Assembly (NCBI RefSeq): GCF_018476525.1
Contig: NZ_JAHCST010000058.1
Span: 1-57,626, forward strand
Direction: 5' to 3'
Source: Acrocarpospora catenulata
GTDB lineage: Bacteria; Actinomycetota; Actinomycetes; Streptosporangiales; Streptosporangiaceae
Length of the DNA: 57,626 bases
Shown here piece by piece: positions 1 through 57,626 of the stretch; position 1 is the first letter of the stretch; every line of letters starts with the position of its first letter. A program made the position numbers and the translations under genes. The notes under the pieces are model-generated. The model worked only from the letters and a program-made list of their open reading frames with translations, was not told the origin of the DNA and ran no database searches.

Positions 1-805
1 ACTGCGGGGGTGGCTGCGGCGCGGGGGGCACGGGGGACACCGGGGGCGGCGGGGCGGCCTGCGGCTCCGGGGGATAGTTGTAGGCGGGCTGCTGAGCCGG
101 GCGGGCATGCGACGCCGGGCTCGGCAGCGCGGGAGTCCCGGCCGGTGGGCTGCTGACCGACCCAGGGAACGCGTTGCCGCCCTGGTTGACCCGCTCGGGG
201 GCCGAGCCGTTCCCGTTGCTGCGCCCGTTGGACTGGCCGCCCGCGACCCCGCCGGCCATGGTGTCCACCCCGGTGACCAGGTTCACGAACGGCCGCAGGT
301 GGCCCGCGCCGATCTCGATCAGGTCGTCGCACTCCTGCCGGAGCGTACGGGAGACCGCCCAGCTGCCCTCGGCGGTGATATGAATCACCGTCACCCGGAT
401 GCCCAGGTCCTGGGCGTCGCTGACCACCTGGGCCAGGTCCTCGTCGCCGCTCACCACCACCGCGTCGACCACGGCGTTGTTCCTGGCCAGGGTCATCAGG
501 TCGCGGTGCACCTGGGCGTCCACGCCCTCCCTGCGGCCCGGGCGGATCCGGCCCAGCCGGAGCTTCAGGCCGGGGATGTCGGCGAGCACGTCGTGCTCGG
601 GGGTGCGCCGGCCCTCGACGGTGGCCTCGTACCAGTAGCAGCGGAGCAGCGGCAGCCCGGTGCGCTCCCTGGCCAGACCGGTCAGCAGTTGGAGCAGCCC
701 CGGATAGTCCCAGCCGACGGCCTCACGATGGCGGGTCCCATGCACGGCCATCGCGCCGTCCGCCAGCAGGTAGCCAGCGTCAACGAAAAGCGCGCAGCGA
801 TCCAC
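1..805 (-). CDS. NYN-domain (LabA/PIN-like) protein, 3' end outside window
   Basis: Reading from a GTG at 805, the frame stays open to the window edge. The N-terminus CALFVDAGYLL carries the first acidic residue of the NYN/PIN-like nuclease fold, and DAVVVSGDEDLAQVVSDAQ about 115 residues in is the second conserved acidic motif (SGDEDL). NYN proteins are metal-dependent RNases or RNA-binding proteins of the LabA group. After about 190 residues the protein becomes a Pro/Ser/Ala/Gln-rich, probably disordered tail that runs off the edge, so its length is unknown. A TACCCT -10-like box lies on the same strand at 837-842 and a GGAAGG ribosome site before the GTG. It is divergent from pyrE. Family assignment is confident; substrate is unknown. 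Confidence 0.8.
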   Translation of the reverse strand, partial: MDRCALFVDAGYLLADGAMAVHGTRHREAVGWDYPGLLQLLTGLARERTGLPLLRCYWYEATVEGRRTPEHDVLADIPGLKLRLGRIRPGRREGVDAQVHRDLMTLARNNAVVDAVVVSGDEDLAQVVSDAQDLGIRVTVIHITAEGSWAVSRTLRQECDDLIEIGAGHLRPFVNLVTGVDTMAGGVAGGQSNGRSNGNGSAPERVNQGGNAFPGSVSSPPAGTPALPSPASHARPAQQPAYNYPPEPQAAPPPPVSPVPPAPQPPPQ

Positions 806-982
806 GCGACACCGCCCTTCCTAACGTGGCCATCTCAGGGTAATCAAGCGGGTGAGAACGCGAGGAGGAAACCCGGCGATTCCCGAGGCCCCACGCCGAC
901 GGTACCAGTTTGTCCCTGTCTTTCCCCCACTCAGACCAAGCCGGTACGGTGACCGCCCGACATCCCGCAGCCGGCCCGGATC

Positions 983-988
983 TAGGCT
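983..988 (+). promoter_or_regulatory. -10 box TAGGCT, leaderless pyrE
   Basis: TAGGCT fits the actinobacterial TANNNT consensus and ends 8 nt before the pyrE ATG. No Shine-Dalgarno sequence is visible, so the transcript probably starts at or beside the start codon. Confidence 0.55.
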
Positions 989-996
989 TGGGTTCC

Positions 997-1530
997 ATGA
1001 GCCACCGCGACGAACTGCTGTCCGAGATCCGGAACAAGGGTGTGGTGCACGGCCGCGTCACCCTCTCCTCCGGCCAGGAGGCCGACTACTACGTCGACCT
1101 GCGCCGGATCACTTTGGACGGGGTGGCCGCCCCGCTGGTGGGGCAGGTCATGCTGGACCTGACCGAGGATCTCGACTACGAGGCGGTGGGCGGGCTCACC
1201 CTGGGGGCCGACCCGGTGGCCACCGCCATGCTGCACGCGGCGGCGGCGCGCGGGATCATCCTGGACGCTTTCGTGGTGCGCAAGGCGGGCAAGGCGCACG
1301 GCCTGCAACGGCGGATCGAGGGGCCGGACGTGGCCGGGCGGCGGGTGCTCGCGGTCGAGGACACCTCCACCACCGGGGGTTCGGTGCTGACCGCCGTGGA
1401 GGCGCTGCAGGAGGCGGGGGCGATCGTGGCGGGCATCGCCACCATCGTGGACCGGGGGGCGGCGGAGAAGCTGATCGCCACCGGCGTGCCGTACCGCTCG
1501 GCCTACACGCTGGCGGATCTTGGGCTCTAG
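997..1530 (+). CDS. pyrE: Orotate phosphoribosyltransferase
   Basis: Transfers phosphoribose from PRPP to orotate, giving OMP in de novo pyrimidine synthesis in the cytosol. The 177-aa product has the usual family size. It shows SSGQEADYYVDLR near residue 25, the KAGKAHG lysine loop, and the PRPP-binding motif VLAVEDTSTTGGS around residue 118. The ATG at 997 was chosen because homology starts there and a TAGGCT box sits 8 nt upstream; an in-frame ATG at 910 would add 29 residues unlike the family. Its stop codon overlaps the stop of the convergent gene that follows. Confidence 0.95.
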   Translation: MSHRDELLSEIRNKGVVHGRVTLSSGQEADYYVDLRRITLDGVAAPLVGQVMLDLTEDLDYEAVGGLTLGADPVATAMLHAAAARGIILDAFVVRKAGKAHGLQRRIEGPDVAGRRVLAVEDTSTTGGSVLTAVEALQEAGAIVAGIATIVDRGAAEKLIATGVPYRSAYTLADLGL

Positions 1531-1955
1531 TCGCGTTTGACCTGGAACTCCGCGCGCTTGCCGGGTTCCCCGGCCGGGCGTTCCTTCCCGTTCTCCAGCA
1601 CGTGGACGGCTCCCGCGTCGTTCAGCACTACGTCGAGTCTGGGCTCGAAGTAGCTGACCTCCTGGCCGGCGGTCAGGTCCTGGTCGATCAGGATGTCGCC
1701 GCCGGGGACCCGCACGAAGACCGGGCAGCGCTGTGCGGCGCAGAGCAGCCGCAGCGTCGCCACCCTGGTCTCGCTGGGCCGGGGCACGGGTGTCGAGGAC
1801 ACGGTGGCCGCGGCCTCGGCGGGCCGGGGCGGCTCCCCCTGGTCCCGGTTGGCCAGGGTGATCAGAGCCACCGCGAGCAGCGCCAGCAACCCGGCCGACA
1901 GCACCATGATCACCAGCCGGGCCGCCCCCAGTGATCTGGATCTATGGCGTCCCAT
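1527..1955 (-). CDS. Single-pass membrane protein with RodZ C-terminal-like (DUF4115) domain
   Basis: A 142-aa protein. Residues 1-12 are basic, 13-35 form one transmembrane helix (LVIMVLSAGLLALLAVALI), 36-62 are a Pro/Ser/Thr linker, and 65-142 a compact domain. The pattern CPVFVRVPGGDILIDQDLTAGQ, then GAVHVLENGKERPAGEPGKRAEFQV, resembles the extracytoplasmic DUF4115 domain at the C-terminus of RodZ. The cytoplasmic HTH of RodZ is absent. The stop shares the CTAG tetranucleotide with the pyrE stop. A TACTCT box at 1963-1968 ends 7 nt before the ATG. The DUF4115 assignment is by motif and moderate in confidence; function is unknown, perhaps in the cell envelope. Confidence 0.7.
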   Translation of the reverse strand: MGRHRSRSLGAARLVIMVLSAGLLALLAVALITLANRDQGEPPRPAEAAATVSSTPVPRPSETRVATLRLLCAAQRCPVFVRVPGGDILIDQDLTAGQEVSYFEPRLDVVLNDAGAVHVLENGKERPAGEPGKRAEFQVKRD

Positions 1956-1962
1956 CTAGTGG

Positions 1963-1968
1963 AGAGTA
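1963..1968 (-). promoter_or_regulatory. -10 box TACTCT, probable leaderless start
   Basis: On the minus strand TACTCT ends 7 nt before the ATG at 1955. No convincing ribosome-binding site lies between them. Confidence 0.5.
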
Positions 1969-2009
1969 GCCACATATCAACCGAACTGTGGTGAAAGATC
2001 TACCAACCG

Positions 2010-2690
2010 CTATTGGTCGATCAGTCCGCGGTGGTGCTTGCCCTTCGGATCGGGCGCCGCCGCCTTCCGGTTCTTCAGGATCTCCTTGATGATCGGGATC
2101 ACCGAGAGCAGGATGATCACCGCCGCGCCGGGCAGGATGTAGCGGTCGACGTTGGGGATCTTGCTGCCGATGAAGTACCCGAAGAGCAGCAGGCCGTCGG
2201 TCCACACGATGCCGCCGATGACGTTCCAGATCAGGAAACGCCGGGGGTTCATGCCGAGCATGCCCGCCACCGGGTTGAGGAAGGTCCGGACGATCGGGAT
2301 GAACCGGGCCAGCACCACGGCCTTCTCCGGCCCGAACTTCTCGAAGTAGAACTGGGCCTTGTCCACGTACTCCTGCTTGAAGAGCCGGGAGTCCGGCCGG
2401 GCGAACAGCCGCGGCCCCGCCTTGGCGCCGATGTAGTGACCCAGCTGCGCGCCCGCGATGGCGCAGATCGGGGCGCCGACCAGCAATAACCCGAGAGGGA
2501 ACGGCGTTTCGAGCCCGACCGCGCTGGCGACCTGTGCGGACGCCCCCATCCCGGCCACCACGAGCAGCGAGTCACCGGGCAGGAAGAAGCCGATCAGGAG
2601 CCCGGTCTCGGCGAAAATGATCGTCAGAATGCCGATGAGGCCGAAGGTGACGATCCACCATTCGGCGCTGAGGAGATTTGAGACGTCCAT
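2010..2690 (-). CDS. DedA family membrane protein
   Basis: A 226-aa polytopic protein of the DedA/SNARE-associated (VTT) family, which takes part in membrane lipid scrambling and proton-dependent envelope homeostasis. Typical features are the glycine-rich E-TGLLIGFFLPGDSLL segment near residue 28, the amphipathic FARFIPIVRTFLNPVAGM-like motif (here ARFIPIVRTFLNPVAG, near 128) and several hydrophobic helices ending near residue 200. The C-terminal tail is basic. A TAGGCT box 8 nt before the ATG suggests a leaderless transcript. It is divergent from the aldolase gene. The transported substrate cannot be deduced. Confidence 0.9.
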   Translation of the reverse strand: MDVSNLLSAEWWIVTFGLIGILTIIFAETGLLIGFFLPGDSLLVVAGMGASAQVASAVGLETPFPLGLLLVGAPICAIAGAQLGHYIGAKAGPRLFARPDSRLFKQEYVDKAQFYFEKFGPEKAVVLARFIPIVRTFLNPVAGMLGMNPRRFLIWNVIGGIVWTDGLLLFGYFIGSKIPNVDRYILPGAAVIILLSVIPIIKEILKNRKAAAPDPKGKHHRGLIDQ

Positions 2691-2698
2691 CGCGGACG

Positions 2699-2704
2699 AG
2701 CCTA
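2699..2704 (-). promoter_or_regulatory. -10 box TAGGCT, leaderless dedA-like gene
   Basis: Minus-strand TAGGCT ends 8 nt before the ATG at 2690. It is the same hexamer at the same distance as at pyrE. Confidence 0.55.
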
Positions 2705-2828
2705 CCCCGGGTGACGGAAAATGGTGGAGAAGCCTCGTTGGTGGGTAGGCCCTGCGCTTCCCTCACCGGGCTGCCCTTCGGGATACTTTGGCAACAGCCA
2801 GATTCATTGAACAGGGAGCTGACTTCCG

Positions 2829-3851
<1,023 letters not shown>

Positions 3852-3870
3852 ACCCGCACCGCCCCGCAAC

Positions 3871-3901
3871 AAGGGCCCGGATCACGAAGATCTGGGCCCT
3901 T
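3871..3901 (+). terminator. Rho-independent-type hairpin after fbaA
   Basis: AAGGGCCCGGATC pairs with GATCTGGGCCCTT (13 bp, one G-T pair) over a short loop, 20 nt after the stop. There is no U-run, as is common in actinomycetes. Confidence 0.8.
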
Positions 3902-3989
3902 CGCGTAAATTTGAGGAAATGATTACGGCTGGCACGGATCAGGTATGACTAACTTCGTGAATCCTCCAGGAACGGGAGCCGTATAGCCG

Positions 3990-4409
3990 ATGGAAATCAG
4001 CGACAACCTGCTGGCTGGTCCGCCGCCCACCCTGTTGCCCGACACCCCCGAGGCCAGGGACATGACCGAAAAGGGGTTCAAGGCGGCCGACGTCGCCGCC
4101 CGCTTCCCCGCGTACTCGGCGGCCTGGGCGACCCTCGCCGACGACTACTTCGCGGCCGGTCACGCGGTCACCTCCTACGCGTTCGCCCGCACCGGCTACC
4201 ACCGCGGCCTGGACCAGCTCCGCCGCGCCGGCTGGAAGGGCCACGGCCCCATCCCCTGGGAACACGAGCCCAACCGCGGTTTCCTGCGCTGCCTCAACGC
4301 CCTGGCCCGCGCCGCGCAGGCCATCGGGGAGAAGGACGAGGCCGAGCGGTGTCTCCAGTTCCTGCGGGAGAGCTCGCCGACAGCTGCGGCGGAACTAACT
4401 AGTAGCTAG
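3990..4409 (+). CDS. DUF3151 family protein
   Basis: A 139-aa soluble protein with the conserved DUF3151 pattern: [11 protein letters not shown] at the N-terminus, [17 protein letters not shown] at 45-60, [23 protein letters not shown] at 65-87, then a helical C-terminus that resembles a small TPR-like arrangement. The function is not established. The family is almost confined to Actinobacteria and is usually found between fba and purA, as here. GGGAG lies upstream of the ATG, and a terminator follows the stop and separates it from purA. Confidence 0.9.
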
Positions 4410-4437
4410 TTGTTCGCGTACATTAAGGGTGCAAGAG

Positions 4438-4470
4438 CCCCTGTCGCGATTGCGGCAGGGGTTTGTTTTG
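4438..4470 (+). terminator. Intrinsic terminator between DUF3151 gene and purA
   Basis: A 10-bp stem (CCCCTGTCGC with GCGGCAGGGG, one wobble pair) over a GATT loop is followed by TTTGTTTTG, a classical intrinsic terminator. It ends only 18 nt before the purA ATG, so it could also act as a leader attenuator for purA. Confidence 0.8.
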
Positions 4471-4488
4471 GTGTACGGGAGTTTGAGC

Positions 4489-5772
4489 ATGCCGGCTGTC
4501 GTTCTGGTTGGCGCCCAATGGGGCGATGAGGGCAAGGGAAAGGCCACCGACCTGCTGGGCGGTGAGGTCGACTTCGTGGTCCGGTACCAGGGGGGCAACA
4601 ACGCGGGGCACACGGTCGTCATCGGCGACCAGAAGTACGCGCTGCACCTGTTGCCGACGGGCGTCCTGTCGCCCTCGGTGACGCCGGTGATCGGCAACGG
4701 CGTGGTGATCGACCCGGGCGTGCTGCTCAGCGAGATCGACGGCCTGGCGGCCCGCGGCATCTCCTGCGACCGCCTGCTCATCTCCGGCAGCGCGCACCTG
4801 ATCATGCCCCACCACAAGGCGCTGGACAAGGTCACCGAGCGGTACCTGGGCAAGGCCAAGATCGGGACCACCGGGCGGGGCATCGGGCCCGCGTACAGCG
4901 ACAAGATCAATCGCATGGGCATCCGGGTGCAGGACCTGCTCGACCCCGGCATCCTGGCGAAGAAGATCGAGGGCGCGCTGCACGACAAGAACCAGATCCT
5001 CACCAAGATCTACAACCGGCGAGGGCTCGACCCGGCCAAGGTGCTGGCGGAGTACCTGGCCTACGCCGAGCGGCTCCGGCCGTTCATCGCCGACACCTCG
5101 CTGGTGCTCAGCCAGGCTCTGGACGAGGGCAGGTTCGTGCTGCTTGAGGGCGGTCAGGGCACGCTGCTCGACATCGACCACGGCACCTACCCGTTCGTCA
5201 CCTCCAGCTCGCCGACCAGCGGCGGCGCCTGCGCCGGGTCCGGCATCCCGCCCACCCGGCTGACCCGGGTGATCGGCATCCTGAAGGCGTACACCACCCG
5301 GGTCGGGTCCGGGCCCTTCCCCACCGAGCTCCTCGACGAGCAGGGCGAGTGGCTCCGGCAGACCGGCCACGAGTACGGCACCACCACCGGCCGCAACCGC
5401 CGCTGCGGCTGGTTCGACGCGGTGATCGCCCGGTACGCCACCCGGATCAACGGCGTCACCGACTTCTTCCTCACCAAGCTGGACGTGCTCTCCGGGCTGG
5501 CCCGGATCCCCGTCTGCGTCGCGTACGAGGTGGACGGCAAGCGCCACGACGAGATCCCGATGACCCAGACCGAGTTCCACCACGCCACGCCGGTCTACGA
5601 GGAGTTCCCCGGCTGGCAGGAGGACATCACCAGCGCCAAGACCTTCGACGACCTGCCGCCGAACGCGCAGGCGTACGTGCGGGCCCTGGAGGAGATGAGC
5701 GGCGCCCCGATCTCCGCCATCGGAGTCGGCCCGGGCCGCGACCAGACCGTCCAGATCCGCTCGCTCGTCTGA
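4489..5772 (+). CDS. purA: Adenylosuccinate synthetase
   Basis: Converts IMP, aspartate and GTP to adenylosuccinate, the first committed step to AMP. The 427-aa product has family-typical length. It shows the GTP-binding loop [11 protein letters not shown] with catalytic Asp near residue 13, the NNAGHT motif near residue 38, [11 protein letters not shown] near 125, and a C-terminal GVGPGRDQT. The ATG at 4489 has GGGAG seven bases upstream; an in-frame upstream ATG at 4429 lies inside the terminator and is rejected. A run of degenerate 47-bp repeats follows the stop. Confidence 0.96.
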
Positions 5773-5790
5773 AGGTTTCATCGGAAGTCG

Positions 5791-5915
5791 GAGACGTTCG
5801 CAGAGTTCGTCCGGACTCGATGAGATTCGGAACTTCGGAGATGTTCGCAGAGTTCATCGGAGCTCGGTGAGATTCGGGGACTTTCGCAGGCTTCGTCCGA
5901 ATTAGAGGAATTTCG
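5791..5915. repeat. Degenerate tandem repeats after purA
   Basis: Two copies of a 40-nt block start at 5791 and 5838 (period 47). Both contain TTCGCAGAGTTC and end TGAGATTCGG, with about five differences. A shorter, more diverged third copy around 5878-5915 keeps CGCAG, TTCGTCCGA and ATTTCG. No open frame or simple palindrome explains them. The whole gap 5773-6048 otherwise holds no recognised gene. Confidence 0.7.
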
Positions 5916-6048
5916 TGGGGCTCGTCGGAATATTCTCACTCGTCAGGGATGGTGGGAGTTGATGAGATGTGTCGCCGTTGGGCGCGCCGACAGCCCCTCT
6001 TGCCGCGCCGTACCGCCCCGGGTTCTTAGCCCGGGGTGGGGGACCAGG

Positions 6049-6054
6049 TAGGGT
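6049..6054 (+). promoter_or_regulatory. -10 box TAGGGT, leaderless GDPD gene
   Basis: TAGGGT ends 8 nt before the GTG at 6063, with no ribosome site in between. This decides the start of the following gene. Confidence 0.55.
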
Positions 6055-6062
6055 TTCGCGGC

Positions 6063-6992
6063 GTGCACGGACATGTTGAGCTGCATGGCCATCGGGGCGC
6101 GCGGGGGCTGCGTCCGGAGAACACGCTGCCGGGGCTGGCGTACGCCCTGGAGACGGGCGTGGACGCGCTGGAATTCGACGTCACGCTGACCGCGGACGAC
6201 CGGCTGATCCTCAGCCACGACCTCACCGTCTCCCCGGTCACCACCGCCGACACCCGCCCGGCCACCCCGGGCGACCCGATGTACCCCTACGTCGGCAAAC
6301 CCATCAGGCGCCTCACCCTCGCCCAACTCCACACCCTGGAAGCCGGCGTCCGCCACCCCACCCGCGACAACGACCCCTTCGCGGCCACCCAGCTCCCCAT
6401 CCCCGACACCCGCATGCCCACCCTCGGCGCCGTCCTCGCCCTGGTGGCCGCCTACAGCGCCGACAAGGTCCGCCTGCACATCGAACTCAAATCCGACCCC
6501 ACCCAGCCCGACCTCTCCCCCGACCCGCACCGCTTCACCGACCTCGTCCTCACCGAACTCGACCGCCACCAGCGCCTGTCCACCTCCGCCATCCTCAGCT
6601 TCGACTGGCGCCTCCTCACCCTCACCCGCGAAGCCGTCCCCCACCGCGTCGCCCTCATCGAGTCCGACACCATCGACCCCCGCTGGCTGGCCGGCCTGAA
6701 CCCCCACGACTTCGCCTCCGACCTCCCCACCATGGCAACAGCCATCAACGCCACCGCCTTCTCCCCCGACCACATCCTCATCGACGAACCCCTGATGACC
6801 AGCGCAGCCACCCACAACCTCCCGGTCGTGGCCTGGACGGTCAACAGCCCAGACCACGCCGCCCAACTACTCGACCTGGGCGTCCGCGGCATCGTCACCG
6901 ACTACCCAAACCGCATGCGCGAACTCTGGACCGCCCGCGGCCTGCCCCTACCCCCTCAGCTCCGCGCACTGCGCTCCGCGGCCCTGACCTAG
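6063..6992 (+). CDS. Glycerophosphodiester phosphodiesterase
   Basis: Hydrolyses glycerophosphodiesters to glycerol 3-phosphate and an alcohol. The 309-aa protein starts close to the catalytic HGHRGARGLRPENT motif. It contains ALEFDVTLTADDRLILSHD (metal-ligand Glu/Asp and second catalytic His) and the C-terminal VVAWTVNSPDHAAQLLDLGVRGIVTDYP of the GDPD TIM barrel. No signal peptide is seen, so it is probably cytoplasmic. The GTG at 6063 was chosen for the TAGGGT box upstream; an in-frame GTG at 6036 is possible. From about 6300 the coding strand is extremely C-rich with almost exclusive use of CCC, ACC and CTC-type codons, unlike its neighbours. Confidence 0.88.
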   Translation: MHGHVELHGHRGARGLRPENTLPGLAYALETGVDALEFDVTLTADDRLILSHDLTVSPVTTADTRPATPGDPMYPYVGKPIRRLTLAQLHTLEAGVRHPTRDNDPFAATQLPIPDTRMPTLGAVLALVAAYSADKVRLHIELKSDPTQPDLSPDPHRFTDLVLTELDRHQRLSTSAILSFDWRLLTLTREAVPHRVALIESDTIDPRWLAGLNPHDFASDLPTMATAINATAFSPDHILIDEPLMTSAATHNLPVVAWTVNSPDHAAQLLDLGVRGIVTDYPNRMRELWTARGLPLPPQLRALRSAALT

Positions 6993-7025
6993 GCAGCCCG
7001 GTATCCGAGGGGACAGCGCATCGAG

Positions 7026-7076
7026 ATGTATCGAACTCTGCCCCTCGCCCAGATTGATGGGTAGAGTTTGATACAT
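7026..7076. promoter_or_regulatory. Inverted-repeat operator with leaderless promoter of abiEi copy A
   Basis: ATGTATCGAACTCT (7026-7039) and AGAGTTTGATACAT (7063-7076) form 14-bp inverted half-sites with one mismatch, 23 bp apart. The right half-site covers the -10 box TAGAGT (7062-7067) and the ATG at 7075, 7 nt downstream. AbiEi antitoxins are known to repress their own promoter through inverted repeats, so this is the probable operator. The same pair is kept at the second copy (28385-28434). Confidence 0.7.
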
Positions 7077-7698
7077 GAGGGCGGGGGAAGCTCGGGCGTT
7101 CGAGGCACGGTTGGTGGCCCTGCCGCCCACCTTTACCTCTGCTCAAGCACGTCGTGCTGGCATCCCGTCCCGCGACCTTGCTCTTCTGGTATCGGAAGGG
7201 AAGCTTGACGAGCTGTCGCGAGGGGTCTATCGCCAAGCGAGCGCTCCGGAGACCGCGCATCTTGATCTGCTTGCTGTGTGTACGCGTGTGCCGCGCGCGA
7301 TCGTCTGCGGAGAATCCGCTCTTGCTCTTCACGAACTCATCGACGACATACCTTCGGCTGTGCACATCGCTGTGGCACGCGGCAGTCATCGCCCATTGTT
7401 TCCCTATCCACCTGTTGTGGTGTCCCAGTACGCCGCCGACACGTTCGACCTCGGCCGCGAGGACTTCCCACTCGCCCCCGGAGAGAACGTTCCCGTCTAC
7501 AACGCGCCCCGGAGCGTGGTCGACGCGATGCGACATCGCCATGTGATCGGAAAGGACTTGGCGCTCTCGGCGCTCGGCCGGTACCTGCGCACTCGCGGTC
7601 GTACCGCGGTCAATGAACTTCAGGACATAGCCGAGGAACTGAAGGCAATGCCGGCGATCCGCCCAGCGGTCGAGGCGGTGTTGGCGCTCGGCGCATGA
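7075..7698 (+). CDS. AbiEi-type antitoxin / winged-helix regulator, copy A
   Basis: The 207-aa product belongs to the type IV TA antitoxin AbiEi group. It has an N-terminal winged helix (FTSAQARRAGIPSRDLALLVSEGKLDELSRGVYRQ, about 18-52) and a C-terminal region from 65 (AVCTRVPRAIVCGESALALHEL) that neutralises the AbiEii nucleotidyltransferase. It looks full length, but its last codons derive from the toxin gene: after VLA it reads LGA and stops inside the ATGA of a toxin remnant. The start is leaderless within the operator. Residues up to HVIGKDLA are almost identical to the truncated copy at 28 kb. It may still repress both operators. Confidence 0.85.
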   Translation: MRAGEARAFEARLVALPPTFTSAQARRAGIPSRDLALLVSEGKLDELSRGVYRQASAPETAHLDLLAVCTRVPRAIVCGESALALHELIDDIPSAVHIAVARGSHRPLFPYPPVVVSQYAADTFDLGREDFPLAPGENVPVYNAPRSVVDAMRHRHVIGKDLALSALGRYLRTRGRTAVNELQDIAEELKAMPAIRPAVEAVLALGA

Positions 7699-7862
7699 CG
7701 AGAGACATCGACATTCTTGGCCGTGCCTTCCCGGCGACGATGCCGAGATCATGCGACGGATAGCCCGGGATAGCGGGAACAGTTGTCGAGGATGGTGTGA
7801 TCTTTGGCTCCCCGCCTGGGGCCATGATTCAGGCGCGGGCGGCATGTGCCTTCGGGTCCTGA
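7683..7862 (+). pseudogene. Remnant of AbiEii-type nucleotidyltransferase toxin
   Basis: In one frame GARRMTRDIDILGR reads as the nucleotidyltransferase active-site region of AbiEii toxins (TRDID). The frame then breaks. The pieces EIMRRIARD and GTVVEDGVIFGSPPGAMI, also typical of these toxins, continue in two other frames to a stop at 7862. The N-terminal part is missing: it appears to have been deleted between the end of the antitoxin gene and ARRM. No functional toxin can be made. Confidence 0.7.
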
Positions 7863-8071
7863 TCCGGGCGTTGCCTTCGATTGGCTTACTCCGCCGGAAG
7901 TCCTGATTTACTGGTACATATGAGTTACGGCCATGTTTAGTGGGGCTCACCAGCAGGCGGTATCCCACTAGGCTGGCGTTTGTGCTCTTTCTGGGTGTTT
8001 TGAGGTGAATGAAACCGACCTCGGGGGTCGGTTTCCCGGCCTACCAAAATGCACTCAGAAAGGTACATCAG
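7863..8071. other. Intergenic stretch after the AbiE remnant
   Basis: No gene is recognised. A short frame from a GTG at about 7847 ends with AFDWLTPPEVLIYWYI and a stop at about 7922; it may be another remnant. A hairpin lies at 8011-8035. Confidence 0.4.
8011..8035 (+). terminator. Perfect 10-bp hairpin
   Basis: GAAACCGACC and GGTCGGTTTC pair perfectly over a 5-nt loop. It could terminate transcripts of the decayed AbiE locus or act as a leader element for the small ORF that follows. No U-run is present. Confidence 0.5.
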
Positions 8072-8278
8072 GTGGATACACCTTCCAAAGGCGACATGCT
8101 GTCGCAGCAATGGGATGGTGGTACGGAACTGCCCGGAGAGCATCCGGAATCGGACGTATCGCTGTCCGGAAGACGTAGTCACCGTCGCCGGTGGATGCGC
8201 CGGATGGTGCGGGTCAGTGCTGGAACCTCGGTACAAATCCGACTTTATTACACCATTGGCGACAAATGGCCCGAGTAG
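8072..8278 (+). CDS. Possible small basic protein, 68 aa
   Basis: A GTG at 8072 has AAAGG eight bases upstream and opens a 68-codon frame. The centre is very basic (SGRRSHRRRWMRRM, about 33-46) and the end is VQIRLYYTIGDKWPE. The TAG stop sits inside the left arm of a perfect palindrome, so gene and terminator are fused. An in-frame ATG at 8009 would add 21 residues. No family is recognised. The position between two hairpins and before the large regulator gene supports a real transcription unit, but coding is unproven. Confidence 0.35.
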   Translation: MDTPSKGDMLSQQWDGGTELPGEHPESDVSLSGRRSHRRRWMRRMVRVSAGTSVQIRLYYTIGDKWPE

Positions 8279-8292
8279 CTACTCGGGCCATT
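8265..8292 (+). terminator. 28-bp perfect palindrome, probable terminator
   Basis: Two 14-nt arms, AATGGCCCGAGTAG and its exact complement, meet without a loop. The TAG of the preceding small ORF is in the left arm. RNA would form a strong hairpin. As DNA it is also a perfect protein-binding dyad, so an operator for the downstream regulator is an alternative. Confidence 0.6.
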
Positions 8293-8481
8293 AGCCGGCG
8301 GTATCGCTGACCGGCGGGGGGTTCCGGAAATCAGGTCGCAAACTGGAGCCGGGACCCTTCGCCCACAGCATCGCAAGGTACATCCGGAGTGTGTACATCC
8401 CCCGAACGTACAGAGTCATCTAATTACATACCTGGGGACGCGCGCTACGGCCAGATCTACATAGCTAGATGGTGTTGATCC
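8293..8481. promoter_or_regulatory. Leader/promoter region of the 950-aa regulator gene
   Basis: No gene is seen. It holds repeated GTACATCC elements (about 8378 and 8395; GTACATCAG also occurs at 8063) and an AT-richer patch with TAATTACATAC near 8425. These are candidate operator or -10 elements, not proven ones. No clear ribosome site precedes the ATG at 8482. Confidence 0.35.
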
Positions 8482-11334
8482 ATGAGCAGAGCTGTGCGTC
8501 TTACCGGCGTGACTCTCGCGGTCCTTGACGTCCTCTCCGAAGGGGAGGCGGTGTACGGCTTCCAGATCGCAGGTACGATCAAGCGGCCCACCGGCACGGT
8601 CTACCCCTTGCTCTCCCGGCTGGAAAGGCTGGGCTGGCTGGACGCCCGCTGGGAGTCCGAGCAACCGGCGGAGGCACGTGGCCGTGGCCCACGCCGCCGC
8701 TACTACCGCCTGAACGCCCTCGGCTGGGAACAGTCCATCAAGGCTCTGCGCGAGCGCGACCAGGTACGCGAGGCGGCATCGGGCGGGGGCCGCCCCACTC
8801 CGGGAACGGCGATCACCCGCGACCAGGTCCTCATCGATTTCGCCGCGATGCTGAGAAGCCTGCGAGACTCGGCCGCGCAACCGTCCCTCTGGGACATCGC
8901 CGCCCAGGCCGCGTGCAGTGTCTCCGCCGTCGCCGCCGCCTTCTCCGGGCACGCCCTGCCATCCGCGGCGCTGGTCACCACGATCGCCATGGCCTGTGGC
9001 GCCGACCCCGGCGAGTGGCGGCGCCGCCGGTCGTTCGCCGAGCAGAGCATTCGCCACGGGATCTGGATTTCCGACTCCTATGAGGAGTTCCATCCTCTGG
9101 GCGCCGACTGGGTCCGGGAGAGCCTGCGCCGGAGAGAGCTGGACCCGGAGGACGAGGCCGACCTGGTCCAGGATGTGCTGGCCGACGCCTTCGAGCAGTG
9201 GCATGACCTGTCCGTCGTCTCCGATCTGCGGGGGTGGCTGCTGGCCCACACCGCGCGCCTGGCCAGGCGGAGACCTCAGGACCCCCCTTTCCTCATGGGC
9301 CTGACTCCGCCGGCCGGCTCGGTGCCGGCCGCTCCTGATGTGGCGGACACGATCGTGGAGGAGGCCCAGGCGCACGAGCTGTTACGCAGGCTCGATCGAG
9401 GCTCGGCCAAGGTCGTGTACCTGCGCAGCCTCGGGCACTCCGGTAAGGAGGTGGCGGAACTGCTCCGCGTCTCGCGGTGGACCGTGGAGGCCGCGATCAC
9501 CCGGGCCCGCAGAAACGTCGGCGTGACGCCGGTCCATCACGGCCGCCGGTACTTCATCCGCTACCTCGCCGCAATACGCAGGAGCGCGGGCAACCCCTCG
9601 GTACGCGCGATCGCAGAAAAGATCAGCTTCAGCCACGCGCACGTCGCGTCTGTGCTGTCCGGTGCGGAACTGCCGTCCTGGACTTTCACCGTGCGCCTGG
9701 TGCAGGCGCTGGAGGGCTCACCCGACCTGGCGTGGCAGCTGTGGCGCGAGGCGAAGCTGCCGCTCCTGCCTGTGCCCGAGGCCTGGATCGCCGAGAACTG
9801 GGTGAAGGAGGCCGCCCGGACGGCTGACGCGCTCGCCCTGTCCCGGCTTTTCCACCAGCTCAAGAAGGAGGGCTTCCACCAGCAGGCCAGTGAGGTCTGG
9901 CGCACCGCCGCCGAGTTGGGGAATCCGGTGGGGATGATCGGTTTCGCCGAGTCCTGTGAAAGGAACGGGGACATAGCGGAGGCGAAGTGGTGGCTGCGTC
10001 GAGCCCTCCAGCTGGGCGCGCCGACGGCCAGGCGGAAGCTGGTGGGCGTGCTCGAAAGGACCGGACAGCTGGACGATGCGATCAGGCTCGCCCGGCAGGA
10101 CACTGGCCCTGGTGCGGAGCACGAGTTGTCCCGGCTACTGGAGCGGGCCGGGCGTGTGGATGAAGCCCTCGAGCTGTGGCGGCGGGACACCAGCCCGGCC
10201 GGGCAATACCGGCTGGCCCAACTGCTGGAGCGGGCCGGGCGCCTGGATGAGGCCATCGAGGTGCGGCAGCGAGAGAGCCGAGTGGGCGGCCAGAAGGAGC
10301 TGGCGCAGCTGCTGGAGCGTGCCGGGCGCGTGGCCGAGGCCATCGACCTCTTACGGCAGGCGGCGCGCGACAACGTCACCGCCATGCGCGCCCTGTCGGA
10401 GCTGCTCGAACGTCATGGGCGCCTGGACGAGGCAAGGCAGATCTGGCGGGACGCCGCCGCCGACGGCAACAGCTGGGCGACTCGGCAGATGGCCACTCAG
10501 CTGATGCGTACCCGGATGGCCAGGATGCGGTGGGATCTCGTGAAGGCCGTGAAGGCCGGCGACATCAAGCGCGTCCGCGACACGACCGCGCTGTTCCGGA
10601 CCTGGGACAGTTTGGTGGACGCCTTCCAGATCCTGTGCGACCTCGCGCGTACCGGCTCCGTGGTGGCCGTCGAGGAGCTCGCTCACCTGCTCGGCCAGCA
10701 GGACCGAAAAACGATCAAGGACTGGGTGCTGACGGTGGGACGGGACTCGTTCCCCTTACTGGACGAATATCTGGATGAATATCTGGACGATTCCGTACTG
10801 GAGGTCCACACCGAGACCCTGCTCAGCAGAGCCGCCGACAACGGCCATTGGGGCGCGCAGATCGCACTGGCCGAGTTGCATAAGAACGACCGGAGACTGG
10901 TTGAGTCATCCCGCACGGTACAGAAGCGGCCCGATCTCCCGGGTGTGGCGGCGGTCGAGGCGCTGGCCCGCCAGGATAAGGAGAGCGAGCTACGCGCCTG
11001 GGCGGAAGCCGGGTACTACCCGGCCCAGTGGCGGCTCGCCGAACGACTGATCGATCGGGGAGAGCATGACGGGGCGATCGCCCTACTCCGCGAACCCGTC
11101 CGCAACGGGAATTCGGACGCCGCCTGGCGTCTGGCCCAACTGCTGGCCACCCTGGGCCGAGTCGACGAGCTGCGCACTCTCGCCGATGACGGCAGCGACT
11201 ACGCCGGATGGCTGCTGAGCGGCCAGCTGGCCAGGTCCGGCGACTGGGCGGGCCTGCGGGCGCTGGCCGAGTCGAGCAAGCCGTACGCCGCCCACGCTGC
11301 AGAACGCCTCGCCGCGCATCGGCGCGACCATTGA
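8482..11334 (+). CDS. 950-aa multidomain regulator: PadR-like, HTH, sigma-70-like, HTH, TPR/Sel1 repeats
   Basis: Residues 1-95 form a PadR-type winged helix (VLSEGEAVYGFQIA, TGTVYPLLSRLERLGWL). Residues about 110-190 are an actinobacterial XRE-like HTH (FAAMLRSLRDSA, PSLWDIA, FSGHALPS, CGADPGEW). Residues about 200-345 resemble an ECF sigma factor: a region 2-like helix (EADLVQDVLADAFEQW) and a region 4 HTH (AKVVYLRSLGHSGKEVAELLRVSRWTVEAAITRARR). A second XRE-like HTH follows (about 360-430, PSVRAIAEKISF, LSGAELPSW). The rest, to 950, is TPR/Sel1-like repeats with recurring LLERAGRVDEAIELWR units. No NTPase, membrane segment or effector enzyme is visible. I infer a cytoplasmic DNA-binding, protein-interacting regulator. 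No named family with this whole order is known to me. Confidence 0.8.
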   Translation: MSRAVRLTGVTLAVLDVLSEGEAVYGFQIAGTIKRPTGTVYPLLSRLERLGWLDARWESEQPAEARGRGPRRRYYRLNALGWEQSIKALRERDQVREAASGGGRPTPGTAITRDQVLIDFAAMLRSLRDSAAQPSLWDIAAQAACSVSAVAAAFSGHALPSAALVTTIAMACGADPGEWRRRRSFAEQSIRHGIWISDSYEEFHPLGADWVRESLRRRELDPEDEADLVQDVLADAFEQWHDLSVVSDLRGWLLAHTARLARRRPQDPPFLMGLTPPAGSVPAAPDVADTIVEEAQAHELLRRLDRGSAKVVYLRSLGHSGKEVAELLRVSRWTVEAAITRARRNVGVTPVHHGRRYFIRYLAAIRRSAGNPSVRAIAEKISFSHAHVASVLSGAELPSWTFTVRLVQALEGSPDLAWQLWREAKLPLLPVPEAWIAENWVKEAARTADALALSRLFHQLKKEGFHQQASEVWRTAAELGNPVGMIGFAESCERNGDIAEAKWWLRRALQLGAPTARRKLVGVLERTGQLDDAIRLARQDTGPGAEHELSRLLERAGRVDEALELWRRDTSPAGQYRLAQLLERAGRLDEAIEVRQRESRVGGQKELAQLLERAGRVAEAIDLLRQAARDNVTAMRALSELLERHGRLDEARQIWRDAAADGNSWATRQMATQLMRTRMARMRWDLVKAVKAGDIKRVRDTTALFRTWDSLVDAFQILCDLARTGSVVAVEELAHLLGQQDRKTIKDWVLTVGRDSFPLLDEYLDEYLDDSVLEVHTETLLSRAADNGHWGAQIALAELHKNDRRLVESSRTVQKRPDLPGVAAVEALARQDKESELRAWAEAGYYPAQWRLAERLIDRGEHDGAIALLREPVRNGNSDAAWRLAQLLATLGRVDELRTLADDGSDYAGWLLSGQLARSGDWAGLRALAESSKPYAAHAAERLAAHRRDH

Positions 11335-11374
11335 CGGCCCGCCGCTGTGGCTGATGAGCGCTGGGTAAACGATC

Positions 11375-11790
11375 TCAGGAACGTGGCGGATAGAGGCGTT
11401 CCAGTCGGTCGGTGTGGACGGCGTAGATAAAGGGGCCGGAGGTATCTGTTGCGGTGAAGATGGCCTTTTGGTTGGTTATGAAGCGTTCGGCGGAGGCGGC
11501 GGAGGTCAGGTCACCGGGGTGATGACGAAGCAGCGGGCCTGGTGTTCGATGACGGCGTCGATCTCCGCCTGTCGGTAGCGGATGCGTTTGTCCTTCATCA
11601 GGACGGCCCAGCCGAGTTTGGCGCTGTCTTCGATCCAGCGGGTGTCCTCGACGGTCTCGTCGTGGGGGACGCCGTAGTGTTCGGCCAGCGTGATCAGATC
11701 CCACCCGGCGTCGCGAAGCATTTTGGGGATGGCGACTCGGCCGAGGCTGCGGTCGATGAAGAACTTACGCGGCGGCTCGGGTGGCGACAC
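11375..11790 (-). pseudogene. PIN-like (VapC45/Mut7-C type) toxin, split by a one-base deletion
   Basis: A GTG at 11790 (inside the end of the antitoxin gene) opens KFFIDRSLGRVAIPKMLRDAGWD, with PIN-like acidic residue Asp, then DTRWIEDSAKLGWAVLMKDKRIRYR, a typical metal-site region. The frame stops at 11506 after CFVITPVT. One frame over, the sequence continues as GDLTSAASAERF, then GPFIYAVH and LERLYPPRS to 11375, which is the usual C-terminus of these roughly 138-aa toxins. Restoring one C in the ACCCCGG run (11514-11520) gives ITPGDLTSA and the complete protein. It is either a knocked-out toxin, a sequencing error or a -1 frameshift site. Confidence 0.75.
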
Positions 11791-12466
11791 GTAGAACGTC
11801 CTCGATCTCGTTTCGGGTGAGTCCGTACTCCTCTGCCACGATGTCGACCGGTTCACCCGCTTGGAAGAGGTCGATCACGTCTTCGAGCTTGGCGCCGCCG
11901 CGGGCGAACCGGGGACGGCCGAAGGCATGGTTGGCATCTACCGTGATCTTGGCGACACGGTATTGAGGGAGGGCGATCACTTGGGCGTATCCGTCGGGGG
12001 CGAAGTCCACGCGCCGGAGGTAGTTCTCCACGACCTCGGCGAAGACTCGCTGGTTGTTGCGGACGACCACCAACTCGCGGGCCGAGTCGTCGCCGACATG
12101 TTCGGCGTAGTCGTAGAGGACCTCGGCGCCGTCGGTGAAGAGCCGGCGGCTGGCCAGGGCGTGTTCCAGGCCGAGTTCCCGTTGAAGCGCGTCGATCGCC
12201 GGGCGGATGCGCTGGAGCGGCACGCCCGCCTGCCGGAACGCGGCTAGGGCGTATCCCTCGGCCAAGCCGATGAACGGCACGGAGGCCTCGTGTGGGCGCT
12301 CTGCCCGGGCGGCGGTGATGACTGGTTTGGCGTGAAAGGTACGACCGTCGCGCTGGCGGCGCTCATAGCCGAAGGCCCATGTGGTGAAGGTGGAGGCGGG
12401 TATCGCGAGATAGCCGGCCGCTTCGGCGATGCCGTACAGCGGCGTGGTGAACCGATCGATGGCCAT
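11765..12466 (-). CDS. DUF433-domain antitoxin with MerR-like N-terminus
   Basis: A 233-aa protein. The N-terminus (PLYGIAEAAGYLAIPASTFTTWA, 9-31) is a MerR/HTH-like DNA-binding segment. The C-terminus (AVIALPQYRVAKI-like segment, RFARGGAKLEDVIDLFQAGEPVDIVAEEYGLTRNEIEDVLR) is the DUF433 domain found in antitoxins paired with PIN-like toxins. A strong AGGAGG lies 5 nt before the ATG. The toxin gene starts 26 nt before the antitoxin stop, so the two are translationally coupled. The antitoxin frame is intact although its toxin is broken. Confidence 0.8.
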   Translation of the reverse strand: MAIDRFTTPLYGIAEAAGYLAIPASTFTTWAFGYERRQRDGRTFHAKPVITAARAERPHEASVPFIGLAEGYALAAFRQAGVPLQRIRPAIDALQRELGLEHALASRRLFTDGAEVLYDYAEHVGDDSARELVVVRNNQRVFAEVVENYLRRVDFAPDGYAQVIALPQYRVAKITVDANHAFGRPRFARGGAKLEDVIDLFQAGEPVDIVAEEYGLTRNEIEDVLRVATRAAA

Positions 12467-12679
12467 GTCCCCCTCCTAGATCACGTCGTCCGGCCTTCAA
12501 TGATGCAACATGTCTCCTCCCGCTGGCAGAGCGACTGAACCGCTGAATGCAGCTTCAGGTAGGTACGTCTGATTTGTCGGTTGGACTGCGCCAGGAGATC
12601 GAGCCAGAGGGTACTCGGCGACGCACCCTCGCATGAGTCATACGAGGGTGCGCAGCGCGGATGTCGCAAAGGTGGCTGG
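12467..12679. promoter_or_regulatory. Promoter region of the TA pair and 3' region of corA
   Basis: No gene is recognised in these 213 bases. They hold the ribosome site and presumed promoter of the antitoxin gene on the minus strand and the corA terminator at 12622-12652. Confidence 0.5.
12622..12652 (-). terminator. Terminator after corA
   Basis: CGCACCCTCG and CGAGGGTGCG pair (10 bp); after one mismatch ATGA and TCAT extend the stem around a single G. It lies 28 bases past the corA stop. Confidence 0.75.
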
Positions 12680-13813
12680 TCAGAGCCAGCCGTTGCGGCG
12701 GAAGGCGCGGTGGAGGAGGGTGCAGACGGTGATCATGACGCCGATTACGGCGGGGTAGCCCCAGGCTTGGTCGAGTTCGGGCATGTGTTTGAAGTTCATG
12801 CCGTAGATGCCGGCGATCATCGTCGGGACGGCGAGGATGGCCACCCAGGAGGAGATCTTGCGCATGTCCTCGTTGGCCAGGGCGTTGGTGCGGGCCAGGG
12901 CGGCCTGCAGGATGGAGTCGGAGAGCTCGTTGGAGGACTGGACCTGCTCGCAGACGCGGGAGAGGTGGTCGCCGACGTCGCGGAAGTACTCCCGCATCTC
13001 GGACGGGATCATCCGGCGCTGCGGGAGCGCGTTGAGGGGGGACTGGAGGGGGGCCACGGCCCGCTTCAGTTCCAGCATCTCGCGCTTGAGCTGGTAGATG
13101 CGGTTGATGTCGCGGGAGCTGACCTCGGCGAAGACGGCCGCCTCGACCTCCTCCAGCTCGGCCTGCATCTGGTCGGCGACGTGCAGGTACTTGTCCACCA
13201 CGTAGTCGGCGATGGCGTGCAGCACGCCGGTCGGCCCCCGGTTGAGCAGCTTCGGCTTGTCCTCGAGCTTCTCGCGGACGTCGGAAAGCGGGCAGTGCGC
13301 GCCGTGCCGCACCGTCACCACGAAGTCGGGGCCGACGAAGACCATGATCTCGCCGGTGGCGATGATCTCGCTGGTCGCGCTCTTGGGGACGCTGTCGGTG
13401 AAGGCGACGGTCTTGAGCACCACGAAGAGCGAGTCGCCGTACCGTTCGACCTTGGGCCGCTGGTGGGCCTTGACGGCGTCCTCAACGGCGAGCGGGTGCA
13501 GGCCGAAGGTTTCGGCCAGCCACTCCAGTTCGGGCGCGTCCGGCTCGTACAGGCCGACCCAGACGAAGGCGCCGGGCGTCGGGCTGTCCTCGTTGTGCTC
13601 GCGGACCAGGCGGACGGCGTCGGCGATGCCGTCCACGGTGAACTTCTTGCCCCCGATGTACGCGCCGAATTCGATCAACGACGTGGCCGAGGGCACGCAC
13701 GGAAACTTTCTCGCCGGGTCCACTGCGGCGCTCCTGCGGGCCGAGGACTCGGCGCGGACGGCGGCGGCACGGGCGATGCGTGGAAAGCTGGGAAAAATCG
13801 TGGCGGAGCGCAT
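12680..13813 (-). CDS. corA: CorA-type Mg2+/Co2+ transporter
   Basis: A channel-like magnesium uptake protein of the cytoplasmic membrane, forming pentamers. The 377-aa protein has the large N-terminal cytoplasmic domain, long helices (RDINRIYQLKREMLELKRAVAPLQSPLNAL, about 255-285), and at the C-terminus two transmembrane helices joined by the signature YGMNFKHMPEL (about 342), ending in a basic RRNGWL. The first 40 residues are a basic, Ala/Arg-rich extension. AAGGGA precedes the ATG by 5 bases. It is divergent from purD. Confidence 0.93.
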   Translation of the reverse strand: MRSATIFPSFPRIARAAAVRAESSARRSAAVDPARKFPCVPSATSLIEFGAYIGGKKFTVDGIADAVRLVREHNEDSPTPGAFVWVGLYEPDAPELEWLAETFGLHPLAVEDAVKAHQRPKVERYGDSLFVVLKTVAFTDSVPKSATSEIIATGEIMVFVGPDFVVTVRHGAHCPLSDVREKLEDKPKLLNRGPTGVLHAIADYVVDKYLHVADQMQAELEEVEAAVFAEVSSRDINRIYQLKREMLELKRAVAPLQSPLNALPQRRMIPSEMREYFRDVGDHLSRVCEQVQSSNELSDSILQAALARTNALANEDMRKISSWVAILAVPTMIAGIYGMNFKHMPELDQAWGYPAVIGVMITVCTLLHRAFRRNGWL

Positions 13814-14124
13814 GGCGGTCCCTTCCCGCCCGACTCAAACGTCTCCACGCGAAAGACGAGTCACCCCTTGCTGGGCGTGGAGGCGCTCTCGGGCACCTGA
13901 TTGGAATGGTCGGGGTCGCGCACGTCAGTCGTGCGCGGGCACGTACTGACGGGATCACCAGGATTCACCCGGACCACCTCCAATCACCAAGAGACACTCA
14001 TAGCAGGGGCAAAACTACCACATCGCATCAGCGAACTCTCAGGATACCCGCAGGTTGCCCCGGCGTCCCGGGGCGGCAATTGCCAAAGAACGGGCGCGCT
14101 TCCTGGCTATCCCCACCTATCCCG
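13814..14124. promoter_or_regulatory. Long divergent spacer corA-purD
   Basis: No gene is recognised. On the corA side it would form a leader of up to 300 nt. It includes a 7-bp hairpin CGCGCAC/GTGCGCG at 13917-13937. Magnesium transporter genes often have regulatory leaders, but I could not match this stretch to a known riboswitch. Confidence 0.35.
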
Positions 14125-14130
14125 TACCCT
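14125..14130 (+). promoter_or_regulatory. -10 box TACCCT, leaderless purD
   Basis: TACCCT ends 7 nt before the GTG at 14138. No Shine-Dalgarno sequence is present. Confidence 0.6.
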
Positions 14131-14137
14131 TCGACAC

Positions 14138-15367
14138 GTGCGCGTACTCGTCATTGGATCCGGGGGCCGCGAGCACGCCCTGTGCCGTGGTCTGAAGCTC
14201 GACCCTTCCGTCGCGGAGTTGCACTGCGCGCCCGGCAATCCGGGCATCGCGGAGATCGCCACCACGCACCAGGTGAACGTCCTGGACGGTACGGCCGTGG
14301 CCGACCTGGCCGAGGACATCGGCGCCGACCTGGTGGTCGTCGGGCCGGAGGCGCCGCTGGTGGCGGGCGTGGCCGACGCGGTGCGGGAGCGCGGCGTGCC
14401 CTGCTTCGGGCCGTCCGCCGAGGCGGCCAGGATCGAGGGCTCCAAGAGCTTCGCCAAGGAGGTCATGAACGCCGCCGGGGTGCCCACCGCCCGGTCCTTC
14501 ACCTGCGTCACCCCGGAGGAGGCCGCCGACGCGCTGGACGCCTTCGGCCCGCCGTACGTGGTGAAGGACGACGGTCTGGCGGCCGGCAAGGGGGTCGTGG
14601 TCACCGAGGACCGGGAGGCCGCGCTGGCGCACGCCGCCGCCTGCGAGCGGGTGGTGGTGGAGGAGTTCCTGGACGGTCCCGAGCTGTCGCTGTTCGCGCT
14701 CTGCGACGGCCAGACCGCGGTGGCGCTCCAGCCCGCCCAGGACTTCAAGCGGGCCCTGGACGGGGACGAGGGGCCCAACACCGGCGGCATGGGGGCCTAC
14801 ACGCCGCTGCCGTGGGCGCCGGAGGGGCTCACCGAGCAGATCATGGAAGAGGTGGTCCGGCCGACGGTGGCGGAGCTCGCTCAGCGCGGCCTGCCGTACA
14901 CAGGGGTGTTGTACGCGGGGCTGGCGTTGACGGGTAAAGGACCCCGGGTCATCGAGTTCAACGCACGTTTCGGCGACCCGGAAACCCAGGTTGTGCTGGA
15001 TCGGCTGGAAACGCCGCTGGGAGGCCTGTTGCTGGCGTGCGCGACGGGTCGGTTGGGCGGTCATGAGGCCCTCCGGTACCGGGGTGGCGCAGCGGTGACG
15101 GTGGTGCTGGCGGCCGAGAACTACCCGGGCGAACCGGTTAAGGGCGACCCGGTGGAAGGGCTGAATCCGCAGGTGGAGGGCGCGTACGTGCTGCACGCCG
15201 GCACCGCCGTACAAAACGGAAAGATCGTGGCCAACGGGGGCAGGGTCCTCAACGTGGTAGGTACCGGAGCGGATGTGGCGGCGGCCCGGGCGGCCGCGTA
15301 CGAGGCGATGGCGCGGCTGCGGCTGCGCGGCGGCCATTACCGGTCCGACATCGCCGCTCTGGGGTAG
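14138..15367 (+). CDS. purD: Phosphoribosylamine-glycine ligase
   Basis: Joins phosphoribosylamine and glycine with ATP to give GAR, the second step of purine synthesis. The 409-aa ATP-grasp protein begins VRVLVIGSGGREHAL, the hallmark N-terminus. It also shows FGPSAEAARIEGSKSFAKEVM near 90, the ATP-grasp loop VKDDGLAAGKGVVV near 145, GPNTGGMGAYTP near 212, and VIEFNARFGDPETQ near 272. The GTG start is decided by homology and by the TACCCT box 7 nt upstream; the longer in-frame opening at 13901 has no homology. Confidence 0.95.
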   Translation: MRVLVIGSGGREHALCRGLKLDPSVAELHCAPGNPGIAEIATTHQVNVLDGTAVADLAEDIGADLVVVGPEAPLVAGVADAVRERGVPCFGPSAEAARIEGSKSFAKEVMNAAGVPTARSFTCVTPEEAADALDAFGPPYVVKDDGLAAGKGVVVTEDREAALAHAAACERVVVEEFLDGPELSLFALCDGQTAVALQPAQDFKRALDGDEGPNTGGMGAYTPLPWAPEGLTEQIMEEVVRPTVAELAQRGLPYTGVLYAGLALTGKGPRVIEFNARFGDPETQVVLDRLETPLGGLLLACATGRLGGHEALRYRGGAAVTVVLAAENYPGEPVKGDPVEGLNPQVEGAYVLHAGTAVQNGKIVANGGRVLNVVGTGADVAAARAAAYEAMARLRLRGGHYRSDIAALG

Positions 15368-15577
15368 GAGCCCCAGCTACTGGCGTTGCGGCCTGGGGAC
15401 ATCACATTTGGGGCCCGAGCGCAAGTGGTATGCGGAGCGGTTCGAGCGGTTGACCGGAACCACCCCCACCGGGTAGTTCCCCCGCGAATCGACCCGGTTA
15501 GCGGCTACTGTGGCCCGATACCCGGCTACCGCACCAGCCACCTCATCCTCCACACCCCCAACTGAGGAGTCTTTTTC
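15368..15577. promoter_or_regulatory. Promoter region of murA
   Basis: No gene is seen. TTGACC at about 15453 and TACTGT about 60 bases later are candidate promoter elements. The murA ribosome site GAGGAG lies 8 nt before the ATG. Confidence 0.35.
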
Positions 15578-16879
15578 ATGGTCCGTTACCGCGTACGCGG
15601 TGGCAACGCAGTGCGTGGAACCGCCTTCGTCCAAGGCGCGAAAAACGCGGTGCTGCCCATGATCGGGGCTGCGCTGCTCGCGTCCGAGGGCCGCACGGTG
15701 CTGCGCAACGTTCCCGCCATCGAAGACGTGCGACGCGCGGTCGAGCTGGCCGAGGCCATCGGCGCCAAGGTCCAGTTCCACGAGTCCGAACGCACGCTGG
15801 TCATCGACGCCTCGCGGCTGACCAGCCCTGTCCTACCGGCCGAGATCGCGCGCAGGTTCCGCGGCTCGGTGCTGTTCGTGCCCGCGCTGTTGCACCGGCT
15901 GGGCGAGGCGGTGATCGAGGGAGTCGGGGGATGCAACCTCGGTAGCCGCAACCTCGACTTCCACTACAACGGCTACAAGCGGCTCGGCGCTCTCGTGAAC
16001 GAGGAAGAGAGCGTCATCCACATCAAGTCGGCGGGCCTCACCGGCGCGCCGCTCTACCTGGACACTCCCTCGCACACCGGCACCGAGAACCTGGTGATGG
16101 CGGCGGCGCTGGCCACCGGCACCACGGTGATCGAGAACGCGGCGCTGGAACCCGAGGTACTGGACGTCATCCGCATGCTGGTCCGGATGGGGGCCAGGAT
16201 CCACGGTGCCGGCACCGGCGTGCTGACCGTGGACGGCGTGCACGACCTGACCGCGGTCGAGTACACGGTGATGCCGGACCGGCTGGACGCCGGGGTGTTC
16301 ATGCTCGCGGCCGCGCTCACCGGCGGCGAGGTGAACCTGGTCGGCGGCTCGCTGGAGCATCTGGGCGTGGCCCGCTGGAAGCTGGAGCAGATGGGCGTGG
16401 AGTTCGAGGACCAGGGCGCGGTGCTGGGGGTGCACCGGGCGGGACCGATCCGGCCGATCAACGTGATCACTGACACCTTTCCTGGTTTCGCCACCGACCT
16501 CCAGCCGCCATTGATGACGCTGGCCTGCATGGCGGACGGCACCAGCTACATTCACGAGCGCATCTTCGACGGCCGGTTCGCGCTGGCCGGTGAGCTGAAC
16601 AAGATGGGCGCCGACATCGAGGTGACCGGGAGCAGGGCTGTGGTGCGCGGCCCGGCGAAATTGCGAGGAACGCGCGTCACGGCTCACGATTTGCGTTCCG
16701 GAATCGCTCTTGTGCTGGCCGGTCTGGTCGCCGACGGAGAGACCACAATCGACACCGGCTATCTCATCGATCGTGGTCACGCCGATCTCGCGACCCGCAT
16801 GCAGGCCATCGGGGCCGATGTGGAACGTGAGATTTCCACTTCCGGGCATTCCGCGTCCATAAACGCACTGACCAGCTAA
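15578..16879 (+). CDS. murA: UDP-N-acetylglucosamine 1-carboxyvinyltransferase
   Basis: Transfers enolpyruvate from PEP to UDP-GlcNAc, the first committed step of peptidoglycan synthesis in the cytosol. The 433-aa protein has the repeated inside-out alpha/beta barrel motifs: the QGAKNAVLPM substrate lysine near 22, and the catalytic cysteine in GGCNLGSRNLDFH at residue 119. This Cys is the fosfomycin target; the Asp substitution that gives natural resistance in mycobacteria is not present. GAGGAG lies upstream of the ATG. It is monocistronic between purD and a regulator gene. A second murA elsewhere cannot be excluded. Confidence 0.93.
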   Translation: MVRYRVRGGNAVRGTAFVQGAKNAVLPMIGAALLASEGRTVLRNVPAIEDVRRAVELAEAIGAKVQFHESERTLVIDASRLTSPVLPAEIARRFRGSVLFVPALLHRLGEAVIEGVGGCNLGSRNLDFHYNGYKRLGALVNEEESVIHIKSAGLTGAPLYLDTPSHTGTENLVMAAALATGTTVIENAALEPEVLDVIRMLVRMGARIHGAGTGVLTVDGVHDLTAVEYTVMPDRLDAGVFMLAAALTGGEVNLVGGSLEHLGVARWKLEQMGVEFEDQGAVLGVHRAGPIRPINVITDTFPGFATDLQPPLMTLACMADGTSYIHERIFDGRFALAGELNKMGADIEVTGSRAVVRGPAKLRGTRVTAHDLRSGIALVLAGLVADGETTIDTGYLIDRGHADLATRMQAIGADVEREISTSGHSASINALTS

Positions 16880-17038
16880 AACACCGCTGTAATTGGTGCT
16901 TCGCGCCATCGCAGAACGGTATTCCGGCAAATTAGGGCGTGACATTTCGGCCGCCGCGAGCGATCGTTCCAAAGAGAAGCTTCTCAGGAGCGGATTCCGG
17001 AGCTTTCCGGGGAAGCGAAACCAACGAAGGCGCGCGGG

Positions 17039-18394
17039 ATGGGACGAACATTGGTCGAGCGCACGGATGAGTCTCCACGCGGATCGCGTTTGGGGGCCGG
17101 CATCGGCGCTGGGACGCCGGACCTCACCATCGGTGTGGTGGGGCCCCATGACCTCGTCGAGCGGGTGATGCTCATGGGCCACGCGGCGGCGCCGGTGCCG
17201 TGCCGCCTGGTGGCCGCTGCCTATCGCGACGAACAGGAGGCCTCGGACAAAGTAACGAGACTAGGCGGAGTGGACGCATGCCTCTTCGCCAGCCCGATTC
17301 CCTACGAACTGGCCCGGCGATCCGGCGTGCTCACCATGCCGGCCACCCACGTGCAGCTCGGCGGCGCCGCGCTGACGGCGGCACTGGCCCGGGCCGCGCT
17401 CGACGATCGGATCGATCCACGGCGGGTCAGCGTGGACGTGCTGAGCCGGGCCGAGGTCGACGAGGCCTACGCCGACCTCGGGTTATCCACCGCCGAGGTG
17501 CACAGCAGGGACGAACCGGGAGCCACCGGTACCATCGCCGCGTTCCATGAGCGGCTGGTCCGGCAGGGCGCGACCACCGGGGCGCTCACCTGCATCCCGG
17601 GGGTGGCCGACCGGCTCACGGCGGCCGGTGTCCCGGCGATCAGGATCCGGCCGACCTCGGCCGCGGTCCGGACCGCCCTGCACACCGCCGCGCTGCTCGG
17701 CGCGCACCACCGGCTGGAGGAGTCGCAGCTCACCGTCATCCTGGTGGAGGTGCCGACGCTTCGTGAGCCGGTACGGCGAGCGGCGCCCCGCTACTGGCGG
17801 GACGAGTTGCGCCTGTCGCTGCACCGGCTGCTGGTGCAGGAGGCCAACCGGATCAACGCCAGCGTCTGGCCGATCGACGACCACAGCTACCTGGTGGTGG
17901 CCACCCGGGGGTCGATCGCCGGAGCCACCGACGGCTTCCGGGTGCTCCCGTTCGCCGCGCGCATCCGGGACGAGCTGGGCCTGGCCGTGGAGGTCGGGGT
18001 CGGCATGGGCCGGACCACGCACGACGCGGAGACCCATGCCCGGGCGGCGCTGGCCAGAACCCAGGCGGGCAAGGCGGCCCAGGGCTTCGCGGTGGACCGG
18101 GAGGGCCGGGCACTGGTCCCTCCCCCCCGGATGCCTCCGCAGTCGGCGGGCCCGGTCAAGCCCAAAGGTGTGGAGGTGCTCGCCCGGCTGGCCGCCAAGC
18201 TGGAGGGCGGGGACACGGTGGTGGACGCGGAGGGGGCCGGGAAGATGCTCGGCGTCACCCCGCGTACGGCACGGCGGTTGTTGCGCACGCTGGTCGACGA
18301 GGGACTCGCGTGGCCGCTTCCGCCGAACCGCACTCCGCAGCCCGGCCGTCCCCGGCAGCTGTATCGGCTGATAGTTGAGAAGTTAAACCGTTAG
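17039..18394 (+). CDS. Three-part transcriptional regulator (sensor, degenerate GGDEF-like, HTH)
   Basis: A 451-aa soluble protein. Residues 28-225 (TIGVVGPHDLVERVML, then ALTCIPGVADRLTAAGVPAIRIRPTSAAVRTAL) look like a PrpR_N-type sensory domain. Residues about 230-360 (LTVILVEVP, WPIDDHSYLVVATRG, VEVGVGMGRTTHDAETHARAAL) have the layout of a GGDEF/cyclase-like fold, but the GGDEF active-site motif is absent. Residues about 385-451 are an HTH (KMLGVTPRTARRLLRTLVDEGLAW). I infer a ligand-sensing DNA-binding regulator; ligand and targets are unknown. A strong terminator follows. Confidence 0.65.
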   Translation: MGRTLVERTDESPRGSRLGAGIGAGTPDLTIGVVGPHDLVERVMLMGHAAAPVPCRLVAAAYRDEQEASDKVTRLGGVDACLFASPIPYELARRSGVLTMPATHVQLGGAALTAALARAALDDRIDPRRVSVDVLSRAEVDEAYADLGLSTAEVHSRDEPGATGTIAAFHERLVRQGATTGALTCIPGVADRLTAAGVPAIRIRPTSAAVRTALHTAALLGAHHRLEESQLTVILVEVPTLREPVRRAAPRYWRDELRLSLHRLLVQEANRINASVWPIDDHSYLVVATRGSIAGATDGFRVLPFAARIRDELGLAVEVGVGMGRTTHDAETHARAALARTQAGKAAQGFAVDREGRALVPPPRMPPQSAGPVKPKGVEVLARLAAKLEGGDTVVDAEGAGKMLGVTPRTARRLLRTLVDEGLAWPLPPNRTPQPGRPRQLYRLIVEKLNR

Positions 18395-18403
18395 GTCCAC
18401 TTT

Positions 18404-18442
18404 GGCCGGTTGAACGCCTCGTGGGGAGGTGTTCAACCGGCC
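18404..18442 (+). terminator. 17-bp stem terminator
   Basis: GGCCGGTTGAACGCCTC pairs with GAGGTGTTCAACCGGCC, with one wobble pair, over a 5-nt loop, 9 bases after the regulator stop. Confidence 0.85.
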
Positions 18443-18490
18443 GAGGGGGATTTGTCCACCCCTGACGTTAAGAATGTCAGTGTGGGTCGC

Positions 18491-18496
18491 TACCGT
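18491..18496 (+). promoter_or_regulatory. -10 box TACCGT of the EamA gene
   Basis: TACCGT ends 8 nt before the ATG at 18505, with TTAAGA 17 nt upstream as a possible -35. An AGGA is also present, so leadered translation from an upstream start is possible. Confidence 0.45.
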
Positions 18497-18504
18497 CAGG
18501 ACTC

Positions 18505-19437
18505 ATGCGGGATAACGGTCATGACATCCGGGTCTGGGTCGCGCTGGCGATCGTCTACGTCGTCTGGGGGTCGACCTATCTCGGCATCGCCGTGATGATC
18601 GAGACCATGCCGCCGATGATCGGCAGCGGCCTGCGGTTCGTCACCGCCGCGCTGATCCTGGGCATCTTCCTGCTGGTGCGCCGGGGGGCGGCGCCGTACC
18701 GGATGACCCGGCGCGAGGTGGGCGGCGCCGCGCTGGTCGGGGTGCTGCTGCTGACCGGCGGGAACGGCATGGTGGCGGTGGCCGAGCAGCACATCTCGAC
18801 CGGTCTGGCCGCGCTGCTGGTGGCCTCCACGCCGCTCTGGCTGGTGGTGCTCCGCACGATCGGCAGGGACCGGCCGCACCTGCTCACCCTCACCGGCGTG
18901 CTGATCGGGTTCGTGGGAGTGGCCATCCTGTCGGTCGGCGGCGGCACCTCGGGCGGCGACAGCATCGTCGGGGTCATGGTGATCCTGTTCGGCTCGGTCT
19001 CCTGGGCGACCGGGTCCTACCTGGCCGGGCGCATCCCGATGCCGAAGGACCCGTTCGCGGCCAGCACGGTGGAGATGACGGTGGGCGGGGCCGGGCTGCT
19101 GCTGGTGGGGCCGGTCTTCGGGGAGCATCTGGCCGTCGCCGAGGTCTCCACCCGCTCCTGGCTGGGCCTCGGCTACCTGGTGCTGGTCGGCTCCCTGGTG
19201 GGGTTCACCTCCTACGCCTGGCTGCTCGGCAACGCGCCGATCTCGCTGGTGTCCACCTACGCGTACGTGAACCCGGTGGTGGCCGTGATCCTCGGCGTGC
19301 TGGTGCTGAACGAGGCGGTGACCGTGCCGATGATGGCGGCAGGCCTGGTGATCGTGGCCGGGGTCGCCCTGGTGGTGTCCACCGAGCGGCGACCCTCGCT
19401 CGCCAAGCCGCTCACCGCGCCGCTCACGAAGACCTGA
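18505..19437 (+). CDS. EamA-family (DMT) transporter
   Basis: A 310-aa inner-membrane protein with about ten transmembrane helices and the EamA signature near each half: [27 protein letters not shown] at 15-41 and [14 protein letters not shown] at about 165. Family members export amino acids, nucleobases and other metabolites by the drug/metabolite transporter mechanism. The substrate cannot be deduced from sequence. It converges with the aminotransferase gene, the two 3' ends overlapping by 14 nt. Confidence 0.88.
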
Positions 19438-20485
19438 ACTCCCGCGCCGCCGTCAGGAAGGCGTCGTTGGCCTCCCGGTCGCCGATGGAGATCCGGGCGC
19501 CCTCGGCGCCGTACGGCCGCACCGCGACCCCGGCGGCGGCGCACGCGGCGGCGAAGGCCGGGGTCCGCTCACCCAGCCGGAGCCAGACGAAGTTGGCCTC
19601 CGAGGACGGCACCGTCCAGCCCTGCGCCAGCAGTTCGGCGCGCACCCTGGTCCGCTCGGCCACCACGGCCGAGACCCGGGCCAGCAGCTCGTCCTCGGCG
19701 CGCAGCGAGGCCACCGCGGCGGCCTGGGCCAGGTGGTTGACGGCGAACGGCACCATGGCCTTGCGCACCGTCGCCGCCACCGGCTCATGCCCGATCAGGT
19801 AGCCCACCCGCAGGCCGGCCAGCCCGTACGCCTTGGAGAAGGTGCGCAGCACCGCCACGTTCGGCCGGTCCCGGTAGAACTCCAGCCCGTCCGGCACGTC
19901 GGCGTCCCGCACGTACTCCCGGTACGCCTCGTCCAGGATCACCAGCACCCGCTCGGGCACCCGGTCCAGGAACCGCTTGAGCTCGCCGGAGCGGTTGGCG
20001 GTGCCGGTCGGGTTGTTCGGGTTGCAGACCAGGATCATGCGGGTGGCCGGGGTGATCGCGTTGGCCATCGCCTCCAGGTCGTGGGTCTCCTCGACCAGCG
20101 GGACCTGGACCGAGACGACCCCGGCCAGGTCGGCCAGCAGCGGGTACGCCTCGAAGGAGCGCCAGGCGTAGACGACCTCGGCGCCGGGCTCGCCCACGGT
20201 CGCGAACAGCTGCTGAGCCACGGTGACCGAGCCGGCGCCCAGCGCCACGTGCTCGGCGGGCACGACGTACCGCTCGGCGAGGGCCGCCACCAGCTCGGTG
20301 GCGCCCGGGTCGGGGTAGCGGTTGATCTGGGTGGCCGCCTCCGCGATCGCCCGCACCACGCTGGGCAGCGGGGCGTCGGGGGCCTCGTTGGAGGAGAGCT
20401 TGTACGAGCGACCGTCAGGCGCGATCACCGCCCGGCCGGGCTGGTAGCCCGCCATGGTGTCGAAGACGGCCCGGAACTGCGGCAT
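19424..20485 (-). CDS. HisC-type PLP aminotransferase
   Basis: A 353-aa fold-type I aminotransferase. It has [15 protein letters not shown] and [12 protein letters not shown] at the N-terminus, CNPNNPTGT near 160, LDEAYREYV near 192, the PLP lysine in [16 protein letters not shown] near 218, and a C-terminal [19 protein letters not shown]. The family includes histidinol-phosphate and aromatic aminotransferases. With no other his gene nearby, an aromatic aminotransferase or a second HisC is as likely as the biosynthetic enzyme. The ATG at 20485 has AGGGGGA upstream; an ATG at 20518 would add 11 residues. Confidence 0.88.
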
Positions 20486-20642
20486 GGCGTCCCCCTGGGA
20501 ATGCGGCTTTGTGCCCATTCACCATAGTGGCTGCGTCCCGGCCCCCGCGCGAGGGCCGGGACGCACCGCTCACCGCCACGATCGCCGAGGCGACCAGGGG
20601 CGCGCCGAGAAGCGCGGCGCTCTTGCGGGTGGCCATTCTCAT
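20415..20642 (-). CDS. Possible small secreted protein overlapping the aminotransferase start
   Basis: A GGAGG lies 5 bases before an ATG at 20642. The first 28 residues ([27 protein letters not shown]) are a clear signal-peptide shape: basic, hydrophobic, small residues. The following residues are basic and without recognisable domain, and the last 70 bases overlap the aminotransferase gene in another frame. It may be a small secreted peptide, a frame-broken remnant, or a leader peptide coupling translation to the aminotransferase. It is divergent from the CHAP hydrolase across a long inverted repeat. Confidence 0.4.
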
Positions 20643-20695
20643 TGGAACCTCCACAGGTCGTTTCCGCTGACGTGGAGCAAGCGTCCGCGGCCAGG

Positions 20696-20757
20696 CTCCA
20701 GATCCGCTCCAGCGCGGCTGGGAACGCGCTTACAGCGGCTCTGGAGCGGATCTGGAG
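20696..20757. repeat. Long inverted repeat between divergent genes
   Basis: CTCCAGATCCGCTCCAG (20696-20712) and its exact complement (20741-20757) form 17-bp arms. Allowing two mismatches the arms extend to 25 nt (20696-20720 and 20733-20757) with only 12 nt between. It lies 54 bases from the small secreted ORF start and 60 from the CHAP gene start. It could be a large RNA hairpin in the CHAP leader or a DNA operator. Confidence 0.75.
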
Positions 20758-20816
20758 GAGGCGGGGGGAGAGTCGTGACCATCCCCGAGCGGCACCCCCT
20801 GAAGGGAACGACTCCG

Positions 20817-21758
20817 ATGAACCTCAGAAAACTGATGAGCGGCGCGCTGGCCGCCTTCGCCCTGGCGGCCGGCCTGATCACGATCTCCTCCACGCCCGCG
20901 TCCGCGGCGACCCGGGCGAGCATCGTCTCGATCGCCCAGGCCGAGCTGAACAACGCCTCGCGCAACCACGGCGCGGGCCCGATCGGGCAGTGGGGCGTGT
21001 GCAACTTCTACACCGGCTACTTCCGTACCTGGAAGCCCGCCACCGCGTCCTGCCCCACCACGGACGGGGTGCGCTGGCGGGAGAGCGACTGGTGCGCCGA
21101 CTTCGCCAAGTACGTCTGGCTGCAGGCCGGCGTGACCCACGCCAACATCCCCGAGGGCAGCGGCGGTCCGCTGACCGGCAACGCCTCCTCGTTCAAGGGC
21201 TACGGCACCACGTACGGCACCTGGCACGCCAGAACCAGCGGCTACACCCCGCAACCCGGTGACGCGGTGGTCTTCGACTGGGGCGGTGACGGCGTCATCG
21301 ACCACGTCGGCATCGTCACCTCGGCCAACAGCTCGACCGTCTACACGATCGAGGGCAACGCCGGCAGCTCGAGCCGGACCCTGGCCAACAGCTACAGCCG
21401 CTCCTACACCTCCATCGTCGGCTACTCCGAGCCCCTCGGGGTGACCGGTGGCAGCACCACCCCGCCGCCGCCCCCGCCGAACACCAAGTACTGGGTGGAC
21501 ACCTTCGCCGCCGCCCCCGGCTACTCCAGCCCCGGCGGCATCCGAACCGGCACCCTGAACGCCGGCACCAACTACGTCTTCTGCAAGGTCTGGGGCCCGA
21601 ACGTGCAGGTCGGCAGCGACTACAACCACTGGTGGCTCAAGACCGACCTGGACAGCGGCAGCCCCTGGCAGAACCAGTACGTCTCGGCCTACTACCTGAG
21701 CCGCTGGGGGAACGACGTCGCCAAGGACAACAGCGGGGTGGTCATCCCGGACTGCTGA
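20817..21758 (+). CDS. Secreted CHAP-domain peptidoglycan hydrolase
   Basis: A 313-aa exported enzyme: signal peptide at 1-31 (hydrophobic core GALAAFALAAGLI, cleavage after SAA). The CHAP (NlpC/P60-like) domain has catalytic Cys in DWCADFAKYVWLQAG near 97 and His in DHVGIVTS near 162. A Pro-rich linker (TTPPPPPPN, near 222) precedes a C-terminal domain of about 85 residues with two Cys (NYVFCKVWG and IPDC), of the kind attached to actinomycete cell-wall hydrolases. It probably cleaves peptide or amide bonds in peptidoglycan. AAGGGA precedes the ATG. A neighbouring VanX-like dipeptidase suggests shared wall turnover. Confidence 0.88.
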   Translation: MNLRKLMSGALAAFALAAGLITISSTPASAATRASIVSIAQAELNNASRNHGAGPIGQWGVCNFYTGYFRTWKPATASCPTTDGVRWRESDWCADFAKYVWLQAGVTHANIPEGSGGPLTGNASSFKGYGTTYGTWHARTSGYTPQPGDAVVFDWGGDGVIDHVGIVTSANSSTVYTIEGNAGSSSRTLANSYSRSYTSIVGYSEPLGVTGGSTTPPPPPPNTKYWVDTFAAAPGYSSPGGIRTGTLNAGTNYVFCKVWGPNVQVGSDYNHWWLKTDLDSGSPWQNQYVSAYYLSRWGNDVAKDNSGVVIPDC

Positions 21759-21774
21759 ACCCCAAGCACCCACC

Positions 21775-21811
21775 GCCGGTGGGCGTCGGTCGCCGACGCC
21801 CACCGGCTTTG
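21775..21811 (+). terminator. Perfect 15-bp hairpin after the CHAP gene
   Basis: CCGGTGGGCGTCGG and CCGACGCCCACCGG, extended by one G-C pair, flank a TCG loop and are followed by TTTG. It lies 30 bases before the next start codon. Confidence 0.85.
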
Positions 21812-21841
21812 TCGGCGTTCACGCGCCAGAAAGAGAGACAC

Positions 21842-22495
21842 ATGAGTGAGATCATCCTGATGTCCGACCCGCGGGTCGCGGCCGTGCCGGTCGAGGACTG
21901 CGGGGAACCCCTGGTCGACCTGCGGGACGTCCCGGGCCTGCGGATCGACCATCGGCTGGCCGACCCGGCCGACGCGTACGTCCGGCTCAGGGAGGGCGTC
22001 GCCGCCCGCCTGGACCGGGCCGGCGGCCGGCTCCCCGCTGGCCTGCGGTTACTGGTGGTGGAGGGCTACCGGCCGCTGTCCCTGCAGACCCACTACTTCG
22101 AGGAGTACGCCGCCGAGCTGCGCGCCGCCAACCCCGGCTGGTCGGCCGAGCACCTGTACCGGCAGGCCAGCAGGTCGCTGGCGCCGCCCGCGATCGGGCC
22201 GCACGTCAGCGGGGGCGCGGTCGACCTCACCCTCTGCACCGAGGAGGGGGAGGAGCTCCCGATGGGCACCGAGGTGAACGCCAGCCCCGAGGAGAGCGAC
22301 GACGCCTGCTACACCGAGGCCCCCGGCCTTTCCCCCGAGGTCCGGTCCAACCGGGCCATCCTGGGCGAGGTGCTGGCGGGCGAGGGCCTGGTGAACTATC
22401 CGACCGAATGGTGGCACTGGTCGTACGGCGACCGGTACTGGGCGACGCTGACGGGGGCGTCCGCGGCCCGCTACCGGCCGCTGGAGTGGCCCTGA
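21842..22495 (+). CDS. VanX-like D-Ala-D-Ala dipeptidase (peptidase M15D)
   Basis: A 217-aa zinc dipeptidase. It has LLVVEGYRPLSLQTHYFEEY near 75 (arginine of the active site), the zinc motif SGGAVDLTL near 121 (in VanX SRHSRGSAVDLTL; the first His here lies in GPHVSGGAVD), and EWWHWSYGDRYWA near 193 with catalytic Glu and third zinc His. No signal peptide is seen, so it acts in the cytoplasm on D-Ala-D-Ala, in wall recycling or glycopeptide tolerance. No vanH or vanA partner is in the window, so the resistance role is only a possibility. The 3' end overlaps the convergent regulator by 25 nt. Confidence 0.87.
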   Translation: MSEIILMSDPRVAAVPVEDCGEPLVDLRDVPGLRIDHRLADPADAYVRLREGVAARLDRAGGRLPAGLRLLVVEGYRPLSLQTHYFEEYAAELRAANPGWSAEHLYRQASRSLAPPAIGPHVSGGAVDLTLCTEEGEELPMGTEVNASPEESDDACYTEAPGLSPEVRSNRAILGEVLAGEGLVNYPTEWWHWSYGDRYWATLTGASAARYRPLEWP

Positions 22496-25400
22496 TCCTC
22501 CTGGGCTTCTGCCAGTAGTTCGGTGTACTCGCGGGCTCCGTAGCGGCGGAAGACGGCGAGCGCGGCGTCCCGGGTGGCGGACGCCGTGGCCGGGTCGCCC
22601 TGCCGGTCCCGCAGCCGGGCCACGTCCCGGAGCGTACGGGCCCGGAACAGCGGCAGGTCGAGTTCCTCCCAGATCCGGATGGACCTCTCGAACGCCCGAT
22701 CCGCCCCGTCCAGATCGCCCTCGGCCAGCCGCAGCTCGCCCAGGGTGCGCAGGGTGAGCGCGGCCCCGAACCGGTCCGCCGACCGGCGGGAGACCGCCAG
22801 CGCCTCGGTCAGCTGCTCGGCCAGCCCATCGCGGCGCCCCAGCCGGATCCTGGTCTTGGCCAGCGCCTGCACGCAGAACGCGGCCAGCAGTTCGTCGCCC
22901 ACCTCGCGGAAGACGGCCAGCGCCTGGGCGGCCAGTTCCTCGGCCAGGTCCAGGTCCCCGCTCGCCCGGTGCAGCAGGGACAGGCTGCGCAGGGTGAGCG
23001 CCTCGCCCCGGCGGCTGCCCGCGCTCCGGTAGGCGGCCAGCGACTCCGCCAGGTCCTCGGCCGCGCCGGGGAAGTCGCCGACCTCCAGCCGTACCGAGCC
23101 GCGCAACCGGGTCACCTGGCCGATGGCCGCCTCGTCGCCCAGCGCCCGCGCGCTCTCCAGGGCCGCGTCCAGGTATGCCACCGCCTCGGCGAACCTGCCC
23201 TGCTCCCGGCAAGCCGCGCCGAGCGAGGCCAGCGCCGAGGTCTCGCCCGCTCCGTCGCCCACCTCGCGGAACACCTCCAGCGCCTGGACCAGGTGGGCGC
23301 GGGACTCGGCGAACAGGTCCTGGGCGAACTTGAGGTCGCCCAGCTCGGTCAGCAGCCGGGCCACCCCGTGCTTGTTCCCGGCCCGGCGGGCGGCGGCCAG
23401 CGCGGCCTCGTGCGTACGGGTCCACGCCTCCAGGCGGTTGTGCACCACGAACACCGAGCTGGACAGCGCGGAGGCGAGCTCGCCCGCCAGCTCGTCCAGG
23501 TCCATCGCGGCGGCCACCTCGACCCCCGTCACCAGCGCGTCCTGCTCGGCCTCGAACCAGGCCCTGGGGTCGGCCAGCACCTCCGCCACCCGCGCGGCGG
23601 AGACGGGCACCGCGTGCGGGTACGCCTCCCGGACCGCCACCCCGCCCGACGGGGCGGCCTGCGCGATCTCCCGGAGCAGCCAGAGCCACTGGCCGATCGC
23701 CCGCTCCACGGCGGCGGCCCGCTCGGCGGGGGTGTCCTCCGCCTCGGCCCGCTCCCTGGCGAAGATCCGGACCAGGTCGTGCAGCCGGTACCTGATCGCG
23801 CCCCCGCTGGGCACGGTGTGCTCCACCAGTTGGGCGTCGACCAGGCCCTCCAGCAGGGTCTCGGCCGCCTCAGGGGAGGTGCCGAGCAGCGCGGCCACGG
23901 ACTCGGCGCCGAAGCTGGGCAGGCCGAGCAGGCCGAGCAGGCGCAGCCCGCGCCGGGCGTCCCCGGGCAGCGCCCGGTAGCTGAGCTCGATCCCGGCCCG
24001 CACCTCCTGGTCCCCGACGGCCAGCTCGTCCAGCCGGCGCAGCTCGTTGGTGAGCCGCTCGGCCAGCAGGTCCAGCGGCCAGGCCCGGCGGGAGGTGAGC
24101 TTGGCCCCGGCGATCCTGATCGCCAGCGGCAGGTGGCCGCAGAGCGCCACGATGCGCCGGGCCGCCCCCGGCTCCCGGCCCACCCGTTCCGTGCCCACGA
24201 TCCTGGTCAGCAGCTCGACGCTCTCCGCCTCGCTGAGCACGGCCAGCTCGGTGAAGACCGCCCCCGCGAGACCGGCCAGCCGGTTCCGCGAGGTGATCAG
24301 CACGGCCGGGCCAGGGGTGCCGGGCAGCAGCGGCCGTACCTGGCGCTCGTCGGCGGCATCGTCCAGCAGGATCAGCACCCGCCGCCCGGCCAGCAGCGAC
24401 CGGTAGCGGGCGGCCCGCTCCTCCCGGCCGATGGGCAGGTTGACCGGGTCGGCGCCGAGCTCGCGGAGCAGCCGGGCGAGCACCTCGTCAGGGGAGGCGG
24501 GCGCGTCGCTCATGCCGCGCAGCTCGACGTGGATCTGACCGTCGGGGAACTCCCGGGCCAACCGGTGCCCGACGTGTCCGGCCAGCGCGGACTTGCCGCT
24601 GCCGCCCTGGCCGGAGACCACCGCCACCGGCACCGAGGAACTGCCCGCGCGCGGCACCAGCAGCTCGCCCAGCAGCTCCACCTCGTGGCCGCGCCCGGTG
24701 AAGTCGGGCGGCTCCGGCGGCAGCTGGGCCAGGCTGGGCAGGGTCTCCGGGACGTTTCTCGGGGCGGGTTTCGCGGCGGATCTGGGGGCGGGCGTGCCGG
24801 TCCAGCCCAGGGCCGCGTCATCGGCCCGCAGCACGGCCTCGTGGATGGCCCGCAGCTCCGGACCCGGCTCGATGCCGAGCTCGTCCACCAGCAGGTCCCG
24901 GCCGTGCCGGAACACGCCCAGCGCCTCGGCCTGCATGCCCAGCCGGTAGAGGGCGACCATCAGCTGGCCGCGCAGCCGCTCCCTGGTGGGATGCTCGCCG
25001 ACCAGTGAGCGCAGCTCGGCCACGATCTCGGCCTGGGCGTTCCTGGCCAGGTCGGCGGTGACCCGCTCCTCGACGGCCGACAGGCGCAGCTCCGCCAGCC
25101 GGTCGGCCTCGGCCCGCAGCGCGTCGCCGAGCCCGCCCAGCGCGTCCCCCCGCCAGAGCCGGAGCGCGGCGGCGAAGGCGGCGCCGGCGCCCTCGTGGTC
25201 GCCGTCGGCCGCGCGGCGGCGGCCCTCGGCCACCAGGGTGCGGAACTCCTCGGCGTCCAGCTCGCCGGGCCGTACCCGGACCAGGTAGCCGGGCGCCCGG
25301 GTCTCGATCACCTCGCCCCGGCCCGCCGCGAGCAGTTCCTTGCGCAGCGCTGAAACGTACGTCTGGACCAGCGACTGGGCGCTGCCCGGGGGCGCGGACG

Positions 25401-25551
25401 GCCAGAGCAGGTCGATCAGCCGCTCCACCGAGATCACCCGGCCCGGCTCCAGCAACAACGCGGCCAGCAACGTTCGTGGTTTCGGGCCGCCCAGCTGTAG
25501 TTCCCGCGCCCCGTCCCGGACCTCGACCGGCCCGAGTATTCGAAACTCCAC
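22471..25551 (-). CDS. AfsR/SARP-family regulator with NB-ARC and TPR
   Basis: A 1026-aa cytoplasmic regulator. Residues 1-95 are an OmpR-type winged helix (MEFRILGPVEVRDGARELQLGGPKPRTLLAALLL begins at 1). Residues 96-245 are the bacterial transcriptional activation domain. A STAND ATPase starts near 285 with the P-loop SGQGGSGKSALA near 319 and Walker B ILLDDAADE near 397. TPR repeats run from about 700 to 1000. Such proteins sense an unknown signal, hydrolyse NTP and activate secondary-metabolite genes. The GTG at 25551 has GGGGAG upstream. No biosynthetic cluster lies beside it, so the target is unknown. Confidence 0.93.
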   Translation of the reverse strand: MEFRILGPVEVRDGARELQLGGPKPRTLLAALLLEPGRVISVERLIDLLWPSAPPGSAQSLVQTYVSALRKELLAAGRGEVIETRAPGYLVRVRPGELDAEEFRTLVAEGRRRAADGDHEGAGAAFAAALRLWRGDALGGLGDALRAEADRLAELRLSAVEERVTADLARNAQAEIVAELRSLVGEHPTRERLRGQLMVALYRLGMQAEALGVFRHGRDLLVDELGIEPGPELRAIHEAVLRADDAALGWTGTPAPRSAAKPAPRNVPETLPSLAQLPPEPPDFTGRGHEVELLGELLVPRAGSSSVPVAVVSGQGGSGKSALAGHVGHRLAREFPDGQIHVELRGMSDAPASPDEVLARLLRELGADPVNLPIGREERAARYRSLLAGRRVLILLDDAADERQVRPLLPGTPGPAVLITSRNRLAGLAGAVFTELAVLSEAESVELLTRIVGTERVGREPGAARRIVALCGHLPLAIRIAGAKLTSRRAWPLDLLAERLTNELRRLDELAVGDQEVRAGIELSYRALPGDARRGLRLLGLLGLPSFGAESVAALLGTSPEAAETLLEGLVDAQLVEHTVPSGGAIRYRLHDLVRIFARERAEAEDTPAERAAAVERAIGQWLWLLREIAQAAPSGGVAVREAYPHAVPVSAARVAEVLADPRAWFEAEQDALVTGVEVAAAMDLDELAGELASALSSSVFVVHNRLEAWTRTHEAALAAARRAGNKHGVARLLTELGDLKFAQDLFAESRAHLVQALEVFREVGDGAGETSALASLGAACREQGRFAEAVAYLDAALESARALGDEAAIGQVTRLRGSVRLEVGDFPGAAEDLAESLAAYRSAGSRRGEALTLRSLSLLHRASGDLDLAEELAAQALAVFREVGDELLAAFCVQALAKTRIRLGRRDGLAEQLTEALAVSRRSADRFGAALTLRTLGELRLAEGDLDGADRAFERSIRIWEELDLPLFRARTLRDVARLRDRQGDPATASATRDAALAVFRRYGAREYTELLAEAQEDQGHSSGR

Positions 25552-25697
25552 CGTCGCTCCCCGCAGTCAGGACGTGGGACGAAGCGGAACAGGAAAAGGC
25601 GCTTAGATCAAACCTCACCTGGTCACGGGACCGCAAGATGTATCGCGAACGTGAGCAGGGCTACCGTGTGCGGTGATCACCATTAGGATGCGGCAGC
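25552..25697. promoter_or_regulatory. Divergent promoter region; -10 box TAGGAT at 25684-25689
   Basis: On the plus strand TAGGAT ends 8 nt before the deacetylase ATG at 25698, again the leaderless layout. Promoter elements for the minus-strand SARP gene are not clear. Confidence 0.5.
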
Positions 25698-26414
25698 ATG
25701 CGGCTGATCGTCCGAATGCTCCTCGCCGTCGTGTGTACCACCGGCCTGTTAGCGTCCTCTGCCACCACTGCCCAGGCTGTCAAGCCCAAGCCCTACTGCG
25801 TGAAGTACAAGTGCATCGCGCTGACCTTCGACGACGGGCCCTGGCCGTACACGCCGGAGTTGCTGGACACGCTGAAGAAGTACAAGGCGAAGGCGACCTT
25901 CTTCGTGCTCGGCCGGAAGGTGGCCAACCGGCCGGAGATGATGCAGCGCATGGTGAAGGAGGGGCACGAGGTCGGCAACCACACCTGGGACCACCCGAGC
26001 CTGACCGAGCTCTCCGACGAGGACATCGTCGCGGAGATCACCAGCACCCAGGAAGTGATCTACGAGACCATCGGCAGGTACCCGACCATGATGCGTCCGC
26101 CGAACGGCGCGACCAACGAGCGGGTCGGGGAGCGGATGGCCGAGCTGGGGCTGCCGCAGATCCTCTGGACCGGCTCCACGCTGGACTGGCAGGCCAGGAA
26201 CCAGAAGATCATCAAGCAGCGCACGCTCAAGCTGGCCAAGCGGAACGGCGTCATCCTGCTCCACGACATCGTGCCGGAGACGGTCAAGGCCATGCCGGCG
26301 GTGCTGAAGACCCTCAAGGCCAAGGGCTACAAGTTCGTCACCGTCTCCACCCTGCTGGGCGACAGGAAGCTGGCCGCGGGCGAGATCTGGCCGCCCCGGC
26401 CCAAGAAGAAGTAG
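25698..26414 (+). CDS. Secreted polysaccharide deacetylase (NodB domain, CE4)
   Basis: A 238-aa exported protein: signal peptide at 1-27 ending AQA, then the CE4 fold. Motif 1 TFDDGPWP lies near 44, motif 2 HEVGNHTWDHPSL (metal His residues) near 94, motif 3 RPPNGATN near 133, motif 4 with ILWTGSTLDW near 154, and the final LLHD near 186. CE4 enzymes remove acetyl groups from peptidoglycan GlcNAc/MurNAc, chitin or xylan. Motif 3 here has RPPNGA rather than RPPYG, a change near the substrate arginine. The basic C-terminal tail PRPKKK may bind the wall. Confidence 0.9.
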   Translation: MRLIVRMLLAVVCTTGLLASSATTAQAVKPKPYCVKYKCIALTFDDGPWPYTPELLDTLKKYKAKATFFVLGRKVANRPEMMQRMVKEGHEVGNHTWDHPSLTELSDEDIVAEITSTQEVIYETIGRYPTMMRPPNGATNERVGERMAELGLPQILWTGSTLDWQARNQKIIKQRTLKLAKRNGVILLHDIVPETVKAMPAVLKTLKAKGYKFVTVSTLLGDRKLAAGEIWPPRPKKK

Positions 26415-26438
26415 CGGCTTTCCGGCTTTTCCGGCTTA

Positions 26439-27554
26439 TCAGGCTTTTCCGGCGTCGGCCCGCAGCGAGCGGGCCAGCGCCGTCTTCAGCCGGGGCCCCA
26501 GCGGCACCTCCACCAGCCGGTACACCAGGTACGCCACACCCAGCACGGCCAGCACCACCACCGGCAGCGTCACCCGGTTGCCCAGCACCGGGTGGAGCCA
26601 CTGGATGAGCAGGAACCCGATGTGGTGGTGGAACAGGTAGAGCGGGTACGTCAGCGCCCCCAGCACGGTGAACCACCGCCAGTCCAGGCCGTCCAGCCGG
26701 CCCACCGCGACCAGGCACATGACCAGGAAGATCAGCGAGATCACCCCGACCACCAGGGCCGACCCGGTGGCCTCGCCGAACCGCTCCAGCGCGGCCGGGT
26801 GTTCGCCCAGCAGCTGCACCAGAGCGAGCACCCAGGCCACCGCCACGAACAGCCACGGCAGCAGCGAGCCGCCGAACCGGTAGATCAGGAAGAGCGCCAT
26901 CCCCGCGATGAAGTACGGCGCGCTGAACTGCACCAGCACCACCTTGAGGAAGCTCACGTCCAGCCGCTCGGCGACCAGCAGCAGGAACACCCACCCCGCC
27001 AGGAAGCCCAGGCAGCGCCGGTAGGTGATGCCGATCGCGGCGAAGCAGCCGACCAGCACGTAGAACACCAGCTCCTGCCAGAGCGTCCAGTAGACCACCT
27101 CCAGGTCGCGCACCCGCAGGCCGTGCTGGAGCATGGTCAGGTTGGCCAGCAGCTCCGACAGGGTGGGCCGGTGGTCGGTGATCAGCCCCGCCAGCGCCAA
27201 CACACCGAGCACGATCACGCTCGCCCAGTACGCCGGGTAGAGACGGGCGATCCGGGAGGCGGCGAACTCGCCCGTGCTCCTTCCCCAGGCGCTCATCAGG
27301 ATCACGAACCCACTGATCATGAAGAACAGACGCACCCCGTACACACCGAACATGGTCACCGCGCTGAGCGCGGGAAAGGCGTTCGGCGTACCCCACGCAC
27401 GGGTCTCCCCGAAGTGAAAGAGCACCACCCCAAGCGCCGCCACGAAACGCAGCAGATCCAGGACACGTAACCGTGACCGAACGGGGGGTTCAACGGCGGC
27501 GGGTTCCGCCAAGGCCTCCGGAGACGGGGGCACCGAGGTCAGCACGAAGGGCAA
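26439..27554 (-). CDS. Acyltransferase 3 family membrane protein
   Basis: A 371-aa integral membrane O-acyltransferase of the OafA/NolL type, with about ten helices. The N-terminus has the conserved RVLDLLRFVAALGVVLFHFGE (catalytic His near 47) and RLFFMISGFVILMS near 75. The RIARLYPAYWASV motif follows near 102. Such enzymes acylate surface sugars or antibiotics using acyl-CoA. The TTG at 27554 has AGGA upstream; an internal GTG at 27545 is possible. It ends close to the deacetylase gene in convergent orientation. Confidence 0.85.
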   Translation of the reverse strand: MPFVLTSVPPSPEALAEPAAVEPPVRSRLRVLDLLRFVAALGVVLFHFGETRAWGTPNAFPALSAVTMFGVYGVRLFFMISGFVILMSAWGRSTGEFAASRIARLYPAYWASVIVLGVLALAGLITDHRPTLSELLANLTMLQHGLRVRDLEVVYWTLWQELVFYVLVGCFAAIGITYRRCLGFLAGWVFLLLVAERLDVSFLKVVLVQFSAPYFIAGMALFLIYRFGGSLLPWLFVAVAWVLALVQLLGEHPAALERFGEATGSALVVGVISLIFLVMCLVAVGRLDGLDWRWFTVLGALTYPLYLFHHHIGFLLIQWLHPVLGNRVTLPVVVLAVLGVAYLVYRLVEVPLGPRLKTALARSLRADAGKA

Positions 27555-27584
27555 TATATCCTGAGAAAAGCCTGGGAGATCACG

Positions 27585-27702
27585 TTACGTGTGATTCGTC
27601 CATGGTGCCCAGGATGCAGTTGATGGGCTCGCGGCCCAAGGCCCATTTCTTCGAAGTTCTACCTGGACGAATGCACGGTCAGCAAGCGGGTCCGGCGCAC
27701 GA
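27585..27702. other. Mosaic stretch with a PIN-like toxin fragment
   Basis: No intact gene is seen. The minus strand has a short frame ending KKWALGREPINCILGTMDES, possibly the C-terminus of a lost gene. The plus strand enters a PIN-like fragment at 27654. Confidence 0.4.
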
Positions 27703-27764
27703 TCACCGAGCTCGGCTATGCCGTTCACACGTCGGCCGAACTCTACGGCGGACGGGAGCAAGCG
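27654..27764 (+). pseudogene. N-terminal fragment of a PIN-like toxin
   Basis: KFYLDECTVSKRVRRTITELG, then YAVHTSAELYGGREQA, reads as the first 37 residues of the same toxin family as the gene at 11.4-11.8 kb (FFIDRSLGRVAIPKMLRDAGWD). It has no start codon with ribosome site and is cut off directly at the toxin fragment of the AbiE remnant on the other strand. Confidence 0.55.
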
Positions 27765-28386
27765 AGCGGAGCACGTACTCGACCATGACTTCGTCGGTGG
27801 ACCTGCCCTCGCGTCGCGCCAGGCCACGCAGGTCGTTCCATACCTGTCCGAGGACAGCGGTGCGTGGCGGGTTGGGCATCAGGCCAACACCGCCTCGCGC
27901 CAAGTCCTTTCCGATCACATGGCGATGTCGCATCGCGTCGACCACGCTCCGGGGCGCGTTGTAGACGGGAACGTTCTCTCCGGGGGCGACGGGGAAGTCC
28001 TCGCGGCCGAGGTCGAACGTGTCGGCGGCGTACTGGGACACCACAACAGGCGGATAGGGAAACGACGGGCGATGACTGCCGCGTGCCACAGCGATGTGCA
28101 CAGCCGAAGGTATGCCGTCGATGAGTTCGTGAAGAGCAAGAGCGGATTCTCCGCAGACGATCGCGCGCGGCACACGCGTACACACAGCAAGCAGATCAAG
28201 ATGCGCGGTCTCCGGAGCGCTCGCTTGGCGATAGACCCCTCGCGACAGCTCGTCAAGCTTCCCTTCCGATACCAGAAGAGCAAGGTCGCGGGACGGGATG
28301 CCAGCACGACGTGCTTGAGCAGAGGTAAAGGTGGACGGCAAGGCCACCAACCGTGCTTCGAACGCCCGACCTTCCCTCGCCCCCAT
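27703..28386 (-). pseudogene. AbiEi antitoxin copy B, fused by deletion to the start of the AbiEii toxin
   Basis: Residues 1-156 are almost identical to copy A (7.1 kb) up to HVIGKDLA. A deletion then joins antitoxin codons in a new frame to the end of the antitoxin gene and the first part of the toxin: MPNPPRTAVLGQVWNDLRGLA, then DEVMVEYVL, the typical N-terminus of AbiEii. After about 30 toxin residues homology ends at the PIN-like fragment. The result is a 227-aa hybrid with an intact winged helix but without the toxin-neutralising domain. It could still bind its operator. The start is leaderless within that operator. Confidence 0.75.
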
Positions 28387-28434
28387 GTATCAAACTCTAC
28401 CCATCAACCTGGCGAGGGGCAGAGTTCGATACAT
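28385..28434. promoter_or_regulatory. Inverted-repeat operator and promoter of abiEi copy B
   Basis: ATGTATCAAACTCT (28385-28398) and AGAGTTCGATACAT (28421-28434) repeat the copy A operator, with 22 bp between the half-sites. The minus-strand TAGAGT box (28394-28399) ends 7 nt before the ATG. Upstream homology with copy A continues about 15 bases beyond the left half-site. Confidence 0.7.
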
Positions 28435-28624
28435 CTCGATACGCTGTCGGAGACAGTGGAAACTCGACGCGGCTCACTCTCTGGGCAAACCACGCGGCCG
28501 ATCCCCAGTCCAGTTCCTACTGACCCATAAGTCCGGCAGCCAGGCTGTTGGCCTCACTTCGCCACTCTCCCTCGCCGCCAGGCACGCCGACCTGATCCGG
28601 TGCAGCTTTACGAATGCGGCAGCC
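28435..28624. other. Spacer between AbiE copy B and the DUF1707 gene
   Basis: No gene recognised. Short open frames on both strands lack ribosome sites and family signals. Confidence 0.4.
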
Positions 28625-29419
28625 TTATCCCTTGAAGGAGGCATAGCACTCGTGCTCTGGATCATTGGCTGAAGATGACTCGGCCACGATCTCCCCATTC
28701 ACCTTTATGGTACAGGTTAGGGGTGCAGGGCTCATTTGGGAATTATCTCCATTCTGGGCATATACCTCCAGGTCGTAAGGCGGCTTTGCGTAATCCGAAG
28801 CCACCCGGTACGGAAGTCGCACCGCATTCCCGGTTCTTTTGTCACCGTCGATGACCGCATACATTTCATCTACTGTGGCCGACGGATCCTTGCTCGCGAT
28901 CTCCACTTCTACCTGATCGTAAGTGATCTTCGGAGCTTCTATCGTAGGTTTCTTTTTTGCGGCGTCACTCAGGGAAGCGCTTATGATTCCAATCACGAGG
29001 ATCGTGACGAAGGATACGACAATAGAGCGTGTCGTAAAGTCCCAACTGGACCATGTGCTGCGCTTCTGTGAAGCGTTCACCGGATCCTGGTAAGCGGTGT
29101 ACGAGTTGGGAGTGTATGAGCCACCAAATGTTGGTGCCGTATAGCCCGGAGGCGAGTATGAAGTCGAGGCCGAGGTTGGCCGGCGCGCTTTATACGATTC
29201 TTGGAACGTCCCATCGGCCGAAGGAGCCTGAAGCGACATGCCGGGAATCGGCGGTAAATCAGCAAGCAGTTCCTGGACGTCATCCCATGTTACGGCCGAT
29301 TGCGCTGCCGCCACCCGAGTGGATAACTCCTGCTCGTTCAGTCGACCTACGGCGAAATGTTCGCGCAGGATGACGCAGGCTCTGTCGCGATCAACGTCGG
29401 AAACGCGTATGCGAGACAT
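28625..29419 (-). CDS. DUF1707 membrane protein with extracytoplasmic domain
   Basis: A 264-aa protein. Residues 1-55 are a DUF1707 domain (RVSDVDRDRACVILREHFAVGRLNEQELSTRV, then DVQELLADLP), common at the N-terminus of actinobacterial membrane proteins. Residues 65-125 are a Ser/Thr/Tyr/Pro-rich linker and 132-153 one transmembrane helix. The outer part (about 160-264) ends with PYDLEVYAQNGDN, then LTCTIKVNGEIVAESS and two Cys, a small beta domain reminiscent of MmpS-type proteins. AGGAGG lies 8 nt before the ATG. Base composition is clearly less GC-rich than the flanking housekeeping genes. Function unknown. Confidence 0.75.
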   Translation of the reverse strand: MSRIRVSDVDRDRACVILREHFAVGRLNEQELSTRVAAAQSAVTWDDVQELLADLPPIPGMSLQAPSADGTFQESYKARRPTSASTSYSPPGYTAPTFGGSYTPNSYTAYQDPVNASQKRSTWSSWDFTTRSIVVSFVTILVIGIISASLSDAAKKKPTIEAPKITYDQVEVEIASKDPSATVDEMYAVIDGDKRTGNAVRLPYRVASDYAKPPYDLEVYAQNGDNSQMSPAPLTCTIKVNGEIVAESSSANDPEHECYASFKG

Positions 29420-29524
29420 CTCTGATACCTCCTGCGCAGGATGATGGATGCGGGGCGCATACTACCGCAATATGGGAGTTTTGTTCGGCTCTTACCGAAT
29501 CTGCACAGTAGGCGATCTTGGATG

Positions 29525-29550
29525 GTCCCACCCGAACCCGGGCGGGACCA
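29525..29550 (-). terminator. Hairpin after the tendamistat-like gene
   Basis: On the minus strand GGTCCCGCCCG pairs with CGGGTGGGACC (11 bp, one wobble pair) over a 4-nt loop, 23 bases after the stop at 29574. Confidence 0.6.
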
Positions 29551-29573
29551 GACATACGTCGCAATCGGTTGGA

Positions 29574-29879
29574 TTAGCACGCTTTCAGGCCGCGTACATA
29601 CCCCCATATCGGAACCGCGATGCGACCGGTGACCGATGAGTGGCCGAGAATGACATGGCACCGTCCGTCATCCTCGCCGACGACGTCGACCTGACGCCTG
29701 ACCGGATAGCCATTGCACTGGCGAATCGTGTAGTTGTAGTAAAGGTAGAGCGGACTTCCGTGCGCGGTGAATCGGCCGCTCAATCCGCACGGAGCCGCCT
29801 GCGCCGAGGTAGTGGCCACCGCGTTGAGCTGCAGAGCCAGGGTCAGGATGAGACCGATCCGAGGCAGTCGTCTGTTCAA
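29574..29879 (-). CDS. Small secreted tendamistat-like (alpha-amylase inhibitor fold) protein
   Basis: A TTG at 29879 has GGGGAG 7 nt upstream; an ATG at 29912 would add 11 residues before the signal peptide. The 101-aa precursor has a signal peptide (RLPRIGLILTLALQLNAVATT, cleavage near AQA-A). The mature part has four Cys. The block VDVVGEDDGRC, and the spacing between the second and third Cys (19) and third and fourth (27), closely follow tendamistat (VKVVYEDD motif, spacings 18 and 28). The WRY inhibitory triplet is not present; YLYYNY stands there. It may inhibit another hydrolase or act on competitors. The family call is from memory of the tendamistat sequence. Confidence 0.55.
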   Translation of the reverse strand: MNRRLPRIGLILTLALQLNAVATTSAQAAPCGLSGRFTAHGSPLYLYYNYTIRQCNGYPVRRQVDVVGEDDGRCHVILGHSSVTGRIAVPIWGYVRGLKAC

Positions 29880-29966
29880 TGAGATGCTCCCCTGCTTCGC
29901 CTCGACCACCATTTGGCGAGGTCGTGGTAGTCATGGTCCGTCTCGAGGGACGCCGAAAGAACAGAT

Positions 29967-29999
29967 GTCGGTCCGAGTCGGACCGAGTCGGACCGGACC
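29967..29999. repeat. Short tandem repeat upstream of the 217-aa gene
   Basis: Three consecutive copies of a TCGGWCCGAG-like 10-mer (GTCGGTCCGAG, TCGGACCGAG, TCGGACCGG). The position 35-65 bases before the next start codon suggests a regulatory role. Confidence 0.5.
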
Positions 30000-30032
30000 A
30001 TGAGTGCCAGGGCTTGAGCCATACTTTCGGGT

Positions 30033-30686
30033 ATGACCGACGCTTATTCCTCCGATCCGAGCGGCATCGACCCGGTGGAGAGGCTGTGGACAGAGGTAAT
30101 CCGCGTGTGGGAGCTACGCGGAAGGCCGCACTTCAGCGAGATAGAGCAGTGGAGCATAAACACCAAGCAGAGCCACCGCTTGTCGCGTGGCACCTTGAGT
30201 GACTGGTTCCAACATCGCCGGATGCCCAAAGACGGCTGGTCGAAGTTTTGTTTGCTTCTGCTGTTCTTGGATGTCGACACGGAGCAGTGGCGTAAGGATC
30301 TGTGGCTGCCGGCCGAACGCTTCGTCGCCGGCCGCAATGGCCGAGGCCGAGCGCAGTCGCCAGCTCCGTCCAGCGTGGATTCCCCAAATGCGCTGCCTGC
30401 CGGACCAACCGACGGTGGGCCTTCCGAATCCCCTTCCCGAGTTTTCACCAGAGTGCGGGTCGTCACCGCCCCCGTCTTCACCACTCCGGATGAGAGCGGT
30501 CATCCCCTGAAACACAAGTACCAGGGCGACAGGATCGAGTTGGTTTCCGGAATCGAGCCCCGCGCCGATGGCACAACGACGTACTGGGCGGTCCGCACAC
30601 CCCGCGAGCGGGCCGGCATCGCTTGGATGCGAGCCGCCGACCTCGACGACCCGGATGACTTCCAGAGTTCGCGACCCACGCGGTAG
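30033..30686 (+). CDS. HTH-like and SH3-like domain protein, 217 aa
   Basis: Residues 1-90 are helical (GIDPVERLWTEVIRVWELRG, LSRGTLSDWFQHRRMPKDGW, TEQWRKDLW) and resemble actinobacterial XRE-type HTH modules that detect small-protein or DNA partners. Residues about 95-140 are a Pro/Ser-rich linker. Residues 145-205 (RVVTAPVFTTPDESGHPLKHKYQGDRIELV, then GIAWMRAADL) follow a bacterial SH3-like fold. No signal peptide or membrane helix is seen. A TACTTT box (30022-30027) ends 5 nt before the ATG. Composition and neighbours mark it as accessory. No function can be assigned. Confidence 0.6.
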   Translation: MTDAYSSDPSGIDPVERLWTEVIRVWELRGRPHFSEIEQWSINTKQSHRLSRGTLSDWFQHRRMPKDGWSKFCLLLLFLDVDTEQWRKDLWLPAERFVAGRNGRGRAQSPAPSSVDSPNALPAGPTDGGPSESPSRVFTRVRVVTAPVFTTPDESGHPLKHKYQGDRIELVSGIEPRADGTTTYWAVRTPRERAGIAWMRAADLDDPDDFQSSRPTR

Positions 30687-30779
30687 GCGAAGAATGGCGA
30701 CGCGAAGAGCGCTGAACGCTTGGCCCGAGCCTCATCGAATACGGGCAGGGCCGCAGTGCGCAATGCGGATCTGAGGGGG

Positions 30780-31060
30780 CAGGGGCATGCCTCATGCGCG
30801 TCCAGTACCCGGCGTAGGCGGCGGCGTAGCTGGTGACCACCTCGGCGGGCAGTTCTTCCCATGCGGGCACTCCGATGAGGGCTTTCTCCGCAGCGCGGGG
30901 TTCGCGCGCGGCCATGATCATGTGGGGGATCCACCACATCCTGCCAGGGTGCCCCGATCGGTACATCCGGGGAGTCCGCGACAGGTCGGGGTGCCGACCC
31001 GGGACGTCGTCGAAGACGAGCCACCAGATGGCGATAGGGGAAACTGAGGGAAGGCGTTCC
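30780..31060 (-). pseudogene. Fragment of an unknown gene
   Basis: The minus strand has an open stretch that looks protein-like: AIWWLVFDDVPGRHPDLSRT, RMYRSGHPGRMWWIPHMIMA, then EKALIGVPAWEELPAEVVTS and YAAAYAGYWTRM. Tryptophan-rich, ordered composition and even codon use set it apart from shadow frames. No start codon with ribosome site is found, and past position 30780 it runs antisense into the 217-aa gene with no family sense. It is probably a remnant cut at both ends. Confidence 0.35.
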
Positions 31061-31078
31061 CCTCCCAGGTGCCTGTCG

Positions 31079-32296
31079 TCAAGCGGATAGGGCGGCGCGG
31101 GAGTGGAGAAAGCGGCGCTCGGCGGTGTTGTTGGTGAGGGTGGCGGCTCGTTCGTAGGCCGCTGCGGCGTCTTCGGTGCGGCCGAGGCGGCGGAGTAGGT
31201 CGCCGCGTACCGCGTGGAGCAGGTGATGGCGGTCGAGGGCGTCGAGGGCTTCCACGAGCGGCAGGGCGGCGGCCGGGCCGTGTACCTCGGCCAGTGCGAC
31301 CGCGCGGTGCAGGGTGACGACGGGGGTGGGGGTCAGGGCGGCCAGGTGGTCGTACAGGGCGAGAATCTGGCGCCAGTCGGTGTCGGCGGCCGTGGTGGCG
31401 TCGCTGTGTACGGCGTTGATGGCCGCCTGCAATTGGTAGGGGCCCGGCTGATCGCGGCGCAGGCACCGCCTGAGCAGATCCTGGCCCTCTGCGATCAGCT
31501 TCTGGTCCCAGAGCGTGCGGTCCTGTTCGGCGAGGCGGACGAGGCCGCCGCCGGGGTCCGTGCGGGCCGGTCGTCGCGACTCGATCAGCAGCATCAGTGC
31601 GAGCAGGCCGAGCACCTCCGGCTCATCGGGCATCAGTGCCGCGAGCAGACGGCCGAGCCGTACGGCCTCGGCGCTCAGGTCGTCGCGGGCGAGTTCGTCA
31701 CCGGAGCTCGCGGTGTAGCCCTCGTTGAAGATCAGATAGACGACGGCGAGGACCGCGCGGAGGCGGTCGGGAAGGTCGGCGTCGCGGGGCACGCGGTACG
31801 GGATGCCGGCGTCGCGGATCTTGCCCTTGGCCCGGACGAGTCGCTGGGCCATGGTCGGCTCGGGCACGAGGAACGCGCGCGCGATCTCCGCGGTGGTGAG
31901 CCCGCCGAGCAGCCGGAGCGTGAGCGCGACGCGGGTGGCGGGCGCGAGCGCGGGATGGCAGCAGATGAAGATCAGGCGGAGCCGGTCGTCGCGCACCGGA
32001 CCTTCCTGCCCGGGATCGGGAGCGTCGTCGGACGCCCGCAACAACAGCGCCTCGGCGTGCCGGTCGGCCCGCGTCGACTCGCGGCGCAGCCGGTCGATCG
32101 CCCGGTTGCGGGCGGTGGTGATGATCCAGCCGGCCGGGCTGGGCGGCACCCCGTCGACCGGCCAGCGCCGCACGGCCGTGGCGAACGCGTCCTGGACCGC
32201 GTCCTCGGCGACGTCGATGTCACCGAAGACGCGGACGAGGACGGCGACCGCGCGGCCGTACTCCTTACGGAAGACGCGCTCGACATCGGCGCTCAT
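31079..32296 (-). CDS. ECF42-type RNA polymerase sigma factor with TPR-like C-terminus
   Basis: A 405-aa sigma factor. Region 2 ([31 protein letters not shown]) and region 4 ([36 protein letters not shown], about 120-155) are at the N-terminus. The long extension typical of this group follows: [18 protein letters not shown] near 185 and TPR-like helices to the end. ECF42 factors have no anti-sigma factor; the extension controls activity. The gene overlaps the stop of the upstream DGPF-domain gene by ATGA, the diagnostic partner, so they are translationally coupled. Confidence 0.92.
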
Positions 32297-32631
32297 GCGA
32301 TGGGCCGCACCTCGACCGGCAGCGTGGCGGCGCGGGCCATCCTGGCGGCCCACGCCAAGGCGGCGTCGAGGTCGGGCGCGTTGATGACGGTGAAGCCGCC
32401 GAGGTGCTCTTTGCCCTCGGTGAAGGGGCCGTCGGTGAGCAGTGCTTCGCCGTCGCGGTCGCGGACGACCGTCGCGGTGCCGGCCGGGTGGAGGCCGACG
32501 GAGAAGACCCAGGTGCCGGCGGCCCGCATCTCTTCGGCCAGGGCGCCGAGATCGGCCATGATCGGGGCGAGGACTTCCGGCGGAGGTGGGTCGCCGTCGG
32601 GCTGGTAGACGCTGAGCAGGTACTGCCTCAT
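32293..32631 (-). CDS. YCII-related DGPF-domain protein
   Basis: A 112-aa ferredoxin-like protein with [13 protein letters not shown] at the N-terminus and [20 protein letters not shown] near 65, the DGPF motif, then [12 protein letters not shown] proteins are almost always encoded next to ECF42 sigma factors and are thought to be their target or sensing partner. It is the first gene of the two-gene operon and overlaps the sigma factor by four bases. Confidence 0.9.
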
Positions 32632-32645
32632 GCCACACGATTCTC

Positions 32646-33236
32646 TCAGGCGGCCGGGCGGTAGGTGGCGATGATCACGCCGGTCGTCGTCGGTACGGCC
32701 CCGACCAGCTCGAACGTGCCGTATCCGGGCTTGCCCTCGGCGAACAGCTTCGTCCCCGTCCCCAGCGTGAGCGGGTGGATGGACACCGTGAAGACGTCGA
32801 CCAGGCCGGCCGTGGCCAGCGACCGCACGAGCTCGCCGCTGCCGAGCACGACCAGATCGCCCTCGACGTCGCGCTTCAACGCGGCCACGGCCTGCGTCGC
32901 CTCGCCCTTCAGCAGGGACGAGTTCTGCCAGGGCAGGGGCTCGGACAGGCGCCGCGAGGCGACGTACTTGTGCTTGCGGTTGAGCACCTCGGTGTACGGG
33001 TTCCCATCGGTCTGCTTCGACCAGAAACCGTGGAACTGCTCATACGTGCGCCGGCCGAACAGCATCGCGCCGTCCTCGCCCATCCCCTTGCCCATCGTCT
33101 CGGCCATGACGCGGTCGGCGTACGGGTGGGCCCAGCCGCCGTACGGGAAGTCACCCCGGGTGTCCTCATCGGTCCCGCCGGGTGCCTGCATGACCCCGTC
33201 GAGCGTCACGCTCTCAACCACCACGAGCTTGCCCAT
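32646..33236 (-). CDS. Dihydrofolate reductase-like (RibD C-terminal) protein
   Basis: A 196-aa NADPH-binding reductase-fold protein: [19 protein letters not shown] at 3-21, [15 protein letters not shown] near 60, and [34 protein letters not shown] near 130. These proteins are common and mostly uncharacterised reductases, sometimes regulated by ECF sigma factors. The ATG at 33236 has GAGGAG upstream. It lies 14 bases upstream of the DGPF gene on the same strand and may share its transcript, which suggests it is part of the ECF42 stress response. Confidence 0.85.
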
Positions 33237-33325
33237 CGCGTTCTCCTCGCGTGCGGGGCCAGCCCGTCGCCGGCCCGTCACCAGCTACACGAACGGCCCG
33301 CCCCCGGATCGACAACGCGTGGAAT

Positions 33326-33982
33326 TCACAAGCGCAGCATGGGTGGATGCAGGAGGACCGCCGGGCCGCGGCGGTAGAGCATGGCGGGGCGGCCGCCGTC
33401 GCGGGTGGTGGTTCGGCCGGTGGGGATGAGGAAGCCCTCGGTCTTGGTGACCTTGCGGTGGAAGTTGCGGGGGTCCAGGGGGCGGCCCCAGACGATTTCG
33501 TAGACGCGGCGGAGTTCGGCGACGGTGAACTCCTCGGGGCAGAAGGCGGCGCCCAGGGAGGTGTATTCGAGTTTGCCGCGGGCGCGTTCGATGCCGTCCA
33601 GCACGATGCGGCGGTGGTCGAAGGCCATCTCGGTGAGGGCGGAGACGGGCTGCCAGCTCATGTGGGCCTCGGTGGAGGCGGGGAGGTCGGGGGCCAGGCC
33701 GAGGTAGGCGACGGAGACGACGCGCTGGCGGGGGTCGCGGTCGGGGTAGCCGTAGGTCTGGAGCTGCTCCAGGTGCACGGGGGCGCCGGGCAGGCCGGCT
33801 CGTTCGGCCAGGACTCGGGCGGCGGCCGCGGGGAGGTCCTCCTCCAGCTGGATGAAGCCGCCGGAGAGCGCCCACAGACCCGCGTACGGCGGGCGGTCGC
33901 GTTTCCAGACCAGGGCGCTCAGCTGCTGGGACCGTACGGTGAGCACCACGAGATCCACGCTGACCGGAATGCGTGGCACCAT
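33326..33982 (-). CDS. NUDIX hydrolase with winged-helix C-terminus (NrtR-like)
   Basis: A 218-aa protein. Residues 1-135 are a NUDIX domain (LVWKRDRPPYAGLWALSGGFIQLEEDLPAAAARVLAERAGL begins near 25). The NUDIX box Glu residues are partly replaced: AAARVLAERAGL lacks the REXXEE core, as in NrtR repressors that bind but do not hydrolyse. Residues about 145-218 are a winged helix (FTVAELRRVYEIVWGRPLDPRNFHRKV). NrtR proteins sense ADP-ribose and control NAD genes. No NAD gene is adjacent. TAACGT at 33990-33995 ends 7 nt before the ATG. Confidence 0.85.
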   Translation of the reverse strand: MVPRIPVSVDLVVLTVRSQQLSALVWKRDRPPYAGLWALSGGFIQLEEDLPAAAARVLAERAGLPGAPVHLEQLQTYGYPDRDPRQRVVSVAYLGLAPDLPASTEAHMSWQPVSALTEMAFDHRRIVLDGIERARGKLEYTSLGAAFCPEEFTVAELRRVYEIVWGRPLDPRNFHRKVTKTEGFLIPTGRTTTRDGGRPAMLYRRGPAVLLHPPMLRL

Positions 33983-33989
33983 GGCGGCC

Positions 33990-34002
33990 ACGTTACACGT
34001 TG
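33990..34002. promoter_or_regulatory. Promoter and possible operator of the NrtR-like gene
   Basis: The minus-strand -10 box TAACGT (33990-33995) overlaps a dyad ACACAACGTGT (33995-34005 region). A TGTGTGGATCA element is repeated just beyond (about 34001 and 34015). This is a fair site for autoregulation; not proven. Confidence 0.4.
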
Positions 34003-34023
34003 TGTGGATCAACGGTGTGTGGA

Positions 34024-35886
34024 TCACTCGTGGTGAAAGTAGACGGACTCGGCGGCCTTGCGGCCGTCGGCGGAGGTCACGTCCACCCGGACCCAGACGC
34101 CGTCGGGAACCGAGGCCCAGTCCACGGGGATCCAGATACGGCCCACCGTCTCCGGGAGGTCCGGGAGGGGGGTGGGGTCGTACCAGCCGACCGTGGCCGA
34201 GTCCACGACGCGGGGGGTCTCCAGGCCGGGCCAGCTCAGGGTGACCTTGGCGTCCTGCATGTGGTAGCCGCGGATCTCCAGGCCGTCCTGGATCTGGCGC
34301 TTCTCGCGGATGGCCTGGATGGCCACGGGCCGGTCCCAGTCGCGGGCGATCTCCTCGGAGAGGGAGGGCGAGCCGCAGGTGTAGAAGTCGGTCCACATGT
34401 AGGAGATGATCTTCTCCACGTACGGGCCGACCAGGGTCACGGCGGTGTCCATCCGAGGCTTGTCGGTGCGCCCCCGGGTGCCCTGGGTGCCGCAGCGTTC
34501 GGTGGCCGACGGCTCGAAGGACTCCACGTTGGCCCAGAGCCGGACCTCGATGCCCTCCTCCAGCAGCTCCTTGCGGGCCTGGGACATCTCCCGGTAGTAG
34601 TCCCGGGTGCCGCCGTAGTAGGCCGTGTTGTACGTGCTCTCGCCCACCACCGGCTTGAGCCGCTCGTCCACCGGCTTGTTCTTCCAGTTGGGCCAGAACA
34701 GGCCGACCTTGCCGGTGCCCCGGCTGTCCTGCGGCGCGATGATGCCGACGCCGGTCCTGGCCAGCGCCTTGAACCCGGCGGCCACCTGCTTGGGGGTGGA
34801 GGTGTACTGCACCCGCCGCCGCGCGTCCAGGTACGGGCTGACCAGGATGGGTTTGCCGGGCAGTTCCTGCTCCACGATCCGGTGCTGCTCGGCGTAGACC
34901 TGGAGGGTGGGCACGTTCTCCGGCTCGGCCCAGTCCCGGATCTGCAGCTCGAACGGCTGGTAGACGCCGCCTAACGACTTGCGGCCGGTGAACCGGTCGC
35001 CGTAGTCCTGCAGGATGCGCCGGGTGAGGGTGGTCAGCGTGCCGACGTGCCGGGGGTTGGCCTTGGTGGCGCCGGTGGGGTCGCGGGGGGCCAGCGGCAG
35101 CGCGGGGAAGACCTGGATGCCGAACCGGTCGCCCAGGTCGAGCAGTTCGGTGAGGCTGTCGGTGGTCCCGGCGGAGATCAGGATCAGGTGGTAGCCCTTG
35201 CCCGCGGAGGTGAAGTCGCAGGTGGCGTCGTCGGAGCCGTCCTCGGAGGCGATCAGGCGGAAGAACACCTTGTCGCCGACCACGATCTTGCGCTCGTACT
35301 GGGGGCAGCGGAACACGCCGTCGCCGTACTGCTCGTCGGTGCGGTAGACGAAGTTCCAGCTGATGCGGTTGCCGGGGTTGGCGGCTTTCAGCTCGTTCTC
35401 GGCGGCCTTGGCGCACGGCACGCCGTCCTCCACGCAGTACGCGTACCGCTGGTCGGGTAACGGGGTCTCGTTCCCGGAGGCCTCCTCCAGGATCTGGCCC
35501 TTGGCGTTGACCTGGCGCGGCTTGAGGCCGAAGCCGATGCGGACCACGGTGTCGCCGCCGACGTGGTGGATGGCCTCCAGCTGGCGCCGCCAGTTGCAGC
35601 GGTCGGCGGTGGGCACCACCCAGTAGCCGGTGATCGCGTACGGAGTCGTGACGTTGGTGTCGAACGTTCCACAGGGGTCGGTGAACTTGTCGGCCGGAGG
35701 GGACTCGCCGGGCTGTGGCGAGGAGGGCGCCGTGCTGCCGACGTGGGAGGCGCGCGGGGTATCCGGTTCGTTGAGCGCGAGCACGACGGACGCCACCCCG
35801 CCGAGTATCGCGACACCGAGAACTAGAGCCAGCCAGCGCACACCGTCACCCCAGACGTATTCGGCATTATCGGCATTTGTCGGCAA
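34024..35886 (-). CDS. Membrane-anchored DUF4434-type protein
   Basis: A 620-aa protein with a single N-terminal transmembrane helix (LALVLGVAILGGVASVVLAL, about 19-38), a Pro/Ser linker, and a large extracytoplasmic part. The central barrel has HLILISAGTTDSLTELLDLGDRFGIQVFPAL, GGVYQPFELQIRDWAEP and GVGIIAPQDSRG, the pattern of DUF4434 putative glycoside hydrolases, with acidic residues at the barrel mouth. It is the last gene of the minus-strand glycan operon, three bases after a glycosyltransferase. I infer processing of the exported polysaccharide. The start is a TTG without clear ribosome site; a GTG at 35841 is an alternative. Confidence 0.75.
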   Translation of the reverse strand: MPTNADNAEYVWGDGVRWLALVLGVAILGGVASVVLALNEPDTPRASHVGSTAPSSPQPGESPPADKFTDPCGTFDTNVTTPYAITGYWVVPTADRCNWRRQLEAIHHVGGDTVVRIGFGLKPRQVNAKGQILEEASGNETPLPDQRYAYCVEDGVPCAKAAENELKAANPGNRISWNFVYRTDEQYGDGVFRCPQYERKIVVGDKVFFRLIASEDGSDDATCDFTSAGKGYHLILISAGTTDSLTELLDLGDRFGIQVFPALPLAPRDPTGATKANPRHVGTLTTLTRRILQDYGDRFTGRKSLGGVYQPFELQIRDWAEPENVPTLQVYAEQHRIVEQELPGKPILVSPYLDARRRVQYTSTPKQVAAGFKALARTGVGIIAPQDSRGTGKVGLFWPNWKNKPVDERLKPVVGESTYNTAYYGGTRDYYREMSQARKELLEEGIEVRLWANVESFEPSATERCGTQGTRGRTDKPRMDTAVTLVGPYVEKIISYMWTDFYTCGSPSLSEEIARDWDRPVAIQAIREKRQIQDGLEIRGYHMQDAKVTLSWPGLETPRVVDSATVGWYDPTPLPDLPETVGRIWIPVDWASVPDGVWVRVDVTSADGRKAAESVYFHHE

Positions 35887-35889
35887 ATA

Positions 35890-36981
35890 TCAGGATCGCG
35901 GGTTGGCCGCCCATGCTTCAAGTTGGGCCACGAAACGGCGCGCCGAGTTGGGCCAGTGGTGGTTGGCCCGGGCCGCGGCGTAGCCACGCGCGCCCGCGCC
36001 CCGGCGCTCCTCGACGTTGTCCCGCAGCGAGAGCACCGCCTTGGCCACCGCCTGCGGATCCTGCCAGGGCACCACCACGCCGCTCTGGTAACGCTCCACC
36101 AGCTCCACCGCGCGGGGGGACGGCGTGGTTATCACCGGTATGCCGTGCGCCATGTACTCCACGATCTTGGTGGGCATGGAGTGCCGGTAGTTCGGCTCGT
36201 CGTGCAGCAGGGAGAGTCCGGCCAGCGCGCCGTCCAGCCGCTTGAGCGCCTCGTCGTTGGGCATGAAGTCGCGCCACTCCAGCAGCCCCTCGGCCACCGC
36301 ATCGGCCAGCAGCGGCCGGGTCTGGGGGTCGGCGTACCCGATCAGCTCCACCGCCACCCGGTGCGGCCGGAGCAGGCGGCCCACCTCGACCGCCTCACGC
36401 ACGCCCCGGGCCTCGGAGAGCCAGCCCAGGTAGACCACCCGGTCGTCGCCGGGCGCGCTGACGTTGTCCGGCACCCAGGTCTCGTTCGGCACCACCAGGT
36501 GGGCCTCCCGGAACCGGCCGGCGTAGGCGGTCTCGGCCAGCAGCAGGTGCATGTGGCGCTCGGCCGTGCCTTCCAGCAGCCGGGCCAGGAACCGGGTCGG
36601 CGGCCGGAGGAAGGCCGGCAGCCAGGGCTTCAGTGAGAGCGTGGCCGGGGTGTCCTCGTGCACGTCCCAGACCACCGGGGGCCGGTTGCGCACCCCGGCC
36701 ACGGCGAACAGCAGCTCGGGGTCGTGGATCAGGACCAGGTCCACCTTGCCGCGCATGCTCCTGAACAGCTTCCTGGCGGCCCGCACGGCGGTGACCCGCC
36801 GTCGCTCCGCCGCCCGCGGCAGGTCCACCCCGTTCACCCAGGACCGGGGGACCACTCCGCGAGCCGTGTACGGCGCCGCGTACGTGACCTCATGACCGGC
36901 GTCGACGAGTGCCCTTATCTGCCGGTGCAGGATCCGGGCGTCCTCAGGGTGGTGCACCACCGTCATGACGAGCACGTGCAC
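35890..36981 (-). CDS. GT4-family glycosyltransferase
   Basis: A 363-aa GT-B fold enzyme. The N-terminal half has MTVVHHPEDARILHRQIRALVDAGHEVTYAAP. The donor half has VVYLGWLSEARGVREAVEV near 200, LIGYADPQTRPLL, and HSMPTKIVEYMAHGIPVITT near 300 with the Glu of the GT4 E-x7-E-type region. It transfers a sugar from a nucleotide donor at the cytoplasmic face of the membrane. The GTG at 36981 has GGGAGG eight bases upstream. It sits 13 bases after the UDP-sugar dehydrogenase and 3 before the DUF4434 gene, in one operon. Confidence 0.88.
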   Translation of the reverse strand: MHVLVMTVVHHPEDARILHRQIRALVDAGHEVTYAAPYTARGVVPRSWVNGVDLPRAAERRRVTAVRAARKLFRSMRGKVDLVLIHDPELLFAVAGVRNRPPVVWDVHEDTPATLSLKPWLPAFLRPPTRFLARLLEGTAERHMHLLLAETAYAGRFREAHLVVPNETWVPDNVSAPGDDRVVYLGWLSEARGVREAVEVGRLLRPHRVAVELIGYADPQTRPLLADAVAEGLLEWRDFMPNDEALKRLDGALAGLSLLHDEPNYRHSMPTKIVEYMAHGIPVITTPSPRAVELVERYQSGVVVPWQDPQAVAKAVLSLRDNVEERRGAGARGYAAARANHHWPNSARRFVAQLEAWAANPRS

Positions 36982-36994
36982 GCGACTGGCCTCC

Positions 36995-38257
36995 CTACAG
37001 CCGCTCGACGCGTTCGCTCGTGGCGAGCACGCCACGAGTGTCGAGCACCAGGCGGCCCCGCCGCTCGACGAGTTCCAGGTCGAACGCGGAGTGCTGCTGG
37101 AGCAGCACCGTCACGTCCGCTTCCTCGACGGCTGCCGCGAGGTCCTCCTCGCGTGGCACCGGCACGCCGTCCACCGACCACCCCTTGACGTGCGGGTCGC
37201 AGAAGGCGATGTCCGCCCCGAGCTCCCGGAGCGCCTCGGCCACCGGTATGGCGGGTGTCTCCCGTTCATCGGCGATATCCGGTTTGTAGGTCACGCCGAG
37301 CAACAGCACCTTCGATCCGTTGACCGCCTTGCGGTGCCGGTTGAGCAGCCGCTGCACCCGGGCCACCACGTACGACGGCATGCGCTCGTTGATCTCCTGC
37401 GCCAGTTCCACGAACCGGAAGGGGTATCCGAGCTTGCGCACCGTGTAGGACAGGTACGACGGGTCCACCGGAATGCAGTGCCCGCCCACCCCCGGCCCCG
37501 GCAGGAACTTCTGGAAGCCGAACGGCTTGGTGGCCGCCGCCTCGATGGCCTCCCAGAGGTTCACCCCGAGCTCGTCGCAGAAGATCGCCATCTCGTTGAC
37601 CAGGGCGATGTTGACGTGCCGGTAGGTGTTCTCCAGCAGCTTGGCCATCTCGGCCTCGCGGGTGCCGCTGACCGGGACCACCCGCTCCACGAACTGGGAG
37701 TAGAACGCCTGCGCCCGGTCCCGGCAGGCCAGCGTGTAGCCGCCGACCACCTTCGGGGTGTTGCGCAGGCCGTACTTGGGGTTGCCCGGGTCGATGCGCT
37801 CCGGGGAGAAGGCCAGGTGGAAGTCGGTTCCCGCGACCAGGCCCGACTGCTCCAGGATGGGGCGGGCCACCTCGTCGGTGGTGCCGGGCCAGGTGGTGGA
37901 CTCCAGCACCACCAGGGTGCCGGGCCGCAGGTGCGCGGCGACCGTGGCGGTGGCACCCTCCACGGCCGACAGGTCGGGACGGTGGTCATCGTCCAGGGGC
38001 GTCGGCACGCAGATGACGATCGTGCTCGACCGCGCCAGGATCTCCGGGTCCAGCGAGGCGATGAATCCGTTGCCGAGCATCGTGTCGAGGTCGGCGTCGG
38101 TCAGGTCGTCGATATAGGACCTGCCCTCGTTGAGGGCGGCTACTTTGCGCGGATCCACGTCGAGCCCGGCCACCCGGAGACCTGCCGCGACGGCCTCTTT
38201 GGCCAGCGGCATGCCCACGTAGCCCAGCCCGATGATCGTTAGATCGAAGCTGGTCAC
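36995..38257 (-). CDS. wecC: UDP-N-acetyl-D-mannosamine dehydrogenase family
   Basis: A 420-aa NAD-dependent nucleotide-sugar dehydrogenase. It has the Rossmann motif LTIIGLGYVGMPLAKEA, AFSPERIDPG near 165, a Lys/Asn pair in MAKLLENTYRHVNIALVNE near 205, and the catalytic Cys in GPGVGGHCIPVDP near 265. The neighbouring UDP-GlcNAc 2-epimerase supplies UDP-ManNAc, so oxidation to UDP-ManNAcA is the likely reaction; UDP-glucose or GDP-mannose dehydrogenase cannot be excluded by motifs alone. The GTG at 38257 was preferred; a GTG at 38284 would add nine residues. Confidence 0.85.
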   Translation of the reverse strand: MTSFDLTIIGLGYVGMPLAKEAVAAGLRVAGLDVDPRKVAALNEGRSYIDDLTDADLDTMLGNGFIASLDPEILARSSTIVICVPTPLDDDHRPDLSAVEGATATVAAHLRPGTLVVLESTTWPGTTDEVARPILEQSGLVAGTDFHLAFSPERIDPGNPKYGLRNTPKVVGGYTLACRDRAQAFYSQFVERVVPVSGTREAEMAKLLENTYRHVNIALVNEMAIFCDELGVNLWEAIEAAATKPFGFQKFLPGPGVGGHCIPVDPSYLSYTVRKLGYPFRFVELAQEINERMPSYVVARVQRLLNRHRKAVNGSKVLLLGVTYKPDIADERETPAIPVAEALRELGADIAFCDPHVKGWSVDGVPVPREEDLAAAVEEADVTVLLQQHSAFDLELVERRGRLVLDTRGVLATSERVERL

Positions 38258-38370
38258 GATGAGACCTGGGAGCGGGAACAACACGTCATGGTCGCAAAGG
38301 CTATCTCAACTCGGCACCAAGGATGCCTGATGCACCACATCCGGCGGACATCAGGCCTCTTCGGTTCAAC

Positions 38371-40035
38371 TCACTTGCTGGCGATCGATTCGTAAATTTC
38401 ACCATAGGTCTTGGCGAGGCTGCTCCACGTGCGTTTCGCGGCAACTTCGGCCCGACCGGCTTCGCCCATCTCCCGGCGGCGGTCTGGATCGTCGCGGAGC
38501 GCCGCCAGAGCCTTGGCGAGCTCCTCGGGGCTGCCCGCGGGCACCAGCAGGCCCGCGCCGTCCGAGCCGACCAGCTCGCTGAGCGCGGGCAGGTCGCTGA
38601 GCACCACGGGCTTGCCCAGGGCCATCGCCTCCACCGGCTTGAGCGGGGTGACCAGACGGGTCACCTGGAGGTCCTCGCGGGGGCAGACGAAGATGTCGAT
38701 GGCAGCCTGGGCCTGGAGCGCCTCCTCGGGGCCGACCCGGCCCGGCAACACCGCGATGTCGCCGATGCCCAGCTTCTGCACCTGCTGGAGCAGCGCGGGC
38801 CGCTCGGCGCCGTCCCCGACCAGCAGCACCCGTACGGGGGCGCCGGTCGACTTGAGCAGCGCGGCGGCGCTCATCAGGGTGGCGAAGCCCTCGTAGCCGA
38901 CGATGCTGGAGACCGAGCCGACCACGATCTCGTCGTCGCCGATGCCGTACTCGTGGCGGAGCGCGCGGCCGTCGTAGTCGGCGGTGAGCAGCGCGTCGTC
39001 CACCGCGTTGGGGGCCAGGTAGATGCGCTCCCTGGGCACGCCGCGCTCGACGATCTCGGCCACCATGGTCTCGGCCAGCGTCACCACCGCGTCGGCCGAG
39101 CGCATGATGTGCGCCTCGCGGGCCTTCTGGAGCAGGTGGCGCTCGCTGCCCACCCGCTTGGGGTCCCTGGAGGTCCAGGTCTCCTCCAGGAAGCCGCGCA
39201 CCTCGTACAGGAAGGGCGTGTTCGTGCGCTCGCGCACGGCCAGGGCGACCGAGCCGTTGCGGTGGTCGGTGGCCGCGTGCAGCACCTGCGGGCGGAGCTG
39301 GCGGACCAGCTCGGTGACGTCCGCCGCGCCGCGGATCATGCGGCCCCGGCTCTCGAACGGCACCTCGCCGCTGGGCAGCAGCCGCCGGTACGGGATGCCG
39401 TCGATCTCCTCGTACGGCGTGGCGTCGGTGTGCCCCTGGAGCATCGGCCAGCCCCAGCTGGTGACGACGTGGGGATCGAGCCCGGCCGCCTGCTGCGCGG
39501 TGACGATGCGGTGGGTGCGCACGGTGTACCCCGCCTGCGTGTACGGCAGGGCGTTGGTCACCATGTGCAGCACCCGGCCGGACACCCGCTCGCCCATGAT
39601 CACCTTGGCCTTGGGCGGGATCGGGTTCTCCCCGATGGCGGCCAGCTCACCCTCGTAGTACGCGATGCGCCGCCGGATGAACGGCCACCGGGTGTGCGGT
39701 TGGAGCACCTCGATGGCCTTGGTGATCTTCCCGGCCTCCCAGTGCCCCTTGGCAGCCTCCAGCGGCCCGTCGGCCATCCGGCGGACGATCTTGCGGATGG
39801 TCACCCGGGCGTACCGTGCCACCGGCCAGGCGACCCGGCCGACCAGCGGCCGCATCCGGGCCGGCATGGCGTCGGCGGCGGCCTGCGCGACCCGCATCGG
39901 GTCGGACTTGACCTTGCCCACCACGACCCGAGAAACGATGACCGGGTTCTTCACGAATCCCCGCAGAAGACCGCCCACACCGGCACGCGCCTTCTTGGCT
40001 GACACCTTCGTTGGCTTGTTGGCCTCGCTTACCAC
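38371..40035 (-). CDS. Glycosyltransferase (GT4) with basic N-terminal extension
   Basis: A 554-aa protein. Residues 1-135 are an extension with conserved Lys/Arg/Ala helices (PTKVSAKKARAGVGGLLRGF, LEAAKGHWEAGKITKAIEVL). From about 150 it is a GT-B enzyme: VSGRVLHMVTNALPYTQAGYTVRTH at the start, VGSVSSIVGYEGFATLMSAAALL near 365, VLLVGDGAERPALL, CPREDLQVTRLVTPLKPVEAMALGKPVVLSD near 450. It is divergent from wecB, with a 57-base spacer. The GTG at 40035 has TACGGT six bases upstream and no ribosome site. Acceptor unknown. Confidence 0.85.
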   Translation of the reverse strand: MVSEANKPTKVSAKKARAGVGGLLRGFVKNPVIVSRVVVGKVKSDPMRVAQAAADAMPARMRPLVGRVAWPVARYARVTIRKIVRRMADGPLEAAKGHWEAGKITKAIEVLQPHTRWPFIRRRIAYYEGELAAIGENPIPPKAKVIMGERVSGRVLHMVTNALPYTQAGYTVRTHRIVTAQQAAGLDPHVVTSWGWPMLQGHTDATPYEEIDGIPYRRLLPSGEVPFESRGRMIRGAADVTELVRQLRPQVLHAATDHRNGSVALAVRERTNTPFLYEVRGFLEETWTSRDPKRVGSERHLLQKAREAHIMRSADAVVTLAETMVAEIVERGVPRERIYLAPNAVDDALLTADYDGRALRHEYGIGDDEIVVGSVSSIVGYEGFATLMSAAALLKSTGAPVRVLLVGDGAERPALLQQVQKLGIGDIAVLPGRVGPEEALQAQAAIDIFVCPREDLQVTRLVTPLKPVEAMALGKPVVLSDLPALSELVGSDGAGLLVPAGSPEELAKALAALRDDPDRRREMGEAGRAEVAAKRTWSSLAKTYGEIYESIASK

Positions 40036-40041
40036 GGCGTG

Positions 40042-40047
40042 ACCGTA
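40042..40047 (-). promoter_or_regulatory. -10 box TACGGT of the glycosyltransferase
   Basis: Minus-strand TACGGT ends 6 nt before the GTG at 40035. TATGGT five bases further upstream is an alternative box. Confidence 0.4.
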
Positions 40048-40092
40048 CCATAGGCAACGTTTGCCCCAGTCCCAGAAGAAAGACAAGGTCAA

Positions 40093-41232
40093 ATGCGGGA
40101 TCCTCGGCTTCAGGATAGTTACGTCCTGCATGTTCTGGGTGCTCGGCCCAACTTCCCCAAAGCGGCCCCGGTGGTGACCGGTCTGGCGGAGCTGGGGGTC
40201 AGGCAGGGAATCGTGCACACCGGCCAGCACTACGACGTGCTGATGTCGGACGTCTTCTTCGCCGACCTGGGGCTGCCCGAGCCCATCGCCAATCTGGGCG
40301 TCGGCTCCGGGAGCCACGCGCAGCAGACCGCCGCGCTGCTGGCCGGTCTGGAGGAGGTCGTGCTCCGGGAGAAGCCCTCCCTGGTCGTGGTGTACGGCGA
40401 CGTCAACTCCACGCTGGCCGCCATCCTGGTCTGCGCCAAGCTGGGCGTGCCGACCGCGCACGTGGAGGCGGGCCTGCGCTCCTTCGACCGGAGCATGCCG
40501 GAGGAGATCAACCGCATCGTCACCGACGCGCTGGCCGACCTGCTCTTCGTCACCTCCCCCGACGGCCTCTCCCACCTGGCCAGGGAGGGCGTGCCGGCCG
40601 ACCGGGTGCACCTGGTCGGCAACTCGATGATCGACAGCCTGCTGGCCGCACTGCCCAAGCTGGACCCGGCCCCCGTGCAGGAGCGGCTGGGCGCCTTCGG
40701 CCGGTACGCGGTGGCCACCCTGCACCGGCCCGGCAACGTGGACGCGCCGGAGGCGGCCAAGGAACTGGTGGACGCGGTCCTCGGGGTGGCCGAGCAGCTG
40801 CCGGTGTTCGTGCCGCTGCACCCGCGCGGACGGCAGCGGCTGGCCGACGCCGGTCTGGTGGACCGGCCGGGCCTCAGCATCGTCGACCCGCTCGGGTACC
40901 TGGACTTCCTCTCCCTGGTACGGGGGTCCGCGCTGGTGGTGACCGACTCCGGCGGCGTGCAGGAGGAGACCACCGTGCTCGGCGTGCCGTGCCTGACCGT
41001 GCGGCCCAACACCGAGCGGCCGATCACCGTGACCCACGGGACCAACCGGCTGGTGACCCCCGCCCAGCTGCCCGCGGCGGCGGCGAAGGCGCTGGCGGAC
41101 GGCGCGACGACCCCGAGCGAGGAGCTGCCGCCGCTCTGGGACGGCAAGTCGGGAATCCGGATCGCGCGGGTGATCGCGGCCTGGCTGCGGGGGGACAACC
41201 TCGCCCCGGCATCCCGCGGTATCGCAGGCTAA
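40093..41232 (+). CDS. wecB: UDP-N-acetylglucosamine 2-epimerase (non-hydrolysing)
   Basis: Interconverts UDP-GlcNAc and UDP-ManNAc. The 379-aa protein has LGARPNFPKAAPVV at 15, HTGQHYDVLMSDVFF near 42, VYGDVNSTLAA near 100, HVEAGLRSFDRSMPEEINR near 121 (active-site residues), and VTDSGGVQEETTVLGVPCLTVRPNTERPIT near 285. AAGG precedes the ATG by 5 bases. Divergent from the glycosyltransferase but with wecC a few genes away, it supplies activated ManNAc(A) for the local polysaccharide. Confidence 0.93.
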   Translation: MRDPRLQDSYVLHVLGARPNFPKAAPVVTGLAELGVRQGIVHTGQHYDVLMSDVFFADLGLPEPIANLGVGSGSHAQQTAALLAGLEEVVLREKPSLVVVYGDVNSTLAAILVCAKLGVPTAHVEAGLRSFDRSMPEEINRIVTDALADLLFVTSPDGLSHLAREGVPADRVHLVGNSMIDSLLAALPKLDPAPVQERLGAFGRYAVATLHRPGNVDAPEAAKELVDAVLGVAEQLPVFVPLHPRGRQRLADAGLVDRPGLSIVDPLGYLDFLSLVRGSALVVTDSGGVQEETTVLGVPCLTVRPNTERPITVTHGTNRLVTPAQLPAAAAKALADGATTPSEELPPLWDGKSGIRIARVIAAWLRGDNLAPASRGIAG

Positions 41233-41323
41233 TTCGGTCAAAACGACCAAATGTCCAGGGTTAGCGCCGTACGATGCTGATCCTGGATGATCGAGCTTGG
41301 GCGACAAAGAGCAAGGGCGGGGC

Positions 41324-43390
41324 ATGGCTGACAGCGACGAGACCTTCGACGAGCCCCGGTTCCAGCGCCTCGGGCCGGTGAACTGGCTGCCCGAGGAGCG
41401 CAAGGTCGTCGAGCGCTACGAGCAGCGCATCCGGGAACTGGAGAAGAAGCTCGCCGTCCAGGAGGCGCGGGCCGAGTACGCCATCTGGAAGCTGAAGGCC
41501 ACCCAGACGCAGCGGCCGTACCGGGTGGCCCAGGCGCTCACCGGGGCGGCCAAACCGGCCAAGTTCGTCCGGCTCCCCCGGGACCTGAGCAAGGCGATGA
41601 AGGGCCGCAAGAGCCCCAAGGCGCCCCTCTCGGTGGTGGAGGCGGCGGCCCAGGCCGAGCAGAAGGGCCCCGAGGTCAAGATCCCGACCCTGCAGTGGCC
41701 GGAGGGCATGATCAACCGGCCCGACCTGAAGGTCGCGGTGATCCTGGACGACTTCTCCCGGATGGCCTTCAAGTACGAGTGGGACCAGATCGAGTTCGGG
41801 CTCCAGGACTGGCCGGAGATCTTCGCCGAGAAGCGTCCCGACCTGCTGTTCTGCGAGTCGGCCTGGCACGGGAACCAGGGCCGCTGGCGCTACCAGATGA
41901 CCGGCACCAACGCCCCCAAGCAGGAGCTGCGCGACCTGGTGGCCTGGTGCAGGGCGGAGGGCATCCCGACGGTCTTCTGGAACAAGGAGGACCCGCCCAA
42001 CTTCGACTTCTTCATCGACACGGCCAAGCTCTTCGACGTCGTCTACACCTGCGACGGCGACATGATCCCCAAGTACCGCGAGGTATTGGGGCATGACCGG
42101 GTTGATGTGCTGCAGTTCGCGGCCCAGCCCCGGATCCACAACCCGGTCCAGACCAAGCAGGGCCGGACGTACGACATCGTGTTCGGCGGCATGTACTTCC
42201 GCGACAAGCACCCCGAGCGGCGCGAGCAGATGGAGACCGTGCTGGCTCCCGCCCGCGAGCTGGGCCTGCACATCTTCGCCAGGAACGGCACGGTCGCCGA
42301 CAAGTACGCCTGGCCGGAGGAGTACCGGCCGCACATCGTGGGCGAGCTGCCCTACGAGCAGATGCTCGCCGCGTACAAGATGTACAAGGTCTTCCTCAAC
42401 GTGAACTCGGTGATCGACTCACCGACCATGTGCGCCCGGCGGGTCTTCGAGCTGTCGGCCTGCTCGACCACGGTGCTCTCCGGCTGGTCACGGGCGATCG
42501 AGGAGACCTTCGGGGAGCTGATCCCGGTGGCGCACTCGCCGGAGGAGGCCTACAACCGGGCGCTGTACATGATCAACAGCCCGGAGCTGCGGGCCAGGCA
42601 GGGGCATCTGGCCATGCGCGAGGTGTTCGACAAGCACCTGTTCGCGCACCGGGTGGACCAGATCCTGCGCGGCCTGGGGAAGCCGGTCGCGCCCCGGTCG
42701 TACAGCGTCTCGGTGGTGCTGCCGACCAACCGGGCCGGGCAGCTGGAGCACGCGATCAGCCAGGTGGCGCGGCAGCGGCACCGGAACCTGGAGCTCATCC
42801 TGGTGCTGCACGGGCTCTCCGAGGACCCCGGCGTGATCAGGGACAAGGCGCTGGCGGCCGGTGTCCCGGCGGTCAAGGTGCTCACCGCGCCGCCGCACTT
42901 CACCCTCGGCGAGGTGCTCAACCTCGGCATCGCCCAGGCCGAGGGCGAGCTGATCTCCAAGATGGACGACGACAACCTCTACGGCGAGTACTACCTGTAC
43001 GACCTGGTCCGCGCCTTCGACTACGCGGACGCGGAGCTGGTGGGCAAGGGCGCCCACTACACCTACTTCCCCGACCGGAACGAGACCGTCTACCGGCTGC
43101 CGGGCCTGGAGCACCGGTACGCCCACCTGGTCCAGGGCGCCACCATCCTGGCCAGGGCCGGCCTGCTCCGCTCGTACGCCTTCGAGGCGGTCAACGCGGG
43201 CGAGGACACCCGGCTGGTACGGCGGCTGAAGGAGGACGGGGTGCGGATCTACTCGGCCGACCGGTTCAACTTCGTCTACATGCGCGGCTCGGACGCCCAG
43301 GCGCACACCTGGCAGGCGGCCGACTACAAGCTGACCCGCAACGCCCAGTTCTGCTTCGTCGGCAACCCCGAGCAACACGTGATGATTTGA
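41324..43390 (+). CDS. Bifunctional glycosyltransferase: CgeB-like GT-B plus GT2
   Basis: A 688-aa protein. After a coiled-coil-like start (EERKVVERYEQRIRELEKKLAVQEARAEY), residues about 145-450 resemble spore-coat CgeB-type transferases (FCESAWHGNQGRWRY, IPTVFWNKEDPPNFDFFIDTAKLFDVVYT, FLNVNSVIDSPTMCARRVFELSAC). Residues about 460-688 are a GT2 domain (YSVSVVLPTNRAGQLEHAISQVARQRHRNLELILVLHG; the DXD-like SKMDDDN near 542). Two sugar transfers in one protein suggest synthesis of a repeating unit. AAGGGCGGGG precedes the ATG at 41324; an upstream in-frame start at 41297 is possible. Confidence 0.88.
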   Translation: MADSDETFDEPRFQRLGPVNWLPEERKVVERYEQRIRELEKKLAVQEARAEYAIWKLKATQTQRPYRVAQALTGAAKPAKFVRLPRDLSKAMKGRKSPKAPLSVVEAAAQAEQKGPEVKIPTLQWPEGMINRPDLKVAVILDDFSRMAFKYEWDQIEFGLQDWPEIFAEKRPDLLFCESAWHGNQGRWRYQMTGTNAPKQELRDLVAWCRAEGIPTVFWNKEDPPNFDFFIDTAKLFDVVYTCDGDMIPKYREVLGHDRVDVLQFAAQPRIHNPVQTKQGRTYDIVFGGMYFRDKHPERREQMETVLAPARELGLHIFARNGTVADKYAWPEEYRPHIVGELPYEQMLAAYKMYKVFLNVNSVIDSPTMCARRVFELSACSTTVLSGWSRAIEETFGELIPVAHSPEEAYNRALYMINSPELRARQGHLAMREVFDKHLFAHRVDQILRGLGKPVAPRSYSVSVVLPTNRAGQLEHAISQVARQRHRNLELILVLHGLSEDPGVIRDKALAAGVPAVKVLTAPPHFTLGEVLNLGIAQAEGELISKMDDDNLYGEYYLYDLVRAFDYADAELVGKGAHYTYFPDRNETVYRLPGLEHRYAHLVQGATILARAGLLRSYAFEAVNAGEDTRLVRRLKEDGVRIYSADRFNFVYMRGSDAQAHTWQAADYKLTRNAQFCFVGNPEQHVMI

Positions 43391-43445
43391 CCCCTGAAGG
43401 GGTATCGGGCCTCTGTGGTACCCGGCAGTCACGACAGGCATCAAA

Positions 43446-43479
43446 CGCCCCGCAGCGCGCCTTTCAGCGCCGCGGGGCG
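43446..43479. terminator. Bidirectional terminator between glycan locus and conservon
   Basis: CGCCCCGC and GCGGGGCG form an 8-bp G+C stem around an inner partial hairpin, in the 95-base gap between two convergent genes. Confidence 0.65.
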
Positions 43480-43485
43480 ACGGCT

Positions 43486-44061
43486 TCAGCGCTGGGCCGC
43501 CGTCAGCGTCTTCAGCGCGTGCTCGACGAGCGTGATCAGGACCACCTTGGCGGAGGCCCGGCGGCGCACGTCGCAGAGCAGCACCGGCACCTCGGGGTCC
43601 AGGTCCAGCGCGATGCGCACGTCGTCCGGCTCGTACCGCTCGGCGCCGTCGAAGCAGTTGACCGCCACGATGAACGGGGTGCCGCGCTGCTCGAAGTAGT
43701 CGATGGACGGGAAGCAGTCGGTCAGCCGGCGGGTGTCGGCGATCACCACGGCGCCCAGCGCGCCGTAGCTCAACTCGTCCCACATGAACCAGAACCGCTC
43801 CTGGCCGGGCGTGCCGAACAGGTAGACCACCAGGCCCTCGCGGATGGTGATCCGGCCGAAGTCCATGGCGACGGTGGTCGTCGTCTTGGCTTCGACGCCG
43901 CCCACGTCGTCCACCCCGACGCCGCGGTCGGAGAGGACCTCCTCGGTGCGCAGCGGGCGGATCTCACTGATCGCGCCGACCAGCGTGGTCTTGCCGACGC
44001 CGAAGCCGCCGGCGACGAGAATCTTCAGAGCGACCGGCTCGTCAGAGGGCGCGAAGGCCAT
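43486..44061 (-). CDS. cvnD: Conservon GTPase (CvnD type)
   Basis: A 191-aa Ras-like small GTPase. It shows the P-loop AGGFGVGKTTLV near 18, switch region TTTTVAMDFGRI near 61, the DxxG-like LFGTPGQERFWFMW near 80, and a VNCFDGAE (NKXD-variant) near 133. It belongs to the conservon signalling module of actinomycetes, which acts like a G-protein-coupled system at the membrane with CvnA, B and C. Its start overlaps the cvnC stop by 20 nt. It is the last gene of the operon. Confidence 0.92.
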   Translation of the reverse strand: MAFAPSDEPVALKILVAGGFGVGKTTLVGAISEIRPLRTEEVLSDRGVGVDDVGGVEAKTTTTVAMDFGRITIREGLVVYLFGTPGQERFWFMWDELSYGALGAVVIADTRRLTDCFPSIDYFEQRGTPFIVAVNCFDGAERYEPDDVRIALDLDPEVPVLLCDVRRRASAKVVLITLVEHALKTLTAAQR

Positions 44062-44410
44062 TGATCACTTCCTTGAGAATGCGCTCGCTGGGCAGCGGCG
44101 CGACCTGAGCCGGAGGACGTACCCGGATCAGCCCCTGGTCCTGGAGGTCGCCGAGGAGCACCCGGACCACGCCGATGGCGAGGTCCAGGTCGGAGGCGAT
44201 GTCCACGACCGAAGTGGCCCTGGCGGTGATGTCCAGGATGCGCCACTGTTCTGGGCTGATCTCCGCCGGGTCCCGTGGGGCGTTCCCGCTGGCCGTGACC
44301 ATGGCGATGAGGTCCAGGTCGTCGGCAGAGGAGCGCGCCCGCCCCCGGGTGAGAGCATAGGGCCGGACCACCGGCCCGGCATCGTCGTCCAGCCACTCCG
44401 GGGGCGTCAT
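44042..44410 (-). CDS. cvnC: DUF742 protein (CvnC type)
   Basis: A 122-aa winged-helix-like DUF742 protein: VVRPYALTRGRARSS at 14, then EQWRILDITARATSVVDIASDLDLAIGVVRVLLGDLQDQGLIRVRPP and the closing ILKEVINGLRAL. It is the third component of the conservon; role in the complex is not settled. Its start overlaps the roadblock gene by ATGA. Confidence 0.92.
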   Translation of the reverse strand: MTPPEWLDDDAGPVVRPYALTRGRARSSADDLDLIAMVTASGNAPRDPAEISPEQWRILDITARATSVVDIASDLDLAIGVVRVLLGDLQDQGLIRVRPPAQVAPLPSERILKEVINGLRAL

Positions 44411-44814
44411 GGCAAGTTCCGCCGGGGAGTTGTGGATATGTGCTGTCCGACCCGCTTCACCAGCATCGCCATCTCGTAGGCGATGTGCCCGACGTCCGCG
44501 TCGGAGGCGGCCAGCACGGCCAGGCAGGTGCCCTGCCCGGCGGCGGTGACGAACAGGAAGGCCGCCTCCATCTCCACGATGGTCTGGCGTACCTCGCCGC
44601 CGGCGAAGTGACGGCCCGCGCCGCGGGCCAGGCTCTGGAATCCGGCGGCCACGGCGGCCAGGTGCTCGGCGTCCTCGCGGGCCAGTCCCTGCGACGCGCC
44701 GACGACGAGCCCGTCCGTGGACAGGATCACCGCCTGCCGAACCGCGCCGACCCTGCTGATGAGGTCGTCGAGCAACCAGTTCAGCTCGCCGGACGCAGTA
44801 ACTTTCCCGGTCAT
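44407..44814 (-). CDS. cvnB: Roadblock/LC7 protein (CvnB type)
   Basis: A 135-aa roadblock/LC7 protein: LNWLLDDLISRVGAVRQAVILSTDGLVVGAS at 11-41, followed by AEHLAAVAAGFQSLARGAG and IVEMEAAFLFVTAAGQG. In conservons it acts with the GTPase, probably as its regulator. It overlaps both neighbours by ATGA tetranucleotides, so the four genes are translationally coupled. Confidence 0.92.
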   Translation of the reverse strand: MTGKVTASGELNWLLDDLISRVGAVRQAVILSTDGLVVGASQGLAREDAEHLAAVAAGFQSLARGAGRHFAGGEVRQTIVEMEAAFLFVTAAGQGTCLAVLAASDADVGHIAYEMAMLVKRVGQHISTTPRRNLP

Positions 44815-47282
44815 TCCTCGCCCTTCTCGCCGTTGGTGGTCTCGCCGCTGTTTGTATCTGCGTAGTCTGCATCCTCGCGGCCGCGCCGCGAACCCGCCTG
44901 GAAGGCGGAGAACATCGCGCGCGCCTGCTCGGGTGAGCGCTCCGCCGGGGCGGCGGGGGCGGCGGGCTCCGTGGGTGCGGACAGGGGTTGCGCCCGTTCC
45001 TTCAGCTGGGGGGCCAGGTGCGACTGGCGGACCCGGCGTGGCAGGCCCGCGTGGGTGCCGCTGGCCACCGAGCCGGTGTGGCTCGGCGCGGGCGTCACCG
45101 GAGCGGGCGCGGGCGTTTCCGTCTTCTCGATCTTCTCGGGCCTGGGGCGCGGGCTGGTGCGCCGCCGGGACGGCAGCGCCGGCGGCCCGCCGGAGCCGCG
45201 CTCCGGCACCACAGAAAGACCGTCGTTGCGGGGCGCGGGCGGCACCGGCTCGGTGCGCAGCGCGGCGGGGGTGAAGAACGGGGAGGTGTCGGGCCCGGAC
45301 CGGTCGTCGCCGGGCTCCTCCGGTGAGGTGATCGCCTGCGCGGGCAGCACCGTCGCGGTGACGGTGACCGGGGGGATGGCGGCCGGGGACCCGTCCTCGG
45401 CCACCAGGGACCGGGGCACCAGCACGATCGCCGTGGTGCCCCCGTACGGGGAGGAGCGGAGCACCACGCTGATGTTGTACCGGGCGGCCAGCTGGCCGAC
45501 CACGAACAGGCCCAGCCGGTCGCTGTCGGCCAGGTCGAACTCGGGCGGCGTGGCCAGCCTGGCGTTGATCTCGGCGTACTCCTCTGGGGCGAGCCCGAGG
45601 CCGCGGTCCTCCACCTCCAGCACCAGCCCGTTGGCCACCATCTCACCCCTGACCTGCACCTTGGTCTGCGGCGGGGAGAAGATCGTGGCGTTCTCGATGA
45701 GCTCGGCCACCAGGTGGATGAGGTCGGCCACCGAGGCGCCCGCCACCGAGGTGTCCGGCATCGGCAGCACGTTCACCCGGGTGAAGTCCTCCACCTCGGC
45801 CACCGCCGCGCGGACCACGTCCACGATCGGCACCGGCTTGCGCCAGGAGCGGCCGGGGGCGGCGCCGGAGAGGATGATCAGGCCCTCCGCGTGGCGGCGC
45901 ATCCGGGTGGTCAGGTGGTCCAGCCGGAACAGGTCCTCCAGGGCCTCCGGCTCGGTGGCCCGGCGCTGCATGGAGTCGAGCAGGGTGAGCTGGCGGTGGA
46001 GCAGGCTCTGCTTGCGCCGGGCCAGGTTGAGGAAGACGTGGTTGACGCCGCGGCGCAGCCGGGCCTGCCCCACGGCGGCCTCCACCGCCGTGCGCTGCAC
46101 CGAGCTGAACGCGTGCGCCACGTCCGCGACCTCGCTGGAGCCGCCGGCGGTGATCGGCGGCGCCTCGGCCTCCACGTCGACGTCCTCGCCCTTGCGGAGG
46201 CGGCTGACCACGCGCGGGAGCCGTACGTCGGCCAGTTCCAGGGCGGCGTGCCGGAGCCCGGCCAGGTCGCGGACCAGGCGGCGGCCGAACCGCACCGAGA
46301 AGATGATGGTGGCCACCACGGCCACCAGGCCGAGCCCGCCGGCCACCGCGATGCGGGCCATGATGCCGGTGGCCACCGAGGTGGCGCTGGCGGTCAGGGC
46401 GTCCGAGGAGCGGATGCGCGCGTCGTCCAGCCGGACGATCAGGCTGTCCACCGTGGTCTTCCACTTGCCCGCCTCGGCGGGGAGTGGCCCGCCGGACCTG
46501 ACCTGGTTGACGATCTGCCCTTCCAGCATCTGGAACTGGGTGAACAGGTCGGAGTTGAGCACCGTCTCGTACGGCGCCCGCATGTCGCCTTCCAGCACCG
46601 GCAGGTTCTTCTGGTAGAGGAAGTGCCGGGTGGCCACCCACTCGCCGAAGGCGTTGTGCTCCTCGGCGGAGAGCTTGCCCTTGACCAGCGCGCCCCGGAT
46701 CAGCGCGTCCTCGCGGGTGATCATCTCGTGCGCGTTGCCCATCGCCTGCATGGCGCTGGCCTGCTGGAAGATGCTCAGGTCCGGCACCGAGACGAGCCGG
46801 TCGTAGACCCGGAAGAGCTCGTCCATGACCCCGTTGTAGGCCTTGACGGCGTCCAGGCGGGAGGCCTTGCCGAGAGCCACCGCGTCCCGGATGGAGGGCA
46901 GGCCGTCCAGGCTGGAGATCAGGTTGTCGAGGGGGGCGTGCAGCTCCTCGCTCATCGCGGAGCGGGTGGCGGGGGCGGCGGCGGCCTTGGTGAAGGCGTC
47001 CACCGCAGAGCTGGTGCGGGCCTGGCTCTCGCTGAGCGCGGCCGAACTGGTCTGGCCCGAGCTGAGCACGTCGGCGGTGAGCGCCCGTTCTTCCTGAATC
47101 CGGATACCAAGATCGGTAGATGTGATACCGATGGTCTCGTACAGGGTGTTGGCTCGGAGGAGGGCTAATCCATCGCCGATGGTGAGGTTGAGGACGAATC
47201 CCCACAAAGCACTCAGGGTCAGCAAGGGTAAGAGCAGCAGCAAGAAGATCTTGAACCGAATCGACCGGTTTCTTGAACCCAT
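44811..47282 (-). CDS. cvnA: NIT-domain sensor kinase-like protein (CvnA type)
   Basis: An 823-aa membrane protein. Helix 1 is at 10-35. The extracytoplasmic NIT (nitrate/nitrite-sensing type) domain spans about 40-300, helix 2 lies at about 305-325, then HAMP, a dimerisation region (LDHLTTRMRRHAEGL near 470) and a HATPase domain with ELIENATIFSPP, EDRGLGL and GLFVVGQLA (to about 650). A disordered Pro/Arg-rich tail of 170 residues follows. It is the membrane sensor of the conservon. The ATG at 47282 has GGAG five bases upstream. Confidence 0.92.
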   Translation of the reverse strand: MGSRNRSIRFKIFLLLLLPLLTLSALWGFVLNLTIGDGLALLRANTLYETIGITSTDLGIRIQEERALTADVLSSGQTSSAALSESQARTSSAVDAFTKAAAAPATRSAMSEELHAPLDNLISSLDGLPSIRDAVALGKASRLDAVKAYNGVMDELFRVYDRLVSVPDLSIFQQASAMQAMGNAHEMITREDALIRGALVKGKLSAEEHNAFGEWVATRHFLYQKNLPVLEGDMRAPYETVLNSDLFTQFQMLEGQIVNQVRSGGPLPAEAGKWKTTVDSLIVRLDDARIRSSDALTASATSVATGIMARIAVAGGLGLVAVVATIIFSVRFGRRLVRDLAGLRHAALELADVRLPRVVSRLRKGEDVDVEAEAPPITAGGSSEVADVAHAFSSVQRTAVEAAVGQARLRRGVNHVFLNLARRKQSLLHRQLTLLDSMQRRATEPEALEDLFRLDHLTTRMRRHAEGLIILSGAAPGRSWRKPVPIVDVVRAAVAEVEDFTRVNVLPMPDTSVAGASVADLIHLVAELIENATIFSPPQTKVQVRGEMVANGLVLEVEDRGLGLAPEEYAEINARLATPPEFDLADSDRLGLFVVGQLAARYNISVVLRSSPYGGTTAIVLVPRSLVAEDGSPAAIPPVTVTATVLPAQAITSPEEPGDDRSGPDTSPFFTPAALRTEPVPPAPRNDGLSVVPERGSGGPPALPSRRRTSPRPRPEKIEKTETPAPAPVTPAPSHTGSVASGTHAGLPRRVRQSHLAPQLKERAQPLSAPTEPAAPAAPAERSPEQARAMFSAFQAGSRRGREDADYADTNSGETTNGEKGEE

Positions 47283-47395
47283 GGCCACTCCAGTGCAGCG
47301 TGTGGAGGCTCACACCGCATTTGGGGGGAAATGCACCTCCGGAAGATCGCACAGGAGACTAGCACCGATACTGTTCTGGCGCAGTGGAGGAACTG

Positions 47396-48196
47396 ATGAT
47401 TACTGTGATCACCGGGGCAAGTGCCGGAATCGGCGCAGCTGCCGCCCTTGATCTCGCGCAAAAAGGGCACCAACTTGTTCTCGTCGGCCGATCGGCCGAC
47501 CGGCTGGGCTCGGTGGCCGAGCGTGTCGCGGCGATTTCGGGCCGTCAGCCAGAGGTGGTTTCGGCCGATTTCTCATCCTTCACGGAGGTACGCCGGGCGG
47601 CGGCCGAAATCCTGGAGCGGCACCCCCAGGTGGACGTGCTGGTGAACAACGCCGGCGTGATGGTGCCGTCGCGGCAGTTAACCCCCGACGGGCACGAGCT
47701 GATAATCCAGGTCAATCACCTGTCGCCGTTCCTGTTCACCAACCTGCTGCTGGACCGGGTGGGGCGGGTGGTGACGACGTCCTCCATGGCCGCGCGGACC
47801 GGCAGGATCGACGTTTCGGATTTATCGCGTTCCCGGCGCCGGTGGAACGGCTGGATGCAGTACGGGGACAGCAAGCAGGCCAACATCCTGTTCACCGTGG
47901 CCCTGGCCGCCCGCGGGGTCGCCGCCACCTGCTTCCATCCGGGGATCAACCGTACGGGCTTCGCCACTGGAACTTTCATGATGCGCCTGTTCCTCCTCCC
48001 GGGCATCGCCGCGTCCCCGGAGATCGGCGCCGCGCGGCTGACCTATCTGGCCACGAGTGAGGCCGGGCTGCGGCACCCGGGCCGGTACTTCAGGAACAGC
48101 CGTCCCGCGCGGACGAGCCGGGTGATGAGCGACCCCGTGCTGGCCGAGTCCCTGTGGAAGGTGAGCGCGGAGCTCACGGAACTCCCCGGATCCTGA
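47396..48196 (+). CDS. Short-chain dehydrogenase/reductase
   Basis: A 266-aa Rossmann oxidoreductase. It has the NAD(P) motif TGASAGIGAAAALDLA at 6, ADFSSF near 58, the structural NNAGVMVPS near 84, and TTSSMAARTG then QYGDSKQANILFT with catalytic Ser-Tyr-Lys near 127-155. It is divergent from cvnA with a GGAGG six bases before the ATG. The substrate cannot be read from sequence. It resembles retinol-dehydrogenase-like SDRs. Confidence 0.88.
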   Translation: MITVITGASAGIGAAAALDLAQKGHQLVLVGRSADRLGSVAERVAAISGRQPEVVSADFSSFTEVRRAAAEILERHPQVDVLVNNAGVMVPSRQLTPDGHELIIQVNHLSPFLFTNLLLDRVGRVVTTSSMAARTGRIDVSDLSRSRRRWNGWMQYGDSKQANILFTVALAARGVAATCFHPGINRTGFATGTFMMRLFLLPGIAASPEIGAARLTYLATSEAGLRHPGRYFRNSRPARTSRVMSDPVLAESLWKVSAELTELPGS

Positions 48197-48243
48197 CCGC
48201 CACTGTTCGGCTGAAGTTGGGACGGCGTTAGGCGGCCTGTTCT

Positions 48244-49392
48244 ATGGTCCGGCGGGTGACCCCGCCAGTACCTTCACCTTCCCCGTCCTCGGCCACCACC
48301 GTCCCCGGGGCCTCGCCCGGGCCTTCCGACCCGTCGTCCTTACCGCTCGGCACGCCCGCTCCCCGGGACGGCACGGCCACCGACGGCCCCGCGACCCCGG
48401 CGCAGCCGAAGGAGCGGGACCCGTTCCTGGACAACGCGAAGTTCCTGGCGATCGTGATGGTGGTGGCGGGGCACCTGATCGAGGACCTGCGGGACGTGCA
48501 GGCGGCGCACGCGATCTACTTCTTCGTCTACCTGTTCCACATGCCGCTGTTCATCGTGATCAGCGGCTATCTGTCCAGGAACTTCACCATCCTGCGGGCG
48601 CGGAAGCTGATCACCGGCCTGGCGGTGCCGTACGTCATCTTCGAGATCGCCTACTCGCTGCCGCGTTACTTCCTGTACGGGAAGTTCGAGATCAGCCTGC
48701 TGGACCCGTACTACCTGACCTGGTTCCTGATGTCGCTGTTCCTGTGGCGGCTCTCCACCCCGGTCTGGTTCCAGCTGCGCTGGCCGCTGGCCTGGGCGGT
48801 GGGCATCTCGATCCTGTCCGGCACCAGCAACCTGCCCGACGAGCTGTCCATGAACCGCACCATGGGCCTGCTGCCGTTCTACGTGCTCGGGCTCATGCTC
48901 AAGCCGGAGCACTTCGCGTTCCTGCGCAGGCGCTGGGTGCGGCTGACCGGCGCGGTGATCCTGGTGGCCGGGCTGGGGCTGGCGTTCCTCGTGCACCGAG
49001 GGGTGAAGACCGAGTGGATCCGGTGGCGGCACGCCAACACCGCGATCGGCGTGGACGACGTCACCGGCAGCCTCATCCGGCTGGCCATGCTGCTGGTGGG
49101 GGCCCTCCTGGTGGCCGCCTTCCTGGCGATCACCACCTCGCGCCGGACCTGGTTCACCGCGCTCGGCGCGGCCACCATCTACGCGTACCTGCTGCACGGC
49201 TTCGTGGTGAAGGTCGTCGAGCGCTTCCACGACCAGCTGGTCAACCCGCTCGGGGTGGCCGCCATGATCGCGTTCGCGGTCGTGCTGACCGCCGTGCTCT
49301 GTACCCGGCCGGTCCGCCGCCTCACGAGCTGGGCGATAGAACCGGACATGTCATGGGCCTTCCGGCGGCGTGCCGGGGCCCGCCGCCGCTGA
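48244..49392 (+). CDS. Acyltransferase family membrane protein
   Basis: A 382-aa integral membrane protein of the acyltransferase 3 superfamily. The first 55 residues are a Pro/Ser/Thr-rich disordered stretch. Then RDPFLDNAKFLAIVMVVAGHLIED with the catalytic His near 80 and FHMPLFIVISGYLSRNF near 98 begin the ten-helix membrane body. The DNAKFLAIV and H-M-P-L-F-I form is typical of the OpgC/fucose-4-O-acetyltransferase-like subgroup. It probably acylates a surface sugar. No clear ribosome site precedes the ATG. Confidence 0.85.
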   Translation: MVRRVTPPVPSPSPSSATTVPGASPGPSDPSSLPLGTPAPRDGTATDGPATPAQPKERDPFLDNAKFLAIVMVVAGHLIEDLRDVQAAHAIYFFVYLFHMPLFIVISGYLSRNFTILRARKLITGLAVPYVIFEIAYSLPRYFLYGKFEISLLDPYYLTWFLMSLFLWRLSTPVWFQLRWPLAWAVGISILSGTSNLPDELSMNRTMGLLPFYVLGLMLKPEHFAFLRRRWVRLTGAVILVAGLGLAFLVHRGVKTEWIRWRHANTAIGVDDVTGSLIRLAMLLVGALLVAAFLAITTSRRTWFTALGAATIYAYLLHGFVVKVVERFHDQLVNPLGVAAMIAFAVVLTAVLCTRPVRRLTSWAIEPDMSWAFRRRAGARRR

Positions 49393-49579
49393 CCGGAAAG
49401 GCCGGGACGCGGCCACTTTACTGACCCGCGCGGGCCCGTCAGTCAGAGGGCTATTCCATCCGCTGTCAAGGGTTGTGATCAACCCGAGGATCCGGTTTGA
49501 GTGAGATTTCGGGTTCCTGAGCCCCTGGGGAGCCTCTTGGGGGATTTGGGAGTCGACGGTCTCATGATGCGGAGTTCAC
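49393..49579. promoter_or_regulatory. Spacer between acyltransferase and sulfotransferase genes
   Basis: No gene is seen. An inverted repeat ACTGAC/GTCAGT around 49419-49442 may terminate the acyltransferase transcript. GGGTTG and CAACCC around a TGAT loop (about 49471-49486) form a small dyad. GGAG lies six bases before the sulfotransferase ATG. Confidence 0.35.
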
Positions 49580-50866
49580 ATGCTGAAGGGTGTTCCGCAA
49601 CCTGGGCGCGCCGAGCTGACCGAACGAGCGTACGCCTATCAGAATCCCCGGCTGCCGTTCCCGCTCTGGCTGGCGGCCAGGACCCCCTTCGCCCGGCTCT
49701 GGTGGCCGCTGGAACCGGAGGCGCTCAAGGCCAAGGCGCGGCGGCTGACCGGTCTGACGGAGTTCGGGGACCTGGCGCCGCTGGACGAGCCGCTCCGGCT
49801 GCTCTGCCTGGCCTTCGACGAGGACGCTGAGCTGCACGCGCTGGGGCGGCTCACCGTGCACTCCACGCTGGTCGGCGCGCTGGTCAACCGGCTCAGGCTG
49901 GAGGACCTGGCCCGGCGCCGGCCGCACGTCTTCGAACGGCCGGTGGAGGCCCCCATCGTGATCGCCGGGCTGCAGCGCAGCGGCACCACCTTCCTGCACC
50001 GCCTGCTGGCCCGCGACCCCGGCCTGCGGTCGATCCCCTTCTGGGAGGCGCTCAACCCGCTGCCGCTGGGGGACGTCACCGCGCCGGTTCCGGCGCCGGA
50101 CCCCCGGATCGAGGCGGGGGCCCGCGCGCTCGCCCTCATCGAACGGGTCTCCCCCGAGATCATCAAGATGCACGAGCTGGAGAACGAGGCGCCGGACGAG
50201 GAACTCCTCCTGCTGGCCATGGGGTTCGCCTCGCTGTTCTTCGAGACGATCTCCCCCGTCCCCGGCTACCTGCCCTGGTACCTCACCGCCGACCACACCC
50301 CCGGGTACGCCTACCTCCGCCGCACCCTCCAGGCCATGCAGTGGATCCGTCCGGCCGGGGAGCGCTGGCTGCTGAGGTCACCCCAGCACCTGGAGCACCT
50401 GGTCCCGCTCACCGAGACGTTCCCCGACGGGACCTTCGTGCAGACCCACCGGGACCCCGTGCGGAGCGTGCTCTCCATGGCCTCGACGCTCTGCCACGCA
50501 CTGCGGCAGAACTACTTCCACCCCAACCCACACCTGATCGGCAGCCACGCGGCCGATCTCACCGAGCGCCTGCTGCGGGCCGCGCTGCGGGACCGCTCGA
50601 CCACCGACCCGCGCTTCGTGGACGTGCACTTCACCCAGCTCAACGCCGACCCGCTGGCCATCGTGCACAAGGTCTACAAGGCGGCGGGCATGTCGCTGAC
50701 CGACGACGCCCACCGCCTGATGACCGTCTGGTACCCCCGCCACCGCCGGGGCCGCCACGGCATCCACCAGCACGTCCCCGCCGACTTCGGCCTGCACCCC
50801 GACCGGCTGCGGGAACGCTTCGCCTTCTACTACGAGCACTTCGCCGTCTCGCACGAAGGGCCGTGA
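49580..50866 (+). CDS. Sulfotransferase family protein
   Basis: A 428-aa PAPS-dependent sulfotransferase. The 5'-phosphosulfate loop is APIVIAGLQRSGTTFLHRLLARDP near 126. The 3'-phosphate motif lies in FVQTHRDPVRSVLSMAS near 282. The enzyme class sulfates hydroxyl groups of sugars, lipids or metabolites. It lacks a signal peptide, so it acts in the cytoplasm. It is convergent with the second conservon (7 bases between stops). With the acyltransferase it may decorate the same surface compound; that is inference. Confidence 0.85.
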   Translation: MLKGVPQPGRAELTERAYAYQNPRLPFPLWLAARTPFARLWWPLEPEALKAKARRLTGLTEFGDLAPLDEPLRLLCLAFDEDAELHALGRLTVHSTLVGALVNRLRLEDLARRRPHVFERPVEAPIVIAGLQRSGTTFLHRLLARDPGLRSIPFWEALNPLPLGDVTAPVPAPDPRIEAGARALALIERVSPEIIKMHELENEAPDEELLLLAMGFASLFFETISPVPGYLPWYLTADHTPGYAYLRRTLQAMQWIRPAGERWLLRSPQHLEHLVPLTETFPDGTFVQTHRDPVRSVLSMASTLCHALRQNYFHPNPHLIGSHAADLTERLLRAALRDRSTTDPRFVDVHFTQLNADPLAIVHKVYKAAGMSLTDDAHRLMTVWYPRHRRGRHGIHQHVPADFGLHPDRLRERFAFYYEHFAVSHEGP

Positions 50867-50872
50867 GGGTGA

Positions 50873-51265
50873 TCAGAGCGCGCGCAGGCCGTTGATCACC
50901 TCGCGCAGGATGCTCTCCGAGGGCGGTGTCGCCGGGCCCTGGCCGGAGCCGGGCTCGTAGGCGCCGCCGGCCGGGGGCCGTACCAGGATCAGGCCGTAGT
51001 CGAGCAGGTCGCCGAGGAGCACCCGGACCACGCCGAGCGGCAGGTCGGCCTCGGAGGCGACCTCGGCCACCTGGCGGGAGCGCGGGATGAGTTCCAGCAG
51101 GCGCAGGTGTTCCCGCCCCAGGTCGGGGCTGTTGGGCGCCTTGGCCCCGGTGGCGGCGACCACCGACAGCAGGTCCAGCGGCGCCTTGGTGGCCGCCCGG
51201 CCCCTGGTCAGCGCGTAGGAGCGTACCACCGGGCCGTCGTCGACCCATTCTTCTGAGTAGTTCAC
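50873..51265 (-). CDS. DUF742 protein, second conservon (CvnC type)
   Basis: A 130-aa DUF742 protein: VVRSYALTRGRAATKAP, then LGREHLRLLELIPRSRQVAEVASEADLPLGVVRVLLGDLLDYGLILVRPP and the same end INGLRAL as the first copy. The start is GTG, overlapping the upstream stop in a GTGA. No roadblock or GTPase gene follows; a sulfotransferase gene converges. Confidence 0.9.
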   Translation of the reverse strand: MNYSEEWVDDGPVVRSYALTRGRAATKAPLDLLSVVAATGAKAPNSPDLGREHLRLLELIPRSRQVAEVASEADLPLGVVRVLLGDLLDYGLILVRPPAGGAYEPGSGQGPATPPSESILREVINGLRAL

Positions 51266-53175
51266 GCGCCCGCCCCTTCCAGCACCGGCTCCGGCGCCAG
51301 CACGTCCGCCGGGATGAGCACGATCGCGGTCGTCCCGCCGAACGGCGACGGCCGCAGCTCCACCCGCACGCCGTGCCGGGTGGCCAGCCGCCCGACCACC
51401 ACCAGCCCCAGCCGGTCGGTGTCGGACAGGTTGAACTCCGGCGGCGCGGCCAGCCGCCGGTTGATCGCCTCGATCTCCGCCTCGCCCATGCCGAGCCCCC
51501 GGTCCTCGACCTCGACGGCGAAGCCCTTGGCCACCGACTCGCCCCTGATGGACACCTCGGTGTGCGGCGGCGAGTACGCGGTGGCGTTCTCGATCAGTTC
51601 CGCGAACAGGTGGATCAGGTCGGTCACCACGGCGCCCTGCACCGCCACGTCGGGCATCGGGTAGACCCGCACCCTCTGGTAGTCCTCGACCTCGGCGACC
51701 GCGCCCTGCAGGGTGTCGGCCACCGGCACGGGGTTGCGATAGGTCCGCCCCGGGGTGCCGCCGGAGAGCACGATCAGGCCCTCCGCGTGCCGGCGCATCC
51801 GGGTGGTCAGGTGGTCCAGCCGGAACAAGTCCTCCAACGCCTCCGTGTCCTCGGTCTGCCGCTGCATCGCGTCGAGCAGCTTGAGCTGGCGCTGGAGCAG
51901 CCCCTGGCTGCGCCGGGCCAGATTGCGCAGGGCCTCCCCGATGCTCTCCCTGAGCCGGGCCTGGTCCACCGCGACGTCCACCGCCGTGTGCTGCACCACG
52001 CTGAACGCGGCGGCCACGTCCCGCACCTCGCCGGTGGTACCGGGCGGCTCGAGCGGCGGGGCCTCCACGGCCACGTCCACCTTCTCGCCACGGCGCAGGC
52101 GCGCGACCACCCGCGGCAGCCGTACCTCGGCCAGTTCCTGGGCGGCCGAGCGCAGCGCGGCCAGCTCGCGGGAGATGGCGGCGGCCGAGCGGAAGGAGAC
52201 GAAGACCGAGAGCACCACGGCGGCCAGGCCGACGACGCCGGCCACGCCGGCCCGGGCGAAGGTGGCCATGGCGGCGGGCTCTCCCCGGGAGGCCAGCGCC
52301 ACGCCACCCGAGTCCAGCGCCTCCCGGGCGATCTTCTCCAGGTCCACGGCGGCCTGCCGCCAGGCCTGGTAGGTGATGTCGGCGCCGGGGGTCCCCGCGG
52401 CCAGGCGGGCCTCCATGCGCTGGAACCGCCGGTACACGTCGGAGACGATCAGCTGCTCGAACGGCACGCGCAGCTCGGGCTCCAGCTCGGCCATGCCCTG
52501 CTCGAAGAGGAACTCCCGCTTGGTGGCCAGCTGCACGAACAGCCGCCGCTCCGGCTCCTCCCACCGGTTGGCCACCACCAGCAGCCCCGCGGCCAGGGCG
52601 AACTCCCTGGACATGTGGTCGATGGAGAAGCCGATCATGGTGAGGCTGCGGGACTGCTGGTAGAGCTCCAGGTTGTTGGTGGCGGTCATGCTGTTGATCA
52701 GCGCCTGCATGGCGGTGGGCAGCCAGGAGAACCGCTGGTTGAGGGTGACCAGGTCGATGCGGCGGGCGTTGACGTCCTGCCTGAGGTCGTCGATCCCGTC
52801 CACGGCGGCCATCACGTCGTCGTACCTGGCCTTCATGGCGAGGCTCATCGCGTTCTGCGCTTGGTTGGTCTGCGAGCTGCGGCGCATCAGCTGGCGGTCG
52901 TCGTCGGTGATGCGCCGCTGGTCGTCGAGGAGTTCACGGGCCTCGGTGGAACCGGTGGCCAGGTACTCGGCGGCGAGCAGGTGCTCCCGCTGGAGCGAGC
53001 GGACCAGCTTGTCACCGGGGTTGCCGATCTCCTCGTAGAGGGTGCGCACGTTCAACAGGCTCAGCGAGTCACCGACCGTGATGGTGGCCGCGAACCCCCA
53101 GAGGGCGATCAGTGAGATCAGCGGGATCACCAGCAACATCGAAATCTTGAAGCGGACGGATCTGCTCGCTGTCAT
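51262..53175 (-). CDS. NIT-domain sensor kinase-like protein, second conservon (CvnA type)
   Basis: A 637-aa membrane protein: helix 1 (ISMLLVIPLISLIALWGFAA, about 10-30), NIT domain, helix 2 near 300, HAMP, LDHLTTRMRRHAEGL near 445, HATPase motifs ELIENATAYSPP, EDRGLGM and GLVVVGRLA to about 625. It lacks the long C-terminal tail of the first CvnA. ATG at 53175 has GAGGG five bases upstream. It is followed only by a cvnC-type gene. Confidence 0.9.
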   Translation of the reverse strand: MTASRSVRFKISMLLVIPLISLIALWGFAATITVGDSLSLLNVRTLYEEIGNPGDKLVRSLQREHLLAAEYLATGSTEARELLDDQRRITDDDRQLMRRSSQTNQAQNAMSLAMKARYDDVMAAVDGIDDLRQDVNARRIDLVTLNQRFSWLPTAMQALINSMTATNNLELYQQSRSLTMIGFSIDHMSREFALAAGLLVVANRWEEPERRLFVQLATKREFLFEQGMAELEPELRVPFEQLIVSDVYRRFQRMEARLAAGTPGADITYQAWRQAAVDLEKIAREALDSGGVALASRGEPAAMATFARAGVAGVVGLAAVVLSVFVSFRSAAAISRELAALRSAAQELAEVRLPRVVARLRRGEKVDVAVEAPPLEPPGTTGEVRDVAAAFSVVQHTAVDVAVDQARLRESIGEALRNLARRSQGLLQRQLKLLDAMQRQTEDTEALEDLFRLDHLTTRMRRHAEGLIVLSGGTPGRTYRNPVPVADTLQGAVAEVEDYQRVRVYPMPDVAVQGAVVTDLIHLFAELIENATAYSPPHTEVSIRGESVAKGFAVEVEDRGLGMGEAEIEAINRRLAAPPEFNLSDTDRLGLVVVGRLATRHGVRVELRPSPFGGTTAIVLIPADVLAPEPVLEGAGA

Positions 53176-53227
53176 CGCTACCCTCAAAGGCCGTTCGTAG
53201 CCGATGAGAGTAGCAGTATGCGATGTG

Positions 53228-53833
53228 CTATTTGGATCTAGTTAAGGACATGTTACGAATTGCCAGACTTGTTACAGTTACAGGCATTTGACACCAGGTC
53301 AGCAACGCGAGTACGGCCATCTCAATGCCGAGCAGACCGCGTTCCACCAGACCGATCAGCACGCCCTCGCCGGGTAGCGCGACATAGGTGAGCACGGCCA
53401 CGCCGAGCCCGGCGGCCAGCGCCAGCCACTCCATCGGACGGGCCACCGCCCGCCACCGCTCCTCCCCGGCGAACCGCCCGGCCAACTGGGCCGCCGCGAC
53501 CGGCAGCGCGACGAACGCCACCACCTCAAGGCCCTTCACCGGAACCACCGCGAGCAGCGCCACCCCCGCCGCCCAGATCAGGATCAGCCGCTCCGGCCAT
53601 CCGTGCACCGGCGCCCGCCTGGCCCGCAGCCCGGCCAGCAAGGCCAGACCGGCCACGCCCAGGCCGAGGAGCGCTACCCGGGTGCTCCCACCGTGGTCGA
53701 GCGCCACGTACTCGCTGAGGGTCAGCTGGGCAGGGTCCAGGTAGGGATCGGGGTCGAGCAGGCCCGCGACTACCGCGGCCAGCGCCAGCAGCAGTCCCGC
53801 GCCGGCGACCAGGGGGGAGATCCTCTTGACCAT
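53228..53833 (-). CDS. DUF998 membrane protein
   Basis: A 201-aa protein with six hydrophobic helices (LVAGAGLLLALAAVVAGLLD at 8-27, LGLGVAGLALLAGL, LILIWAAGVALLAVVP, VAFVALPVAAAQLAG, LALAAGLGVAVLTYVAL, AVLALLTWC) and the DUF998 pattern, LSEYVALDHGGSTR after the first helix. Function unknown. The stop lies close to the start region of the second cvnA, same strand. The ATG at 53833 was chosen; upstream in-frame codons to 53869 are also open. Confidence 0.8.
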   Translation of the reverse strand: MVKRISPLVAGAGLLLALAAVVAGLLDPDPYLDPAQLTLSEYVALDHGGSTRVALLGLGVAGLALLAGLRARRAPVHGWPERLILIWAAGVALLAVVPVKGLEVVAFVALPVAAAQLAGRFAGEERWRAVARPMEWLALAAGLGVAVLTYVALPGEGVLIGLVERGLLGIEMAVLALLTWCQMPVTVTSLAIRNMSLTRSK

Positions 53834-53889
53834 GCTTCTAGAGTGATCCGGTTCGCCGCCCCAAGCCATCCGGCTAAATACCTAAATAG

Positions 53890-53921
53890 CCCTGATGCCC
53901 ACCCCCGAGGGGGCATCAGGG
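53890..53921 (-). terminator. First of two tandem hairpins after xylB
   Basis: CCCTGATGCCC and GGGCATCAGGG form an 11-bp perfect stem around a partly paired inner loop. Confidence 0.8.
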
Positions 53922-53929
53922 TCGCCTCA

Positions 53930-53969
53930 GGGACGGGGTGGGGCTGGCTCCACCCCACTCCCGTCCCCG
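53930..53969 (-). terminator. Second tandem hairpin directly after xylB
   Basis: GGGACGGGG..TGGGG pairs with CCACCCCA..CCCGTCCC over a 6-nt loop, 4 bases past the xylB stop. With the other hairpin it insulates the xyl operon. Confidence 0.75.
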
Positions 53970-53973
53970 CAGG

Positions 53974-55353
53974 TCAGGCGCTCGCCTCGCGGTAACGCTC
54001 GCGCAGTCCCTGGATCGGGTCGGCCTGGTAGCCGACCGTCTCCCCGGCGTCCCACTCCGGCGGCTCCGCCGAACCCGCCAGCAGCCAGGCGGCCTGCCGG
54101 GCGGCGCCGTCGGCCACGTACTCACCCGGCTCCGGCACCTGGACCGCGCAGCCGAACACGGCGGGCGCGATCCGGCGGACCGCTTCCGAGCGCGCGCCGC
54201 CGCCGATCAGCAGCACCCGGTTGGGACGCAGGCCGAGCGCGTCCAGCGCGTCGGCGAGCCCGCAGAGCATGCCCTCCACGGCCGCCCTGGCCAGGTGCGC
54301 CGGGGTGGCGTTGCCCAGCCGGAGCCCGTGCACCGAGCCGGTCGCGTCCGGCCGGTTGGGGGTGCGCTCCCCCTCCAGGTACGGCACCAGCACCAGCCCG
54401 TCCGCCCCCGGCGGAGCCGACAGGGCCAGGTCGCTGAGCTCGGCGGGGCCGACCCCGAGGATCCTGGCCGTGGCGTCCAGCACCCGGGCCGCGTTGAGCG
54501 TGCAGACCAGGGGCAGGAAACGCCCGGTGGCGTCGGCGAACCCGGCCACCGCGCCGGACGGGTCACTGGACGGGGTGTCGGCCACGGCGAACGCCGTACC
54601 CGAGGTGCCGATGGAGACGACCACGTCGCCGGGGCGGGCGCCGACGCCGAGCGCGGCGGCCATGTTGTCACCGGTGCCGGGCCCGATCCGGACCCCGGCG
54701 GCGGTCTCCCCGGCCTGCTCGGCCGGGCCGAGCACCCGCGGCAGCGCGGGGTCGCCGCCGATGGCCCGGTTGAGAAGATCCGTCCGGTACGTCCCGGAGA
54801 ACGGCGACCAGTACCCGGTGCCCGAGGCGTCACCCCGGTCGGTGGTGATGGTCTCCGGGCTGCCGGCCAGCTTCCAGGTCAGCCAGTCGTGCGGCAGGCA
54901 GACCGCGGCGGTCCGGCGCGCGTGCTCCGGCTCGTGCTCGGCCAGCCAGCGCAGCTTGGTGACGGTGAACGAGGCGACGGGCACGCTGCCCACCGCGTCC
55001 GCCCACTTCTCCGGGCCGCCCAGCTCCTCGATCAGGTCCAGCGCGGCCTGGGCGGAACGGGTGTCGTTCCAGAGCAGCGCCGGGCGGACCACCGCGCCCG
55101 ACTCGTCCAGGCAGACCATGCCGTGCTGCTGGCCCGCGACGGACACCGCCGCCACGTCGGCCAGCCCGCCGGCCTGCTCGATCGCCTCCTGGAGCGCCCG
55201 CCACCAGTGGTCGGGGTGCACCTCGGTGCCGTCCGGGTGCGTCGCCCGGCCCTCGCGGACCAGTGCGCCGGTGGCGGCGTCCCGCACCACCACCTTGCAG
55301 CTCTGGGTTGAGGAGTCGACCCCGGCCACTAATGTCCTTTCCCCTGGGGTCAT
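53974..55353 (-). CDS. xylB: Xylulokinase
   Basis: Phosphorylates D-xylulose with ATP to xylulose 5-phosphate, feeding the pentose phosphate pathway. The 459-aa FGGY kinase has [15 protein letters not shown] at 8, [11 protein letters not shown] near 73 (catalytic region), LLWNDTR near 92, [10 protein letters not shown] near 247, and [15 protein letters not shown] near 382. Its ATG overlaps the xylA stop in ATGA, so both are translated together. Confidence 0.94.
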
Positions 55354-56492
55354 CGCACCCCCAGCAGGTGCTCCATGGCCAGCTGGTTGAGCTTGGTGAA
55401 GTGGAAGCCGCGCTCGGCCAGCACCTCCGGGTCCTTCTCGTCGGCGAGCAGCTGGTCGATGGTCTCGCCCTCGCCGAGGGTGGGCAGCGACAGGTCCGGC
55501 ACCAGGCTGGCGGCCAGCGCCTCCTGCACCTCGGGGTCGGCGCGGAAGGCGGCCACCTTCGCCTTGAGGATCAGGTACGTGCGCATGTTGGCGGCGGCGG
55601 AGACCCAGACGTCCTCGGAGTCCTCGGTGCGCAGCGGCTTGTAGTCGAAGTGCCGGGGGCCGTCGTAGCCGCCGTTCTCCAGCAGGTCGACCAGGAAGAA
55701 GGCGTCCTTCACGTCACCGTGGCCGAAGATCAGGTCCTGGTCGTAGCGGGTGCCGTGCTGGCCGTTGAGGTCGAGGTGGAAGAGCTTGCCGTGCCAGAGC
55801 GCCTGGGCGATGCCGTGCGCGAAGTTGAGGCCCGCCATCTGCTCGTGGCCGACCTCGGGGTTGAGGCCCACCATCTCCGGGTGCTCCAGCTCGTTGATCA
55901 GGGCCAGCGCGTGGCCGATGGTCGGGAGCAGGATGTCCCCGCGCGGCTCGTTCGGCTTGGGCTCCAGCGCGAAGCGGATCTGGTAGCCCTTGTCGATCGC
56001 GTACTGGCAGAGGATGTCCATGGCCTCCTTGTAGCGGGCCAGGGCCGCCTTGACGTCCTTGGCGGCGCCGGACTCCGCGCCCTCCCGGCCGCCCCAGCAG
56101 ACGTAGGTGCGGGCGCCGAGCTCGGCGGCCAGGTCGAGGTTGCGGATCACCTTCTGGATCGCGTAGCGCCGCACATCGCGGTCGTTACTGGTGAAACCGC
56201 CATCCTTGAAGACCGGGTGGGTGAACAGGTTGGTGGTGGCCATCGGCACTTTCAGGCCGGTCTCCTCCAGCGCCTTCTTGAAGCTCTCGATCGCCTTGGC
56301 CCGGTCCGGCTCGACCGCGAGCAGGTCGTCGTCGTGGAAGGTCACGCCGTAAGCGCCCAGCTCGGCGAGCCGGTGCACGCTCTCCACCGGGTCGAGCGCG
56401 GCGCGGGTCGCGTCGCCGAACGGGTCCCGTGCCTGCCAGCCGACCGTCCACAGCCCGAACGTGAAACGGTCCTCGGGAGTGGGCGTGTACAT
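55350..56492 (-). CDS. xylA: Xylose isomerase
   Basis: Isomerises D-xylose to D-xylulose (and glucose to fructose). The 380-aa group I enzyme has [17 protein letters not shown] at 10, VTFHDDDL with catalytic His/Asp near 50, [11 protein letters not shown] near 130, [13 protein letters not shown] near 172 (metal Glu), [16 protein letters not shown] near 208, and [16 protein letters not shown] near 235. The ATG at 56492 has GGAGG upstream. It is first in the operon; a ROK-type operator and promoter lie directly upstream. Confidence 0.96.
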
Positions 56493-56504
56493 CGGTGCCT
56501 CCAA

Positions 56505-56525
56505 TTAGTCTACGTTGTGGACTAA
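56505..56525. promoter_or_regulatory. Xyl operator (dyad) between xylA and the ROK regulator
   Basis: TTAGTCTAC and GTGGACTAA are near-complementary 9-bp half-sites (one mismatch) around GTT. Position 12 bases before the xylA ATG and over the -10 end of its promoter fits a ROK/XylR repressor site. Confidence 0.75.
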
Positions 56526-56553
56526 ATATCGGGCGTTGCTGGGCGTGGGTCAA
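56525..56553 (-). promoter_or_regulatory. xylA promoter
   Basis: Minus-strand TTGACC (56548-56553) and GATATT (56525-56530) are 17 nt apart, a good sigma-70-type promoter. The operator begins at its -10 box, so repressor and polymerase would compete. Confidence 0.65.
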
Positions 56554-56617
56554 GTAGGGATGTCTAGGATTTCACCGGTCACTTTTTCTCCAGGTGCGCA
56601 CCGGAGTTGATGCGTTG

Positions 56618-57626
56618 ATGACGGCGGTACGGCATGACGCCATGCGGGCGCGCAACCTGGCGTTGGTGCTCGGCGAGGTCAGCGCGCGGGGGTCGTTGAC
56701 CAGGGCCGCGCTCGCCGAGGTGACCGGGCTGACCAAGACCACGGTCTCCAAGCTGGTGGCGGATCTGATCGAGACCGGGCTGGTGGTGGAGACCGGCGCG
56801 GTGCGGGCGGGCGAGCGGGGGCGGCCCGGGGTCGAGGTGCGCATCCGGGGGGACCGGATCGCCGCCCTCGGGCTGGAGGTCAACGTCGACTACCTGGCCG
56901 TGCGGGTCGTGGACCTGTCCCGGTCGGTGCGGCTCCGTCGTACACAGGCTGTGGACAACCGTTATGCACAGCCTGTGGATGTCATCGCCAGACTCAGGAA
57001 ACTGGCCCTTTCGGCTGTGGATGAAGCTGTGGGTAACGGGCTGCGGATCGTGGGCGGGGTGCTCGCGGTGCCCGGCCCCGTGGATCCGCGCAGCGGCATC
57101 GTGCACAACGCGCCCAACCTCGGGTGGCGGGACGTACCGGTGCTCTCCCTGCTGGACCTCGGGATGCCACTCCGCGTGGAGAACGAGGCCAACCTGGCCG
57201 CACTCGGCGAACTCTGGTTCGGCTCCGGCCCGAGCGACTTCCTGTACGTCTCCGGCGAGATCGGCATCGGTGCCGGACTGGTCGTGGCCGGCGCCCTCTT
57301 CCGGGGTTCCCGGGGTTTCGCGGGTGAACTCGGCCACGTCGTGGTCGCCCCGAACGGCCCCCCCTGCCGCTGCGGCGGCCGCGGCTGCCTGGAACAGTAC
57401 GCCGGCCAGGACGCCCTCCTCCGCCCACTGACCTCACCACCCTCACCGCCCAGCCCACCGGGGGCCACTACGGCCAGCCCGCCGATCGTCCCAACCGTTC
57501 CGGAGTCGGCCCTCCCGGCGGAGCCAGGCCCGGACCCGGAGAGTCACAAGGGTGGGTGGGTGGGACAACCCCCATCCGCCCCCGCAAGGACCGCCGTCCC
57601 GGCAGGGGCTGGCACCTCGGCCCGGG
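56618..57626 (+). CDS. xylR: ROK-family transcriptional repressor (XylR-like), 3' end outside window
   Basis: The 5' part of a ROK protein: winged helix at about 15-75 (SLTRAALAEVTGLTKTTVSKLVADLIETGLV), then the sugar-kinase-like domain (GVLAVPGPVDPRSGIVHNAPNLGW, LRVENEANLAALGELWFG, EIGIGAGLVVAGALFRGSRGFAGELGHVVV) and the zinc motif CRCGGRGCLEQYAGQDALL. After it, where ROK proteins continue with a helix, comes an 80-residue Pro/Ala/Ser-rich stretch that runs off the window. ATG 56618 is chosen; in-frame TTG 56615 and GTG 56594 are alternatives. Divergent from xylA over a shared operator, it most likely represses xylAB in the absence of xylose. Confidence 0.88.
   Translation, partial: MTAVRHDAMRARNLALVLGEVSARGSLTRAALAEVTGLTKTTVSKLVADLIETGLVVETGAVRAGERGRPGVEVRIRGDRIAALGLEVNVDYLAVRVVDLSRSVRLRRTQAVDNRYAQPVDVIARLRKLALSAVDEAVGNGLRIVGGVLAVPGPVDPRSGIVHNAPNLGWRDVPVLSLLDLGMPLRVENEANLAALGELWFGSGPSDFLYVSGEIGIGAGLVVAGALFRGSRGFAGELGHVVVAPNGPPCRCGGRGCLEQYAGQDALLRPLTSPPSPPSPPGATTASPPIVPTVPESALPAEPGPDPESHKGGWVGQPPSAPARTAVPAGAGTSAR

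Follow-up and report, generated by a model that had tools for sequence, protein, structure and literature searches.

A two-gene locus of Acrocarpospora catenulata with a PadR-, XRE-, sigma- and TPR-bearing regulator as a candidate self-contained gene switch

The contig NZ_JAHCST010000058.1 of Acrocarpospora catenulata (assembly GCF_018476525.1), whose 57,626 nucleotides were analysed as a whole and are referred to as the window, carries an open reading frame which raises the question whether a single protein could combine the functions of a repressor with those of a polymerase-directing sigma factor, and how such a protein would be controlled. The frame extends from an ATG start codon to its stop codon at exactly 8482..11334 of the forward strand and encodes 950 amino acids. 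The first-pass annotation had described a PadR domain, two XRE-like HTHs, a sigma-70-like part and TPR repeats in this one chain, and Pfam, the homologues and the structure models bear this description out. The predicted domains, all encoded on the forward strand, are a PadR winged helix-turn-helix with its C-terminal helix (residues 9-100, 8506..8781; Pfam, AlphaFold model and Foldseek), a first XRE-type HTH (XRE1; residues 112-192, 8815..9057; HTH_3 and HTH_31 in homologues, model), an ECF-like sigma region 2 (residues 200-262, 9079..9267; Sigma70_r2 in homologues, profile match to SigH, model), an ECF-like sigma region 4 (residues 287-346, 9340..9519; Sigma70_r4_2 in nine of nine homologues, profile match to SigH, model), a second XRE-type HTH homologous to the first (XRE2; residues 353-425, 9538..9756; hhalign, model) and TPR-like helical repeats (residues 437-950, 9790..11331; Pfam TPR models, full-length model).

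When the window protein was searched alone against Pfam, the PadR domain passed its cut-off (residues 14-82, E 6.8e-9, 36 bits against 27), as did several TPR models. Sigma70_r4_2 (residues 296-344, E 1.7e-5) came just short of its cut-off of 25.7 with 24.8 bits, and both Sigma70_r2 (residues 209-263, E 0.018) and HTH_3 (residues 142-179, E 0.026) remained under their cut-offs. The curated scores of NCBIfam were likewise missed by SigE-fam_strep (residues 221-345, E 2.5e-7, 30.7 bits against 141.55) and by sigma70-ECF (16.8 bits against 42.9). Judged by the Pfam matches of the relatives, these weak sigma and HTH assignments firm up: PadR, Sigma70_r4_2 and HTH_3 were each detected in the N-terminal parts of 9/9 homologues, HTH_31 in 8/9 and Sigma70_r2 in 6/9 (E <= 1). 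According to hhalign XRE1 and XRE2 are homologous (probability 98.7, E 2.3e-16). Due to this homology the sigma part is flanked by two related XRE heads, and the four HTH-type heads derive from three families; the earlier claim of four DNA-binding modules of different families was hence correct in the number of heads and not in the number of families.

The absence of a STAND NTPase, which had also been noted before, was confirmed in so far as no NB-ARC, NACHT or AAA domain was found among the best 25 of 29 Pfam matches of the regulator or among its 13 NCBIfam matches. SARP/AfsR-type and other STAND regulators resemble it in being large DNA-binding proteins with a TPR arm. One such regulator, with BTAD and NB-ARC domains, is encoded in the same window at 22474-25551 and differs by these domains from the PadR-XRE-sigma regulator, in which no NTPase was detected.

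The presence of both a region 2 and a region 4-type HTH in the sigma-like part, as stated in the first-pass annotation, agrees with the Pfam matches in the homologues, the structure model and a profile search. A profile of the sigma stretch built from seven rows matched Mycobacterium tuberculosis SigH as resolved in initiation complexes (5zx2_F) with an E of 1.8e-9 over positions 27-157 of 162, followed by CnrH (E 1.6e-8) and SigL (E 2e-8), the same list also including an unrelated chain of designed-repeat type (8vd6_A, E 2.8e-7). Profile, Pfam and model all indicate that regions 2 and 4 are joined by a linker without a sigma-3 domain, which corresponds to the ECF layout. Both the sigma-like folds and the second HTH fold were predicted by the AlphaFold model of residues 1-445, which comprises five folded units in the order PadR, XRE, sigma-2, sigma-4 and XRE (mean pLDDT 77.1, pTM 0.42). 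In this single-chain model a helix at residues 79-100 follows the PadR winged helix, sigma-4 is weaker with pLDDT blocks of 58-83, and a low-confidence stretch at residues 265-300 extends into the first sigma-4 helix.

The first 13 PDB matches in Foldseek were ECF sigma chains and PadR proteins with probabilities of 0.99-1.00, none of them at E <= 0.001. The PadR unit aligned with 3hhh_B at a TM of 0.72 by target length, and the ECF matches showed rmsd values of 14-25, as would be expected if sigma-2 and sigma-4 are differently placed. The nearest kind of protein for the PadR unit are presumably the PadR-s1 repressors such as LmrR, in which a winged helix is likewise followed by a long helix; ordinary PadR-s1 repressors have about 110-130 amino acids, whereas here the PadR unit opens a chain of 950 residues. 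Modelling the full length (pLDDT 75.9, pTM 0.32) adds a long arm of helical repeats, within which residues 767-817 are poorly predicted, and at this pTM the packing between the regulator domains is not reliably predicted.

The full domain order was found in one open frame in nine of the 341 genomes of the host's family, representing nine species and five genera, with three members in the window's genus, two each in the genera g5 and g4 and one each in g33 and g6. NCBI's taxonomy places Acrocarpospora in the Streptosporangiaceae. The members, among them those of Acrocarpospora macrocephala and A. phusangensis and, in g4, that of Nonomuraea thailandensis, share 34-44% identity with the window copy and comprise 800-950 amino acids from the starts used. 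The explanation that the frame fuses separate genes through an assembly or sequencing error is refuted by the same open frame in nine species of five genera, which also rules out a chance ORF; nothing was found in favour of such an error, and its probability is negligible. Matches to the sigma model at E <= 1e-9 were present in 310 of the 341 family genomes and were mostly ordinary ECFs. The nine long-frame members matched with an E of 2.3e-28 at the weakest, and the next matches (1.1e-18 and 1.6e-18) belong to another fusion, followed by matches of 6.0e-16 and weaker.

The survey of architectures was extended to wider samples of actinomycetes, as had been proposed along with the annotation, and recovered the window's own copy as the only full-length one. 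The gene is thus a rare one, carried by actinomycetes of the soil. Six of the 394 genomes of a class sample matched the N-terminal model at E <= 1e-25, namely the own copy at full length and five genomes in the PadR part only, and among the 386 genomes of a phylum sample the own copy was the only match to the sigma model at E <= 1e-16. The five PadR-only matches cover approximately the first 100 positions and were rejected as members; one of them (L148), a 411-aa frame, contains by eye neither an XRE nor a sigma part. These searches scored a set number of first-look candidates per genome (4 in the class sample, 9 in the phylum sample, 10 in the family sigma search and 18 in the search for the small gene described below), so that weak variants may escape. 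A contig scan gave no match with the single window protein and found three members when the alignment was used.

The phylogenetic tree unites the window copy with the two further copies found in its genus (support 98/97) on a long branch of 0.97 versus 0.25 and 0.24 for the others, while for the neighbouring genes corA and purD the identity between the window and the others is about 80-84%. Vertical descent with fast change seems to be the simplest reading of the window copy. A further genome of the genus (G004) has retained only a C-terminal remnant of the regulator beside corA and has lost the rest, and no full-length copy was found by the genome search in another genome (G001). Apart from the small gene, the compared stretches contain no conserved neighbours common to different genera save for general families, e.g. 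ABC-type. A phage origin was dismissed on the basis that tblastn gave no match in phages, and no PADLOC match was obtained that would have indicated a defence system. A plasmid origin was rejected as well: 19 plasmid records match, none covering more than 53% of the query, and their best place lies at residue 395 or beyond in 17 of the 19, with one further record covering residues 5-64 and one residues 312-663. Inspected by eye, the latter record (H10) contains an HTH, repeats and a motif resembling a P-loop, but no sigma part.

In all nine member genomes a small gene is located upstream of the regulator gene at a distance of 154-203 nt. The window copy at 8072..8278 of the forward strand, which could not be assigned to a family, encodes 68 amino acids from a GTG codon, or 89 amino acids if translation begins with the ATG at 8009; the lengths in the nine genomes are 59-68 amino acids, and in one of them (G130) a stop codon cuts the gene a few residues early. 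The encoded protein is polar at its N-terminus, contains a basic patch and some hydrophobic residues in a C-terminal stretch, lacks an obvious N-terminal export signal, and yielded no Pfam match (two copies) and nothing firm in NCBIfam (nine copies). A model of the small gene recovered all nine copies (E 2.5e-28 to 1.4e-20). In the other 332 family genomes it gave weak matches in 27 at E <= 0.01, the best of which (4.1e-5) lies inside a 560-aa frame.

A perfect palindrome of 28 bp at 8265..8292 of the forward strand spans the small gene's stop codon and is predicted to fold into a terminator-like hairpin (-35.2 kcal/mol, z -4.1). A hairpin is predicted at this place in 9/9 genomes with differing arm sequences, with z-scores, computed against mononucleotide shuffles, of -1.7 to -6.7, three of which are weaker than -2.2. 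Its predicted position over the stop codon in all nine genomes suggests that it acts as a terminator and that the small gene and the regulator gene are under separate control.

The co-occurrence of both genes in 9/9 cases and their sporadic presence (9/341) would also fit a toxin-antitoxin-like or selfish pair, with the small basic protein as the toxin and the large one as its repressor and neutraliser. The C-terminal part of the small protein, which is net positive and includes a 17-residue stretch with a mean hydropathy of 0.5-2.3, would be in line with such a function, and so would the loss of both genes save the regulator remnant in G004. However, the pair has no match in PADLOC, and neither Pfam (two copies) nor NCBIfam (nine copies) assigns the small protein to a known toxin family. 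To our knowledge there is no precedent for a sigma-bearing antitoxin of such size, and we consider this explanation improbable.

The search for DNA sites on which the regulator might act pointed to its own gene. Box C (TCTACATAGCTAGATGG, 8456..8472 of the forward strand) lies 9 nt ahead of the start codon and is a candidate operator. Its consensus TCTAYATANNTAGATGG was found 8-9 nt ahead of the start codon in 9/9 members, in seven without mismatch and in two with one mismatch; it occurs once in the window and in none of 100 shuffles. Searching 11 genomes revealed one further site at one mismatch or fewer (G073), and at two mismatches 20 matches were obtained against 18 for a reversed-pattern control, so that only sites with 0-1 mismatch are informative. 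The DNA around box C is conserved to an unusual degree between genera, with a mean identity of 0.80 over 31 cross-genus pairs, as compared to 0.58, 0.63 and 0.46 at codon positions 1-3 of the N-terminal half of the regulator and to 0.62 (-75..-1) and 0.50 (-160..-76) in the wider upstream region, values which are not strictly like for like because the upstream stretches were aligned freely with gaps and the codons via the protein alignment.

Two further elements were recognised upstream. Box B (ATTACAYCGYGASGRCTGAACA) was present at the regulator gene in six of nine members with 0-1 mismatch, whereas the window genome, G617 and G627 gave no match at up to three mismatches; its eight genome matches, two of them away from the gene at three mismatches, compare with one for the control. 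Box A (GGGGTTCCGG...CCGGGACCC, 8318..8357) is an imperfect inverted repeat of weak conservation that was seen by eye. No regulon connected by box C or box B was found in the genome searches. Since the sites of both boxes sit essentially at the regulator gene, this gene is the only target to which they point. Inspection by eye revealed no sigma-70 or ECF promoter with fitting spacing before the regulator gene. As the small gene and box C are present in all nine genomes, the conserved unit comprises two genes and a candidate site for self-control. The first-pass annotation had overlooked both the small gene that accompanies the regulator and the site ahead of its start codon, and these two point more strongly to a distinct system.

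Whether the regulator still works as a sigma factor depends on the state of its sigma part, for which it had been proposed to check the region 2 fold and the contacts to the core polymerase. The outcome was divided. In sigma-2 an ECF-like fold is predicted and the region 2.2 positions which we take to contact the core polymerase are kept in the nine members (D227 in 9/9, Q230 in 8/9, E or D at 231 in 9/9), whereas the region 2.3/2.4 pattern, which serves to melt and read the -10 element, is mostly lost. R250 (9/9) and W252 (7/9) are kept and the rest is mostly changed in comparison to 16 ECF proteins, which were recovered from 19 loci and 14 of which look alike; R259 is invariant in the nine members. 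The HTH pattern of sigma-4 is kept as well, with G318, A325 and V335 in 9/9 and R338 and R343 in 8/9. With mean pairwise identities of 0.41 (sigma-2) and 0.38 (sigma-4) the sigma domains vary more than PadR (0.59) and XRE1 (0.56) and to a degree similar to XRE2 (0.44) and the two TPR halves (0.43 and 0.35). These data fit either a sigma factor in which the attached heads have taken over the choice of promoter or a sigma core that is becoming a plain DNA-binding block.

In the latter case the sigma-like part would no longer function as sigma and would provide one more DNA-binding block to a multi-headed repressor, which clamps its own upstream region and whose TPR arm senses a partner for release. 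The mostly lost region 2.3/2.4 pattern, the lower conservation of the sigma domains as compared to PadR and XRE1 and the location of the conserved site at the regulator gene only are all consistent with such a repressor. It would, however, hardly account for the retention of D227, Q230 and the acidic residue 231 in eight or nine of nine members, nor for the fact that sigma-2 and sigma-4 with an ECF-like linker have been kept in nine lineages, since a plain DNA-binding block would need neither. A multi-headed repressor without sigma function seems rather unlikely, and it ranks close behind the interpretation as a self-anchored sigma factor.

No description of the order PadR-XRE-sigma2-sigma4-XRE-TPR was found in the literature searched, most subscription papers being outside its reach, and to this extent the earlier statement that no described family has such an order still holds. 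In the peptide-gated RRNPP regulators an XRE-type HTH is directly followed by a TPR arm and a small gene adjoins. The succession of XRE2 and TPR arm and the small gene nearby are similar in the present regulator, which differs in its additional sigma and PadR parts and in a small protein that has no obvious N-terminal export signal and whose role as a peptide is putative.

Based on the accessible portions of the publications, the systems nearest in kind are ECF42, ECF265 and the ECFs with N-terminal extensions. In ECF42 (e.g. Sven_0747) sigma-2 and sigma-4 are followed by a TPR-rich C-terminal extension of about 200 residues, which is essential and for which regulation via a protein partner has been predicted (PMC8999054, accessible portions). 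A C-terminal TPR extension is also indicated for the regulator by TPR models and helical repeats; it comprises about 500 residues, and the regulator additionally has the PadR and two XRE heads, none of which is named for ECF42 in the same portions of PMC8999054. The latter also describe PadR repressor genes in the neighbourhood of ECF265, PadR and ECF being separate genes there and parts of one chain here. The ECFs with N-terminal extensions, first found in Planctomycetes, share with the regulator the extra domains ahead of sigma-2, and their mechanism is stated to be unknown; PadR or XRE heads are not named in the accessible portions of PMC8103513. Furthermore, HTH domains of ECF-like type, linked to TRADD-N and repeats, are mentioned for conflict systems (PMC8195603, accessible portions), where the term PadR is absent from the main text.

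Taking all of this into account, we tentatively favour a two-gene module whose main protein would be a self-anchored sigma factor of ECF-like type, repressing its own gene via box C and gated by the TPR arm and the small protein. This reading is supported by the conservation of frame and order in 9/341 genomes, by the retained sigma-2 and sigma-4 positions and by the SigH and fold matches, by the presence of box C before the gene and of the small gene in 9/9, the latter without a convincing match in the 332 other genomes, and by the control of ECF42 sigma factors through C-terminal TPR extensions (PMC8999054, accessible portions). It is weakened by the mostly lost region 2.3/2.4 pattern, the fact that the sigma domains are more variable than PadR and XRE1, the lack of Foldseek matches at E <= 0.001, the unpredicted packing and the lack of a fitting ECF-type promoter by eye.

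As a self-anchored sigma factor the regulator would presumably be held on the candidate site box C by its PadR and/or XRE heads and thereby repress its own gene. The sigma-2/sigma-4 pair would bind the core polymerase and, once released or repositioned, direct transcription from nearby DNA, and the promoter choice would come largely from the attached heads because the region that reads the -10 element has drifted. The TPR arm would keep the sigma part closed until a partner binds, for which the small protein inherited along with the regulator, or a fragment of that protein, would be the most likely candidate. The regulator would most likely act first on its own promoter, and the small protein perhaps joins in the gating. 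A peptide-gated, DNA-anchored sigma factor, in which PadR and XRE occupy the own operator, the sigma part that recruits polymerase is the protein's own and the small protein or its C-terminal end in the TPR arm is the switch, seems unlikely; if it existed, a single molecule would serve as repressor, activator and sigma factor without a separate anti-sigma factor.

The regulator and the small gene may together form a self-contained gene switch of an undescribed kind. For the question how N-terminal ECF extensions work, which is stated to be open in the accessible portions of PMC8103513, the regulator represents a compact natural case, in which predicted sequence-specific heads flank the sigma core and which offers a single candidate operator and a single candidate partner. 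Should the sigma part be functional, the choice of promoter would be transferable from sigma-2 to repressor heads fused to the sigma core, a design both new and usable for self-contained switches; should it not be, the regulator would clearly exemplify the re-use of a sigma core as a plain DNA-binding block.

By eye, the alignment of the loci revealed the heptamer CTAGGCT ahead of the small gene that precedes the regulator gene in the window (7968-7974, plus strand), and the same inspection placed CTASSCT at this position in eight of the nine loci. In its sequence the element resembles the -10 element of a housekeeping promoter.

Between the regulator gene and its neighbour corA the window encodes a PIN-like protein (11506-11856, minus strand) and an HTH_66/DUF433 protein (11765-12466, minus strand), a toxin-antitoxin-like pair. 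The window furthermore encodes an AbiEi-type antitoxin-like protein (Pfam AbiEi_4; 7075-7698, plus strand) and a SARP/AfsR-type regulator carrying BTAD, NB-ARC and TPR parts (22474-25551, minus strand).

At the syntenic place beside corA in G004, a genome of the same genus, the regulator is reduced to a C-terminal remnant (locus L142; L009:1100-1780), which is adjoined by a DUF5946 protein. A search of this genome for the small gene found none. Comparison of the loci also showed that in three related genomes (L137:3084-7657, L138:9880-13778 and L142:10713-14527) the regulator's place is preceded upstream by a pair of genes missing in the window version. According to the domains of the L137 copies, one encodes an NYN-domain protein; the product of the other is large and contains ECF sigma regions as well as a zinc finger of the zf-HC2 type.

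Besides the regulator, a further sigma fusion was observed in the genomes G014 and G087, a 391-aa protein (L158:1465-2640 and L159:1465-2640, respectively, both minus strand). Its residues 227-378 represent ECF sigma-2/sigma-4, and Pfam (E <= 0.001) assigned the sigma parts only; by eye, the approximately 200 aa ahead of them resemble a nucleotidyl cyclase of class III.
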